In this document: positions 1 through 49,432 of the stretch, piece by piece
How positions within the stretch are numbered: position 1 is the first letter of the stretch
Layout: each line of letters opens with the position of its first letter
Assembly: GCA_027459645.1 (NCBI GenBank)
Contig: DAIDHQ010000018.1
Location: forward strand, 1-49,432
DNA from: Vulcanimicrobiota bacterium
Lineage (GTDB): Bacteria > Vulcanimicrobiota > Vulcanimicrobiia > Vulcanimicrobiales > Vulcanimicrobiaceae
DNA: 49,432 nucleotides
Direction: 5' to 3'
Notes under the pieces: model-generated
Seen by the model: the letters and a program-made list of their open reading frames with translations, nothing else
Told to the model about the DNA's origin: nothing
Database searches by the model: none
Program-made: the position numbers and the translations under genes

Positions 1-75
1 GCGATCCATCTCATCAAGAAACTTCGCACGTTTAGTTGTCTTCGTGAAACGCTCGAAGCCGTTCGGTGCGAATGA
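1..75 (+). CDS. 3' end of an upstream gene, function unknown (partial)
   Basis: An open frame runs from the first base to a TGA at 73-75 and encodes only about 24 residues, ending in EAVRCE. The TGA shares four bases (ATGA) with the ATG at 72 of the next gene, which is the usual arrangement of translationally coupled genes. I read it as the C-terminus of an upstream operon member. Too little remains to name it. A radical SAM enzyme or a precursor peptide would fit the downstream peptide-modification genes, but nothing visible shows this. Confidence 0.4.
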   Translation, partial: AIHLIKKLRTFSCLRETLEAVRCE

Positions 76-1292
76 AATCTGATCGTTCAGCGCCATGCAC
101 TAATTATATCAGGTCGCGCGCATTTTGCAGAGTTGCCCTAGATATTATTCATCTTCTGACGGGCGTCGATCCGGCGCCGCCGAGCTTGGATTCGATGGTC
201 CAGCTCTACGTTGAAAAGGCCAAGTTCGATTTCGAGCAGCTCATTTGGTGGACAGCTGCCTATCTTCCGGATCGCGACGTGACGGCAATGATTGCTGCGT
301 ACGAAGAACTGCCCGAACCGGTTCGGATACATTTATTGCTTAGTCCCGCGATGTACGAGCTGTTGGCGACGTTTGCAATGGCGCAGGGCCGGATTGAAGC
401 GCGCGATGAAATCTTCCGCAAGGTCGAAGCGCTCGTCTACGACGAGTTGAGCGTTCACCGCGTGGAGCCGGCCGCCCGGCACGAGGACGACGAGATCTGG
501 AGTGCGATGGGCGACGTATGTATTCGCAAGCGCGACGGTCAATGGAGCCGGCACGAAGCCGTACGCCTGAAATCGATCGTGGCGCTCGATTTCGACAGTC
601 CGTATGCCCGAATCGTGAGGCCGCAGAGCTCAACGATGCGACTTCCCCCGGAAGACTTCACGCCCGACGAACGCGCCGACGTGATCGCCAAATGTGACGC
701 GGCGATGGCCTATATCCAAGAGGTGTCTCCGGTCTTTGCGCAGCTCATCTGCAATTACACGCGTGCCGTTCGGCTTCGCAAGGCAGAGAAGATGAATGCG
801 GTCTCGTCTGAGCACGTTACGACCACGATTGGCGAGATCAGGTTGCTGAATTTGCAGAAGAAGGAAGTCGACGTTCCGAAGGTCGTCGAGCAACTCCTTC
901 ACGAGAGCGTACATAACGTGCTGTCAACCTTCGAGTACACGCAGGAAGCATTTCTTAAGACCGACGATGACAAGCAACGGCGTCCCACGTCGTTGTGGTC
1001 GGGCAATGCTCTTCCGGTCGCATCTTTCACCCACGCGATCTTCGTCTGGTTTACACTCTACAACTTTGCTGTTCTGGAGAGCGCGCGGACGGGCCTAAGC
1101 GACGAGGCGCGACGATCGATCAACGAGCGGCGCAACCGCTATGCGGCCGGCTTTGTAGGGCCCGCACGCGTCTCGGATCACATCGCGGCGGGTATTACGT
1201 TCAGCCGCGCGCTCGTGCCGGCGATCGACATCGTTCAGGACACGGTGATCCAGTCGCTGCGCCAATTCGAACCCCGCGCCGTCTTTGCTTAA
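72..1292 (+). CDS. aKG-HExxH-type peptide beta-hydroxylase-like protein
   Basis: The 406-residue protein carries the metal-binding signature HESVH at residues 277-281. About 40 residues later comes a segment reading SLWSGNALPVASFTHAIFVW, whose His321 is the expected third ligand. This spacing, and the W-x-G-x-x-x-P-x-x-x-x-x-H block, match the HExxH domain family attached to FxsB-type RiPP maturases; members act as iron/2-oxoglutarate-dependent hydroxylases of ribosomal peptides. The N-terminal half is alpha-helical with no domain I recognise. I prefer the ATG at 72 over the GTG at 66 because it forms an ATGA overlap with the upstream frame. The next gene follows 11 bases later behind a good ribosome binding site, so the two are probably co-transcribed. 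The peptide substrate is not visible in the window. Confidence 0.7.
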   Translation: MKSDRSAPCTNYIRSRAFCRVALDIIHLLTGVDPAPPSLDSMVQLYVEKAKFDFEQLIWWTAAYLPDRDVTAMIAAYEELPEPVRIHLLLSPAMYELLATFAMAQGRIEARDEIFRKVEALVYDELSVHRVEPAARHEDDEIWSAMGDVCIRKRDGQWSRHEAVRLKSIVALDFDSPYARIVRPQSSTMRLPPEDFTPDERADVIAKCDAAMAYIQEVSPVFAQLICNYTRAVRLRKAEKMNAVSSEHVTTTIGEIRLLNLQKKEVDVPKVVEQLLHESVHNVLSTFEYTQEAFLKTDDDKQRRPTSLWSGNALPVASFTHAIFVWFTLYNFAVLESARTGLSDEARRSINERRNRYAAGFVGPARVSDHIAAGITFSRALVPAIDIVQDTVIQSLRQFEPRAVFA

Positions 1293-1303
1293 GGAGACCA
1301 GAA

Positions 1304-2197
1304 GTGCGAAACGTAACCATCGTCGTCGACGACGAGCAACCGGACACCATGGCAACGGCGGCGGCGCGCCTTCTTCGCCGGCACGCGGATGTGGAAACGA
1401 TCGGCCTCTCGTCCTTTTTGAAGTCGGCCGGTTTTTCATTCGACGTTCTCAGCGGACTACTGGTCCGCGATCCTGCGGCGTATGCTGAATTCGTTGCCGC
1501 GTCGTCTCAAGTACTCTTGCTCAATCGCGTCGTCGAGATTCGCCGTCCGACGTGCGCAGCGTTCCTCGAAGGCACCGGCCTCGGGCCCGAAGCCCTGCCG
1601 GCGCGCTTCCTGTTGGCCGCATACGCGTCACTCTTCAGCACAATGAAGAGCGTCCTCGGTACGCCGGGCCGCTACTCCGCGGTCGGTCATCTGCTTCCCC
1701 TCGACTTGCAATGGCACGAAGTCGCCTCCCGGCGTCGTGACATCGGGGTGCCGCGCTATTCCTATTCGCAGTTCGAAGCCAGGCCGGTCGATTTCGAACG
1801 CCCGATTTGGACGACCCCGTACGAGCTTTTCAATTGGAAAATCAATGCATCGCCGGAATTGACGTCGCTCCATCCGTTTGTCGTGGAGCGGCCCTTAGGA
1901 GACCCGGCCGTCGTATACTTTGTCGCGAACGAGGCGGCCGCGTTCTCGTTGACCGAAGAACGCCGATTGACCGATGGGGAACGCGGCGAGCTCATGTCGC
2001 TCGTTCCGACCCTAAGAGATGCGTTTGGGACCGCGATGGGTGAGAGTTTATGCTTCTTGCACGAAGGCCGCGTGACGTTCGCTTCATTTTCGCACTATCT
2101 CTACACCTCGGCTCAGCGTAAGAAATTCGACGGCGTTTTGGAACGCGGACTTTGCGGCTGGCTCGGTGAAGAGGCTCGAGAGGTAGCAGTGTCCTGA
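1304..2197 (+). CDS. ATP-grasp-like peptide maturation partner (probably degenerate)
   Basis: The GTG at 1304 lies 8 bases after AAGGAG (1291-1296) and gives 297 residues; the open frame extends further upstream only inside the preceding gene. The fold pattern resembles MvdD/graspetide-type ATP-grasp ligases. There is a Rossmann-like N-terminus (MRNVTIVVDDEQPDTMA), a VLLNRVVEIRRP strand, a segment GHLLPLDLQWHEVASRRRDI leading into GVPRYSYS, then PFVVERPLGDPAVVYFVANE and a closing amphipathic helix. The Asp, Glu and Asn magnesium ligands normally found near the end (E-x-N-P) are replaced by FASFSHYLY, so catalysis is doubtful. It may instead bind the substrate of the neighbouring HExxH enzyme. 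Family assignment rests on pattern similarity only. Confidence 0.45.
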   Translation: MRNVTIVVDDEQPDTMATAAARLLRRHADVETIGLSSFLKSAGFSFDVLSGLLVRDPAAYAEFVAASSQVLLLNRVVEIRRPTCAAFLEGTGLGPEALPARFLLAAYASLFSTMKSVLGTPGRYSAVGHLLPLDLQWHEVASRRRDIGVPRYSYSQFEARPVDFERPIWTTPYELFNWKINASPELTSLHPFVVERPLGDPAVVYFVANEAAAFSLTEERRLTDGERGELMSLVPTLRDAFGTAMGESLCFLHEGRVTFASFSHYLYTSAQRKKFDGVLERGLCGWLGEEAREVAVS

Positions 2198-2213
2198 TCA
2201 GGGTGGTGGGAAA

Positions 2214-4733
2214 ATGTTCCGTACGTGGATCTCGCGCTTTGCGCTCGCGCTCTCTCCCCGAGAGTTTCGCGAACAGTATGGCGAGCAAGTACGTCTCGAT
2301 CTCGAAGCGGGGGGCGGTCTGGGCGCGCCCCTCGACGTTCTTGGGGCGGGGATTCTAATGCGGCTCGAGTTTCTCGCGCACGATCTGCGCACCGCGGTGC
2401 ACTCGCTGCTCCGGGCACCTCTCATCACACTCGTCGCCATTTTCACCCTTGGGCTGGCCGTCGCCGCGAACTTCGTCGTCGCCGCCTTGGTGCAAGGCTT
2501 CTTTTTTCGCGCCCTCCCGTTCCCTAACGCCGGCCAGCTGCTCTTCGTCCAGGAGACGGATGCCGGGCGTGCGATGACATTCGGTGACGGCGCTCTTCTG
2601 GCAAAGGCCAGTCCGGATATAGAACTTGCGCTTGCCGATCCACAGCGCGCCGTCTTGGGCGAATCGCGGCAATTGGTGCAAGGCGCGCTCGTTTCACCCA
2701 ATTATTTTCAGGTGCTTGGCGTCACACCGCTGCTCGGGCATTTCTTTACGGACAAAAACGCTTCCGACGCACAATCGGTGATCATCTCGTACGCGTTGTG
2801 GCAGCAACGGTACGGCGGGGATAGAAGCGCGATCGGCAGCACCGTACGCTTGGGAATTCATTCGTTCCGAGTGGCCGGCGTCGCGCCGCCGAATTTTCGC
2901 GACCCTACTCCGTATGGATTCGTCGATCGCTCGTATTGGCTTTCCGCCTCTACGCTCACGAGCGGGGACGGCGTCGCTTTCAACGGGATTGCCAGAGTTC
3001 GTGACGGCGTCAGTCCGAGCGCGGTGGCGCCGGCTTTGCGCGACCGGTTGTCGAGCATCGTACGCAAGGAACCGGCGCTCTTCGGACCGGATTCGTGCTG
3101 CGTTGCGGTCACCTCGGCCGTCGATCGGCTCTCCGGCCCGATGCGCCCGCTCTTGCTGTTGCTTTACGCTTTCGTAACGGTTGTGATTCTCATCGCGGTT
3201 TTTAACGTTGCGAATTTGAATCTCGGCCGCATCGCCGCTCGAGCCGGCGATCTGAGTGTTCGCGTCGCACTTGGAGCTTCGCCGCGGCGCATCGCTTCGG
3301 AACTGACCATGGAAGCACTGCTTCAGGCGGCCGCCGGTTCTGCGATCGGCCTCAGCATAGCCTACGCCGGCCTCGCGCGTCTTTCGGCCGTCGCCTCGCC
3401 ATATCTCCCGCAGATGCGTTCGCTTGGCCTTGATCCGGTTCTCGTGCTGTACGCAATCGGAATCGTACTCTTGACCACCCTCCTTACCGGAACGCTTCCC
3501 GCGATGCATCGTGGGGATCGCGAAATCGCGCTCTCGCTGAAAGAAGTTGGCCGAGGCGACGACGGACGGAAGGCGAGAAAGACGCTTGCAAAACTGGTCG
3601 TTGCGGAAATCGCAATGGCTAGCGCGCTCGTTACGGCCGCGGGCGTGATTTTGCTTACGGTGCTCGCGACGACGCACGTGAACCTCGGCTTCGATCCGTC
3701 GAACCTCTATCTGGCAAAGATCACGCTTCCCGATGACGGATCGATAACCTCAGCCGACCAGCGCAGGTATGTCGCGAAGACCCTGTCCCTGCTGCAATCC
3801 CGCTTTCCAGGCGGTTCGGTTGCAGCCTCCGCTGAAGTTCCGCTAAGTTGCTGTTCGTCGGTGTCGGTACGCGTAAAGCCGGGCGCCGATCCGATCGAGA
3901 TGCTTTCGAATATTGTCACGCCGGGATATTTTGCAACGCTGCACATCCCGCTCGTGCTCGGCCGCGTCTTTACCGCAGCCGACACGCAGAACGCTCCTTG
4001 CGTAGCGGTCGTCGACGAGGCGTTCGCGCGGCAGTATTACGGCACGTCGAACCCCGTGGGACGTAGCGTCATGCCGCAGGACGGGAGCATCCCCTCACAA
4101 TGCGAGATCGTCGGCGTCGTGCTGTCGGTGCCGCAGGCGTATGGACAGCTTCAGCGTCCCATGCTCTATTTCACGATGGCGCAAGTCGTCGACTTCTCGC
4201 AGTTCATCATCAGAACGCTTCCCGGTCAAAGCAACGTTCGCACGGCGGTGACGGCTGCATTTGATTCGAGCGACCCGCTCTTTCCAAAGCCTGAAATCAT
4301 GTCGTATGCAACGCTAATGCGCCGGCAACTTATGGTTCCGTGGATTGCGGTCGCCGTATTTGGTGCGCTCTCGATCATCGCGTTCGTCGTCGCCTTGAGC
4401 GGCATTTATGCGTTGACCGCGTACTCCGTGGCGCGCCAGATGCGGGAGTTCGGGATACGCAGCGCGATAGGCGCTTCGCCACTTGCGATTCTTCGCCACG
4501 TTTGCCGGCAGGCGTTGACGCGCAGCGCGTTAGGCGCTGCATTCGGCATCGTGCTCGTGGCGCTGCTTTCGATTCCGTTGCGTACGGTGCTATTCGGCAT
4601 GACGTCGACGGCGTTGGTAGGGCTCTTCGCGGTGGTTGGGGCGATCATTCTGCTGTGCACGTTTGCAGCATCGCTCGTTCCGGCGATGCGCGCTGCACGG
4701 GTGGCGCCGGCCGTGGCACTACGCCAAGATTAG
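2214..4733 (+). CDS. ADOP/MacB-type ABC transporter permease
   Basis: This 839-residue membrane protein has the architecture of the acidobacterial duplicated orphan permease (ADOP) family. A short soluble prefix (SPREFREQYGEQVRLDLE) is followed by one transmembrane helix near residue 75, a MacB-type periplasmic core (SPNYFQVLGVTPLLGHFF), three helices forming an FtsX domain (about residues 300-430), a second periplasmic core (TPGYFATLHIPLVLGRVFT) and a second three-helix FtsX domain at the C-terminus. No ATPase is fused to it. It starts 16 bases after the preceding gene and could be the export permease for its product, working with the MacB-type ATPase at 7760. The tolC-macAB genes have their own promoter, so the pairing is inference. 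Confidence 0.85.
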   Translation: MFRTWISRFALALSPREFREQYGEQVRLDLEAGGGLGAPLDVLGAGILMRLEFLAHDLRTAVHSLLRAPLITLVAIFTLGLAVAANFVVAALVQGFFFRALPFPNAGQLLFVQETDAGRAMTFGDGALLAKASPDIELALADPQRAVLGESRQLVQGALVSPNYFQVLGVTPLLGHFFTDKNASDAQSVIISYALWQQRYGGDRSAIGSTVRLGIHSFRVAGVAPPNFRDPTPYGFVDRSYWLSASTLTSGDGVAFNGIARVRDGVSPSAVAPALRDRLSSIVRKEPALFGPDSCCVAVTSAVDRLSGPMRPLLLLLYAFVTVVILIAVFNVANLNLGRIAARAGDLSVRVALGASPRRIASELTMEALLQAAAGSAIGLSIAYAGLARLSAVASPYLPQMRSLGLDPVLVLYAIGIVLLTTLLTGTLPAMHRGDREIALSLKEVGRGDDGRKARKTLAKLVVAEIAMASALVTAAGVILLTVLATTHVNLGFDPSNLYLAKITLPDDGSITSADQRRYVAKTLSLLQSRFPGGSVAASAEVPLSCCSSVSVRVKPGADPIEMLSNIVTPGYFATLHIPLVLGRVFTAADTQNAPCVAVVDEAFARQYYGTSNPVGRSVMPQDGSIPSQCEIVGVVLSVPQAYGQLQRPMLYFTMAQVVDFSQFIIRTLPGQSNVRTAVTAAFDSSDPLFPKPEIMSYATLMRRQLMVPWIAVAVFGALSIIAFVVALSGIYALTAYSVARQMREFGIRSAIGASPLAILRHVCRQALTRSALGAAFGIVLVALLSIPLRTVLFGMTSTALVGLFAVVGAIILLCTFAASLVPAMRAARVAPAVALRQD

Positions 4734-4738
4734 CCGTA

Positions 4739-4767
4739 TTGACAGATCGCTCCAGAGTTGATATATC
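4739..4767 (+). promoter_or_regulatory. sigma-70-type promoter of tolC-padR-macAB
   Basis: TTGACA at 4739-4744 and TATATC at 4762-4767 are separated by exactly 17 bases. The predicted transcription start falls at about 4774-4776, on the ATG of the TolC gene, so the message would be leaderless or nearly so. The promoter begins a few bases after the stop of the permease gene and gives the export operon independent expression. The PadR regulator encoded in the operon is a candidate to act here, but I see no clear PadR palindrome. Confidence 0.6.
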
Positions 4768-4775
4768 CGTAGTGG

Positions 4776-6137
4776 ATGCATCTATTATGGAGTATCGTTG
4801 CGGCCTCAGTGATCGGTGGCTCGGGAGCGGCCGCAGGCGTGCCGTTCCCGGCATTTGGCGCTTCAGGTGCTGCGGCCGCAACCACCACCCCCGTGCCCGG
4901 CGTGCCTTCGCGGCTCGGGCTCCCGGAAGCAATCAAGGTTGCTGCGGCGTTCTCGCCTGTGCTGTCGACCGCGCGTGCGGCCTACAATGTCGCCTCCGGC
5001 GAAACGGACCTCTCCGTGTCGCCGCTAAGGCCGGCCGCCGCGCTTTCCGGCACATATCAGGCGCAGGGCGGTGATTTCTCCGGGAGCGTACCCGCTCGCC
5101 AGACCGGCGTCAACATAAGCCAACTACTTTTTGACGGTGGGCGTACCATCGCGCAGATACGCGCGGCGCGCGGAACGGAGTCGGCGGCCGCCCAAAGTTA
5201 TCGGCGCGCACTTCAAACGCTTGCGTATGGCGTCGCGCAGGCCTATTACGGTGCGCTCGAGGCTCACAGTCAGACGCAGTTGCAACTTCAGATCCTCAGG
5301 CAGAGTTTGACGCAAGAGCGATTGATCTCCGCGCAAATCCGGGCCGGGACGGCCGCGCGCATCGATCTGGAGACGGCGCAAATTCCAAGCGCGCAGGCGC
5401 GCGTTGCGGTCGTTCGTGCCCAAGGGACCGAACTTGCAGCGGACGCCGCTTTCGCCAACGCTCTCGGCTTGCGCGCGGATTCCGGCGTTCTGCCCGTCGA
5501 AAATGAGACGGAACTCGAAGCGTCGTCATTGCCGCCCCGTGTGCCGCTGAATTACGCGCAGGCGGTGAAAGAGGCGCTACGCCGGCGCCCAGATCTGCTT
5601 GCCGCGGAGGACGCTTATCGCAGCGCGACCGAAGGCGTTCGCGTTGCAGCCTTGACTGCAACGCCGGTGTTAACGAGTAGCTTCGGTGGAACCTATTCGT
5701 CTTTCGCCCCTGGGATTCCATGGCAAAACAGTCGTTTCGCCGGCGCCAGCTTGGTCATTCCGATCGTTGACCAGGGTACCACAAAGGCGCAAACTGCAAT
5801 CGCCGATGGAAAGCGCGAGCAGGCGAAGGCCGCGATGAAACAAGTGCATCTTATCGTCGAATCGGACGTGCGTCAGGCCCTCGTGCAATTAGTCGCTACG
5901 CGCGCAGCGCTCGGGCAAACACGAGACGAACTCAAAAAAGCGCGCGACGTATTGACCGCAACGCAACGGCAGTATCGCGCGGGACAGACCACGTTGCCGC
6001 TTTTGCTCAACGCACAGACGCAACTTGCGGGCGCAGAGACCGATCATCTTCAGGCTCTCTACGGCCTGCGACAGGCTGAACAAACCTATCTATACGCACT
6101 CGGCGACAACGTTTCGAGCGGAGGAACATCCCCATGA
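4776..6137 (+). CDS. TolC-family outer-membrane efflux protein
   Basis: The 453-residue protein begins with a hydrophobic leader (about 20 residues) and a Pro/Ala/Thr-rich linker. It then shows the duplicated outer-membrane-factor layout: LGLPEAIKVAAAFSP at the start of repeat one, LNYAQAVKEALRRRPDLLAA at the start of repeat two, and long heptad-rich helices in each (for example residues 130-215 and 340-440). The motif QLLFDGGRT is typical of TolC strands. It forms the trimeric channel that takes substrate from the MacA-like adaptor across the outer membrane. Its last four bases overlap the padR start (ATGA), so it heads the tolC-padR-macA-macB operon. Confidence 0.88.
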   Translation: MHLLWSIVAASVIGGSGAAAGVPFPAFGASGAAAATTTPVPGVPSRLGLPEAIKVAAAFSPVLSTARAAYNVASGETDLSVSPLRPAAALSGTYQAQGGDFSGSVPARQTGVNISQLLFDGGRTIAQIRAARGTESAAAQSYRRALQTLAYGVAQAYYGALEAHSQTQLQLQILRQSLTQERLISAQIRAGTAARIDLETAQIPSAQARVAVVRAQGTELAADAAFANALGLRADSGVLPVENETELEASSLPPRVPLNYAQAVKEALRRRPDLLAAEDAYRSATEGVRVAALTATPVLTSSFGGTYSSFAPGIPWQNSRFAGASLVIPIVDQGTTKAQTAIADGKREQAKAAMKQVHLIVESDVRQALVQLVATRAALGQTRDELKKARDVLTATQRQYRAGQTTLPLLLNAQTQLAGAETDHLQALYGLRQAEQTYLYALGDNVSSGGTSP

Positions 6138-6490
6138 CGAGAGCATCGAGCGATCCGCGGGCACTGCTTCCATTGAGCGCGAGCGCCTTTCATATTTTGC
6201 TCGCGCTCTCCGAAGACGATCGCCACGGCTATAGCATCGCGAAGGAAGTCGATGCGACGACGCACGGTGAAGTACGTCTTGGACCCGGCACGTTGTATCG
6301 CCTGATCAAAGAGATGGTCGCGGATGGCTGGATTGCCGAGGTCGAAAAGCGAGATTCGGAAGATCCTCGTCGCCGCTATTATCGCCTGACGCCGTGGGGA
6401 CGGAAAATTGCCAGCGCGGAGGCGGCACGGTTGGACGAGCTCGTGCGCTTGGCGAGGTCGCGCCACTTGCTGCAACCGCAGGCAGGTTGA
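6134..6490 (+). CDS. PadR-family transcriptional regulator
   Basis: This 118-residue protein has the PadR winged-helix signature: ILLALSEDDRHGYSIAKEV, then GPGTLYRLIKEMVADGWI and a wing reading DPRRRYYRLTPWGRKI. The short C-terminal helix, as in the small PadR subfamily, serves for dimerisation. PadR proteins of this type often repress a neighbouring multidrug or peptide exporter and are released by the exported compound. Its position between the outer-membrane factor and the adaptor gene, with a four-base overlap on the left and 3 bases on the right, suggests it controls this operon. Confidence 0.88.
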   Translation: MTRASSDPRALLPLSASAFHILLALSEDDRHGYSIAKEVDATTHGEVRLGPGTLYRLIKEMVADGWIAEVEKRDSEDPRRRYYRLTPWGRKIASAEAARLDELVRLARSRHLLQPQAG

Positions 6491-6493
6491 GGC

Positions 6494-7747
6494 ATGGATA
6501 TCGTTCGTGAGCGAAGGCGTCCGTTTCGCGGCCGCTATGCCACCGTAGGGCTTGTGGTGCTCGCCGTTGTCGTCGCCGGGTCGTTGATCGCGCTTATGCG
6601 TCCGCAAGCAAATGCACTTTCCGTTGACCGATCGTCTATCGTTACAGCAAGCGTGCGCCGTGGCGTTTTTGAACGCTCGGTGACGGCGACGGGAACGCTT
6701 TCCTCAAAGAACGTGCGCGTCGTCACGGCGACGCAGCCCGGGATCGTCACGGCGATACTGGTAAAACCGGGGGCGTACGTTCGGGCGGGCGCGCCGCTCG
6801 TCCGGCTGGAAAATCCTAGCCTCGAAGCAGCCGTGGTTAACGCCCGGGCTGCCGTAGAATCGGCGCGCGCGCAATTGACGAGCGCGCGCGAACAAGCGCG
6901 CGCGGCCGCGCTTACGCAGGAGTCGAATCTCGCCGGACAAGAAGCCCAGCTTCAGGAAGATTCTACAACCGCTTCTTCGTTGCAGTCGTTGCACCACGAT
7001 GGATTGGTGGCAGATTCGACGTATCGCATTGCGACCATCAAGGCATCCCAGCAGGCCCGGCAAGTTCAGATCGCGCGAGCTCAAGTGGCCGTCGGCACCG
7101 CGCAGCAAGATAGTCAGATCGTGGCCGCGCGAGCGCAGGTCGATCAAGCCATGGTTAATCTGGCGACGCAAGAGGAGAATCTTGCCGCTCTGACCGTGCA
7201 GGCGGGAGGAAGCGGCGTGGTGCAATCCATGAACGTACGGATCGGATCCAACGTAGAAGGCGGAAAAGAACTGGCGACGATCGCCGATCAGCAAAATCTG
7301 AAGGCCGTGCTTCAGGTCCCCGAGAGCGAAGCGCATGCGGTTAACCTAGGGATGCCTGCGAGCGTCGACACTGGGAATGGGACGGCGGTAGGCACCGTCT
7401 CGCACATTTCCCCCGTCGCGCAAGAGCATACCGTCGCCGTCGATATTAGCTTCCCTCACCCGCTCCCCGCCGGCTCTCGACCCGATTTGGGTGTGACCGG
7501 AACGATTCAAATTCAACGTCTTCCCGATGCGCTCTCCGTCCAACGGCCGGCCGGCGTCAACGACAACTCCGAAACGAGTCTCTACGTTCTCGACTCACGT
7601 GGCGATACGGCAAAACGCGTACGCGTGCGCTTGGGCGCGGGCTCAACGGAGCGGATACAGATTCTCGGCGGTCTAACGACCGGACAGACGGTGATAATTT
7701 CGGACACTTCGGCATTCGGTGACGCGACCGAACTGCGGATTCACTAG
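6494..7747 (+). CDS. MacA/HlyD-type periplasmic adaptor subunit
   Basis: The 417-residue protein has one N-terminal transmembrane helix (about residues 15-35). It then shows the first half of a lipoyl domain (TATGTLSSKNVRVVTATQPGIVTAILVKPGAYVRAG), a long Ala/Gln-rich coiled coil (residues 115-235), the second lipoyl half (VQSMNVRIGSNVEGGKELATI) and beta-barrel and membrane-proximal domains. This is the order seen in MacA-like adaptors that bridge an inner-membrane ABC exporter and TolC. It follows padR by 3 bases and precedes the ATPase gene by 12 bases. Confidence 0.88.
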   Translation: MDIVRERRRPFRGRYATVGLVVLAVVVAGSLIALMRPQANALSVDRSSIVTASVRRGVFERSVTATGTLSSKNVRVVTATQPGIVTAILVKPGAYVRAGAPLVRLENPSLEAAVVNARAAVESARAQLTSAREQARAAALTQESNLAGQEAQLQEDSTTASSLQSLHHDGLVADSTYRIATIKASQQARQVQIARAQVAVGTAQQDSQIVAARAQVDQAMVNLATQEENLAALTVQAGGSGVVQSMNVRIGSNVEGGKELATIADQQNLKAVLQVPESEAHAVNLGMPASVDTGNGTAVGTVSHISPVAQEHTVAVDISFPHPLPAGSRPDLGVTGTIQIQRLPDALSVQRPAGVNDNSETSLYVLDSRGDTAKRVRVRLGAGSTERIQILGGLTTGQTVIISDTSAFGDATELRIH

Positions 7748-7759
7748 GAAGGATAGAAC

Positions 7760-8452
7760 ATGCTCCTGGCTCTCAAAGACGTTACCAAAAGTTACTACAC
7801 CGATGAGATGGAGACGCGTGCCCTATCCAATATCTCGCTAACCATCGAGCGCGGAGAATACGTGTCGATCGAGGGACCTTCGGGTTGCGGTAAATCGACG
7901 CTGCTTTCGATTCTCGGCTTGCTGGACACTCCCACATCCGGCGCGTATCTCTTAAACGGAACATCCGTTGAAGGTTTGCAAGCAGCTCAGCGCGCGGCGA
8001 TTAGAAACCGGGAGATCGGCTTCATCTTTCAAAGTTTCAATTTGATAGGTGATCTTACCGTCTATCAAAACGTCGAACTTCCGCTGATCTATCGCGGCGT
8101 AAGCAAACGCGAACGTCACCGGCGTGTCGAAGAAGTGCTCGAACGAGTCTCGATGGCGCAGCGTGCTCGGCACTATCCCGCGCAGCTTTCCGGCGGTCAG
8201 CAGCAGCGAGTTGCGGTCGCGCGCGCTCTCTGCGGAAACCCGTCGCTGTTGCTCGCCGACGAACCGACAGGAAACCTCGATACCCTCAACGGGAATTCGG
8301 TGATGGAGTTGTTGTCGCAGTTACATGAAGGAGGAGCAACGATCATCATGGTGACGCACGACCGGCGTTTTGCGGGGTTTGCGAAACGGACGATCGGCCT
8401 CCTAGACGGGAGGCTTGACCAGGAGACCTCCACGGTTGAGGCGCTCCTCTAA
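7760..8452 (+). CDS. MacB/LolD-type ABC transporter ATP-binding protein
   Basis: This 230-residue nucleotide-binding subunit has all canonical motifs: Walker A GPSGCGKST, Q-loop IFQSFNLIGDLTVYQN, signature LSGGQQQRVAVARAL, Walker B LLLADEPTGNLD and the H-loop VTHD. The short length and the NLDTLNG stretch place it in the MacB/LolD/FtsE class that energises FtsX-type permeases by a mechanotransmission cycle. The operon has no permease of its own. The ADOP permease at 2214-4733 is the obvious partner. Confidence 0.9.
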   Translation: MLLALKDVTKSYYTDEMETRALSNISLTIERGEYVSIEGPSGCGKSTLLSILGLLDTPTSGAYLLNGTSVEGLQAAQRAAIRNREIGFIFQSFNLIGDLTVYQNVELPLIYRGVSKRERHRRVEEVLERVSMAQRARHYPAQLSGGQQQRVAVARALCGNPSLLLADEPTGNLDTLNGNSVMELLSQLHEGGATIIMVTHDRRFAGFAKRTIGLLDGRLDQETSTVEALL

Positions 8453-8499
8453 TCGAAGCCGAATCCATTTCCCGAGCCGATCATCGTGCACGCGCCGCG

Positions 8500-8964
8500 T
8501 TGCCCCCGAACGGACGTTTTCGCAGGTTTTATCGGTGCGGAACTGCGGGAATGCTGATCCTTTTGCTTTGCCTAGCAACGTCGTGTGAAGCGAAGCCTCA
8601 TCCTACCGCGGCCGCTCTCAAGAAGCCGCCGTCGGCTGCCTTTCGCGCATCGGATATCGGCCGTCAAGGTATTCCGAAACTTCGTGCACGAGACCGCGAG
8701 TTGATAAAGCGCGTTCAACGCGCCTCAGCACCGGCGGATCGGTCCACGCTCATGGTTTTCGTGCAGGGGACGCACGTGCGGCTCTTTTATGGACCGCGCG
8801 CTCGAGATGAAGGCACCGGTCCCACCGCGTTTCGGATCATGGGTACCTGCAATGCGTTTTATCAGAACGGCGCAGTTCACGCATATCCCGGAGATGGAGC
8901 AGGTTGCGACCGTTGGAGGCCATCGAAAGCCGACGCAATCGTTATAAAGGCCTCTCGCCAGTAA
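8500..8964 (+). CDS. Small lipoprotein of unknown function
   Basis: A TTG start at 8500 gives 154 residues with a basic n-region (GRFRRFYR), a leucine-rich core and a lipobox LATSC with the lipidated cysteine at about residue 28. The ATG at 8551 would remove the basic region, so I prefer TTG. The mature part contains a conserved-looking core (TLMVFVQGTHVRLFYG) and two further cysteines that could form a disulfide. I do not recognise a domain. It lies 47 bases after the ATPase gene and may be read from the same transcript. Confidence 0.55.
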   Translation: MPPNGRFRRFYRCGTAGMLILLLCLATSCEAKPHPTAAALKKPPSAAFRASDIGRQGIPKLRARDRELIKRVQRASAPADRSTLMVFVQGTHVRLFYGPRARDEGTGPTAFRIMGTCNAFYQNGAVHAYPGDGAGCDRWRPSKADAIVIKASRQ

Positions 8965-8971
8965 GCTGGAG

Positions 8972-9150
8972 CGTCATCCTGCGCGGAGGCGCGCAGCGCC
9001 GTGCCGTCATTCTGAGCGGAGGCGCGCAGCGCCGGTGCTGTCATTCTGAGCGGAGGCGCGCAGCGCCGTAGACGAAGAATCGCCCGATGCCAATCGCTCG
9101 TAGCGGTCATTCGTCTGCGCGCCCTTTGGTCGCTTCGCTCAGGATGACAG
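8972..9150 (+). repeat. Dispersed palindromic repeat cluster between convergent genes
   Basis: Three copies of a motif reading TCATTCTGAGCGGAGGCGCG (or a close variant) are followed by GTAGACGAAGAATCGC, then by the inverted form ending in GCTTCGCTCAGGATGACA. The two ends are inverted relative to each other, so the RNA could fold into a long imperfect hairpin. The right end overlaps pepA and supplies its stop codon (9139-9141). Confidence 0.8.
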
Positions 9151-10662
9151 GGCGGCGGCCACGCCGTTGGGGCGGATGCCGGCGCCGGCGAGCGATTCCA
9201 CGTACGACACGAGTGCGCGAACCGGCGTACCCGTCGGGCCCTTTGCCTGCCATGCGAACTCGTTGTCGAGATATGCGGTGCCGGCGATGTCGAGATGGAT
9301 CCACGGCGTCTTATCGACGAATGCCTTCAAGAACGCCGATGCGGTGAGCGTTCCCGCTGGACGGCCGCCGGTGTTTTTGAGATCGGCGATGTCGCTCTTC
9401 ATCTGATTGGCGTAATCGTCGTAGAGCGGCATGTGCCAGTACCGTTCGCCCGTCGATTTCGCGACGTTCAAGAACTGATGCATGTACGATTCGTCGTTGC
9501 CGACCGCCGCGGATGCCGCGTGGCCGAGCGCGATCACGCATGCGCCGGTGAGTGTCGCGCAATCGATGATGCGCGTCGCGCCGAGCTTGTTCGCGTAGCA
9601 GAGCGCGTCTGCGAGGATCAAACGGCCTTCGGCGTCGGTGTTGATTACTTCGATCGTCTTGCCGTTCATCGCTTTAACGACGTCGCCCGGCTTCGTCGCT
9701 TTGCCGCCCGGCATATTCTCCGTCGCGGGCACGAGTCCGACCACGTTGAGTTTCGGTTTGAGTTTGCCGATCGCGACCATCGATGCGATCACGCCCGCGC
9801 CTCCCGACATGTCGTACTTCATCTCTTCCATGCGTTCGGCCGGCTTGATCGAGATGCCGCCGGTATCGAAGGTGATGCCCTTGCCGACGAGCGCCGTGAG
9901 CTCTTTGCTTCCGGGATCGCCGTTGTAGCGCATGATGATGAACTTCGGCGGTTGCGCGCTGCCTGCGGCAACCGAAAGAAACGAACCCATGCCCAGTTCG
10001 CGCGCCTTGGCTTCGTCGAGCACTTCAACTTCGAGGCCGGCCGCCTTACCGGCTTTTGCCGCTTCGTCGGCAAGAATCGCCGGCGTCATGTCGTTTGCCG
10101 GCGTCACTGCCAGACGGCGCGCAAAGTTCACCGCTTCACCGAGAATCGTTCCGCGCGCCAGGCCCGATTGCAGGGCCTTCGCGTTGGCATCGCCGGAGAG
10201 AATCGTTACCGATTCGACCGTCGTCTTTTTGTCTTCGGGCGTCTGATAGATCGCGGGGTCGAAGCCGCCGGAGATCGCTCCCTCGGCAATGAACGACGCG
10301 GCCGCTTCGGCGTTGTCGGCTTCCTGCGGAAGTGCGATCGCAATTTGGCTCACGCCACGCCGGCTGAGATAGCGCACCGCCGTGCCCGCGTAGCGCGCGA
10401 GCATGAAAGGCTCGAATTTTTCTTTCTCGCCGAGACCGACGAGGAGCACGCGACGGAAAGGCTGGTCCTTGGCGTGGACGAGCGCGACTTCCGCGAGCTT
10501 TCCTTTCATCTCGCCGCTGGAGAGTACGTCGGCGAGCGCCCCGCCGAGGGCTTCGTCGATGGCTTTTGCGGTGCCGGTCAGGCTGCCGCCCGTGAAGACA
10601 GGAAGAACGAGGGCCCCGGCCTTTGCTGCGGCCGGTGCATCGGGAGCGATACGAACTTGCAT
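9139..10662 (-). CDS. pepA: Leucyl aminopeptidase (peptidase family M17)
   Basis: The 507-residue protein has the two-domain layout of family M17. The C-terminal catalytic domain contains the metal ligands and active site in VGKGITFDTGGISIKP and in the family signature NTDAEGRLILADAL. It forms a hexameric cytosolic exopeptidase that releases N-terminal residues during peptide turnover. The length is close to E. coli PepA (503). The final residues, LSS and the stop, are read from the neighbouring repeat element, so the tail has probably been changed by a repeat insertion. The ATG at 10662 lies 6 bases after a TAGAGT -10 element, suggesting leaderless translation. It is divergent from purM. Confidence 0.95.
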   Translation of the reverse strand: MQVRIAPDAPAAAKAGALVLPVFTGGSLTGTAKAIDEALGGALADVLSSGEMKGKLAEVALVHAKDQPFRRVLLVGLGEKEKFEPFMLARYAGTAVRYLSRRGVSQIAIALPQEADNAEAAASFIAEGAISGGFDPAIYQTPEDKKTTVESVTILSGDANAKALQSGLARGTILGEAVNFARRLAVTPANDMTPAILADEAAKAGKAAGLEVEVLDEAKARELGMGSFLSVAAGSAQPPKFIIMRYNGDPGSKELTALVGKGITFDTGGISIKPAERMEEMKYDMSGGAGVIASMVAIGKLKPKLNVVGLVPATENMPGGKATKPGDVVKAMNGKTIEVINTDAEGRLILADALCYANKLGATRIIDCATLTGACVIALGHAASAAVGNDESYMHQFLNVAKSTGERYWHMPLYDDYANQMKSDIADLKNTGGRPAGTLTASAFLKAFVDKTPWIHLDIAGTAYLDNEFAWQAKGPTGTPVRALVSYVESLAGAGIRPNGVAAALSS

Positions 10663-10668
10663 CCGAGG

Positions 10669-10674
10669 ACTCTA
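10669..10674 (-). promoter_or_regulatory. Probable -10 element of a leaderless pepA message
   Basis: On the minus strand TAGAGT lies six bases before the pepA ATG, which puts the start codon at the expected transcription start. No Shine-Dalgarno sequence is present between them. Confidence 0.4.
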
Positions 10675-10702
10675 CCGGCGTTTTGGCACAATTCCTGCGG
10701 CG

Positions 10703-11737
10703 ATGAGCGACCAGAGTGGGATTCCTGACGCATACACGCGGGCCGGCGTGGATATCGCCGCCGGCAACGAGGCCGTGTACCGATATAAGTCGGTGCTGGG
10801 CGCGTGGCGCCATCCCGATCAGCTCGATGCCATCGGCGGCTTCGGCGGCCTCTTTCGCATGCCCGGTGATGCCAAGCGCGCGCTGGTTGCGTCGGCCGAC
10901 GGCGTCGGCACGAAGATTTTGATCGCCGCGGAGCTGCAACGCTACGATGGAGTCGGCCGCGACCTCGTCAACCATTGCGTGAACGACATCTTGGTCGTAA
11001 ACGCATCGCCGTTGTTCTTCTTAGATTATTTTGCGGTTGGAAAATTGGATCCGGCCGTTGCTGCAGCGGTCGTGCAAGGCTGTGCCAACGCCTGCCGAGC
11101 GCATAACTGCGCGCTGTTGGGCGGTGAAACGGCGGAAATGCCCGGGCTCTACGCGCCGGGACATTTCGATTTGGCCGGAACGATCGTGGGCACGGTCGAC
11201 GTCGATGCGGTGCCGCAACCTGAAAGCGTCGAAGCGGGCGATGCGATCGTCGGATTGCCGTCGGTCGGATTGCACACGAACGGGTACTCGCTTGCGCGTG
11301 CGCTGATTGCGCGCGATGAATGGACGAAGCCTTTCGACGGAACCACGTTCGCCGACGCGCTGCTTGCCGAACATCCGTCGTACTACGACGCGGTGCGCGC
11401 GATTCAAAAGGTCGCGACCGTCAAAACGATGGCGCACATCACGGGCGGCGGCTTGCTGGAAAACGTGCCGCGCACGCTGCCTTCAAACGCGCGCGCCGTT
11501 TTCGAGCAATCGCGCTGGAGCGTTCCACCGATCATGGCCGAGTTGGTAAAACGCGGGAACTTGCAGCACGAAGAACGGTACCGCACGCTCAACATGGGCA
11601 TCGGCTACACGCTCGTCGTGCCGCTTACGCAAGCGCAGACAGCCGCGGAAGCGGTGCCCGGCGCGCGCGTCGTCGGGTGGATCGAAGCGCGCACGGCCGG
11701 CGAACCGCAGGTCGTCGTTCATCCCGCGCGTGCATAA
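10703..11737 (+). CDS. purM: Phosphoribosylformylglycinamidine cyclo-ligase (AIR synthetase)
   Basis: The ATG at 10703 gives 344 residues, the normal PurM length. The protein begins YTRAGVDIAAGNEAV and shows the ATP-binding core VASADGVGTK, followed by VNHCVNDILVVNASPLFFLDYFA and GGETAEMPGLY, all hallmarks of PurM. It catalyses ring closure of FGAM to AIR in step five of purine synthesis. The gene overlaps the GTG of the PurN fusion gene by eight bases, so the two purine enzymes are translationally coupled. The 40-base gap to pepA holds both divergent promoters; CACAAT at 10687-10692 is a plausible -10 element. Confidence 0.95.
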   Translation: MSDQSGIPDAYTRAGVDIAAGNEAVYRYKSVLGAWRHPDQLDAIGGFGGLFRMPGDAKRALVASADGVGTKILIAAELQRYDGVGRDLVNHCVNDILVVNASPLFFLDYFAVGKLDPAVAAAVVQGCANACRAHNCALLGGETAEMPGLYAPGHFDLAGTIVGTVDVDAVPQPESVEAGDAIVGLPSVGLHTNGYSLARALIARDEWTKPFDGTTFADALLAEHPSYYDAVRAIQKVATVKTMAHITGGGLLENVPRTLPSNARAVFEQSRWSVPPIMAELVKRGNLQHEERYRTLNMGIGYTLVVPLTQAQTAAEAVPGARVVGWIEARTAGEPQVVVHPARA

Positions 11738-12851
11738 CCTTCTCGTCGAGCTGGACGAGCGTTACGATCCGCAGCGAGTAGCGCTCGAGAAACGCCGCAT
11801 CGAGAGCGCCGGTTTCGACATCGCGATTCACAACGGTGCATCCGATCGCGTGCTGGCATGGATCGACGATACGTTCGGCGGCGTCTGGAGCAGCGAAGCG
11901 TACGCGGGCGCGAACGTCGTCGTGTCGCGGGCTAACGGCGCGCCGGTTGCGTTTGCGACGTTCGACGCGCGTGGACTGCAATTTGCGTGGCTGCGTGGCG
12001 TGGCGCGAGAAGAAGGGGTCGGACTTTTCGGTCCGTTCGGCGTCGAGCCTTCGAGTCGCCGCGGAAGCATCGGCCGTGCCGTGCTGGCGATTGCACTCTG
12101 CGAACTGCGCGCCCGGGGCTACCGGCGAGCGTTGATCGGCGCCGTCGGCGCGCCCGAACTGCTCGCATACTACGCCCGCGAGACGGGCGCCAGCATCGTC
12201 GAAACCTTCGAGATCGCGTCGTTCGTCCCGCGCGCACCGCGTACCGTACTTCTAGCATCGGGCAGCGGAACCAACGCGCAAGCGGTGATCGACCGCGTGC
12301 GGGCCGGGCTTCCGCTCGATCTTCGCGCGGTCGTGAGTAATAAGGCGAACGCGAAGGTGTTGGATCGCGCGCGCGCCGCGAACGTGCATGCGGAGATCGT
12401 GGCGTGGGATCGCGCATTGCAGTCGCGCGCGGAGTACGACGCGACGTTGCTCGAGCGCGTTGCATCGTACGAACCGGAGCTCGTGCTGCTGCTCGGATGG
12501 ATGCATCTGCTCGATGGGCGATTCGTCGATGCATTTCCCGAACTGCTCAACGTGCATCCGGCGTTTCTGCCGCTCGATTCCAGCCGCGACAGAGTCGGCA
12601 TGCCGGATGGTTCCGAAATTCCGGCGTTTCGGGGCGCACATGCGGTGCGTGACGCCTTTGCAGCAGGCAGCCGCTGGATCGGCGCGACGGTGCACGGCGT
12701 AACGCTCGAGACCGATCGCGGGCCCGTGTATGCGCGCAAGCCGCTGCAAGTGCGTGCAGGCGAATCCGAGGCCGAAGCGCACGAGCGCTTGCATATATAC
12801 GAGCACCAAATCGTGGAAGCCGCGATTAAACGGTGGCTATACGAGCGATAA
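11730..12851 (+). CDS. purN: GNAT-like domain fused to phosphoribosylglycinamide formyltransferase
   Basis: The 373-residue protein is about twice the normal PurN size (about 200). Residues 1-165 look like a GCN5-type acetyltransferase: GVWSSEAYAGANVVVS, ATFDARGLQFAWLRG, then GPFGVEPSSRRGSIGRAVLA as the acetyl-CoA loop and ALIGAVGAPELLAYYARETG. Residues 171-373 are a formyltransferase beginning VLLASGSGTNAQAVID, with the catalytic segment LLNVHPAFLP and the GATVHGVTLETDRGPV loop holding the essential Asp. The second part transfers formyl from 10-formyl-THF to GAR. The acceptor of the first domain is unknown. The GTG start overlaps purM by eight bases. Confidence 0.85.
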   Translation: MHNLLVELDERYDPQRVALEKRRIESAGFDIAIHNGASDRVLAWIDDTFGGVWSSEAYAGANVVVSRANGAPVAFATFDARGLQFAWLRGVAREEGVGLFGPFGVEPSSRRGSIGRAVLAIALCELRARGYRRALIGAVGAPELLAYYARETGASIVETFEIASFVPRAPRTVLLASGSGTNAQAVIDRVRAGLPLDLRAVVSNKANAKVLDRARAANVHAEIVAWDRALQSRAEYDATLLERVASYEPELVLLLGWMHLLDGRFVDAFPELLNVHPAFLPLDSSRDRVGMPDGSEIPAFRGAHAVRDAFAAGSRWIGATVHGVTLETDRGPVYARKPLQVRAGESEAEAHERLHIYEHQIVEAAIKRWLYER

Positions 12852-12869
12852 CCCGTTAGCAACTCCGGG

Positions 12870-12875
12870 TACGAT
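12870..12875 (+). promoter_or_regulatory. Probable -10 element of a leaderless message
   Basis: TACGAT, preceded by GGG, lies six bases before the ATG of the secreted protein gene at 12882. This puts the start codon at the expected transcription start, and no ribosome binding site lies between. Confidence 0.4.
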
Positions 12876-12881
12876 CCGGAC

Positions 12882-13349
12882 ATGAAGTACCTCGGTCTTT
12901 TACTTGCAGCGGCATTCGCCGCGTCATCCGTTGCGCCGGCGCTCGCGCAGACCACCATGCCAACGCCCGGCACGACGACGCAACAAACCACCACGACAAC
13001 GACGACGACCGTCGACAAGGATCCTAACGCCGATCTCGACGACACGGCGGCGATGGGACCGAACCATGAATACGGCGATCCGGTTTGCGGCGTCTGGACG
13101 AACGGCACGTGGGTTCCCAACGGTCACTGCCCGCGTTACGTCGTCGGCCACATGCGCGTACGCATAGCCGGGACGATCACGAAAGTCGACGGACATCTCG
13201 TGACGGTGCAACAAGCAACGCGGACGATCGTCATCAACGATCAGCCCGCGCTCAACCGGAAGATGACGGGTAAGGTCGCGACCGGCCGTCAGATCATCGC
13301 GTACGGGTATTGGGTGGGCCCGAACTTTTACGCAACCGTAATCGAATAA
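12882..13349 (+). CDS. Secreted Thr-rich protein of unknown function
   Basis: The 155-residue protein starts with a clear Sec signal peptide (MKYLGLLLAAAFAASSVAP, cleavage after ALAQ). A linker of consecutive threonines (about residues 33-45) is followed by a small C-terminal domain with VCGVWTNGTWVPNGHCPRY and a beta-rich stretch IAGTITKVDGHLVTVQQ. Two cysteines, at VCGVW and GHCPR, could pair in the periplasm. I do not recognise the family; the beta part resembles small OB-fold periplasmic proteins. It appears to have its own promoter and ends before a strong hairpin. Confidence 0.75.
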   Translation: MKYLGLLLAAAFAASSVAPALAQTTMPTPGTTTQQTTTTTTTTVDKDPNADLDDTAAMGPNHEYGDPVCGVWTNGTWVPNGHCPRYVVGHMRVRIAGTITKVDGHLVTVQQATRTIVINDQPALNRKMTGKVATGRQIIAYGYWVGPNFYATVIE

Positions 13350-13371
13350 CGATCGCTTCGCTACAAAACGG

Positions 13372-13397
13372 CGAGGACGGGTCTACGCCCGTCCTCG
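13372..13397. terminator. Bidirectional rho-independent terminator
   Basis: A perfect 10-bp stem, CGAGGACGGG paired with CCCGTCCTCG, encloses a six-base loop and is followed by TTT on the plus strand and preceded by AAAA a few bases upstream. It sits between the secreted protein gene and the converging regulator gene and can serve both. Confidence 0.8.
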
Positions 13398-13401
13398 TTT
13401 G

Positions 13402-13683
13402 CTATTTGCGGGCGAGCCGCAAGATGTCTTTGACGGTGCGGTGACCCTCGACGGGATGCCGGAGCGGCACCTTCGCGTTGATGTGGTAAGCGTTACGGCG
13501 ACCGTCTTTGGCCCGCGTGATGACGCCCGCGCCTTCGAGATCCAGAAGGATCTGGGCCACCGAGCGCTCCGTGATGCCGACGATTTGCGAGAGATCGCGG
13601 ATGCGCAATTCCGGATCACCCGCCAGCGCGATGAGCACGTGGGAGTGATTACTGAGGAAGGTCCAACCCGAGCGGGGTTCCAT
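13402..13683 (-). CDS. Winged-helix transcriptional regulator (MarR/ArsR-like)
   Basis: The 93-residue protein is essentially one winged helix-turn-helix. It begins with WTFLSNHSHVLIALAGDPEL, continues with the recognition helix region LRIRDLSQIVGITERSVAQI, then LLDLEGAGVITRAKDGRRNA as the wing and YHINAKVPLRHP. There is no separate effector domain, so it may be a constitutive or very small sensor. It is transcribed divergently from icd, and the intergenic region holds three alternating TTTCATGT half-sites, making it the natural candidate to bind there and to regulate itself and icd. Confidence 0.75.
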   Translation of the reverse strand: MEPRSGWTFLSNHSHVLIALAGDPELRIRDLSQIVGITERSVAQILLDLEGAGVITRAKDGRRNAYHINAKVPLRHPVEGHRTVKDILRLARK

Positions 13684-13699
13684 CGTCCCACCTTCGCTG

Positions 13700-13728
13700 T
13701 TGACAGGGCCGTTCTTTCATGTCACTAT
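13700..13728 (+). promoter_or_regulatory. icd promoter
   Basis: TTGACA at 13700-13705 and CACTAT at 13723-13728 are spaced by 17 bases. The -10 element overlaps the palindromic operator described next, so a bound repressor would block initiation. Confidence 0.55.
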
Positions 13729-13754
13729 TTACATGAAATTGATTTCATGTAAAT
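13715..13754. promoter_or_regulatory. Operator: three alternating TTTCATGT/ACATGAAA half-sites
   Basis: A perfect inverted repeat with 13-base arms (ATTTACATGAAAT at 13727-13739 and its complement at 13742-13754, two-base spacer) lies just before the icd coding region. A further TTTCATGT at 13715-13722 pairs with the central ACATGAAA (13731-13738). The region is AT-rich against a GC-rich background. The likely ligand is the divergently encoded winged-helix protein. Confidence 0.75.
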
Positions 13755-13767
13755 GAAAGGACTTCCC

Positions 13768-15231
13768 TTGATTTCGATTGAGAAAGAACGCGAACTCCGC
13801 ACCGCCGTGCGGCCCCAGGTGGCGGTGGCCGAGGGCGACGGCATTGGCCCGGAGATCTCGCAGGCCGTGCAACTCGTGCTCCGGGAAGCCGGCGCCGATT
13901 TGGACTTCGTTCCCATCGAACTCGGCGAGCGGGTGTACCGCCGCGGCGTTTCGAGCGGCGTTACGGACGAAACGCTCGACCTGCTGCGCGACACGGGCGT
14001 ACTGCTGAAGGCGCCGATCACGACGCCGCAGGGCGGCGGTTTCAAGAGCCTCAACGTGACGATCCGCAAGATGTTCGGGCTCTACGCCAACGTCCGGCCG
14101 GCCCGGGCGCTCGCACCTTTCGTGGAAACGCTGCACCCGGCGATGGACGTGGTGATCGTGCGCGAGAACGAAGAAGACGTGTACGGCGGCATCGAGCACC
14201 GCCAGACGCGCGACGTCACGCAATGTTTGAAGCTGATCACGCGTTCGGGCGCGCAACGCATCGTGCGCTACGCTTTCGAGTACGCTCGCGCGAATCGCCG
14301 CACCCGCGTCTCGTGCTTCAGCAAAGACAACATCATGAAGATGACCGATGGAACCTTCCATCAGGTGTTCAATGAAATTTCCGCAAGCTACCCCGAGATC
14401 GAATCCGAGCACCTGATCGTCGACATCGGCGCGGCGCGCCTGGCCGCCAATCCCGAACGCTTCGACGTGATCGTGCTGCCGAATCTCTACGGCGACATTC
14501 TCTCCGACGTAGCGGCCGAACTCACCGGATCGGTCGGGCTCGCCGGATCCGCGAACGTCGGCGAGCGCTTTGCGATGTTCGAAGCCGTTCATGGTTCGGC
14601 GCCCGATATCGCCGGAGCCGGCGTCGCGAATCCGTCAGGACTTCTCAACGCGGCGGTGATGATGCTCGCGCACCTCGGACAGGTCGACGTCGCGCAGCGC
14701 ATCTCCGATGCGTGGCTGACGACGATCGAAGACGGCTTGCACACGCGCGATATTGCGGGACCGCGCACGCGGCTGATGGTTTCGACGAGTGACTTTGCGA
14801 CCGCGATCGCGCAGCGGCTGGGAATGCGTCCGCGCACGCTGCACGCGCCGACGGTCGGCGTTCCGGTGATGCCTGCCGGCTTCGACGATGCGGCGACCAC
14901 GGCACTGGTGAAGGAGCGCGTCGGCATCGACGTCTTCCTGGATTGGACGGGCGAGCCGCGCGTGCTCGCGGAGCAGCTGCGCGCGCTGCCGACGCCGCTA
15001 ACGCTCGAAATGATCACCAATCGTGGTACGCAAGTGTGGCCGCGTGGAAGCGACCTGACGCGCTGCGTCGATCACTGGCGCTGCCGCTTCGTCGGGAAAG
15101 AACGCGCGACGATGCGCGAGGTGCTCGATACGCTCGAGGCCATTCACGCCGGCGGCTTCGACATCATCAAAGACGAAGGGCTCTTCACCTTCGACGGCGT
15201 TGCGGGCTATTCGAAGGGGCAGGGGCAGTAA
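13768..15231 (+). CDS. icd: NADP-dependent isocitrate dehydrogenase (Thermus-type, long form)
   Basis: The protein belongs to the isocitrate/isopropylmalate dehydrogenase family, with AEGDGIGPEI near the N-terminus, the substrate loop KSLNVTIRKMFGLYANVRP, VIVRENEEDVYGG, the catalytic Lys/Asp region (LPNLYGDILSDVAAELTG) and the nucleotide loop EAVHGSAPDIAG. A C-terminal domain of about 150 residues makes it 487 residues long, like the Thermus enzyme and unlike the 416-residue E. coli type. It oxidises isocitrate to 2-oxoglutarate. I place the start at TTG 13768 because AAAGGA lies six bases upstream; the in-frame ATG at 13753 has no ribosome binding site and lies in the operator. Confidence 0.88.
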   Translation: MISIEKERELRTAVRPQVAVAEGDGIGPEISQAVQLVLREAGADLDFVPIELGERVYRRGVSSGVTDETLDLLRDTGVLLKAPITTPQGGGFKSLNVTIRKMFGLYANVRPARALAPFVETLHPAMDVVIVRENEEDVYGGIEHRQTRDVTQCLKLITRSGAQRIVRYAFEYARANRRTRVSCFSKDNIMKMTDGTFHQVFNEISASYPEIESEHLIVDIGAARLAANPERFDVIVLPNLYGDILSDVAAELTGSVGLAGSANVGERFAMFEAVHGSAPDIAGAGVANPSGLLNAAVMMLAHLGQVDVAQRISDAWLTTIEDGLHTRDIAGPRTRLMVSTSDFATAIAQRLGMRPRTLHAPTVGVPVMPAGFDDAATTALVKERVGIDVFLDWTGEPRVLAEQLRALPTPLTLEMITNRGTQVWPRGSDLTRCVDHWRCRFVGKERATMREVLDTLEAIHAGGFDIIKDEGLFTFDGVAGYSKGQGQ

Positions 15232-16672
15232 CGCTGCGTTCCTCACCGAGGCGGATTATCGAAGCGCGACTGAGAAGTCGCGCTTCGTGCTAAAACGCAG
15301 TCTCGGACTGCTCGACGTCGTGCTGTTTTTCGTGATAGCCGGCTCGAATTTGCAATGGGTCGCCACGGCCGCGGCCGCCGGGCCGAGTTCGATCTCGGTA
15401 TGGATCCTCGGCTGTCTCGCGATGTTCGTACCACTCGCGATCGTGGTGGTCTATCTCTCGTCGATCTATCCCGACGAGGGCGGCATCTACGTGTGGAGCA
15501 AGCGCGCGTTCGGCGATTTCGCGGGATTCATGACCGGCTGGACGTACTGGACGACGAATTTTCCCTACTTCGCCGCACTCTTGTACTTCATGGCCGGCAA
15601 CGCGCTCTTCGCGCTGCCGAACGCCGCCGCGCTGCGCGCGTCGATTCCGTTTTTCGTGACCGTTTCGATCGCCGCGCTCGCGTTTGGAACGGTACTGAAC
15701 GTCTTCGGGCTCGACGTGGAAAAATGGCTCAACAACGTCGGCGCGGCCGCACGCTGGGCGGTCACGTTGATCTTGCTCGGCGCGGGTGTGTACGCGTGGA
15801 ATCGCTTTGGGCCGGCGACGCAGATCGACGCGCGTTCGCTCGTTCCGGGCGCGGGCGTTAAAGATTTGATCTTTTGGTCGACGATTGCGTTTGCGTGGGT
15901 CGGCCCGGAATCGATTTCGTGCATAGCGGGCGAGATCAAGAACCCGCGACGGTCGATTCCGCTTGGGCTTGCGCTCGCGGCGCCGCTGATCGGCGGCATC
16001 TACATCCTCGGAACGCTGAGCGTGCTGGCTGCCGTTCCGGCGCAAAAGGTCGACGGCTTATTCGGGGTCATGCAGACGATCGAACACATTGCTTCGATTG
16101 CATCGTGGCGGTTCGTCACGCCGGTTGCGGCGATGCTCGTCGCGGTGAGCGTGCTGGGATCGCTCGGCGCGTGGCTCGGATCGCTCGCGCGCTTGCCGTT
16201 CGTCGCGGGCATCGATGCGTATCTTCCACGCGTCTTCGGAACGATGCACCCGAAGTACCACTCGCCGGTCGCCTCACTCGTGACGCAAGGCGTTCTCGCG
16301 GCAATCGTCATCGTGATCGGCCAAGGCGGCACCAGCGTAAGCGGCGCGTACGAAGTGCTGGTCGGCATGGCGGTGCTCGTGACGATGGTGCCGTTTCTCT
16401 TCATGTTCTCCGCGGCCATCAAGATTCGCGAAACGGTACCGGAAGGAGCGGCACGCATTCCGGGCGGCCACCTAACGGTGGTCATCGCGTCCGTCGTGGG
16501 ATTGTTCACGACGATCGCGTCGATCGTGCTTTCCACGATCCCGCCCGCCGACGAGCCGAACAAACCGCTCGCCGTGATCAAAATCGTCGGCCTAACGCTG
16601 GTGCTTCTCGCGGCCGGAGCGCTTTTTTACGCGGCGGCCGCGCGCAAGAAACGGTTGGCCGCCGCACGTTAG
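15200..16672 (+). CDS. APC-superfamily amino acid permease
   Basis: The protein of up to 490 residues has about 12 hydrophobic segments. It shows the APC signature near the N-terminus (LGLLDVVLFFVIAGSNLQWV), YPDEGGIYVWSKRAFGDFAGFMTGWTYW in helices two and three, and AFAWVGPESISCIAGEIKNPRRSIP in helix six. It is probably a proton-coupled amino acid or glutamate/GABA-type antiporter; the substrate cannot be read. The start is uncertain. TTG 15200 overlaps icd by 32 bases and keeps a coding-like stretch (LTEADYRSATEKSRF), while GTG 15287 has GAGAAG nine bases upstream. Confidence 0.85.
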   Translation: MRAIRRGRGSNAAFLTEADYRSATEKSRFVLKRSLGLLDVVLFFVIAGSNLQWVATAAAAGPSSISVWILGCLAMFVPLAIVVVYLSSIYPDEGGIYVWSKRAFGDFAGFMTGWTYWTTNFPYFAALLYFMAGNALFALPNAAALRASIPFFVTVSIAALAFGTVLNVFGLDVEKWLNNVGAAARWAVTLILLGAGVYAWNRFGPATQIDARSLVPGAGVKDLIFWSTIAFAWVGPESISCIAGEIKNPRRSIPLGLALAAPLIGGIYILGTLSVLAAVPAQKVDGLFGVMQTIEHIASIASWRFVTPVAAMLVAVSVLGSLGAWLGSLARLPFVAGIDAYLPRVFGTMHPKYHSPVASLVTQGVLAAIVIVIGQGGTSVSGAYEVLVGMAVLVTMVPFLFMFSAAIKIRETVPEGAARIPGGHLTVVIASVVGLFTTIASIVLSTIPPADEPNKPLAVIKIVGLTLVLLAAGALFYAAAARKKRLAAAR

Positions 16673-16687
16673 CACCGCGCAGTCGCG

Positions 16688-18085
16688 TTACTTGGACTGC
16701 AATCCGGAACCGGCGATCTTTCCGTCCGGCGTTATATAGATTACCCACGTCTTTGAGACGCCGCTTTGGAGCGTGAGTTCGTACCGATAAGCGGTCCCCA
16801 TCGCGAACGTGCGCGACCCGATGAAGGTGAACGCGCGCAGGGGGCCCATCAACGTAATCTGCTGAGCGATTTGGGCGAGGAATTGCGGCGTCAGCAGCTT
16901 CGAGAAGCTGGGCGTGATGGTCGCGCGGTCGACCGTACCGGTTCCGAGCTGATCCCAAAACGTTCGAGCAAGCGTGTCGATTTTCGTATTGTCGCCTGGA
17001 GCTTCCGTGGGCAGCACGATCGGCTTTGCCGTGCCGATTCCGTACGCCGCAGCAATCTTTTGCACCATGCGTTCGGGAACACCCATTGCGGCATAGCCGT
17101 TTGTCAGCACGACGACCGCAAGGCCGTCGTCGGGGAAGATGGCGTTGAAGCAGTAGCCGCCCACACCGGGGGCGAGGCCGTTATGCCACACTTCGCGGTG
17201 ACCGGCAACGGTTGTCGGTATCCACCCCATGCCGTAGTCACCGAGTGTACCTTTACTCCACATCTGCGCGATCATCGGTTTCGGCACGAGCGTGCCGTGC
17301 ATTAATGCGATGTCCCACAGCGCAAGGTCGTGCGCCGACGAAATGGCGCCTCCCGCACCGCTATAGATGTCGAGACTCCATGGCGGAGCCTCCGGCGTAT
17401 CGTGAATGTATCCGGTTGCTACGGTTCCCTGCTGTTGCGCCGCCAAGCCGATACCGCTGCTCTGCATGTGCAGCGGTGAGAAGATCCGCTGCCGCACGAA
17501 CTGTGCATACGAACCGCCGGTGACTTTCTCGATGACGGCGGCAAGCGCGGCATAGTTAGCGTTGCTGTATTCCCACTTGGTGCCGGGCGCGAAATCCGGT
17601 TTGTCCGTTCCAAGAATCGCGATGACGCGCGAAAGCGGGATGCGCCCGTGCAGCGGCCACTCGTGTTCGGTTAGCCCCGGGTAGTTGTGCAGGCCGCTCG
17701 TCTGATTCAGCAGCATGCGAAGCGTGATGGTTCCTGCGTTCGGCAGCGAAGGCACGTACTTCGCGAGAGGATCATCGAGCGAGAGCTTATGCTGCTGTGC
17801 GAGCACCATGATCGATGCGGCGGTGAGTTGCTTCGTGAGCGAGCCGATCGAGAAGCGTGTTTCCGATGTGACGGGCGTTCGCGCTTCGACGTTTGCATAA
17901 CCAAAGCCATGTTCGTAGACGATTCGGCCGTTGTGAACGACGGCAAGCGCAATGCCGGGGGCTGCGTGCGTCGAGAGCGCATGCTCGCCAACCTGGGCGA
18001 AGAACGCGGCCTTTGGGGTTGCGGCGCTCACGCGGCTACCGGGCATAAGCATTGCCGCGAGGAGTATGGCAGCAAGTGTTTTCAT
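16688..18085 (-). CDS. Serine hydrolase of the class C beta-lactamase/DD-peptidase family
   Basis: This 465-residue exported protein has a signal peptide (LAAILLAAMLMPGSRVSAA). The three active-site elements are SxxK in FSIGSLTKQL, YxN in WEYSNANYAAL and the HxG-type third motif in EVWHNGLAPGVGG. The C-terminal 110 residues form an extra beta-rich domain. Such proteins are often esterases or D-aminopeptidases rather than true beta-lactamases. The ATG is preceded by AAGGAG. The promoter region on the minus strand has a TACAAT -10 element inside the first of two tandem palindromes. Confidence 0.85.
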   Translation of the reverse strand: MKTLAAILLAAMLMPGSRVSAATPKAAFFAQVGEHALSTHAAPGIALAVVHNGRIVYEHGFGYANVEARTPVTSETRFSIGSLTKQLTAASIMVLAQQHKLSLDDPLAKYVPSLPNAGTITLRMLLNQTSGLHNYPGLTEHEWPLHGRIPLSRVIAILGTDKPDFAPGTKWEYSNANYAALAAVIEKVTGGSYAQFVRQRIFSPLHMQSSGIGLAAQQQGTVATGYIHDTPEAPPWSLDIYSGAGGAISSAHDLALWDIALMHGTLVPKPMIAQMWSKGTLGDYGMGWIPTTVAGHREVWHNGLAPGVGGYCFNAIFPDDGLAVVVLTNGYAAMGVPERMVQKIAAAYGIGTAKPIVLPTEAPGDNTKIDTLARTFWDQLGTGTVDRATITPSFSKLLTPQFLAQIAQQITLMGPLRAFTFIGSRTFAMGTAYRYELTLQSGVSKTWVIYITPDGKIAGSGLQSK

Positions 18086-18116
18086 GGTCTCCTTCGGATT
18101 GGTAGGGGCCGGGTCA

Positions 18117-18168
18117 TTGTATTAGACGACAATACAAAGCCCCCTTTGTATTAGCTGGTGGTACAAAG
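18117..18168. promoter_or_regulatory. Tandem palindromic operators upstream of the serine hydrolase
   Basis: Two dyads sit side by side. TTGTATT-N7-AATACAA covers 18117-18137 and CTTTGTA-N11-TACAAAG covers 18144-18168; their centres are 29 bases apart, about three helical turns. The first overlaps a TACAAT -10 element on the minus strand. The pattern suggests cooperative binding of a dimeric repressor. No gene for it (for example BlaI- or GntR-type) is adjacent. Confidence 0.6.
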
Positions 18169-18212
18169 AGTAGCTTGGCTTAGCTATAAATGGCGGCGCT
18201 GGATAAAAATGC

Positions 18213-18218
18213 TATAAT
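18213..18218 (+). promoter_or_regulatory. -10 element (TATAAT) of the leaderless RES-Xre operon
   Basis: A consensus TATAAT lies six bases before the antitoxin ATG, so the start codon should be at or next to the 5' end of the mRNA. I see no good -35 hexamer at 17 bases. Confidence 0.55.
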
Positions 18219-18224
18219 GAGCGC

Positions 18225-18647
18225 ATGGCAGCCTTTGCGCCCTCGCTGACAGCAAGAGACCTAGCCCGGCATCCGGCACGTTTGCGGGAGTTGAGCCCAA
18301 CCGCTCTGGCGGCGTTTCGCGATATCGCGGCACACTGGGCGCTCAGCGCGATGGAGCAGCGAATTCTGCTCGGCATCGTTCCGCAGTCGACGTACACGAA
18401 GTACATGCGCGATCCGCATGGAGCGCTGCTTTCCTACGACACGTTGCAGCGCATTTCGCATCTCTACGGGATCTTCAAAGCGATCAACGTTTTGCTGCCC
18501 GACGAGCGGCTTGCCGACGAATGGATCTCGCGGACTAACGGCCATCCGCTCTTCAAAGGCGTGAGTCCGAAAGAGTTCATGCTCGATGGATCGCTGGAAA
18601 GCATCTCGGCGGTGCGCGCGTATTTGGACGCGGAACGCGGGTGGTAG
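18225..18647 (+). CDS. Xre/MbcA/ParS-type antitoxin of a RES-Xre system
   Basis: The 140-residue protein has an N-terminal helix-turn-helix-like region (WALSAMEQRILLGIVPQSTY, then YMRDPHGALLSYDTLQRISH) and a C-terminal DUF2384 toxin-binding domain with the conserved segment WISRTNGHPLFKGVSPKEFM followed by DGSLESISAVRAYLDAERG. It neutralises the RES toxin encoded next and is expected to repress the operon. The last seven bases overlap the toxin gene, the usual coupling of antitoxin and toxin. Confidence 0.9.
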   Translation: MAAFAPSLTARDLARHPARLRELSPTALAAFRDIAAHWALSAMEQRILLGIVPQSTYTKYMRDPHGALLSYDTLQRISHLYGIFKAINVLLPDERLADEWISRTNGHPLFKGVSPKEFMLDGSLESISAVRAYLDAERGW

Positions 18648-19303
18648 CGCGTCTCAAAGATCGCCGCACGTTTCGCATCATCGCGCATCGGCCGTTCGAT
18701 CGTCCGATCGTAAGCCGGCTTCCGAGCGTTGCATCGCAAAGCGCGCTCGATCAACTCGAATCGCTGACGAACCCGCGCATTCGCCAAGAGTGGAGCCCGC
18801 GACGAAAGATTCGGCCGGAAGACGTGGGTGAGGAACCCGAAGAACTCGTCATCGCGTCGTTCGTGTATTCCGGCGCGAGCCGCTTTACCGACGGCACGTT
18901 CGGCGTGTATAACGCGGCCTTCGAGGGCGAGACGGCCGTTGCCGAGTCGAGCTATCATACCGCGCGCTTCCTACGCGACGCGCAGATGCCTGCGACGAGC
19001 GTGTTCAAGCGTACGCTGCATGCGGGCATCAGCGGTTCGTATGAGGACCTGCGCTCGCGTGGCGCGGAGGACCCGCTCTATGCCTCGAACCGATATGACG
19101 CCTCGCAACGATTCGGCTTGGAACTCTACGCGCGCAATCGTCGTGATGGTGTGGTGTATCGCAGCGTACGTTGCGAGGGAGGCTCGTGCATCGTCGCGTT
19201 TCGGCCGCGGCTGATCCGTCACTGCGTCGTTGCGGAGACGCTGCTCTACGCGTGGAACGGCGAGCGGATCGACGCCGTCATGCGGGTCGAACCGCTTCCG
19301 TAG
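18641..19303 (+). CDS. RES-domain toxin (NAD+-degrading)
   Basis: The 220-residue protein begins with GTG at 18641 inside the antitoxin stop region. Characteristic RES positions are visible: SRFTDGTFGVYNAAFEGETA with the Arg and Tyr, AVAESSYH with the Glu, and GVVYRSVRCEGGSCIVAFRP with the Arg and Ser. RES toxins of this type deplete NAD+ by phosphorolysis. The N-terminal 75 residues, including the PRIRQEWSPRRKIRPEDVG linker, are somewhat longer than in minimal RES proteins. The 3' end overlaps the convergent metX gene by 26 bases. Confidence 0.88.
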   Translation: MVARLKDRRTFRIIAHRPFDRPIVSRLPSVASQSALDQLESLTNPRIRQEWSPRRKIRPEDVGEEPEELVIASFVYSGASRFTDGTFGVYNAAFEGETAVAESSYHTARFLRDAQMPATSVFKRTLHAGISGSYEDLRSRGAEDPLYASNRYDASQRFGLELYARNRRDGVVYRSVRCEGGSCIVAFRPRLIRHCVVAETLLYAWNGERIDAVMRVEPLP

Positions 19304-20201
19304 CGGGGGCGAGCAGCGTAGCAAGCACTTGTGCTTCGGCTAGAAATGCGTCGTGGCCGTGGTCGCTCCGCAGCTCCAAATAACGAGCGCCGAAGCGTTC
19401 GGCGGCGATGCGCACGTCTTGTGGGCGGAAGAGCCAGTCGGAGGTGATACCGACGAACGTGGCGTTCGTTTCGAGCGCGCGGCCACGAACGTCGAAGGAA
19501 TCCATCGCATGCGTCAGCGCCACGTATGCGCGGGCGTCCATGCGGCCGGCGAAGCGGTCCGCCTGCAGATCGAGATATCCTTCGACATCGAATTTCGAGG
19601 GGTCGTTGCGGTCCGGGCGGCGATCGTGCCGCTCCGCGAGCAACGTCTCTGATTTATACGTGAGCATGGCGAGCTTGCGCGCCGTGCGTAACCCGCGCAT
19701 GGGATCGAGTCCCAGACATTCGCGTTGAATCGCGTTGAGCGCAACGCCCATCGCGGAGTGGTGGTCGTGCGCGCCGACGACGATCGCTTCGCCGACGCGC
19801 TGAGGTGCGTCGAGTGCCCACTGCAGCGCCTGCATGCCTCCAAGCGAACCGCCGATCGCGACATCGAGATGGTCGATGCCGAGTTCGTCGAGCGCGCGCA
19901 TCTGGGCGCGCACGATATCGCGCACCGTTACGCGGTCGGCAGGCGACGAGCCGTAGCAACTTCCGAGCGCGTTGATGCAAACAATACGCGTATCAGCCGG
20001 GTCGAAAAGCGCGCCGGAGCCGACGATCGCCGGCCACCATTCGGCCGCACGGCTGGAACCCGTAAGCGCGTGGGTCACGAGCACCGTGCGTCCGAACCGT
20101 TCGCTCCCGTATATCGTTACGCGCTGCCGAACGGCGGGGAGTGTCTCCCCGCCGTCCAACGCGAGCGCGCCTATTTCAACATCGAGTTCGTGCATGTTCA
20201 T
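19278..20201 (-). CDS. metX: Homoserine O-acyltransferase (alpha/beta hydrolase fold)
   Basis: The 307-residue enzyme shows the MetX nucleophile elbow GGSLGGMQALQWA with the catalytic Ser, the family segment VCINALGSCYGSSPAD, the acid in GITSDWLF and the final His in RSDHGHDAFL. It activates homoserine with acetyl-CoA (or succinyl-CoA; specificity cannot be read) for direct sulfhydrylation. It is somewhat shorter than typical MetX (about 370). It is the last gene of the thr/met operon, separated from metY by a 300-base repeat cluster that may alter mRNA stability or readthrough. Confidence 0.9.
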   Translation of the reverse strand: MNMHELDVEIGALALDGGETLPAVRQRVTIYGSERFGRTVLVTHALTGSSRAAEWWPAIVGSGALFDPADTRIVCINALGSCYGSSPADRVTVRDIVRAQMRALDELGIDHLDVAIGGSLGGMQALQWALDAPQRVGEAIVVGAHDHHSAMGVALNAIQRECLGLDPMRGLRTARKLAMLTYKSETLLAERHDRRPDRNDPSKFDVEGYLDLQADRFAGRMDARAYVALTHAMDSFDVRGRALETNATFVGITSDWLFRPQDVRIAAERFGARYLELRSDHGHDAFLAEAQVLATLLAPATEAVRPA

Positions 20202-20238
20202 TTCGTATCCCAGACCGGAGCGCCGAAGGCGTGCATGT

Positions 20239-20510
20239 TGTCATCCTGAGCGGAGCGCCGAAGGCGCGTAGACGAAGGATCGCCACAAGCCAATCGTTCG
20301 TAGCGATTCTTCGTCTACGGCGCTACGCACCTCCGCTCAGAATGACACGGCGCCACAAGCCAATCATTCGTAGCGATTCTTCGTCTTCGGCGCTACGCGC
20401 CTCCGCTCAGAATGACACCCCAAGCCAATCATTCGTAGCGATTCTTCGTCTTCGGCGCTACGCGCCTCCGCTCAGAATGACACAATAGCGCGCCTCCGCT
20501 CAGAATGACA
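20239..20510. repeat. Tandem repeat cluster between metY and metX
   Basis: One unit beginning TCATCCTGAGCGGAGCGCCG and going on to GTAGACGAAGGATCGCC is followed by three near-identical units. Each contains AAGCCAATC(G/A)TTCGTAGCG, then ATTCTTCGTCTTCGGCGCTACG, and ends CTCCGCTCAGAATGACA. A fourth, shortened copy abuts the metY stop codon. The units form imperfect inverted repeats with the first copy. No gene is present in this 309-base gap. Confidence 0.85.
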
Positions 20511-21803
20511 TTATGCGAGCGCTTGGCGGAGGTCGGCGATGATGTCGTCGATCGCTTCGATGCCGACGGAGAGACGAATTGTCGAACCGTCGATGCCGGA
20601 GCGCAAGCGTTCCCCGGGCGTGAGTTGCTGGTGCGTGGTGCTTGCCGGATGGATGACGAGCGATTTCGCGTCGCCGACGTTGGCGAGCAGCGAAAAGAGT
20701 TTGAGCCGGTCGATGACCGCGCGGGCTTCAGCCTCACCGCCTTGGACGCGGAAGGTGAGAATTGCGCCGGCGCCCTTCTGGAGATATTTTTGCGCGCGTT
20801 CATGCGCCGGATCGCCGGGAAGTCCCGGATACGACACGCCGGTGACGCGCGGATGCGTCGCAAGAAACTCCGCAACCGCTTGCGCGTTGCGGCTATGGCG
20901 TTCTACGCGCAGGCCGAGCGTTTCCAGCCCTTGCAGCAGCAGCCAGGCGTTGAACGGCGAGAGCGCCGCGCCGACGTCGCGCAACAGTTGCACGCGAGCC
21001 TTCAAGATATAGGCGATGTTCCCGAACACGGGGGCGTATTGGAGGCCGTGGTAGGACGGATCGGGCTGGACGAATTCCGCGAAGCGGGGATTGTTGCCCC
21101 AATCGAAGCGTCCACCGTCGACGATGACGCCGCCGATCGCCGTGCCGTGGCCGCCGATGAACTTCGTCGCCGAATGCACGACGATGTCGGCTCCGTGCTC
21201 GATCGGGCGCAGCAGGTACGGCGTTGCGAGTGTGTTGTCGACGACCAGCGGCAAGCCGTGACGATGCGCGAGTTCGCTGTAGAGCTCGAGATCAAGCACG
21301 TCGATGCGCGGGTTGCCGATCGTTTCCGCGTAGATCGCCTTGGTATTCGGCTTGATCGCCGCTTCGACGGCAAACGGGTCGTTGAAGTCGACGAGCGAGA
21401 CGTCGATGCCGAAGCGGGGAAGCGTGTGCGCAAACGCGTTATACGTACCGCCATAGAGCGACGCGCTCGAGACGATGTGATCGCCGCTGCGCGCGAGATT
21501 GAGGAGCGCATATACGACGGCCGCTTGACCGCTCGCGACGGCGAGTGCGGCGGCGCCGCCTTCGAGCGACGCAACGCGTTGTTCGAACACGTCGGTTGTC
21601 GGGTTATTGATGCGCGTGTAAATGTTGCCGAACTCTTCGAGCGCGAAGAGTTTGCTCGCGTGATCGGTCGAGTCGAAGAGATATGAGGTCGTTTGATAGA
21701 TCGGAACCGCCCGCGCTTTGGTCGCCGGGTCGCCGTTGTGGCCGCCATGGATCGCGATCGTATCGAACGAGGGCGTTCGGGTTGGTTCGAGCGTCGTGCT
21801 CAT
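20511..21803 (-). CDS. metY: O-acetylhomoserine sulfhydrylase (Cys/Met metabolism PLP enzyme)
   Basis: The 430-residue protein matches the sulfhydrylase branch of the cystathionine-gamma-synthase family. The N-terminus reads FDTIAIHGG and [11 protein letters not shown], the pyridine-ring segment is [20 protein letters not shown], and the Schiff-base lysine is in [16 protein letters not shown]. The length and the long insertion with [18 protein letters not shown] are typical of MetY rather than MetB. It makes homocysteine from O-acetylhomoserine and sulfide. It starts 22 bases after hom, within the same transcript. Confidence 0.93.
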
Positions 21804-21825
21804 CGGTGGTGGTTCTCCTTTTCCG

Positions 21826-22935
21826 TCATGAGAGCGCTCGTTGTTCGAGCGAGACGGGGGCTTCGAGGATGGAATCGTCCCAGCGCGGGTAGCGTGGGAG
21901 TTCTGGCAATCGCGGAAGATCCGCGAAGAGCGGCGCGAGTTCGAGCGCGGGCTCGAGCGGCAGGTGCGCTACGACGTCGCGATGCGAGGCGATGGCGTGC
22001 AGCGAGCTCACGACATCGCCGAGCACGGCGGATGCCGTTGCGGCGCCGCCGGCGCCGTGGCCGTGCAGCGCGAGCGTACCCGCGTCACGCGCTACGACGC
22101 GCACGACGTTTTCGGGCCCGCGCGCATCGGCAAAGGGGTGTGATTGCGGGACCAGGACCGGTGCGACCGCCGCAGCGCGACGCGTGGCTGCGGCGACGAG
22201 GCGGATGCGATAACCGAGCATGTGCGCCCGCGCGATATCGCGCTTCGTGATGCCGGTGATGCCGCTCGCACCGATGCGCGGCGTAATGATCGCAAGACCA
22301 AAGGCGAGTTGCATCAAGAGCGCAAGTTTGTGCGCGGCATCGATGCCCTCGACGTCGTGCGATGGGTCGGCTTCCGCGAAGCCGCGAGCTTGCGCGTCGC
22401 GCAAGGCTTCGTCGTACTCGGCACCGTTCTCCATCGCGCTCAAAATCGCGTTGCAGGTGCCGTTGAGAATACCCGCGATTGCGTCGATGCGGTCGCCGGC
22501 TAAGCTCTCTTCGAGCATGCGCACGACCGGAATTGCGCCGCAGGCGGCGGCTTCGTAACGCAAGCCGCTGCCGCGAACCTGAGCGAGCGCACGCAGCCGC
22601 GGACCGTGTGTGGCGAGCAGGTCTTTGTTCGCGGTCACGACGTGGCGACCGCGTTCCAACGCACGTTCGACGAAGTCGCCGGCTTCGTGCGTGCCGCCGA
22701 TGCATTCGATCACGAGATCGACGCGCGGATCGTCGATCAGCGCGAGGGCGTTGCGCGTGAAGAGCGACGCATCGACCCCACGCGGCTTGCCTTCGTTGCG
22801 GACGGCGATCCCGCGCAGTTCGTAACGAACGCCGCTACGGCGTTCGATCGCGTCGCGTTCGGCGATGAGCCGCTGTGCGACGGACGAACCGACGGTACCA
22901 CACCCGAGCAGTGCGATTCCTACGGTACAGAGCAT
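21826..22935 (-). CDS. hom: Homoserine dehydrogenase, short form
   Basis: The start [18 protein letters not shown] gives the dinucleotide-binding loop at once and is preceded by GGAG three bases upstream; the longer open frame crosses the attenuator hairpin and is not credible. The protein is 369 residues, with VTANKDLLA, the substrate segment [14 protein letters not shown] and [21 protein letters not shown]. It lacks the C-terminal ACT domain of the 430-residue forms, so feedback inhibition by threonine through that domain is not expected. Control may lie in the attenuator upstream. It reduces aspartate semialdehyde to homoserine, the branch point of Thr and Met synthesis. Confidence 0.93.
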
Positions 22936-22982
22936 ATTCTCCGCGAGCCTCCTTTTTCGACGGGAAAGCGGGAGAAACGAAA

Positions 22983-23009
22983 ATGCCCCCGCCGGTTCGG
23001 CGAGGGCAT
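22983..23009 (-). terminator. Attenuator terminator before hom
   Basis: A hairpin with ATGCCC and CGCCG on one side and their complements on the other (one mismatch, three-base loop) is followed on the minus strand by TTTT. It lies between the leader peptide (23033-23119) and hom (start 22935), exactly where a transcription attenuator belongs. Confidence 0.85.
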
Positions 23010-23032
23010 CATCATCAAGCGATTTCGTTCGG

Positions 23033-23119
23033 TTACACCGGAGTTCGCTCCATGACGGCCCGCGCCGCATTGCTTTGCATGCAGCACATGGACATCATGG
23101 CGGTGGTGGTCGCGAACAT
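23033..23119 (-). CDS. hom leader peptide, Thr/Met/Cys-rich (attenuator)
   Basis: A 28-residue open frame begins MFATTTAMMSMCCM. Three adjacent threonine codons are followed by a run with four methionines and two cysteines within seven codons. It starts 10 bases after the thrB stop and ends 24 bases before a rho-independent hairpin that precedes hom. The composition fits ribosome stalling when charged tRNA for Thr, Met or Cys is scarce, which would let polymerase pass into hom-metY-metX. These are the end products of the pathways that hom feeds, apart from cysteine, which marks the sulfur supply. Confidence 0.75.
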   Translation of the reverse strand: MFATTTAMMSMCCMQSNAARAVMERTPV

Positions 23120-23129
23120 TTCCGCAAGG

Positions 23130-24017
23130 CTACCATGGCGATTTGGCGACCGTCAAGCCCCGCGCGGAAAATTCGAGCGCCATCGCCGACGCCGCCACGC
23201 CTTCGCGAGCGAAGCAGCGGCGAATCGCCGTCGCAACGCGCGCGGCGCTGCGCTCGCGGACGATGGCGAGCACGCTTGGGCCGGCGCCGGAAAGCGCGAT
23301 CCCGAGCAATCCGGGAAGGCGGAGGGCAACGATGGCATCGAGTCCGGGCACGGCCTTTGCGCGATACGGCTGGTGCATGCGGTCGCGCATCGCCTCGGCG
23401 AGCGCGTGCCACGACGCGCTTGCAAGCGCCGCGCCGAGCAGCGACGCACGAGCGGCGGTGAAGGCGGTATCTTCGAGCGAATACCGCTGCGGAAGCACGG
23501 CGCGCGCGGTATGCGTTTCGAAATCGATTTCCGGAACGACGACGACCGCGCGCACATCGTGCGGCGACGGCAGGACGATCGTGGTATCGTTTGCTGCCAC
23601 GGCGATGCCGCCGTACACGGCCGCATGCGCGTTGTCGGCATGGCCTTCCAGGCGCGTCGCATCGCGCGCTAGCGCCGCGCGATCGAGCGGCTCGCCGTTA
23701 AAGCGTTGCGCGATCGCGAGCGCCGCGACGCGTGCCGCCGCGCTCGAACCGAGGCCCTTGCCGAGCGGAATAGCATTGCGCACGCGAATCGCGGCGTTGG
23801 GCATTCGCCTGTCGCCGAAGCCGAGCGCTTCGCGGAAGAGCCGCGCATAGCCGTCGTGCGTGGGACGCTCCGGGCCTTCGAACGCCAGCGAGAAACGGCG
23901 CGCCGGCGTCACCTGCGCGCGCAGGCGCAGCGAGAGCGCCGCCCCAACCGCGTCAAAACCGGGCCCGAGATTGGCGCTCGTCGCCGGAGCGCTAACGACA
24001 AATGCTTCAGGCGGCAT
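23130..24017 (-). CDS. thrB: Homoserine kinase (GHMP family)
   Basis: The 295-residue protein opens with the GHMP substrate motif VSAPATSANLGPGFDAVG and has the phosphate loop PLGKGLGSSAAARVAAL and the C-terminal GIALSGAGPSVLAIV. It phosphorylates homoserine to O-phosphohomoserine, the substrate of the upstream-encoded threonine synthase. The start overlaps the end of thrC by 11 bases. The stop is followed within 10 bases by the hom leader peptide, so a thrC-thrB transcript runs straight into the second attenuator. Confidence 0.95.
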   Translation of the reverse strand: MPPEAFVVSAPATSANLGPGFDAVGAALSLRLRAQVTPARRFSLAFEGPERPTHDGYARLFREALGFGDRRMPNAAIRVRNAIPLGKGLGSSAAARVAALAIAQRFNGEPLDRAALARDATRLEGHADNAHAAVYGGIAVAANDTTIVLPSPHDVRAVVVVPEIDFETHTARAVLPQRYSLEDTAFTAARASLLGAALASASWHALAEAMRDRMHQPYRAKAVPGLDAIVALRLPGLLGIALSGAGPSVLAIVRERSAARVATAIRRCFAREGVAASAMALEFSARGLTVAKSPW

Positions 24018-25110
24018 TGTCGTACGCGCGGGCGTCTTTAAGGACGTGCCCGGTCAGAACGCAGACGACGTCGTGGTCGCGCGTGATATCGCCTCGTTCG
24101 CGCAGCGCCTTCGCGCCGGCAAGGGACGCGGCACTTGCGGGTTCGCAGCCGATGCCTTCGCGCCCGATGGCCGCTTTCGCGGCAAATATCTCGGCGTCGT
24201 CGAGGGCAAGTTCGATTCCGCCGAAGCGTTCGAGTTCGCGGTGTGCGCGTTCGAGCGATTTCGGATCGGCGACGGCAATCGCGCTGGCGCAGGTGTCGAC
24301 GCCACGTTGCGCACGCACGAGTGCGAGCCGCGGAAGACGATCGATGAGCCCGAGCTCGCGCGCTTCGCGAAACCCTTTGGCAAACGCGGAGATGTTGCCG
24401 AGGTTGCCGCCCGGCAGCAGCACCCAATCCGGAACGCGCCACGAGCGTTCGTCGAGAAGGGCGAACGCCGCGCATTTCTGCCCTTCGATGCGATAGGCGT
24501 TAATCGAATTCACGAGCACCGCGCCTTCGATCTCGCCGAGCTTGGCAAAGGCGTCGTCGAACGAACCTTCGACCTCGATCAGCGTTGCGCCGTAGTCGCG
24601 CATCTGCGCGAGTTTTACCGCGCTCACCTTTCCGCGCGGAACGAGCGCGTAGGCCCGCATGCCGGCGCGCGCCGCATACGCCGCCATCGACGATGCCGTA
24701 TTGCCGGTACTCGCACAAACCACGGCGCGGGCACCGAGCGCGTGCGCCGCGGAGATGGCGACGGTCATGCCGAGATCCTTGAACGAGCCGGTCGGATTCA
24801 TGCCGAGATGCAAGTAGCTCACGCGGTCGGCCCCGCAAAAGCGCGCACCCGCGGCCGAGGCATACACGGGGACGTTGCCTTCGCGCAGCGAGATGACGTG
24901 TTCGGCGGCGATCGGCGGCAGCAACTCGCGCAACCGCCAGACGCCGCTTGCAAAAAGCGGCTCGTATGAGGCGCGGCGCTCGCGCAGAAGCCGCTTTAAC
25001 CCCGCGGCATCGATGCGCGTCGACGGTGCCGCAAATTCCGGCAATCCTCCGCACGCGCAGATGCGCAGAGGATCCGCGGCGGCGCCGCACCGGGTGCATC
25101 GAACGTTCAT
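24007..25110 (-). CDS. thrC: Threonine synthase
   Basis: The 367-residue PLP enzyme has an N-terminal Zn-ribbon-like CTRCG...CACGG pair, the Schiff-base lysine in NPTGSFKDLGMT, the phosphate-holding ASTGNTASSMAAYAARAG and the LLPGGNLGNISAFAKGF loop. It converts O-phosphohomoserine to threonine. A strong ribosome binding site (GGAGGAGAG) precedes the ATG. The gene heads the thrC-thrB-hom-metY-metX unit and is itself preceded by a hairpin terminator and a leader peptide with eight consecutive Thr codons. Confidence 0.95.
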   Translation of the reverse strand: MNVRCTRCGAAADPLRICACGGLPEFAAPSTRIDAAGLKRLLRERRASYEPLFASGVWRLRELLPPIAAEHVISLREGNVPVYASAAGARFCGADRVSYLHLGMNPTGSFKDLGMTVAISAAHALGARAVVCASTGNTASSMAAYAARAGMRAYALVPRGKVSAVKLAQMRDYGATLIEVEGSFDDAFAKLGEIEGAVLVNSINAYRIEGQKCAAFALLDERSWRVPDWVLLPGGNLGNISAFAKGFREARELGLIDRLPRLALVRAQRGVDTCASAIAVADPKSLERAHRELERFGGIELALDDAEIFAAKAAIGREGIGCEPASAASLAGAKALRERGDITRDHDVVCVLTGHVLKDARAYDNAA

Positions 25111-25142
25111 CTTCGCTCTCCTCCAGAGTCGGAAATAGAAAA

Positions 25143-25168
25143 AGCCCCACGCCGTTCGGCGCGGGGCT
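25143..25168 (-). terminator. Attenuator terminator before thrC
   Basis: AGCCCC pairs with GGGGCT and the inner CGCC with GGCG (one mismatch between, four-base loop), followed on the minus strand by five T. It sits between the Thr-rich leader peptide and the thrC start. Confidence 0.85.
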
Positions 25169-25195
25169 CGTAAGCTTCGATTACTTCGTTTTTGC

Positions 25196-25273
25196 CTACA
25201 TCAACCCAACACCGAACGCCCGAAGCGTGGTGGTCGTGGTCGTCGTCGTGGCGGCAAGCCCGAAGATCGTCAT
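25196..25273 (-). CDS. thr leader peptide with eight consecutive threonines (attenuator)
   Basis: A 25-residue open frame begins MTIFGLAATTTTTTTTLR and ends at a TAG 28 bases before the terminator hairpin of thrC. The eight Thr codons (ACG or ACC) in a row, inside a short frame between regulator and biosynthetic gene, are the hallmark of threonine attenuation, as in the unrelated E. coli thrL. When tRNA-Thr is uncharged the ribosome should stall in this run and favour an antiterminator. One Ile codon lies before the run. Confidence 0.85.
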   Translation of the reverse strand: MTIFGLAATTTTTTTTLRAFGVGLM

Positions 25274-25320
25274 CGTTCAGCTACCCTACCAGGAGCTCGG
25301 CAAGATGTCAACGCCGGTCT

Positions 25321-26088
25321 CTAGCGATATGTAATGGGTGCTAGCCCGACCGTAATGCCGGCAAACTGATCGCGAGCGACCTCGTAGCATTCGCACGAGG
25401 CCAATTCCAGGCCGGCGCGGTCGAGAATGCGTATGACGCCGCGCCCGTAAGAAATAAAGCCGGCCTTTTGTAAAGTTGCGGCGGCGATCGTTACGCCCGA
25501 GCGGTGCGTGCCGAGCATCATCGCCAAATATTCTTGCGTAAGCTGAAAATCGTTGTGGCCGACGCGATCGTGGGTGAGGAGAAGCCACCGCGCGCAGCGC
25601 TGATAGATCGTGTGAAGCCGGTTGCACGCCGCGAGTTGCCCGAGCATATTCACATAGGCTTGTACGAAGCGATCGAGGACCTTCGTGAACGGACGGCCCT
25701 CGCGCAATCGCCCAAAGAGATCGGCGCTCATTTTGACGGCGAGCCCGGGTACCTGGCAATAGCATTCGTTCGCCGTCGTCGTCGAGCCGAGCAAGAGCGG
25801 GATCGCGGAATTGCCTTCTCGCCCGATCGTTCCGATTTCAATCATGTTGCCGTCGTGCATTCGGGTGACGACCGAGAGGACGCAATCGATCGGAAAATAT
25901 GCTTCGGTGATTTCTTCGCCGGGCGCGTAAATGTGAGCGTCGACGAGAAGCGGCACCACCTCGGCTTCTTTTTCTACGGCCAGGATCTGCGATTCGTCCA
26001 GGTCCCTCAGGCACGCGTTCATCGCAAGATACTCGCGCATCGAGCGCTTTGGCGCGACGACACGCGGAAGCGCACGTTCTTTCGGCAT
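25321..26088 (-). CDS. Crp/Fnr-family transcriptional regulator
   Basis: The 255-residue protein has an N-terminal cyclic-nucleotide-like beta-barrel (VVPLLVDAHIYAPGEEITEAYFPIDCVLSVV), a long dimerisation helix and a C-terminal winged helix-turn-helix (FQLTQEYLAMMLGTHRSGVTIAAATLQKAGFISYGRGVIRILDRAGL). The phosphate-binding Arg-Ser of CRP is absent and there is no Fnr cysteine cluster, so the signal is unknown. It ends 47 bases before the thr leader. A palindrome with GTGCG-N4-CGCAC lies upstream and recurs near the second regulator. Confidence 0.85.
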   Translation of the reverse strand: MPKERALPRVVAPKRSMREYLAMNACLRDLDESQILAVEKEAEVVPLLVDAHIYAPGEEITEAYFPIDCVLSVVTRMHDGNMIEIGTIGREGNSAIPLLLGSTTTANECYCQVPGLAVKMSADLFGRLREGRPFTKVLDRFVQAYVNMLGQLAACNRLHTIYQRCARWLLLTHDRVGHNDFQLTQEYLAMMLGTHRSGVTIAAATLQKAGFISYGRGVIRILDRAGLELASCECYEVARDQFAGITVGLAPITYR

Positions 26089-26136
26089 GTCCCCAACTTT
26101 CCGAGCTAAGGACTTGGCGACTATTACCTATTCACC

Positions 26137-26154
26137 TTGTGCGAAATCGCACAA
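26137..26154. promoter_or_regulatory. Palindromic operator, probably for a Crp/Fnr-type dimer
   Basis: TTGTGCGAAATCGCACAA is a perfect inverted repeat with eight-base arms around AA. It lies between the two Crp/Fnr genes, 49 bases upstream of the first one's start and immediately downstream of the second one's stop. Its core GTGCG-N4-CGCAC is shared with the site at 26910. Confidence 0.7.
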
Positions 26155-26174
26155 AGGGACCGTTTTAGGCGCCC

Positions 26175-26807
26175 TCAGCAATCGCACGAAACGCGCGAAA
26201 GCGCTTTTCGGTCGAGAATCGTGATTTTGCCGCCACGGGAGCGGATCGCGCCCTGTTCCTGGAGCGACTCCAGCGCGAGCGATACGCCGGAACGCGTTAC
26301 GCCGAGCATACGCGCGAGCGACTCGTGCGTCATGGCGAATCCGGAACTCCCTGTTCGGGCGGAGGAGAGGAGTAACGCGCGAGCGGTACGGTTTGCGATC
26401 GAGTGATGCGCGTTGCAAACGACGGATTGAATGATGTCGCTGACGGTACGCTGTTGATACACGCGCAGGATATCGCGCAGACGTTCATCGCCGCGCAAAT
26501 GTTTTTGGAACTTCGCAAGCGGCATGGAGAGCACCGTTCCTCCGATCTGGCAAACCAAGTTGAAATGACGCGATCGTTGTTCGAGCACTCCGCCGCCGCC
26601 CAGCATGCCTTCGCAACCGACGCCGTAAACGTCGAGCGCTAGTTCGTCGGTACGGTACAAGAGCGAGATTACGGCGCTGGTGGGAAAATACACCGTTTGC
26701 AGCAAGCGCCGTGTCGTCGATGGAAGTTCGTCGTGTGCATGTATTCGCGCGGAGGTTAGATCCGGGGATAGCCCGGCCAACCGCGCGCGGCCGAAGCTAT
26801 GAAGCAA
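26175..26807 (-). CDS. Crp/Fnr-family transcriptional regulator (second copy)
   Basis: The protein is about 210 residues. The cyclic-nucleotide-like barrel includes QTVYFPTSAVISLLYRTDEL and GMLGGGGVLEQRSRHFN, and the C-terminal helix-turn-helix reads FAMTHESLARMLGVTRSGVS followed by ESLQEQGAIRSRGGKI. The only in-frame start is a TTG at 26807, although the residues just upstream (QSPNRLLHSF) look like the family's usual N-terminus, so the real start may be non-canonical. Its promoter has TATACT at 26884-26889, and a palindrome sits about 40 bases upstream of the predicted transcription start. The sequence is clearly diverged from its neighbour. Confidence 0.75.
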   Translation of the reverse strand: MLHSFGRARLAGLSPDLTSARIHAHDELPSTTRRLLQTVYFPTSAVISLLYRTDELALDVYGVGCEGMLGGGGVLEQRSRHFNLVCQIGGTVLSMPLAKFQKHLRGDERLRDILRVYQQRTVSDIIQSVVCNAHHSIANRTARALLLSSARTGSSGFAMTHESLARMLGVTRSGVSLALESLQEQGAIRSRGGKITILDRKALSRVSCDC

Positions 26808-26909
26808 CCGATTGGGTGACTGGTACGTATAGCAACCATGTCTGTGGACGCTGAGGCATCCGTTAGCACTGGGGAGATGCGATCAGTATATCACGTTTGG
26901 GCGCTTTAC

Positions 26910-26923
26910 GTGCGGTATCGCAC
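26910..26923. promoter_or_regulatory. Second GTGCG-N4-CGCAC operator
   Basis: GTGCGGTATCGCAC is a palindrome with five-base arms. Its centre is about 40 bases upstream of the transcription start predicted from TATACT (minus strand, 26884-26889), the position of a class II Crp-type activator site. It lies between the second Crp/Fnr gene and the divergent phosphatase gene and may serve both. Confidence 0.6.
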
Positions 26924-26992
26924 AGCGCCCGGTCGCGTGCGGGAGCATACTGCAACCCTATGGTTCCTTGTCTCGACTCGCGGCATTGACGC

Positions 26993-27808
26993 GTGGCCTT
27001 TCGCTACCTGGAAAATCCGGGGTACGTTCCCATACCGACGTTGCAAAAAGCCACAAAGGGATGCTTGGTTACGGGATCGAGCGCCGTCGAGCACCAGGGC
27101 CGCCCCGTTGGGGAGCGGCTGCTGAAAGCGCTCAAAAAAACCGTGGAAATGGACGTGAGTTCCACGTTCTTGTTCGCGGCCAAGGATGAACGTGTCGGCG
27201 GCGATTGGTACGATGTCATGTTCACTCACGGCCATATGGCCTTTGCGATCGGCGACGTCATGGGCCACGGGCAGGCCGCCGCCGGTGCCGCCAATCTCCT
27301 GCGCGGCTCGGTAGCGCGGCTGCTGATGCGAAATATCGACCCGGCTGCGGTCATGTCGCGCATCAACACCCTGACCTTGCAGAACCAGACGGAACACATG
27401 ACCGCGATCTGCGGCTACGTCGATATGCACTCCCGCGAGATCGTATACGCGTGCGCCGGCCATCCACCGCCGATTCTGATGAACGGCGCCGACGCCAAGT
27501 TCGAAGATTACGGAGGGTTGATGTTGGGTGTGGAGGAGGATGCCTCTTATAGCACCTTTAGAATCAGCGCACCCGAGCGCGGCTTGTTCGTACTCTACAC
27601 CGACGGCGTTACCGAAAACCGCCGCACCCTGGTCGATGGCGACCAACTGTTGCTCGACGCGGTCCAGGATGCGACCACCGAAAACACCGACGATAAAGCG
27701 CGAATCATACAGGATACTATCTTTAAAGGGAAGGCGCCGATGGACGACGCCTCGATTCTGGTCTTCACGTTCCGAGAGCCGGCGCTATCCGAAATTCGCC
27801 AGGCATGA
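26993..27808 (+). CDS. PP2C/SpoIIE-type protein serine phosphatase
   Basis: The 271-residue protein is a SpoIIE-like phosphatase domain. It has DERVGGDWYDVMFTHGHMAF with the metal-binding Asp, AIGDVMGHGQAAAGAANLLRG, EHMTAICGYVDMHSREIVYACAGHPPPI and VLYTDGVTENRR. The usual sensor domain (PAS, GAF or receiver) is missing; only about 55 residues precede the catalytic part. It probably dephosphorylates an anti-anti-sigma (STAS) protein encoded elsewhere. The GTG start at 26993 follows an in-frame TGA and has no good ribosome binding site, so the start is uncertain. The 3' end overlaps the convergent dehydrogenase by 44 bases. Confidence 0.8.
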   Translation: MAFRYLENPGYVPIPTLQKATKGCLVTGSSAVEHQGRPVGERLLKALKKTVEMDVSSTFLFAAKDERVGGDWYDVMFTHGHMAFAIGDVMGHGQAAAGAANLLRGSVARLLMRNIDPAAVMSRINTLTLQNQTEHMTAICGYVDMHSREIVYACAGHPPPILMNGADAKFEDYGGLMLGVEEDASYSTFRISAPERGLFVLYTDGVTENRRTLVDGDQLLLDAVQDATTENTDDKARIIQDTIFKGKAPMDDASILVFTFREPALSEIRQA

Positions 27809-28742
27809 GCACGGCCGCGCCGTCGATGCGATCGTGGCGCAGCGCATCGAGTGCGTCCTGTGCGTGGTCGAGCGGAAACGTGGTGACGCGGGAGCGGATG
27901 CGTGCGCGCGCGGCTAGATCCAGAAAGTCGTGCGCGTCTGCGCGCGTCATGTTCGCGACGCTGCGGATTTGGCGTTCGCCCCACAGCAGCGTGTCGTAGT
28001 CGAATTGCGGGATGCGGTCCAGGTGAATCGCGTTGATCGCAACGACGCCGCCTTTGCGTAGCGCCGAGAGGGCGGAGACCACGACGTCGCCCGAGGGCGC
28101 GAATGTGACGGCGCGATCGAGCTGGCGCGGCGGGCGGTCGTTCTCACTGCCGACCCACGTTGCGCCCATGCTGCGCGCGAGGACCCGATGCGACTCGCCC
28201 CGGGTCGCGACGTAGACGTCGCACTTCCACGCGCGCAGCACTTGAATCGCGAGGTGAGCCGATGCGCCGAAGCCATAGAGGCCGACGCGCTCGCCGGGCT
28301 GGACGCCGGCGACGCGTAAGGCGCGAAACCCGATAATGCCCGCGCAAAGCAGCGGCGCCGCTTCGAGATCGCTCAGCTCGTCGGGGAGGGCGTAGGTGAA
28401 ATCGGCGCGCGCGGTTGCAAACTGCGCGTAGCCGCCGTCGCGATCGTAGCCCGTAAAGGCGATCGCATCGCAGAGATTTTCGCGCCCGGCGAGACATTGT
28501 GGGCACGTCCCGTCGGTCGATGCGATCCACGAAACGCCGCGCCGCGTGCCGACGAGCGCTGGATCGACGGCAGCCCCCGCGGCACGAACGCTGCCGACGA
28601 TTTGATGACCAGGCGTGATGGCGGTGTGGCGAGGGGGCAGTTCTTCGTCGACGATGTGCAGGTCGGTCCGGCACACGCCGCAGGCGCGGATTTCGAGCAG
28701 AACCTCGTTCGCGGCGGGTTGGGAGACCGGCTGCTCTTCCAT
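27765..28742 (-). CDS. Zinc-dependent alcohol dehydrogenase (MDR family)
   Basis: The 325-residue protein has the catalytic-zinc region ACGVCRTDLHIVDEELPP and PGHQIVGSV, a structural-zinc segment with TCPQCLAGRENLCD, and the dinucleotide loop LYGFGASAHLAIQVL. This matches the single-chain zinc alcohol dehydrogenases of the CAD2-like group. The ATG at 28742 removes the first beta-strand usually present (M-R-A-M-x-L), while the reading frame stays open and plausible upstream (ADPKGRLRMEEQPV). The true start may therefore be non-canonical or the N-terminus truncated. The substrate is unknown. Confidence 0.82.
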   Translation of the reverse strand: MEEQPVSQPAANEVLLEIRACGVCRTDLHIVDEELPPRHTAITPGHQIVGSVRAAGAAVDPALVGTRRGVSWIASTDGTCPQCLAGRENLCDAIAFTGYDRDGGYAQFATARADFTYALPDELSDLEAAPLLCAGIIGFRALRVAGVQPGERVGLYGFGASAHLAIQVLRAWKCDVYVATRGESHRVLARSMGATWVGSENDRPPRQLDRAVTFAPSGDVVVSALSALRKGGVVAINAIHLDRIPQFDYDTLLWGERQIRSVANMTRADAHDFLDLAARARIRSRVTTFPLDHAQDALDALRHDRIDGAAVLMPGEFRIAPALGT

Positions 28743-28783
28743 ACGCAGCCGGCCTTTCGGATCGGCGGCCGCACGCCTCGCGC

Positions 28784-29242
28784 TTAGCAGTGTTCCTGCG
28801 CCATCTGGCGTTGCAGATCGCCGATGCGTTGGCGGTCGTAGTTGCGTTCGTCGGTCGTCGTCGACGGCAGTGTGATTTGCTCTTGTAGATAGCCGAGCAC
28901 GGCTTTCTCGGCGGCGCACGATCCGTAGATCGTCGCAGTCATTGGCACCGTGTTGCCGCTGTTGACGTAAGGAAGCGTCGAACTCAAGCCGGGTTGCTGT
29001 TGCCACGTCGGTGGAAGCGTCGGCATAGGTTGGATCAGCGGGCGCGTGTTGATGCGATACTGCAATTGCGAAATCTCTTGCTGAATCTGCGCGCGCGTGG
29101 CGGGGTCGGTGCCGGGCAGGTTGGCTTGATATTCGAGATTTGCGATCGTCTGACGATCTTGCGTCGATTGCGGCAGCGTTTGCGCGCCTGCGGCCGTAAA
29201 GCCGAGCGCGGCGAACACCAGGAGGCCGGCGATCAGTTTCAT
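28784..29242 (-). CDS. Secreted protein of unknown function
   Basis: The 152-residue protein has a Sec signal peptide (MKLIAGLLVFAALGFTAAGA, cleavage before QT). It continues with a Gln-rich helical segment (RQTIANLEYQANLPGTDPAT, then QIQQEISQLQYRINT), a proline-rich linker and a C-terminal helix ending in HC. Two cysteines (GSCAAEK and the last residue) may pair. It is probably periplasmic; I do not recognise the family. The ATG lies seven bases after a TATACT element, so the message is probably leaderless. Confidence 0.7.
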   Translation of the reverse strand: MKLIAGLLVFAALGFTAAGAQTLPQSTQDRQTIANLEYQANLPGTDPATRAQIQQEISQLQYRINTRPLIQPMPTLPPTWQQQPGLSSTLPYVNSGNTVPMTATIYGSCAAEKAVLGYLQEQITLPSTTTDERNYDRQRIGDLQRQMAQEHC

Positions 29243-29249
29243 GGTGGAG

Positions 29250-29255
29250 AGTATA
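29250..29255 (-). promoter_or_regulatory. -10 element (TATACT) of a leaderless message
   Basis: TATACT on the minus strand is seven bases before the ATG at 29242 and fits in the 16-base gap after tsaD. The secreted protein gene therefore has its own start even though it follows tsaD closely. Confidence 0.5.
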
Positions 29256-29258
29256 CCG

Positions 29259-30272
29259 CTATATGGCGGCGAGTAAAAACGGCAAATTGGGATCGGCCGA
29301 GAGCGTGAGCGCGTCCGCGCGCACGAATTCTTGCTGGTGGTATGCTGCCGCGGCGATCATGGCGGCGTTATCGGTGCAGTACCGGGGCGGCGGAATGAAC
29401 GTTGGGACGCGATTAGCCTCGCCCCACGCGCGAACGGCGTGCTGAAGGCCGGAGTTCGCAGCAACGCCGCCGGAGAGAACGAGCGCTTGGTAGTCGCCGG
29501 TGCGATAAGCCGCGTCGACGCGTGCCATCAGCACATCGAGGACGGCCGCTTGAAACGAGGCGGCGACGTCGGCGGGATCGGCGTTGCGCCCAGCTTCGGA
29601 TTCCAGAAAATAGCGCACCGACGTCTTTAATCCCGAGAACGACATGTCGAGCGTTCCCGCATCGGGGCGATGGCGCGGAAAAGCGTACGCTTTCGGATTT
29701 CCCTTGCGCGCGAGCGCATCGAGTTGCGGTCCGCCCGGATAGCCGAGGCCGAGCAATCGCGCTGTCTTGTCGTAGGCTTCACCGGCAGCATCGTCGCGCG
29801 TGCGACCGATGATGCGCATGTCGACGGCAGAAAGCACCTCGACGAGCTGCGAATGTCCACCGGAGACGAGCAAGGCGAGAAACGGATAGGGCATCGCCTC
29901 GTCGCGATCGAGGAACGCCGCGAAGATGTGGCCGTGCAAATGATTGACGGCGAAGAGGGGCTTGTCGAGCGCAAAAGCAAGCGCCTTGGCCGCCGCAACG
30001 CCCACGACGAGACTGCCGATCAGTCCGGGCCCCCGCGTGACCGCGATGCCGTGCACGTCGCGCAGCGCGAGGTTCGCGCGTTCGAGTGCGTCATCGACCG
30101 CAGCGGACATCAGCGCGACGTGCTGGCGTGAGGCGATTTCGGGCACGATTCCGCCGTATTTTGCGTGAAATTCGTCCTGGTTCGTGGAGACGCTCGAAAG
30201 CACGCGGCGGCCGTCTTCGACGACCGCGGTCGCGGTGTCATCGCACGAGCTTTCGATGCCGAGCAGAATCAC
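29259..30272 (-). CDS. tsaD: tRNA N6-threonylcarbamoyladenosine transferase
   Basis: The GTG at 30272 gives 337 residues, the length of E. coli TsaD, and forms a GTGA overlap with the stop of the preceding lipoprotein gene. The protein starts VILLGIESSCDDTATAVV. It has the metal-ligand motif NHLHGHIFAAF, the nucleotide-binding segments LLVSGGHSQL and LVLSGGVAANSGLQ, and CTDNAAMIAAAAYH near the end. With TsaB, TsaC and TsaE it makes t6A37 in ANN-decoding tRNAs. The coupling to a lipoprotein gene is unusual but not informative. Confidence 0.95.
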   Translation of the reverse strand: MILLGIESSCDDTATAVVEDGRRVLSSVSTNQDEFHAKYGGIVPEIASRQHVALMSAAVDDALERANLALRDVHGIAVTRGPGLIGSLVVGVAAAKALAFALDKPLFAVNHLHGHIFAAFLDRDEAMPYPFLALLVSGGHSQLVEVLSAVDMRIIGRTRDDAAGEAYDKTARLLGLGYPGGPQLDALARKGNPKAYAFPRHRPDAGTLDMSFSGLKTSVRYFLESEAGRNADPADVAASFQAAVLDVLMARVDAAYRTGDYQALVLSGGVAANSGLQHAVRAWGEANRVPTFIPPPRYCTDNAAMIAAAAYHQQEFVRADALTLSADPNLPFLLAAI

Positions 30273-31030
30273 GTCGAGAAACTTCCGGCGAGGAACGGCT
30301 GCTCGCACGCATCGTCATAGAGGTAGACGTCGTACGTATTGTTCACAGAGAGCGGCGGCATCGGCTCGGCCCCGATGTAGGTGTTGCCGGGCACCGGTGC
30401 GGGCGTTGCCGAATTCGGCGGCGGCGTAGCAGCGGTGAGCGTCGTGCCTTCTTCGGTCGCGATCTTGTCGATGACGAAATGCAATTTGCCGGGCGGCGCC
30501 GAGTTCGGCGGCAACGTCACAGCCGGCACCGTGGTTCCCGCCACATAGATCGTGCTCGTCGTTACCGGAACGCTCGTCGCACCATTTGCCGGCGAGAGCA
30601 ACTGCGCGAAACTCAGCGCGTCGGGGCGTCCGCACGGTTGCGAGGATGCGGTGAGCGTGCCCTGATCGCTGTTGAGATCGCTGATGCTGATCGTCACGTT
30701 GCTTGCAGCGCCGATCGGCTGAACATAGACCGTCGCCGCCGTTGCGCCCGAGGATGGCTGCACCACCCATGCGCCCATGTGAATCGGATCGGAGAGCGCT
30801 ACACCGATTGCGTTCGGGTTGCCGCTCGTCGGCGTGCCGAAGCCCTTCGCGTCGGTGACCGTGACCGCTGCGGGCGTCGGATATCCGCCGAGCGTCCAAC
30901 TGAGCGACGACGGGCTGACGTCGATCGGTCCTGGCGCTATCGTTGGCGGCGGTCCGCTCATCGGCTTGTTGCCCGAAGAACATGCGACGACGGTGGCAAG
31001 TAGTGCGAATGCTAGGACATACGCCTTCAT
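30269..31030 (-). CDS. Lipoprotein with Ig-like beta domain, unknown function
   Basis: The 253-residue protein has a lipoprotein signal peptide with the lipobox TVVACSSG (Cys at about residue 17). The mature part contains a segment like a bacterial Ig-like or choice-of-anchor repeat (VSPSSLSWTLGGYPTPAAVT and VTDAKGFGTPT) and is rich in Ser, Thr and Pro, with two cysteines (QPCGRP and DDACEQ). It is anchored to a membrane on the periplasmic side or at the cell surface. It couples to tsaD by a four-base overlap. Confidence 0.7.
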   Translation of the reverse strand: MKAYVLAFALLATVVACSSGNKPMSGPPPTIAPGPIDVSPSSLSWTLGGYPTPAAVTVTDAKGFGTPTSGNPNAIGVALSDPIHMGAWVVQPSSGATAATVYVQPIGAASNVTISISDLNSDQGTLTASSQPCGRPDALSFAQLLSPANGATSVPVTTSTIYVAGTTVPAVTLPPNSAPPGKLHFVIDKIATEEGTTLTAATPPPNSATPAPVPGNTYIGAEPMPPLSVNNTYDVYLYDDACEQPFLAGSFST

Positions 31031-31068
31031 GGTGGTTCACATTCGCGACGGCGTCCTTCGACTCCGGG

Positions 31069-31578
31069 CTACAAGATGGTGCGGGCTTGTTCGAGCATGT
31101 CGCGCATATTCGGCAGATCGCCGGGGTGGACGCCCGCGTATTTCCAAACGATGCGGCCTTCACGATCGATCAGCGCCGCGCCGGGAAGCTGCGCGCCGTC
31201 TTGAATGCGCGTCGCGCCCCAGTTTTGCGAGAACCCGGCCTTCTTGTTTTCACGGCGTCGCGCGAGCAGCGCTTTGTCGCTGAAGAGCTTGAGTAAATTG
31301 TAGTCGCCAAAGCCCATCGATTTGAACGTCGCTTTGTTCGGATCGGGAATGCAGCGATCGGCCATGCCATAAGGCGAGCAAAATGCGGCAACCTTTTTCG
31401 CATCGCCGATAACCACGAAGCGCACTTCGACGCCGAGCTTATCGAATTCCGAGTCGAGCTCGCGCAACTGCGCGAGCGGTTCAGGGAAAAACGTTCAACC
31501 GACGTGGCGGAGCCACACGACGAGCGTGGGCTTGGGAAGATCGAGGGCCGCGACGGCCGCAGGAAGCGCTTCTTGCAT
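31069..31578 (-). CDS. Peroxiredoxin-like protein, probable selenoprotein (in-frame TGA)
   Basis: The ATG at 31578 (GGATGAG upstream) opens a frame of 169 residues if the TGA at 31495-31497 is read through. The sequence reads LVVWLRHVG, TGA, TFFPEPLAQLREL, which aligns with the AhpC/TSA_2 motif R-H-F-G-C-x-F-C-R-E. The TGA thus falls exactly on the peroxidatic cysteine (residue 28). The frame stays coding on both sides (FVVIGDAKKVAAFCSPYG and LPGAALIDREGRIVWKYAGV). A perfect hairpin starts 18 bases after the TGA. Insertion of selenocysteine is the best reading. The second motif cysteine is Phe. A nonsense mutation is the alternative. Confidence 0.7.
31458..31477 (-). promoter_or_regulatory. 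SECIS-like hairpin downstream of the in-frame TGA
   Basis: In the mRNA sense GCTCGCG, a short loop CAGTTG, and CGCGAGC form a perfect stem that starts about 18 bases after the TGA codon. The small apical loop carries a G in its first positions. Distance, stem and loop agree with the bacterial SECIS element read by SelB, although part of this could be chance in GC-rich coding DNA. Confidence 0.55.
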
Positions 31579-32258
31579 GCAAGCTCATCCTAGATGACGT
31601 CGCAGCCCTCCTTTTTTGTCGTCGCGTCTTGCGCCGGATGCCCATCCAGTAGCTCACGGCAATTGCGGTGAGCAGCAACAACGATCCGGCGATGCTGTGT
31701 GCTCGAGTGACAAAGGGCGTCACGGTGGCGACCGGCAGCAATGCTCCGTGCACGAGCAGGAGCAGCGGTTCGGTCCGGTGGCGCGCGAAGCCGGTCACAA
31801 CTGAAGGCACCCATTTTGCTTTTTGCCGCCCTCGAGGCAAGCCATCGCCACGTGCATAGCAATTTTCGGAAGGTTCAATGTCGCCGATCGAATCGTGACT
31901 CGCGATTCTCGGGTGGTTATACGCTCTTGCATGGTCTTTGGTCAGCGACGGCATCAAGCTCTCGGATATCAGTTGATTGTGGAACGTCGCCCTTGAGTTC
32001 TCGCCCATTGATCAACCCAGGCAAGGCGAATATCTCATCGCTTTGGGCGCTTCAGGCTGGCTTTGATGGCAATACCGGTAACAGCGTAAAATGTGACCGG
32101 TAATGACGTTCAACCGGTGTTGAAAATACCAGTTCTAAAGAGAGGAGAGGCGCCTTATTGAGCAAAATTGGCGGCTCTCAATTTGCCGATAAGTACGCAA
32201 TATTAATACGGAAGTTTGTCGGCGTCGTTCTGTTCAAACGGAGGTAACACGTTCTTTC
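31579..32258. other. 680-base stretch without a confident gene
   Basis: On the minus strand a frame between about 31600 and 31860 encodes two hydrophobic stretches, LLLLVHGALLPVATVTPFVT and AHSIAGSLLLLTAIAVSYWM, followed by a basic tail (GIRRKTRRQKRR). It could be a small two-helix membrane protein, but it lacks a clear start and would overlap the selenoprotein gene. The right half is less GC-rich than the surroundings and contains only the ribosome binding site GGAGG at 32240 for the next gene. Confidence 0.3.
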
Positions 32259-32791
32259 ATGAGCGGTATTGTGATCAATGGAGTGAAGGTCGACACTCAG
32301 CAACTTCGTCAAAGTTGGAGAGCGCAGGAGTTGACGCGTCAACTGCTATCGAAGCGGGAGCTCTAGTTAATCTTGCGTCTACAACTGACGTCTATATTCC
32401 ATCTGATCCATCCAAGGCCGCGTCAGTCAGCCTTTACGATAAGAGCGGAAGGTTGGTTGGCACGGAACAGGTTCAGCAGCAAGGAACGATGCAGCCTCAA
32501 CAAGAGGAACCCGTTGCCGGTTGGGTCGCCAAGGCAATTGCGAGCGGCATGATCAGCTGGGGCGTAGGCCAAGCGCTGTCGTGGGCTTGGGACAATCGGG
32601 CATCTCTCGTGCAAAATTGGCCTGGGCCTATCTTATGGATGCCGCCGGTCGGTAATCCGTCGTGTCCGGTGAATCCGCCTACCCCCGTTCCATTTCCGGC
32701 TCCGGCACCTAGCTCGACGGCTGACCCGTCGCAGTCATCTAGCAGCGATCCGTCTCTGCCGGTAAATCACGTCCGTCGGCAATCGCAATAA
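32259..32791 (+). pseudogene. Frameshifted gene for a small Gly/Ala- and Pro-rich protein
   Basis: From ATG 32259 one frame reads MSGIVINGVKVDTQQLRQ and then stops at 32366. The frame one base back continues KLESAGVDASTAIEAGALVN and runs to 32791. A single missing A in the AAA at about 32309-32313 joins them into a protein of about 177 residues. The middle (VAKAIASGMISWGVGQALSW) is an amphipathic or hydrophobic Gly/Ala/Trp-rich segment, and the C-terminal 50 residues are Pro/Ser-rich. I do not recognise it. It sits directly before a CPBP protease gene, a combination seen with secreted peptides and their immunity or processing proteins. Sequencing error and real decay cannot be separated. Confidence 0.45.
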
Positions 32792-32876
32792 GGTGCCAAG
32801 AAGGAGAGGTGCGGAGAACGCGCGCACTGTCGCAAGCGCTTCCCGCATCTCTCCTTGAACGAATGTTCGAAATATT

Positions 32877-33536
32877 GTGCGGTCTCCGGCTTTAGTAGAA
32901 CAAGCGTATAAGCAATTTTTAGCCAACGCTAAGTTAGCTGAGGTGCTCCTTATTGCGCTTCTCGTTGGGTTTGCTGCTCAGGCTGCAACAAGGTGGCCGG
33001 AAACATCGACCGTAGTCGTCTATGCGATCCTTTCGGTTGCGGCGTTGCGCGCAGCGCGCGTTTCCTCGCGCTTCAAGGACGTTGCTTATGGTCTGTTGAC
33101 CATGAAACAAACGCTGCTGGTTGGAGTGGTTGTGGGCTGCTCATTTCCTCTAGCGGCGTTGTTTATTTCGATCGTAGAGCGCGCGCTATTCCCTACGTTG
33201 GCCGGCAGCATTTCATTGCCGGGAGTATCTTCAACAGTTGCGCTACCCCACTCACTTTGGCATCTCATCCTGCCGTTGGTTCTCGCACCGCTTGCGGAAA
33301 CGGCCATCTTTCAAGTATGGATACAAAGTCAAGTCAGTAGATACCCTTGGGTTTCTTTTTGTATTGGGTCCTTGTGCTTCATCGCCGTCCACCTCGAACT
33401 GAACCCAATGATCGTGTTCGCTTCGTTGGGGCTGTCAGCAGTGCGGGCGTTCACCAGGTCTTCTGGATGCGTCTTAATCGCACACATCGCCGCGAATAGT
33501 GTGGTGTTCGGCTTCCTCCTTATTGCCAACCATTAG
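32877..33536 (+). CDS. CPBP-family intramembrane protease homologue, altered first motif
   Basis: The 219-residue membrane protein has about seven hydrophobic helices. The CPBP motifs can be placed. The second motif is FIAVH and the third is HIAANS, both intact. The first motif, normally E-E-x-x-x-R, reads AETAIFQ in LAPLAETAIFQVWI, so one Glu and the Arg are lost. It may be an inactive or specialised member. CPBP proteins cleave substrates within membranes and frequently act in peptide maturation or self-immunity. The start is GTG 32877. The base composition is lower in GC than that of its neighbours. Confidence 0.75.
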   Translation: MRSPALVEQAYKQFLANAKLAEVLLIALLVGFAAQAATRWPETSTVVVYAILSVAALRAARVSSRFKDVAYGLLTMKQTLLVGVVVGCSFPLAALFISIVERALFPTLAGSISLPGVSSTVALPHSLWHLILPLVLAPLAETAIFQVWIQSQVSRYPWVSFCIGSLCFIAVHLELNPMIVFASLGLSAVRAFTRSSGCVLIAHIAANSVVFGFLLIANH

Positions 33537-33540
33537 GCGT

Positions 33541-33592
33541 CAAAGGTTCGTAGCGATCCTTTGTCTGCGCGCGCTTCGCTCAGGATGACAAG
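33541..33592. repeat. Dispersed palindromic repeat copy
   Basis: A short copy reading GGTTCGTAGCGATCCTTTGT and ending GCTTCGCTCAGGATGACA lies five bases after the stop codon of the CPBP gene and before the convergent ctaF gene. Confidence 0.75.
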
Positions 33593-33618
33593 TACACTCC
33601 GGTGCTCCCAGCAGCGAG

Positions 33619-34005
33619 TTATACGCGGGCGCTTTCGGCACCGAGGCGCCAGAGGCAGAGCAGCACCGCGACGACGGCGGCGAAAGCAAGAATCGGCGAA
33701 TAGAGCACGCCGAGCAGCATGAAAAGACAGCTGAGTGCGAGTAGAATCGGATACGGGCTGTGCGTGGTATACACGCCGAGGTCCTCGCCTTTGACATCCT
33801 CGGGCGTGAGGTCTTGACCGTCTCCGTCGATGTGCGCGTGGCGTTCTGCGATCACGGCATACACTGCCGCAAAAGCGAGTGCAGCCGTCATAATCGCGAG
33901 CAGTACCGACCCCGTCGTTTCTTCGTGTGCGACGAACCAATACGCGACCAGAATGACGGCCCCGAACGCGGTAGAACTCAAAAAGAGGCCGACAAAGGTC
34001 TTCAT
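33619..34005 (-). CDS. ctaF: Cytochrome c oxidase subunit IV (actinobacterial type)
   Basis: The ATG at 34005 overlaps the TGA of ctaD (ATGA) and gives 128 residues; the longer frame with MGCSLNARKRA is not needed. There are four hydrophobic helices (FVGLFLSSTAFGAVILVAYW, SVLLAIMTAALAFAAVYAVI, PILLALSCLFMLLGVLY and FAAVVAVLLCLWRL) with a charged loop DGDGQDLTPEDVKGEDLGVY. Position and topology match the small fourth subunit of aa3-type oxidases in actinobacteria-like operons. Confidence 0.75.
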   Translation of the reverse strand: MKTFVGLFLSSTAFGAVILVAYWFVAHEETTGSVLLAIMTAALAFAAVYAVIAERHAHIDGDGQDLTPEDVKGEDLGVYTTHSPYPILLALSCLFMLLGVLYSPILAFAAVVAVLLCLWRLGAESARV

Positions 34006-35579
34006 GGCCCGCTTCCTTGCGTTGAGGGAGCATCCCACAGCGGACGGCGGCTATTGATCGGCGGCATCGTTTCGAAATTGAATTCCGGAGGCGGCGACGA
34101 CGTCGCCCACTCGAGAGAATAGCCACCCCAGGGATTTGCGGGAACCGGAACGTGCGCAAACGCCGAGACGAGAATGTTGACGAAGAAGAGCGCCACGCCG
34201 ATTGCGAGTATAACGCCGCCGAAGCTTGCGATGCCGTTGAGCAAGGCCAGATGCTCGACGTTCGGATAGGTGTAGACGCGGCGGGCCATGCCTTCCAGCC
34301 CCATGAACGCCATCGGTATGAACGTGATGTTGAAGCCGACGAACATGAACCAGAAGCACCACTTTCCGAGTCGCTCGCTCAACTTTACGCCGAAGATCTT
34401 TGGGAACCAGAAGAAGAGGGCGGCAAACATTGCGAACATGCTGCCGCCGCCGAGGGTGTAGTGAAAATGGTTCACGACGAAATACGAGTCGTGCACCTGA
34501 TAGTCGATCGGCGGTGAGGCGACCATCACGCCCGTGATGCCGCCGAGCAAGAAGTTGAACAAAAAGCCGACGGCAAAGAGCATCGCGGTACTCAGTTCGA
34601 TCGAGCCCTTCCACATGGTGCCGATCCAGTTGACGAACTTGACGCCCGTCGGCACGGCGATGAGGAACGAAACTGCCGAGAAGAATGGATTGCTGACGGC
34701 GCCGGTGGTGAACATGTGGTGCGCCCAGACGCCGATGGAGAGCCCAGCGATGGCAAAAGCCGAGATGACGAGTCCGACGTAGCCGAAAACCGGCTTTCGC
34801 GCAAACGTCGCGATCACTTCCGTAACGATCCCGAAGTACGGCAACACCATGACGTAGACTTCGGGGTGTCCGAAAAACCAGAAGAGATGCTGGTAGAGGA
34901 TCGGGTTGCCGCCGAAAGCCGGATCGAAGAAGTGACCGCCCAAATGACGGTCGATCAGCACCATCAGGGTGACTGCGGTCAAGGACGGAAACGCCATCAG
35001 AATCAGGATGGCCGTCGCGATCATCTCCCACACGAAAATCGGCACGCGCCACATCGTCATTCCGGGAGCGCGCAAGAGAAACGTCGTGGTCGTGATATTG
35101 ATGGCCGTCAGAATCGTCGAGACCGATGCGAGCAGAATGCCGATCAGCCAGAAATCCGCCCCGACGCCGGTGCCTTCGCTAATCTCGGAGAGGGGCGCGT
35201 AGTTTGTCCAGCCGTATGCCGCCGCACCACCGTAGGTTGCGAGGCCGAGGAACGTGATGATTCCGGCGATGACGAAGAGCCAAAGCGACGTTGCGTTCAG
35301 CCGTGGGAAAGCCATATCGGGAGCGCCGATTTGCAGCGGGACCAGATAATTCGCAAGCCCGAGTCCGAAGGGCGCGATGACGAAGAAGATCATGGCGGTG
35401 CCGTGCAGCGTGAAGATTTGATTGTAGAGATGCGATGGAATCAAATCGTTGTCGGGCGTTGCCAATTGCGCGCGGATCATGAGCGCCAGGATCCCCGCGA
35501 TGACGAAAAACACCATCGTGGTGATGATGTACATGATCCCGATCTTCTTGTGGTCGGTCGCTGTCAACCAGGTGATCAC
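34002..35579 (-). CDS. ctaD: Cytochrome c oxidase subunit I
   Basis: The 525-residue catalytic subunit has 12 predicted helices. The heme a ligand lies in FTLHGTAMIF, the Cu-B ligand and cross-linked Tyr in FFGHPEVYVMVLP, the His pair in WAHHMFTTG, and the heme a/a3 ligands in VVNHFHYTLGGG. The Glu of GHPEVY indicates the canonical A-family D-channel region. It reduces oxygen to water and pumps protons. It overlaps ctaC by four bases upstream and ctaF downstream, so the three form a tight leftward unit. Confidence 0.96.
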   Translation of the reverse strand: MITWLTATDHKKIGIMYIITTMVFFVIAGILALMIRAQLATPDNDLIPSHLYNQIFTLHGTAMIFFVIAPFGLGLANYLVPLQIGAPDMAFPRLNATSLWLFVIAGIITFLGLATYGGAAAYGWTNYAPLSEISEGTGVGADFWLIGILLASVSTILTAINITTTTFLLRAPGMTMWRVPIFVWEMIATAILILMAFPSLTAVTLMVLIDRHLGGHFFDPAFGGNPILYQHLFWFFGHPEVYVMVLPYFGIVTEVIATFARKPVFGYVGLVISAFAIAGLSIGVWAHHMFTTGAVSNPFFSAVSFLIAVPTGVKFVNWIGTMWKGSIELSTAMLFAVGFLFNFLLGGITGVMVASPPIDYQVHDSYFVVNHFHYTLGGGSMFAMFAALFFWFPKIFGVKLSERLGKWCFWFMFVGFNITFIPMAFMGLEGMARRVYTYPNVEHLALLNGIASFGGVILAIGVALFFVNILVSAFAHVPVPANPWGGYSLEWATSSPPPEFNFETMPPINSRRPLWDAPSTQGSGP

Positions 35580-36226
35580 GGCTTGGCAACTCCGTTTGAA
35601 GCGATAAAGCGGTCGTAAGCAGCGGCGGGAACGACCTTAACGATAAACGTCATTAGCGCGTGGTCAACCCCGCAAAACTGCGCGCATCGCGAGAGGAAGG
35701 TTCCCGTTCGTGTCGGCGTCAGATCGAAGCGGTTCGTCATCCCGGGAATGGCGTCGCGTTTGAAGAGAAACGCGGGAACCCAGAACGAGTGGTTCACGTC
35801 GGAACTCGTGAGGTCGATCTCGGTCGTGCGCCCGAGCGGAAGATAGAGCGTTGGAGGCTGCGCTGGCGTTCCGAATGTCACGATCCGGTCACCGTTGTAA
35901 CCAAAGCGCCACGACCAGCGAAAGGCGGTGACATCGATGCGGTTCTCGGGATGCGCCGAGACGCGATCGACCGGTAATTCGCTATGCATCGTGACGAGAA
36001 ACAAGCCGATCACGATGATCAGCGGAATGATGGCGTAAGTGATTTCGAGCGGCTTATTTCCGGTAAACGAGGCCGGCTCGCTTTCGCGACGCCGATAGCG
36101 GATCAGGCACCAGATGATCGCCCCATACACGTAGAGCGCGACCAGCAACCCCGCAACGAGCGAAACGATCCACGTCTGCTGCATTAGCGCGCCTTGGGAC
36201 GTCGCCGGATGAATCAACCAGTGCAC
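35576..36226 (-). CDS. ctaC: Cytochrome c oxidase subunit II
   Basis: The 216-residue protein has two N-terminal helices (VAGLLVALYVYGAIIWCLI and EITYAIIPLIIVIGLFLVTM) and a cupredoxin domain with the Cu-A site: the first His in SSDVNHSFWVPAF and CAQFCGVDHALM for the Cys, Cys, His and Met ligands. The aromatic electron-entry patch is RWSWRFGY. There is no fused cytochrome c domain, so a separate cytochrome must deliver electrons. The second ATG at 36184 is a possible alternative start. Confidence 0.93.
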   Translation of the reverse strand: MHWLIHPATSQGALMQQTWIVSLVAGLLVALYVYGAIIWCLIRYRRRESEPASFTGNKPLEITYAIIPLIIVIGLFLVTMHSELPVDRVSAHPENRIDVTAFRWSWRFGYNGDRIVTFGTPAQPPTLYLPLGRTTEIDLTSSDVNHSFWVPAFLFKRDAIPGMTNRFDLTPTRTGTFLSRCAQFCGVDHALMTFIVKVVPAAAYDRFIASNGVAKP

Positions 36227-36275
36227 ATTCGCTGCTTACCCAGCCCAGCATAGAACATTTCTCTCGCGGGTAGCA

Positions 36276-36869
36276 TTGAACGTGTCCAGTCGTGCAGGGG
36301 GTAACCTCCATCAACGTCCGTTGCCGGTGCGGGCGCACCCGCTCGTCTTCGGAACCGTGCTCTTTCTTGCTTCGGAGCTGATGTTTTTCGCGGCGCTCTT
36401 TGCTTCGTACTACGATCTGCGCGCAAATCGCGCGTCGTGGCCGCCCCCCGGCGTGCACCTAGACGTGCTCGAATCGACGATCGGAACCGCTTTGCTGCTG
36501 GTCTCGAGTATCGTGATGGTGCTGGCCGCCAAAGCGATGGATAGGCAGCGTATCGCTGCCGCGCGCTGGTGGACCGCCTCTGCGGTGATCGCCGCGATCG
36601 CCTTTATCGCGCTCTCGATCCACGGGTACCTGAAAAATACGTTCACGATCGCGACCAACGCGTACGGTTCGATCTATTACGCGATGACCGGATTCCACTT
36701 ATTGCACGTGACCGTTGGCGTCGGCATTCTGTTGGCGCTGCTGATCGGCATGCGCAGCAACGCGCTTCAGGCCTATCATCGCGAGGCGGCGGAAGCGATG
36801 ACGTACTATTGGCACTTCGTCTTTATCGTCTGGATCGGCATCTGGGCGAGCATCTACTTGGTGCAATAG
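36276..36869 (+). CDS. ctaE: Cytochrome c oxidase subunit III
   Basis: This protein of about 197 residues has five hydrophobic helices and typical subunit III segments: HPLVFGTVLFLASELMFFAA, FASYYDLRANRASWPPPGVH, YYAMTGFHLLHVTVGVGILL and YYWHFVFIVWIGIWASIYLV. Its strand is opposite to that of ctaCDF, with 49 bases between the start codons. The start may be TTG 36276 or GTG 36282; the latter lies five bases after TAGCAT and could be leaderless. The stop codon is followed by the qcrA ATG after one base. Confidence 0.93.
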   Translation: MNVSSRAGGNLHQRPLPVRAHPLVFGTVLFLASELMFFAALFASYYDLRANRASWPPPGVHLDVLESTIGTALLLVSSIVMVLAAKAMDRQRIAAARWWTASAVIAAIAFIALSIHGYLKNTFTIATNAYGSIYYAMTGFHLLHVTVGVGILLALLIGMRSNALQAYHREAAEAMTYYWHFVFIVWIGIWASIYLVQ

Positions 36870-36870
36870 C

Positions 36871-37734
36871 ATGATCAAAGATCGCACGATCCTGTTCTGC
36901 TTGCTCCTGACGATGGTGGGCGCCGTACTCTTCGTCGTCTCATACGCGTTAGGCGGCGATCGTCTCTACGAAGGTCTTTCGCTTGCGCTCGCCGCTGCCG
37001 GGCTTTGCGGCGCGTTCGTCGGATGGGCGTTCTGGATTCTGCCCGCCGAGCAAGTGGTGGACGAACGGTCCTTCGTCTACGCGCCCTCCGGGCGCTCCGC
37101 TCAGGATGACACAAACGCGTCCGGGCGCTCCGCTCAGGATGACAGGCACATAGATGCGGCGGGGCGGGCGGCGGATGCGGGCACCGCGTCGATTACGCGC
37201 AATACGCTGTTGACGCGCATGCTCTATGCCGCGCTCGGGTTCTTCGGTATCGCGATGGTGGTGCCGCTTCGGTCGCTCGGGCCCGCACTCGGCGATTCTG
37301 CGTGGCACACGAAATGGCGTAAGGGCATGCGGCTGCAGCGCGAAGACGGCAGCTTCGTGCGCGCTAGCGATCTGAACGTGAATTCCGTCGTAACGGTGTT
37401 TCCCGAAGGTGATCTGGGCGACGCGCAAGCGCAGACCGTGTTGATCCGCGTGCCGTCGCTGCTTTCGCCAACCGCCGAGGGCTTTGTCGCGTATTCAAAA
37501 GTGTGCACGCACGCCGGATGTCCGGTCGCGCTGTATCGCGCGGCCGCGAAGCAACTGATGTGCCCGTGCCATCAATCGGTCTTTGACGTGCTCGACAACG
37601 GACGCGTCGTCTCGGGTCCGGCCGATCATGCCCTGCCGCGTTTGCCGATCGAGGTCGGAGCCGACGGCTATCTGCGCGCGACCGGCGACTTTCCGTCGCC
37701 CGTCGGGCCGGGGTTCTGGGAGCGCTCGTCGTGA
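36871..37734 (+). CDS. qcrA: Rieske iron-sulfur subunit of the cytochrome bc complex (with repeat-derived insert)
   Basis: The 287-residue protein has two N-terminal helices, a third helix near residues 115-135 and a Rieske domain with CTHAGC (Cys212, His214, Cys217) and CPCH (Cys231, Cys233, His234). The three-helix form is typical of actinobacterial-type QcrA. Residues about 67-92 (VYAPSGRSAQDDTNASGRSA and QDDRHID) are encoded by a double copy of the dispersed genomic repeat and were probably acquired in frame in the cytoplasmic linker between helices two and three. It passes electrons from quinol to cytochrome c and follows ctaE directly. Confidence 0.93.
   Translation: MIKDRTILFCLLLTMVGAVLFVVSYALGGDRLYEGLSLALAAAGLCGAFVGWAFWILPAEQVVDERSFVYAPSGRSAQDDTNASGRSAQDDRHIDAAGRAADAGTASITRNTLLTRMLYAALGFFGIAMVVPLRSLGPALGDSAWHTKWRKGMRLQREDGSFVRASDLNVNSVVTVFPEGDLGDAQAQTVLIRVPSLLSPTAEGFVAYSKVCTHAGCPVALYRAAAKQLMCPCHQSVFDVLDNGRVVSGPADHALPRLPIEVGADGYLRATGDFPSPVGPGFWERSS
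37068..37146 (+). repeat. Dispersed repeat inside the qcrA coding sequence
   Basis: CCTTCGTCTACGCGCC is followed by two copies of TCCGGGCGCTCCGCTCAGGA plus TGACA, separated by CAAACGCG. The same words recur in the intergenic repeats at 45.8 kb and 49.0 kb. The reading frame is kept through both copies. Confidence 0.8.
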
Positions 37735-39098
37735 TCGGACGCATGGTTACGTGGATCGACGACCGCTTGGGAAGCACGCATTTCGTCAATCACGCGTTGC
37801 GCAAAGCGTTCCCGGATCATTGGTCGTTCATGTTGGGCGAGATCAACATGTACTCGTTCATCATCCTGGTAGCAACGGGAACGTTTCTCGCCTTCTTTTT
37901 CGATCCCAATGCAGCCCATACGATCTACAATGGGCCGTACTCGCTCCTGGACGGAACGTCGGTATCTCACGCCTATGATTCTGCTCTGAAGCTGAGCTTC
38001 GAAGTCAACGGCGGGCTGCTGATGCGTCAGGTGCATCATTGGACCGCGCTGATCTTCGTTGCCGGCATCATTATGCACATGGGACGCATCTTTTTCACCG
38101 GGGCGTTTCGTAAGCCGCGCGAGATCAACTGGATCATCGGCATTTTTTTGCTGATGCTCGCGATGTTCGCTGGGTTTACCGGCTATTCGATGCCCGACGA
38201 TTTAATGAGCGGTACCGGGTTGCGCATCGCGGTATCCATTCTGCTCTCGGTACCGGTCATCGGCGCCTGGGCGGCGGTATTGCTGGCGGGCGGCGTCTTT
38301 CCGAACCCAGCCGTCGTCTTGCCGCGCTTGTTCGTGGTACACGTGTTCGTGCTGCCGGCCGCGATCGCCGGATTGATGGCGCTGCATTTGGTCGTCATCT
38401 GGCGTCAGAAGCACACGCAGTTCCCTGGGCCGGGACGCACGGAGCGCAACGTGATCGGGTCGCCGCTCTATCCGAAGTACATGATGAAGTCGTTGAGTTT
38501 GTTTGCGGCGATCCTCACCGTCGTCTTCGCGCTCGGCGCGTTGGTGCAGATCAATCCGGTGTGGATATGGGGACCGTACGAGCCGTGGCAAGTCATCAGC
38601 CCCGCGCAGCCCGATTGGTACGTTGGCTGGCTGGAGGGCGCATTGCGCCTGGGGCCGCCGGTGGCGCTTCACTTCTTCGGACACGTGATTCCGTCGCCGT
38701 TCTGGATGGCGGTGGCGTTGCCCGGCTTGCTGTTTTTGCTGCTGTTGTTCTGGCCTTGGCTCGAAGCAACGGTCCGCAACGACCGCGACTATCACAATCT
38801 GCTCGAGTTGCCGCGCCAGGTGCCGATTCGTACGGCGATAGGCGTGGCGATCTTTGTATTCTGTCTGGGTTTGACGCTGGCAGGCAGCAGCGACGTGCAA
38901 GCTCGTTACGTGCACATTCCGATCACCGACATCACGCGCTTCTATCAGCTGTTCTGCCTGATCGCGCCCATCGCCGCGTTTTGGGTGACGTTTGCCTTTT
39001 GCGTCGAGCTGCGGGCGCGTCACGGCGTGAGCGAGGCGCCACGAATTCGTTTGAGACGTAACGCCGAAGGCGGTTTCGACGAGGAACCGGTGGCATGA
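37731..39098 (+). CDS. qcrB: Cytochrome b subunit of the cytochrome bc complex
   Basis: The 455-residue membrane protein carries the heme ligands in MRQVHHWTALIFVAGIIMHM and in VVHVFVLPAAIAGLMALHLV. The quinol-site motif appears as PDWYVGWLEGALR, the P-D-W-Y version found in Gram-positive and related lineages. Cytochrome b6 and subunit IV parts are fused, giving about nine helices. It overlaps qcrA by four bases. No cytochrome c1 gene is adjacent. Confidence 0.95.
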   Translation: MIGRMVTWIDDRLGSTHFVNHALRKAFPDHWSFMLGEINMYSFIILVATGTFLAFFFDPNAAHTIYNGPYSLLDGTSVSHAYDSALKLSFEVNGGLLMRQVHHWTALIFVAGIIMHMGRIFFTGAFRKPREINWIIGIFLLMLAMFAGFTGYSMPDDLMSGTGLRIAVSILLSVPVIGAWAAVLLAGGVFPNPAVVLPRLFVVHVFVLPAAIAGLMALHLVVIWRQKHTQFPGPGRTERNVIGSPLYPKYMMKSLSLFAAILTVVFALGALVQINPVWIWGPYEPWQVISPAQPDWYVGWLEGALRLGPPVALHFFGHVIPSPFWMAVALPGLLFLLLLFWPWLEATVRNDRDYHNLLELPRQVPIRTAIGVAIFVFCLGLTLAGSSDVQARYVHIPITDITRFYQLFCLIAPIAAFWVTFAFCVELRARHGVSEAPRIRLRRNAEGGFDEEPVA

Positions 39099-39781
39099 GG
39101 GCGAGGTTTTTCGCCTGCGTCGCGCTCGCGCTCGTCTGTAGCGGCGTGGTGCTTTCGCCGCGCATCGATGCGCTCGCGGATGCGTCATTTGCCTGGCATA
39201 TGATGCAGCATCTGGTGTTGCTGCTGGTCGTACCGTTCTTACTGCTTGCGGCGGAGCCGTTCCGCATGTTTGCCGCGATTGCCGGGAAGGACGCAACGGC
39301 GCGGTTCGTGAGGGCGACGCGCCCGCTGCACGTCGTGGCGCACCCGGTAGTGGCGATGAGCGTGTTCGTCGGGACGCTATGGATCACGCACTTTTCGGGC
39401 GTGTATAACTTCGCGTTGGATCACGAGTGGGCGCACGTGTGCGAGCATGCGTGGTATCTTAGCGCGGGTCTGCTGTTCTGGGCGCCCGTGCTTGCGCCAC
39501 CTCCGCTGCACCCGCTGCCGTTCCCCGCGCGCGTCGCATATTTGCTGTTCGCACTGCCGCAAGGAGGCTTGCTCGCACTCGTCTTGGGGACGACGCGACG
39601 CGTGCTCTATCCGCATTATGCGGCGTACCCAAACGCACTGGCGGATCAAGGTAATGCCGCGGCGGTCATGTGGATCGGCGGCGGGATGCTTATCTTTTCC
39701 GCCTTCCTATCGACACTCGGTGCGTGGGCGCTCCGCGAGAGCGCTGCCCAGCGCGACCCCGTTCCCGGAGGCATCTCATGA
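39095..39781 (+). CDS. ctaG: CtaG-type cytochrome c oxidase assembly/copper protein
   Basis: The 228-residue membrane protein has six to seven helices and the Caa3_CtaG pattern: FAWHMMQHLVLLLVVPFLLL, HFSGVYNFALDHEWAHVCEH, then AWYLSAGLLFWAPVLAPPP. Histidines at MMQH, HEWAHVCEH and YPHY may bind copper or heme. Members of this family are needed for caa3-type oxidase assembly. Four-base overlaps on both sides place it in the qcrAB operon. Confidence 0.85.
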   Translation: MRARFFACVALALVCSGVVLSPRIDALADASFAWHMMQHLVLLLVVPFLLLAAEPFRMFAAIAGKDATARFVRATRPLHVVAHPVVAMSVFVGTLWITHFSGVYNFALDHEWAHVCEHAWYLSAGLLFWAPVLAPPPLHPLPFPARVAYLLFALPQGGLLALVLGTTRRVLYPHYAAYPNALADQGNAAAVMWIGGGMLIFSAFLSTLGAWALRESAAQRDPVPGGIS

Positions 39782-40323
39782 AACCCGGTATCTTCCTTGC
39801 AGCACTAGCGGGTTTGCTGGCCGTCGCGCTGTTGGGCAGCGGGGGCCAAAGCCCGGTGCAAATGAGCGCATCGACGCCGGCGCCGACAATCTCGGCATCG
39901 GGCATTACGTCTCCGACGGAACCGCCGGTGATCTATAACGCCCCGAAGACGCCAAAAGGCACCCCGGTGACGCCGAAACCGAGCAATGCCGTTCCGTCCT
40001 ATACAGATGCGCAGGCGCGCGTTGGGCAAACGCAATTTTATCTGCACTGCGCGGAGTGCCACGGGGCGAGCGGGCAGGGGAATTACGGTCCCGGCCTGCT
40101 GGTCGACGACGGGAACGTGCAGTGGCAGCCCGTGTATTACGTCTACAGCTATATGATGCAGCACATGCCGGCGGGCGACGCCGACGCGCTTCGGAAGGAT
40201 CAATACATCGACATTATGGCGTTTCTGTTAAAGGCGCACGGGCACCCGGCCGGCACCAAGCCGCTAACGAACAAGTCACTCCTGGACTCGGGCGCGTTGC
40301 TCGGATTGGAAGAGCCGAAGTGA
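39778..40323 (+). CDS. Monoheme cytochrome c
   Basis: The ATG at 39778 overlaps the ctaG stop (ATGA) and gives 181 residues. There is a signal peptide or anchor (IFLAALAGLLAVALLGSGG), a Pro/Thr-rich linker, one heme-binding CAECH and probable axial Met in MMQHMPAGDAD. The order is that of class I cytochromes. Its position between the bc complex and a PQQ dehydrogenase suggests that it ferries electrons from the dehydrogenase, or from QcrAB, to the Cu-A site of CtaC. Confidence 0.9.
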   Translation: MKPGIFLAALAGLLAVALLGSGGQSPVQMSASTPAPTISASGITSPTEPPVIYNAPKTPKGTPVTPKPSNAVPSYTDAQARVGQTQFYLHCAECHGASGQGNYGPGLLVDDGNVQWQPVYYVYSYMMQHMPAGDADALRKDQYIDIMAFLLKAHGHPAGTKPLTNKSLLDSGALLGLEEPK

Positions 40324-42029
40324 CGCGGCCTCATGCATGGGTTCTCGCGTTAGTTACGGGAGCGCTGCTTGCGGGATGCAGTGGCGCGGCTTCGCACGAT
40401 GCGTGGCAGCCAGTTACCGACGCGCGCTTGCGCAACGCCGCGAAGGATCCTGGATGGCTGATGTATCTGCGTACGTATAACGCGCAAGGGCACGTTCCGT
40501 ACACCCAAATCAATACGACGAATGTCGACAAACTCCACGTCGTGTTCACCCATAGTTTTTCGATTCCGGAAGGCTATGAGTCGCCGCCGATGGTCAACGG
40601 CCGCATTATGATCGTAACGACGCCGATGGACGACGTCTACGCGCTCGATGCCGTGACGGGAAAGAAGTTGTGGGAGTACGATTACGCACCGAAGATTCCA
40701 AAGATAGCGCTCCGTACGGTGTGCTGCGACATGGATAACCGCGGCGTGGCGATGTACGGCAACAACGTGTATATGGCGACGCTGGACGATCACGTGATCG
40801 CACTCGACGCGCAGACGGGCAAAGTCGTATGGAACGTGCAGTTGGAGCCGCCCGGCGTCGGGTATGCGATGACAGCCGCGCCACTGGCGGTAAACGGCAA
40901 GATCATCATCGGCGCCGGCGGGGGCGAGTATGCATCGCGCGGCGTGATATTCGCGCTCGATGCAAAGGACGGACACCAGCTCTGGCATTTCTACACGATT
41001 CCTTCACCACACGAGACTGGCGGAAATACGTGGCCGAATCAAACGTATAAACGCGGCGGTGCCGACCCTTGGATGACCGGCAGTTACGATCCGGAGACGA
41101 ATACGATTTTCTATGGCACGGGAAATCCGTCGCCGTGGTTGTGGGTGCAGCGGCCAGGGCAGAACCTGTTCTCCGACGGCTTCGTCGCGCTCGATCCCGA
41201 TACGGGCAAGCTGAAATTCTGGTTCCAAGAGACGCCCAACGATCCGTGGGATTACGACGCGACGGCGACGTGGACGCAAGCCGACGTGCCCATTCACGGC
41301 ACGATGCGGAAGATTGTCTATCAGTTCGCGCGTAACGGCTATTTATATGTCGTGGATCGTACGAATGGGAATCTAATCTACATGACGCCGTTCACGAAAG
41401 CAACGTCGGTACTGGGGTACGACAAGAAAAAGCGAATCGGCATCGTCGATTCAAACCTGAAGCCGCGTATCGGGCAGAAGATTTTCACGTGTCCGGCGTT
41501 CTTCGGCGGCGACAATTGGTGGTCGTACACCTACGATCCGCAATTGCATTACGCCGTGACGCCCGGCATGCAGACGTGCATGTATCTCAGCGGCGATCAG
41601 CCGCCAAAGGTCTTCCATGCGGGCGCTTTCCAGACCAACGAGAGCTTTAAAGTGATGCCGGTTCCCGGATCGAAGGGGTTCGGCGCGATTCAAGCCTTCA
41701 ATTTATCGACGGGCAAACGCGTGTGGAAGCACGTGACGAAGCTTCCCTGGACCGACGGTACGCTCTCGACGAACGGCGGTTTGGTCTTCAGCGGCACGCC
41801 GGACCAGAAGTTTCAAGCCTTCGACATAAAGACCGGCAAGATTCTATGGACGTTCCACGCGCGTTCTGGCTTCGTGGGGCAGCCGATGAGTTATGAAGTC
41901 GACGGCAAGCAATACGTCGCCGTGCAATCGGGCTACGGCGGCGTGGCACCGTTCTGGGGCGGCAAAAAGGTCGCACCGATGTTCAAAGGGATCCCGCTGG
42001 GCGGCACGATGTACGTGTTCTCTTTATAA
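40320..42029 (+). CDS. PQQ-dependent dehydrogenase lipoprotein (quinoprotein)
   Basis: The GTG at 40320 overlaps the cytochrome stop (GTGA) and gives 569 residues; the longer frame runs through the cytochrome gene. A lipobox LLAGCSG anchors it. The eight-bladed propeller shows repeated W-motifs such as DAVTGKKLWEY, DAQTGKVVWNV and DIKTGKILWTF. The vicinal disulfide Cys135-Cys136 (VCCD) caps PQQ, and Asp308/Asp311 in NDPWDYDA supply the catalytic base region. It oxidises an alcohol or sugar in the periplasm; the substrate is unknown. Electron output through the adjacent cytochrome c is inferred. Confidence 0.88.
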   Translation: MTRPHAWVLALVTGALLAGCSGAASHDAWQPVTDARLRNAAKDPGWLMYLRTYNAQGHVPYTQINTTNVDKLHVVFTHSFSIPEGYESPPMVNGRIMIVTTPMDDVYALDAVTGKKLWEYDYAPKIPKIALRTVCCDMDNRGVAMYGNNVYMATLDDHVIALDAQTGKVVWNVQLEPPGVGYAMTAAPLAVNGKIIIGAGGGEYASRGVIFALDAKDGHQLWHFYTIPSPHETGGNTWPNQTYKRGGADPWMTGSYDPETNTIFYGTGNPSPWLWVQRPGQNLFSDGFVALDPDTGKLKFWFQETPNDPWDYDATATWTQADVPIHGTMRKIVYQFARNGYLYVVDRTNGNLIYMTPFTKATSVLGYDKKKRIGIVDSNLKPRIGQKIFTCPAFFGGDNWWSYTYDPQLHYAVTPGMQTCMYLSGDQPPKVFHAGAFQTNESFKVMPVPGSKGFGAIQAFNLSTGKRVWKHVTKLPWTDGTLSTNGGLVFSGTPDQKFQAFDIKTGKILWTFHARSGFVGQPMSYEVDGKQYVAVQSGYGGVAPFWGGKKVAPMFKGIPLGGTMYVFSL

Positions 42030-42055
42030 CCGAGCTGGACGCCGGGGCGCGGTGG

Positions 42056-42072
42056 TTGTACAATGTTATAAC
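42056..42072. promoter_or_regulatory. mazEF operator: two adjacent 8-bp palindromes
   Basis: TTGTACAA (42056-42063) and GTTATAAC (42065-42072) are both perfect palindromes one base apart, directly before the mazE ATG at 42074. This is where the MazE dimer or MazEF complex is expected to bind. Confidence 0.5.
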
Positions 42073-42073
42073 A

Positions 42074-42313
42074 ATGCGCGCTCCGCTTCGACGTTTCGGT
42101 AACAGCCAAGGCATTATTATCCCGAAGGGCGTTCTTTCGCTCTTGCGGATTAGCGGCGAGGTGGAAATGGAGGTCGTGGACCAGCACATCGAGTTGCGCC
42201 CCGTCGCCGGGCGTCGCGTCGGGTGGGCCGAAGCGTTTGAGGCGCTTCCACCGGAGGCATTGGCGATGACCGAAGAAGACGAGGCCTTCTTGTCGTTCGA
42301 TCTTTCGGAATGA
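42074..42313 (+). CDS. mazE: MazE-type antitoxin (AbrB/SpoVT fold)
   Basis: From ATG 42074 the protein has 79 residues. It begins with the swapped-hairpin DNA-binding motif LRRFGNSQGIIIPKGVLSLL and VEMEVVDQHIELRP, and ends in an acidic toxin-binding tail (EEDEAFLSFDLSE). TTG 42056 would add MYNVIT within the operator and is less likely. The stop overlaps the mazF ATG. Confidence 0.9.
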   Translation: MRAPLRRFGNSQGIIIPKGVLSLLRISGEVEMEVVDQHIELRPVAGRRVGWAEAFEALPPEALAMTEEDEAFLSFDLSE

Positions 42314-42624
42314 AACGCGGCGAGGTGTGGCTTGTGAGTCTCGAGCCAACGATCGGTGCAGAAATTCGAAAGACGCGGCCTTGCGTCATCGTATCCCCCG
42401 ATGAAATGGCGGCGCTTCACACGGTCATCGTGGCACCATTGACAAGTCGCGGCTTTAACGCACCTTCACGAATCGAAACGTCGTTTGGCGGTCACGAAGG
42501 CTTTATCGTCTTAGATCAGCTGCGTGCAGTCGACAAGCGCCGGCTCCTTCGCAACATCGGATCGCTTGCCGACGGCGAACTGCACGCTGCGCTCGGCACG
42601 CTGGTGGAGATATTTACCGAATAG
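42310..42624 (+). CDS. mazF: MazF/PemK-type mRNA interferase toxin
   Basis: The 104-residue protein shows the family pattern: KRGEVWLVSLEPTIGAEIRK, TRPCVIVSPDEM, VIVAPLTSR and GFIVLDQLRAVDKRRLLRNI. It cleaves single-stranded RNA at short motifs and is neutralised by the antitoxin encoded just upstream with a four-base overlap. The 3' end faces the vapC gene, 26 bases away. Confidence 0.93.
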   Translation: MKRGEVWLVSLEPTIGAEIRKTRPCVIVSPDEMAALHTVIVAPLTSRGFNAPSRIETSFGGHEGFIVLDQLRAVDKRRLLRNIGSLADGELHAALGTLVEIFTE

Positions 42625-42650
42625 ACACATGCCGGCAGCGTTTTCCCCGA

Positions 42651-43046
42651 TTAGGGCGCTAAAGCGGATTCAACGTCTGTCTGTGAAAAATCTTCGCCCT
42701 TGAATAGCAACGGTTGGTGCAGGGCAACGGCTGTTGCATAGCTCAGGCAGTCGCCAAAATTGAGTGCTGCTTTATGGCGACCTTTGCCGAAACGTCGATA
42801 GGCAAAACGCGCGTAGTCGGTCTCGAGGCGACCGAAAGGCGCTACTTCGATGAACAGCGTCGTCAAGAAGTTGTCTAGATCCGTTGATCCAACTTCGCCG
42901 AGGGCGGCGCGTGCCACGATTTCGCACTCGAGGAGCGTTGGTGCGCCGATATGAAGCGTTTCGGCTTGTTCAATTGCTTGCCGGTAGATATTCGCATCAG
43001 GCTCGTTTCGGAGAATCGCGATGACTGCGGAGGTGTCAAGGACCAT
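42651..43046 (-). CDS. vapC: VapC-type PIN-domain toxin
   Basis: The 131-residue PIN-domain protein begins MVLDTSAVIAILRNE with the first acidic residue. It has the Glu of LLECEIVARAAL and ends with the acidic cluster LNFGDCLSYATAVALHQPLL. This matches VapC ribonucleases, which often cut tRNA or rRNA. Its ATG shares one base (TAATG) with the antitoxin stop. Confidence 0.93.
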   Translation of the reverse strand: MVLDTSAVIAILRNEPDANIYRQAIEQAETLHIGAPTLLECEIVARAALGEVGSTDLDNFLTTLFIEVAPFGRLETDYARFAYRRFGKGRHKAALNFGDCLSYATAVALHQPLLFKGEDFSQTDVESALAP

Positions 43047-43294
43047 TAGTTAGGGGTGCCCGCTTCGTCGTATCCCGCAATCTCCCCCGACGGGCGCATA
43101 TCGAGGACTTTTCGCGAGCGGGCCACGGCCTGGATGCGATCAAGGGCTCCCTTGCGGCTCTTGCGTCGCTCCACGGCCGCAAGCCGTTCTCGTAGCGCCT
43201 TAGTGACGACGGTCGTGAGGCTTTCGCCCGTTTCACGCGCGAGCTTACGCGCTAGCTCGTTAGCCTCGTCACTCTTGATACTGAGGATCTTCAT
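43046..43294 (-). CDS. vapB: VapB-type antitoxin
   Basis: The 82-residue protein begins with a ribbon-helix-helix-like segment (MKILSIKSDEANELARKLAR, then ETGESLTTVVTKALRERLAA) typical of the Rv0623-like VapB family. A basic linker and a C-terminal toxin-wrapping tail (VLDMRPSGEIAGYDEAGTPN) follow. It is the first gene of the pair, and its promoter contains the palindrome ATGGTACCAT just before the start codon. Confidence 0.9.
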   Translation of the reverse strand: MKILSIKSDEANELARKLARETGESLTTVVTKALRERLAAVERRKSRKGALDRIQAVARSRKVLDMRPSGEIAGYDEAGTPN

Positions 43295-43295
43295 G

Positions 43296-43313
43296 ATGGT
43301 ACCATTCTACCAT
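43296..43313. promoter_or_regulatory. vapBC operator
   Basis: The palindrome ATGGTACCAT (43296-43305) starts two bases before the vapB start codon and is followed by a further half-site ACCAT (43309-43313). This is consistent with autoregulation by VapB dimers and a short or absent 5' leader. Confidence 0.5.
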
Positions 43314-43341
43314 AAAAGGTGGAATAGGCAGCAGCCGCCGC

Positions 43342-43380
43342 TCTTCGACGAGTCAGCCCTTGGACAAGCTCAGCTGTCAC
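43342..43380. repeat. Degenerate copy of the dispersed repeat
   Basis: TTCGACGAGTCAGCCCTTGG and ACAAGCTCAGCTGTCAC recall the 'CTTCGACAAGCTCAGGGTGACA' words of the right-end array, with several changes. It lies between vapB and the convergent beta-barrel gene. Confidence 0.45.
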
Positions 43381-43389
43381 GGACGCCTG

Positions 43390-44112
43390 CTATCGTTGAA
43401 GTGTGAGGCGCAGGCCGAAGGCGCGTTGAAAGACGTTGTCCTTCGTAAATTGCGTGAACGGTTGCGCGTACCATAAAGCGATATTGTAGCGGCGATGGAT
43501 GACGGCGCCGATCGTCGCGCGCACGTCATACGCCGTGTAACGCTGGTCGCCCGTGATGCGAGAAAGGCCCGCTTCGAGCGCCCCGTAGATCGAGCGGCGC
43601 GTCACGCCGAGCGCTCGTCCGCGCAGATCGAATCGTTGCGTGAACGGGGCGAACGCGACGCGCGTCCCGCCAAAGGGAACGGTATACTCGGCAATCCCGA
43701 TCAGCGATATGCTCGGCCGCACGTGATAGCTTAGGGTATAAACCGGCGCAAACGTCGCGCGTCCGTTGGTGAAGGTCAACGCGCCCGTCGGGAGCGTGAG
43801 CGCGGCGCCGAAGGTTTGGTCCCACCGCCGGGGCGCAGCCGCGGCGCGCTGCCGAAACGAAAGGCCGAGATCACCCATGCCGTTAGCGGAGGCGAAATTG
43901 GCGATCGTCAGACGCTGCTGGATCGGGATGTCGACATCGAATTCGCGGCGGTTTCCCCATGCGCGCGAAGCGGTCAGGTCGAATCCGGTTTGCTTCGCAA
44001 TCGGACCGAGCGTCGTGACCGTCGACGAAATGCCGGCCGACGTCTGCATGCATGACGGATCGAGCGCGGTATTGACGGTACAGGCGAGGACGGCGGCAAG
44101 AATAAGGCTCAA
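43390..44112 (-). CDS. Outer-membrane beta-barrel protein, unknown function
   Basis: The 240-residue protein has a short signal-like N-terminus (MSLILAAVLACTVNTALDPS) followed by alternating amphipathic strands ending in aromatic residues, for example TFGAALTLPTGALTFT, FAPVYTLSYHVRPSISLIGI and IHRRYNIALWYAQPF. The last residue region LRLTLQR fits an outer-membrane barrel end. It resembles proteins annotated as MetA-like or transporter-like barrels. It starts 9 bases after the lipoprotein gene that precedes it, so the two are probably one transcript. Confidence 0.6.
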   Translation of the reverse strand: MSLILAAVLACTVNTALDPSCMQTSAGISSTVTTLGPIAKQTGFDLTASRAWGNRREFDVDIPIQQRLTIANFASANGMGDLGLSFRQRAAAAPRRWDQTFGAALTLPTGALTFTNGRATFAPVYTLSYHVRPSISLIGIAEYTVPFGGTRVAFAPFTQRFDLRGRALGVTRRSIYGALEAGLSRITGDQRYTAYDVRATIGAVIHRRYNIALWYAQPFTQFTKDNVFQRAFGLRLTLQR

Positions 44113-44121
44113 CGTCGCTCC

Positions 44122-45651
44122 TTACGTGGAATAGGTGAATGTCGTGCTGCTGCAGCCGCCGCACGGAACGCTAATGGTATTCGATCCTGGCTGCAGGTCG
44201 AAGGTGACGACGTCGCCGGCTCGCCCAGCAGGCACAACGTTCGGACCGCTCATCTGCAGCAGGGCCGGATCGCTCCAGATGGCGATGCCGTAGTGCGTTG
44301 CGATCGGCGCCGAAAACGCAAAGCTGATCGAGCCGTTTGCCACCGCGACACCGGTGAGCGAAGGCGTCTGCGACGCCTGCAATTCGGCGAGCGGAACGTT
44401 AAACGCCGATTGCGGATCGAGCGCATACGGGAACACGCGCGTGGGCGTGGTGTGTCCGGCAAGAAACGTCATGCCGGCGACGTTATCGTGGAAGTCGATG
44501 GTGGCCGGATAGAGCGTTTGATTGCCGCCGAGAATGTCCGACGCTACGGCGACGCCGCCAGGAAGCGACGGAAATGCAATGGCGCGTGGCGCTGCGGAGA
44601 ACGTGGCCGCATCGACCACGGCGCTACGCAACGTTTCGAGTTTCATGCCGTCGGCTTTCGCACGCGCGTAGAGCGCGGTCATGATCGTTTGATCGCCGGG
44701 GTTCAGATCCTCGGCGCTCTCTTGCTGCGACATCATGACCATCGGTTGCGTTTGTCCGGCGGCTGCGTATGCATCGGCGATTTGATCGATATACGTGACT
44801 GCGCCCGCGGTAGTGAAACCAGCGCGCTCTTGCAAGTCGTCGGGATCGGTTGAGAAGTATTCCGAATGATGGCTCAGGTAGGCGCGCGTAAGGTCCCGCG
44901 CGGTCCATTCAAAGGCGACCAACGGACAACTTCCATCGGGTGTGGGACGCTTGTACGACGTGGGATCGGCGCAATAGCTGCCCCATGGCGCGCCCAGGTC
45001 CCAATCGCCGTCGATGCCTTGCGTATCCCAGGTGATGCCCCAGAAGCCGGTCTCTCCGAGTGCGAGCAAACCGCTGATGTTGCGTTCCTTGCCGCCGCCT
45101 TCAACGCTCACTTTCGGGGTGAACCACGGCAGGCCCGATTCGAGACCTGCGATCAACGTGGGATCGTCGATCGATTCGACGTCATCGCCATTTTGAATGT
45201 GAAAGGCGTTGTACATCGACGTGTTTGCAAGGTACGCGAGGTTGCCGACCATCCACGTGACGGGGACGTTCGATGCTGTAGCGGCCGTCTCGATCGACTG
45301 CATGCCGGCCACGGAGTACGCCTGCTGCAACGAGGTTGCGACGAAGACGGTTTTGGTCGGCCCGTTCGGCTTAGCCCACGACGGTACGGTTGGAGAGGGG
45401 TTGCGCCCGAGCTGCGCCGCGCAGTTGCTGCTGCGTACGTCGATCGGGGAGAACGAGCCGCTCGGCACTCGATACGAGATGAATCCGTCGTAAGAAACGG
45501 TGCAGCTTGCTGCGCTTTCATCGAACACGCCGATGCCCGCAATGGACGGGGGCGGCGGCGGAATGACGTTGTTGGTGCCACCACCGGAGCAGGCGCCGAG
45601 GGCGATCAATGCCAAAATCGCCGCGGCCGATAAGACTCGTCGTTGAAACAC
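44122..45651 (-). CDS. Large lipoprotein of unknown function
   Basis: The 509-residue protein has the lipobox ALGACSGG and a proline run (VIPPPPPSIAGIGVF). The central part, with VFVATSLQQAYSVAGMQSIE, VTWMVGNLAYLA, GIDGDWDLGAPWGSYCADPT and LSHHSEYFSTDPDDLQERAG, has the rhythm of a TIM-barrel or polysaccharide-deacetylase-like domain. The C-terminal 110 residues are beta-rich and end in CGGCSSTTFTYST. I do not recognise the family; a glycan-acting surface protein is a guess. Confidence 0.65.
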   Translation of the reverse strand: MFQRRVLSAAAILALIALGACSGGGTNNVIPPPPPSIAGIGVFDESAASCTVSYDGFISYRVPSGSFSPIDVRSSNCAAQLGRNPSPTVPSWAKPNGPTKTVFVATSLQQAYSVAGMQSIETAATASNVPVTWMVGNLAYLANTSMYNAFHIQNGDDVESIDDPTLIAGLESGLPWFTPKVSVEGGGKERNISGLLALGETGFWGITWDTQGIDGDWDLGAPWGSYCADPTSYKRPTPDGSCPLVAFEWTARDLTRAYLSHHSEYFSTDPDDLQERAGFTTAGAVTYIDQIADAYAAAGQTQPMVMMSQQESAEDLNPGDQTIMTALYARAKADGMKLETLRSAVVDAATFSAAPRAIAFPSLPGGVAVASDILGGNQTLYPATIDFHDNVAGMTFLAGHTTPTRVFPYALDPQSAFNVPLAELQASQTPSLTGVAVANGSISFAFSAPIATHYGIAIWSDPALLQMSGPNVVPAGRAGDVVTFDLQPGSNTISVPCGGCSSTTFTYST

Positions 45652-45744
45652 AATTCCCCCAAGGAAGACTTGCTTTCGATTACCTCTGCGGCGTGCCAGG
45701 CCCTTTGTTATGGGGGTGCCGATACCACCCGGCGGCGCGGGCGC

Positions 45745-45869
45745 CCCTCGGCAAGCTCAGGGTGACAGGTGCGTTGCGGTCCTTCGTCTACGCGCGTTTC
45801 GCTTTGCGAAACATGCTCCGCTCAGGATGACACGTAGATGGCGCCCTTAGACAAGCTCAGGGTGACGCT
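45745..45869. repeat. Dispersed repeat copy between two minus-strand genes
   Basis: The unit reads AAGCTCAGGGTGACAGGTGC, then GTTGCGGTCCTTCGTCTACG, a hairpin CGTTTCGC-TTT-GCGAAACA, then TGCTCCGCTCAGGATGACAC, and ends with a second AAGCTCAGGGTGAC. It is the same unit as in the right-end tandem array. The 219-base gap holds no gene apart from this. Confidence 0.85.
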
Positions 45870-45870
45870 G

Positions 45871-47670
45871 TTATGGCGAGACGATGACGATGGCCTCGTT
45901 CGCGCGGACGGCTTTTGCGACGACGGGATTCGTGAGGTAGGCGAACGCGTTTTCCACTTGTTCGCGCGTACATGCCTGCGTTGAGTGCGCGGCTGCGAGT
46001 TCGCGATCGACGAGCGCCATCGCGGTGTCGACGGTAAGCAGCGGCGCGGTCGCGGGGCCTCCTTGCGTCGCCGCCGTAACCTGTAGCTCGCGTCCGACGC
46101 GTTCGAGGATGTCCATCACGACGCGTACGTGTTTGGCGTCGCCGTGCGCGCGCGCCCATTGCAGATCGGTTAGCGCGTCGGCCGCATATCCGGGCGCAAA
46201 GGCGTTGCGGAGTTCATAAGCGTTCGCACCAAGTGCAAGCGCGAGACGGAGATCATCGGCGGTCCAGGCGCAGACGCCGTGGGTCTTGAGTTCTTGCGTG
46301 AGCTCGGTTTCATTTGGGAATGCGGGTCCGATTAGTACGCAAAATTGCGCGTTGTAGGGTTCGCGGTATTTCGCCGCTTCGAAGGCATCGGGTTGCGAGA
46401 CCGTCGCTTTCGCGGTCTTACATTCGAGCATGACGCGGTAGCCGAGCACGCCGAGCTGCGCATCGATGTAGCCGTCGGGCGCCTTATTTCCGCCGACATG
46501 TGTGGCTGCGAACCCGAGATGCGCGAACGCATCGCACACGGCGATCTCGAAAGCGGCGGGATCGCTGCCTTGCGCGGTTTCGCTCAGGCGTTGCGCGAGG
46601 GCGCCCGCTTGCGGGTCGGGCGCATGCGGGGCGACGTCGGGGAGGTTCGGCCAATCGTCGGGCGGCTCGTTGAAGCGGAAGCTGCGATCGGCGTCTTGTA
46701 CGATGGCGGGGCGGCGTCCGTTGCCTTGCGCACGTGCGATGTATTCGATCAGCGCAGTGTAGACGTACTTCGCTTTGAAATCTGCCGGAAGCAAGCCATG
46801 CGCTACGGCTTCTTTGAAAATCGCGTCGGCGCTGCGGGCTCGGCCGTCGAGTAGTATCTGCAGCGCCGCATCGATTACGTGTCCGTGCGAGGTGGCTGCG
46901 AGCGAGAGTGTCTGCAGAGAACCGAACGTTTGACGGCCTATGCGCCTGCGTTCTGAGGCGAGCAGATCGCCAACGGCGCCGAGCCGCGCCGGCAGTTGAT
47001 CGATTGTGACCGACGGAAGCGCGTCGAGCTCGTCCCAGCGCACGGGAACGGCGACGGGTAAGCCGTCGCGGCCGCGCAGGCTGTAGGGAAGCACGCTCCA
47101 CGCGTGCACGGCGTTGTGCGCGACGTGGATGTGTACGGCGTTCGGAGCGTGTGTGTTGGGTTCGGTGCTGAAGATGGCATTCGACGCGGCGAGCGCGTTC
47201 GTGAGCTGGTGCAGCCACGTGCGTACGTCATCGTAGGCGGGTGCGTCGTCGAAGGGAACGAAGAGCGCAACTCCGCCGAGGCCGTCGAGCACGGCGACTG
47301 CATCGAGATCGTGTTGGGCGAGCGCGGCACGCGTAGCGCGTGCGGCTGCGGCGAGCTGCTTTGGCGCAGTGTTCGCGCCTGGCTCGAGCAAGATGCGTGC
47401 GAAACCGACGCGGCCGGGATGCTCGATCGATGGCGTCCACGAGTGAAGTTCCACCGCATCGAGTCGCCGCACGCACCACGCGACGACGCGCGGCGTGAGC
47501 GGGAGGGATTTCGGATACCAACGCGGCTTCGTCCCGAGGCCTCCAGGGAACGCGGCAGTGACGATGGGGATGGCGCCGAACGTCGATTCCAGCGTCGGAG
47601 CGACGCGTTGGTAGTGACGTTCGATGGCAGAGGTGCGAGACGTCGTTTCCACGCGGACAGGGTTTCGCAT
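45871..47670 (-). CDS. Degenerate LigD-type PrimPol domain, HARE-like HTH and PD-(D/E)xK nuclease fusion
   Basis: The 599-residue protein has three parts. Residues about 20-215 follow the LigD polymerase domain (AVELHSWTPSIEHPGRVGFA, DGLGGVALFVPFDDAPAYDD, VLPYSLRGRDGLPVAVPVRW), but the catalytic D-L-D-P-G reads LLEPG (94-98) and the later Asp is His, so it cannot polymerise in the usual way. Residues about 263-335 resemble a HARE winged helix (SADAIFKEAVAHGLLPADFK, YVYTALIEYIARAQGNGRRP). Residues about 373-470 are an Mrr-like nuclease with Asp399 and Glu416-Cys-Lys418 (VMLECKTA). Recognition and cutting of DNA, perhaps in defence, is inferred. Confidence 0.65.
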   Translation of the reverse strand: MRNPVRVETTSRTSAIERHYQRVAPTLESTFGAIPIVTAAFPGGLGTKPRWYPKSLPLTPRVVAWCVRRLDAVELHSWTPSIEHPGRVGFARILLEPGANTAPKQLAAAARATRAALAQHDLDAVAVLDGLGGVALFVPFDDAPAYDDVRTWLHQLTNALAASNAIFSTEPNTHAPNAVHIHVAHNAVHAWSVLPYSLRGRDGLPVAVPVRWDELDALPSVTIDQLPARLGAVGDLLASERRRIGRQTFGSLQTLSLAATSHGHVIDAALQILLDGRARSADAIFKEAVAHGLLPADFKAKYVYTALIEYIARAQGNGRRPAIVQDADRSFRFNEPPDDWPNLPDVAPHAPDPQAGALAQRLSETAQGSDPAAFEIAVCDAFAHLGFAATHVGGNKAPDGYIDAQLGVLGYRVMLECKTAKATVSQPDAFEAAKYREPYNAQFCVLIGPAFPNETELTQELKTHGVCAWTADDLRLALALGANAYELRNAFAPGYAADALTDLQWARAHGDAKHVRVVMDILERVGRELQVTAATQGGPATAPLLTVDTAMALVDRELAAAHSTQACTREQVENAFAYLTNPVVAKAVRANEAIVIVSP

Positions 47671-48107
47671 TGTAAAAAGAAACCCTGGATATCGTTTCTC
47701 GCTCGACTAGATGCGATTTGCACCTAGTGGGCAGCCGATGGCGACGACGCGCGGACGAGAGACAACGCGTGGCGCAGCGGCACTCATTGCATTGCTCTTG
47801 CCGATCACGATCAACGAGCCGCGCGTAAAACCCCGAAGGTCCTTGACTCGCCCACATTGGTGAAAGAGGGACATGAGGTTGTGCTGCATCGCTTCGTCGC
47901 TGACGCGCGGTCGGCGCAATCTTCGCGGTGGAAGACGTTCCCGGTATTGCCCGACGCCACGGATATTCCACATCTTATTGTGGCTTACGAGAACTGGATA
48001 GTGACGCGCGTTCACCGCTGCCGCCCGTCCTCGGCGCTGCAGAGGAAAGCGCCCAGGGAACTGCTGTCGAAGCGAAGCTTTGTAGGCCTGTATTGACGGG
48101 GGTGCAA
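47671..48107. other. 437-base stretch with at most a gene remnant
   Basis: On the minus strand, between about 47707 and 47860, a frame reads GRVKDLRGFTRGSLIVIGKS, which recalls the start of phage-type HNH or zinc-ribbon proteins (D-L-x-G-x-x-F-G-x-L-x-V-I). The following residues lack the expected Cys pattern apart from one CPLG. I see no ribosome binding site. It is best treated as a decayed fragment. Confidence 0.25.
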
Positions 48108-48770
48108 ATGAGCAAAACGTACCGGGAGATCATCATATCTGTTGCATCGGCCTTTTTGGGAGCAATTGTCGGGTCAGCGTGAACCTTCATTGTCACGATC
48201 TACCAAGATCACCAACAGCAAGTTGCTGCCGCTCCTGATCTCGCGCTAAGTTGCAACGATACGTTGAGTGCATGGCAACGCACGTCGACGAATGCGTTGA
48301 TTATCGTTCGAATTGACCCCTCTCACTTCCGCCCTGGACGGTATAGGGATGGCGCTAATGCGATGACATTCCAAGGCCCGCACTACCCTCATAACTTGCC
48401 TGAATACCTCAAGGCTTGCACGATCAGAAACGACGGCGATGAAGTCGCTCGGAGGGTCACGTTGCAGTTATATGCGATGATTGACATGGTGCATGACGGA
48501 CGGATCACATCTATATCCGAGGTGCCAATCCCCGTCGGCTTTGATGCCGTCTCCGCGCATGCGCAAGGTACTTTTTTCATCGCTAACATGAACCAAGGAG
48601 AAGGTACTCTTGAACCAACGAGCTCTGCATCATACCAAACGCTTTACGAAGCGAAGCCAGAAAAGCATCGCGTGACGATACTGAGTATGAGCTCCTATCT
48701 GCACCCTATGCAGGGCGCCTGCAAGCCAAACCGCGGGGAATGGCCGCCGATAGTATGTCTGAGCCCGTAA
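48108..48770 (+). pseudogene. Membrane-anchored protein gene interrupted by a TGA
   Basis: ATG 48108 (GGGGGTG upstream) opens MSKTYREIIISVASAFLGAI and reaches TGA at 48180-48182 after 24 codons. The same frame then continues without a break to 48770 (TFIVTIYQDHQQQVAAAPDL and so on). The two halves make one transmembrane helix followed by a soluble domain of about 180 residues, so the TGA most likely replaced TGG (Trp) or CGA (Arg). There is no redox motif at the site, so selenocysteine is unlikely. I do not recognise the domain (PHYPHNLPEYLKACTIRNDG, VTLQLYAMIDMVHDGRITSI). GC is lower than in the surroundings. Confidence 0.6.
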
Positions 48771-48803
48771 GGTCCCAACAATAGGAGTCACCTAGACCGA
48801 CCC

Positions 48804-48935
48804 CTACGGAGCCCAAAGAGCTCGGATAAATGCTTCTTCGTCCTTTGGCTCAACGATGTTGTAGAGCATCGCCTCCGCATCGTTTCCAAAGCAAAACGCA
48901 CGAGTTTGACGCTCGCCGCTCGACGAGCTCAGGTT
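48804..48935 (-). pseudogene. C-terminal fragment of a lost gene
   Basis: A minus-strand frame ending at TAG 48804-48806 reads ERQTRAFCFGNDAEAMLYNI and VEPKDEEAFIRALWAP, which has normal coding composition. It has no start and runs at its 5' side into the dispersed repeat array. It appears to be the tail of a gene whose front was removed when the repeats or the IS element arrived. Confidence 0.4.
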
Positions 48936-49191
48936 GAGAGGTGCGTTGCGGTCCTTCGCCTACGCATGTTTCGCTTTGCGAAACATGCTCCGCTCAGGAT
49001 GACACGTAGGCGTCCTTCGACAAGCTCAGGGTGACAGGTGCGTTGCGGTCCTTCGTCTACGCATGTTTCGCTTTGCGAAACATGCTCCGCTCAGGATGAC
49101 ACATAGGCGTCCTTCGACAAGCTCAGGATGACAGGTGCGTTGCGGTCCTTCGTCCACGCATGTTTCGCTTTGCGAAACATGCTCCGCTCAG
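48918..49191. repeat. Tandem array of the dispersed repeat (about three units)
   Basis: Each unit of about 115 bases contains CTTCGACAAGCTCAGGGTGA, then CAGGTGCGTTGCGGTCCTTC, then a perfect 11-bp hairpin GCATGTTTCGC-TTT-GCGAAACATGC (for example 49061-49085), and ends TCCGCTCAGGATGACAC. The third unit is cut after GCTCAG at 49191, where the IS110-type element begins. Confidence 0.85.
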
Positions 49192-49432
49192 ATACTGTGT
49201 TAGAAGTCAAGCCGCGTGCCCTGGATTAAAGCGCGATCCGGTCTTGCCAACAATGAACGCCAGGACCAGGAGCTTCCGCATGATGGCGGTTACGATCACC
49301 TTTGGCCGCTTGCCGGCGGCCTTGAGGCGTTCCACGAATGGCCTGAAGTAGGCACTGTGATTTTTTGCCGAAAGGGCCGCGTAATATAACGCTTTACGCA
49401 GCGCCGCATTGCCGATCTTCGATATCCGGCCA
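49192..49432 (-). mobile_element. IS110-family insertion sequence, right-hand part
   Basis: The sequence from 49192 to the window end is foreign to the repeat array and encodes the C-terminus of an IS110-type transposase. Its boundary with the repeat is sharp (GCTCAG then ATACTGTG). Only one end is in the window, so flanking duplications and the non-coding bridge-RNA region cannot be examined. Confidence 0.7.
49207..49432 (-). CDS. IS110-family transposase, C-terminal part (partial)
   Basis: The minus-strand frame from the window edge to TGA at 49207 encodes 74 residues. They begin GRISKIGNAALRKALYYAAL, continue with SAKNHSAYFRPFVERLKAAG and KRPKVIVTAIMRKLLVLAFI, and end NPGHAA. This is the end of the Transposase_20 domain of IS110/IS116 elements, which carries the catalytic Ser region upstream and works with a structured bridge RNA. 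The start lies beyond the window. Confidence 0.9.
   Translation of the reverse strand, partial: GRISKIGNAALRKALYYAALSAKNHSAYFRPFVERLKAAGKRPKVIVTAIMRKLLVLAFIVGKTGSRFNPGHAA

Follow-up and report, generated by a model that had tools for sequence, protein, structure and literature searches.

A stop codon within an open frame

The minus strand of the window (the whole stretch of 49,432 nucleotides analysed here) carries a gene of a soil bacterium that appears to be broken by a stop codon, raising the question of whether this TGA ends translation or is read as selenocysteine (Sec) in a redox protein. The gene spans 31069–31578 (−); the original prediction had placed it correctly and had omitted the strand. 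The frame starts with an ATG (31578–31576, −) that has a Shine-Dalgarno-like AGGA 9 nt on its 5′ side (31588–31591, −), and the TGA (31495–31497, −) follows 27 codons downstream within WLRHVG-U-TFFPEPL. Past the TGA the frame stays open until a TAG at 31071–31069 (−), and with the TGA as Sec it encodes MQEALPAAVAALDLPKPTLVVWLRHVG-U-TFFPEPLAQLRELDS...ARTIL, a product of 169 residues with Sec at residue 28 (U28). Both the ATG with its ribosome binding site and a frame open on either side of a single TGA (169 codons) had been predicted, and both are borne out here. The plus strand of 31069–31578 holds an unrelated frame with its own stop.

An open reading frame listing with translation table 11 retains only the C-terminal 132 codons (31069–31467), the truncation that had been foreseen for ordinary annotation, and further members of the family are probably overlooked or cut short by automatic annotation. 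A TTG at 31467 could start this 132-residue ORF, in which case the TGA would be a real stop separating a short N-terminal peptide from an internally initiated C-terminal protein. Such a C-terminal protein would, however, lack both the active site and the strand that opens the fold. Moreover, the WLRHxG-U motif spans the TGA with invariant residues on either side, and the Cys form in genome G127 is one uninterrupted frame, making two separate products very improbable.

Sec and Cys alternate at one codon among relatives

A search of 149 genomes of the source phylum (Eremiobacterota) identified 25 loci in 24 genomes. In 22 same-family loci this very codon is TGA, within G-U-T-F-F or G-U-R-F-F, two loci of family f14 (L043 and L044) have TGA in the context G-U-I-F-C, and one relative (L039) has Cys (G-C-R-F-Y). 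The original prediction had turned on whether homologues carry Cys or Sec at this site, and solely TGA or Cys was found there; a residue other than these two was seen in none of the loci read. Scanning of the genome contigs with the single protein as query gave no match, and with the alignment as query gave 32 loci. A diverged Cys relative with CRYA/CHYA replacing UIFC is present in the f14 genomes G134 and G137 (L114 and L115).

These counts bear on the possibility that the gene is a pseudogene, or that the TGA is a Cys codon broken by a sequencing or assembly error. TGA is one base from TGC and TGT, and a single MAG contig could hold such an error; the same codon is, however, TGA throughout 22 loci of the family that were assembled separately, the protein is constrained on both sides of it, and the codons of the downstream hairpin are frozen at synonymous sites. 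The probability left to a broken codon is negligible.

Beyond the source phylum, the Planctomycetota MAG S-RSF-IL-06 has TGA in G-U-L-F-F followed by the same CUCGCGC-AGUU-GCGCGAG hairpin, Spirochaeta and Ignavibacteriae relatives have G-C-R-F-Y, and Dormiibacterota relatives have CxxC. Among 392 Planctomycetota genomes searched, 87 contain relatives. The best 20 of these loci were read: 17 have TGA and 3 have Cys, the TGA forms being mostly UxxC with U-x-F-F in three genomes. Many in-frame-TGA relatives were observed among the planctomycete loci L121–L137, mainly UxxC and frequently sharing the GCGCAGUUGCGC core of the hairpin. The viral contigs searched held no relatives. In the tree the U-x-F-F proteins of both phyla and two C-R-F-Y proteins make up one supported side (96/86), from which the UxxC/CxxC branches lie apart, and Sec and Cys have been exchanged more than once.

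A constrained bSECIS-type hairpin follows the TGA

The sequence GCUCGCGC-AGUU-GCGCGAGC lies 17 nt after the TGA (31458–31477, −) and forms a perfect 8-bp stem in which 31477–31470 pairs with 31465–31458 around an AGUU loop (31469–31466); a perfect stem starting 18 nt after the TGA had been predicted and is found at exactly that place. Bacterial SECIS (bSECIS) elements are stem-loops just 3′ of the UGA that have a G among the first loop bases and a loop 16–37 nt from the UGA; the eukaryotic SECIS lies in the 3′UTR. The present hairpin has the bacterial form, with its AGUU loop starting 26 nt after the UGA. Taken as a single sequence the fold stands out only slightly (z −2.0; matched by 6 of 200 shuffles), and 11 of the 1145 TGA triplets of the window (1.0%) have a perfect 8-bp stem at the bSECIS position. 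Such a hairpin at the appropriate position is thus no great rarity, and comparison was needed as a test. It is conservation that sets this hairpin apart from chance: TGA and stem are kept together in 22 of 22 same-family Sec loci, where the stem columns are nearly invariant and 98% of cells pair, and a stem of this kind is absent from the Cys relative L039. The proposed bSECIS-type element is thus conserved with Sec and missing in the Cys relative.

Formal covariation is weak because the stem hardly varies. Pairing is preserved through a single double change, G-C to A-U in L023, and through several changes of G-C to G-U; column shuffles match this covariation in 195 of 500 cases; the case for an RNA element therefore rests on frozen synonymous sites and on position. 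Mean synonymous diversity is 0.08 at the hairpin codons (+7 to +12) versus 0.45 at 33 other conserved columns. At position +10 all 22 loci encode Leu by TTG, a codon that accounts for 9.8% of Leu elsewhere in these genes, and within the hairpin Gln is CAG and Glu is GAG in 22/22 (49% and 56%, respectively, elsewhere in these genes). Arg is the sole variable hairpin codon (CGC/CGT), and the pair is kept in 20 of 21 distinct rows, with L022 as the exception.

In the two f14 loci the TGA is followed, at an unchanged distance, by another hairpin with a GUU loop, and these two hairpins differ from each other by a pair change from C-G to U-A. The Gly codon directly 5′ of Sec (31498–31500 in the window) was also observed to be GGT in 22/22 same-family loci, compared with 22% of Gly elsewhere in these genes; it is GGG in L064 and GGC in f14. 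Searching the source genome with a covariance model of the hairpin brought up no further convincing selenoprotein, the matches L079, L083 and L084 being rejected as weaker and in unsuitable frames, and an Rfam search returned nothing meaningful.

The source genome encodes the Sec machinery

The source genome (3.14 Mb in 47 contigs, 96.6% complete), whose closest named relatives are Candidatus Eremiobacterota MAGs, encodes tRNA-Sec with anticodon UCA (C40:133930-134019), selB (C40:143813-145654) with selA adjoining it, and selD on C26 (G000:C26:38676-39602, L018), whose own SSCAGUAAK motif, the classic one, contains a TGA. The presence of selA, selB, selD and tRNA-Sec, which the original prediction had looked to the genome for, together with the Sec codon in selD, makes it very probable, quite apart from the gene studied here, that the organism uses Sec. 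The selD gene has a downstream hairpin of its own (CGCGCAA-GUC-UUGCGCG), akin to the one described above.

Recoding lineages exist, and the TGA might be read as Trp or another residue through a variant code or a suppressor. The source genome, however, has complete Sec machinery, its UCA tRNA is tRNA-Sec and its selD carries Sec; homologues have Cys, never Trp, at the column. We give a variant code next to no weight. Pseudogene, split gene and Trp recoding were all rejected on conservation together with machinery.

The gene also follows selA across genomes. In the source phylum selA scores above the cut-off in 121 of 149 genomes; it is present in 24/24 genomes with the gene, and the gene occurs in 0/27 genomes lacking a selA match (Fisher p = 0.008, uncorrected for kinship). 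Among the 20 Planctomycetota genomes read, selA is found in 15 of 17 with TGA and 1 of 3 with Cys. The two TGA genomes without selA (G149 and G364) are assemblies of unknown completeness, and the G149 contig could be misbinned. In an f14 genome the selA match (G134:C21:69523-70815) contains one in-frame TGA, either a frame error or real.

Machinery, homologues restricted to TGA or Cys, and a conserved hairpin all support the insertion originally proposed, and Sec is almost certainly incorporated at residue 28. SelB-GTP and Sec-tRNA(Sec), retained by the hairpin that the following codons form, would reprogram the ribosome at the UGA in a presumably SelB-dependent manner, with Sec entering at residue 28 to give the 169-residue protein.

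A peroxiredoxin-fold protein with a single redox residue in its motif

The protein matches Pfam AhpC-TSA_2 (PF13911) with 49.9 bits against a gathering cut-off of 27, and matches NCBIfam NF040769 (SelL-related redox protein) over its full length (95.2 bits, E 3e-27; curated cut-off 120). NF040769 is the best match for all relatives tested (six plus the planctomycete form), all below 120 bits, and on these scores the window protein and its relatives lie outside NF040769 as curated. A sequence search of the PDB gave no match. The AlphaFold2 model (pLDDT 94.4) most closely resembles human prostamide/PGF synthase (9usa/9us9; Z 15.3, 146 residues, 2.5 Å), followed by PrxQ/Bcp chains (Z 14–15 over 138–141 residues), in keeping with a Prx fold; the 1-Cys Prx folds of AhpE and Prx6 (Z 13.7) and ResA/Trx-like chains are also among the matches.

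The active-site sequence departs from the motifs of related families. The canonical peroxiredoxin motif PxxxT/SxxC(U) is absent and is replaced by V21...H25..U28 (Val at −7, His at −3); the CxxC-type motif after LRxxG, typical of PF13911 and not universal, is absent, the sequence being U-T-F-F with Phe at +3; and the SelL UxxU diselenide motif is absent, with a single U and again Phe at +3. The protein is a PRXL2/SelU/SelL-like (PF13911) Prx-fold protein rather than a canonical peroxiredoxin. The original prediction had placed the TGA at the peroxidatic position: the alignment with Cys holds, homologues having TGA or Cys there, and the term does not apply in the strict peroxiredoxin sense, PxxxTxxC being absent.

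The whole reading, a Prx-fold selenoprotein of the SelL-related/PRXL2 (AhpC-TSA_2) superfamily with Sec at residue 28 and acting as a redox enzyme, is very probably correct, and a thiol/selenol redox function is likely. Reduction of a (hydro)peroxide type has roughly even chances, and peroxidase activity is no more than a possibility, given that PxxxTxxC is missing and the nearest solved structure is a PRXL2/SelU-type CxxC reductase. PGF synthase-type endoperoxide or hydroperoxide reduction is our first guess, with disulfide reduction as the main rival. That the selenoprotein is a thiol-disulfide (Trx-like) or other redox enzyme, and not a peroxide or endoperoxide reductase, has a substantial probability, somewhat below even: the closest fold is a CxxC reductase, ResA/Trx-like chains match too, and the peroxiredoxin motif is missing, but the 1-Cys Prx folds match nearly as well, and the loss of the second Cys of CxxC rules out a dithiol mechanism inside the motif.

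In a redox cycle of this kind the selenol of U28, positioned just before helix α2, would attack an oxidised substrate, either a hydroperoxide or, as for prostamide/PGF synthase, an endoperoxide or a disulfide, to form a selenenic acid or selenenylsulfide. Since Phe replaces the second Cys of CxxC, this intermediate would have to be resolved by another thiol, most plausibly Cys76 or otherwise an external thiol or thioredoxin. By alignment and codon counts Cys76 (31351–31353, −) is Cys in 22/22 same-family Sec forms, and it is Cys also in L039 and L064; the planctomycete form L122 is without it. Cys67 (31378–31380, −), assessed in the same way, is kept in 21/22 same-family Sec forms and is Ala in L023. 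We tentatively propose Cys76 as the candidate resolving thiol. A further possibility, equally tentative, is that Sec has freed this branch of the superfamily from the need for a second redox residue in CxxC, giving a one-selenol enzyme with Phe at +3 that is resolved by Cys76 in another strand.

Genomic context was not used to assign function because the neighbours are not conserved beyond the genus: the cytochrome-oxidase neighbourhood is common to the same-genus relative alone, and a relative in another genus has SurE upstream and ClpX downstream. A low-GC stretch (32000–33536; GC 0.49–0.57) with two plus-strand ORFs, one encoding a CAAX/Rce1-like protease, separates the selenoprotein gene from the cytochrome c oxidase genes; it looks like an insertion, since in the same-genus locus L046 the gene directly follows the oxidase genes.

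Relation to known Sec-containing families

Sec forms of this superfamily are already known. A bacterial Sec-containing AhpC-TSA_2/cd02970 peroxiredoxin-like family with a UxxS motif (PMC9312934 Table 1; PMC13188914 Table 1) shares PF13911 and a single Sec in the active-site motif with the window protein, and differs in its listed motif (UxxS there versus U-T/R/L/I-F-F here). Animal SelU, whose SelU3 branch is prostamide/PGF synthase (PMC3473315), includes the top fold match and is known in both Sec and Cys forms in animals; the human synthase has Cys44/Cys47 (CxxC) and about 20% identity to the window protein. SelL of fish, invertebrates and marine bacteria (PMC2397514; PMC3316567; PMC2398784) is likewise Prx-like with Sec in its active-site motif, but has two Sec two residues apart that form a diselenide, whereas the window protein has one Sec and no second redox residue at +3. 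The Sec peroxiredoxin of Eubacterium acidaminophilum (TxxU; listed in PMC13188914) has a Prx fold with Sec in the loop before helix α2, as here, and differs in its PxxxTxxU motif, which the window protein lacks.

Different Sec motifs on the same domain are counted as distinct subfamilies (PMC13188914), and U-x-F-F is not in the table of that paper; U-x-F-F is therefore a new motif subfamily within an already known kind. Open-licence papers yielded no literature linking Eremiobacterota with selenocysteine or selenoproteins, although a description elsewhere is possible. The gene represents a conserved selenoprotein of the poorly studied Eremiobacterota; it is closely related to planctomycete genes and is cut at the UGA by ordinary annotation. 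The one-selenol arrangement with Cys76, if true, would be a catalytic layout for which the literature found gives no precedent in the family. Since its active site breaks with the superfamily's two-residue motif, the protein is well suited to testing cleanly which functions Sec can take over in Prx-fold reductases.
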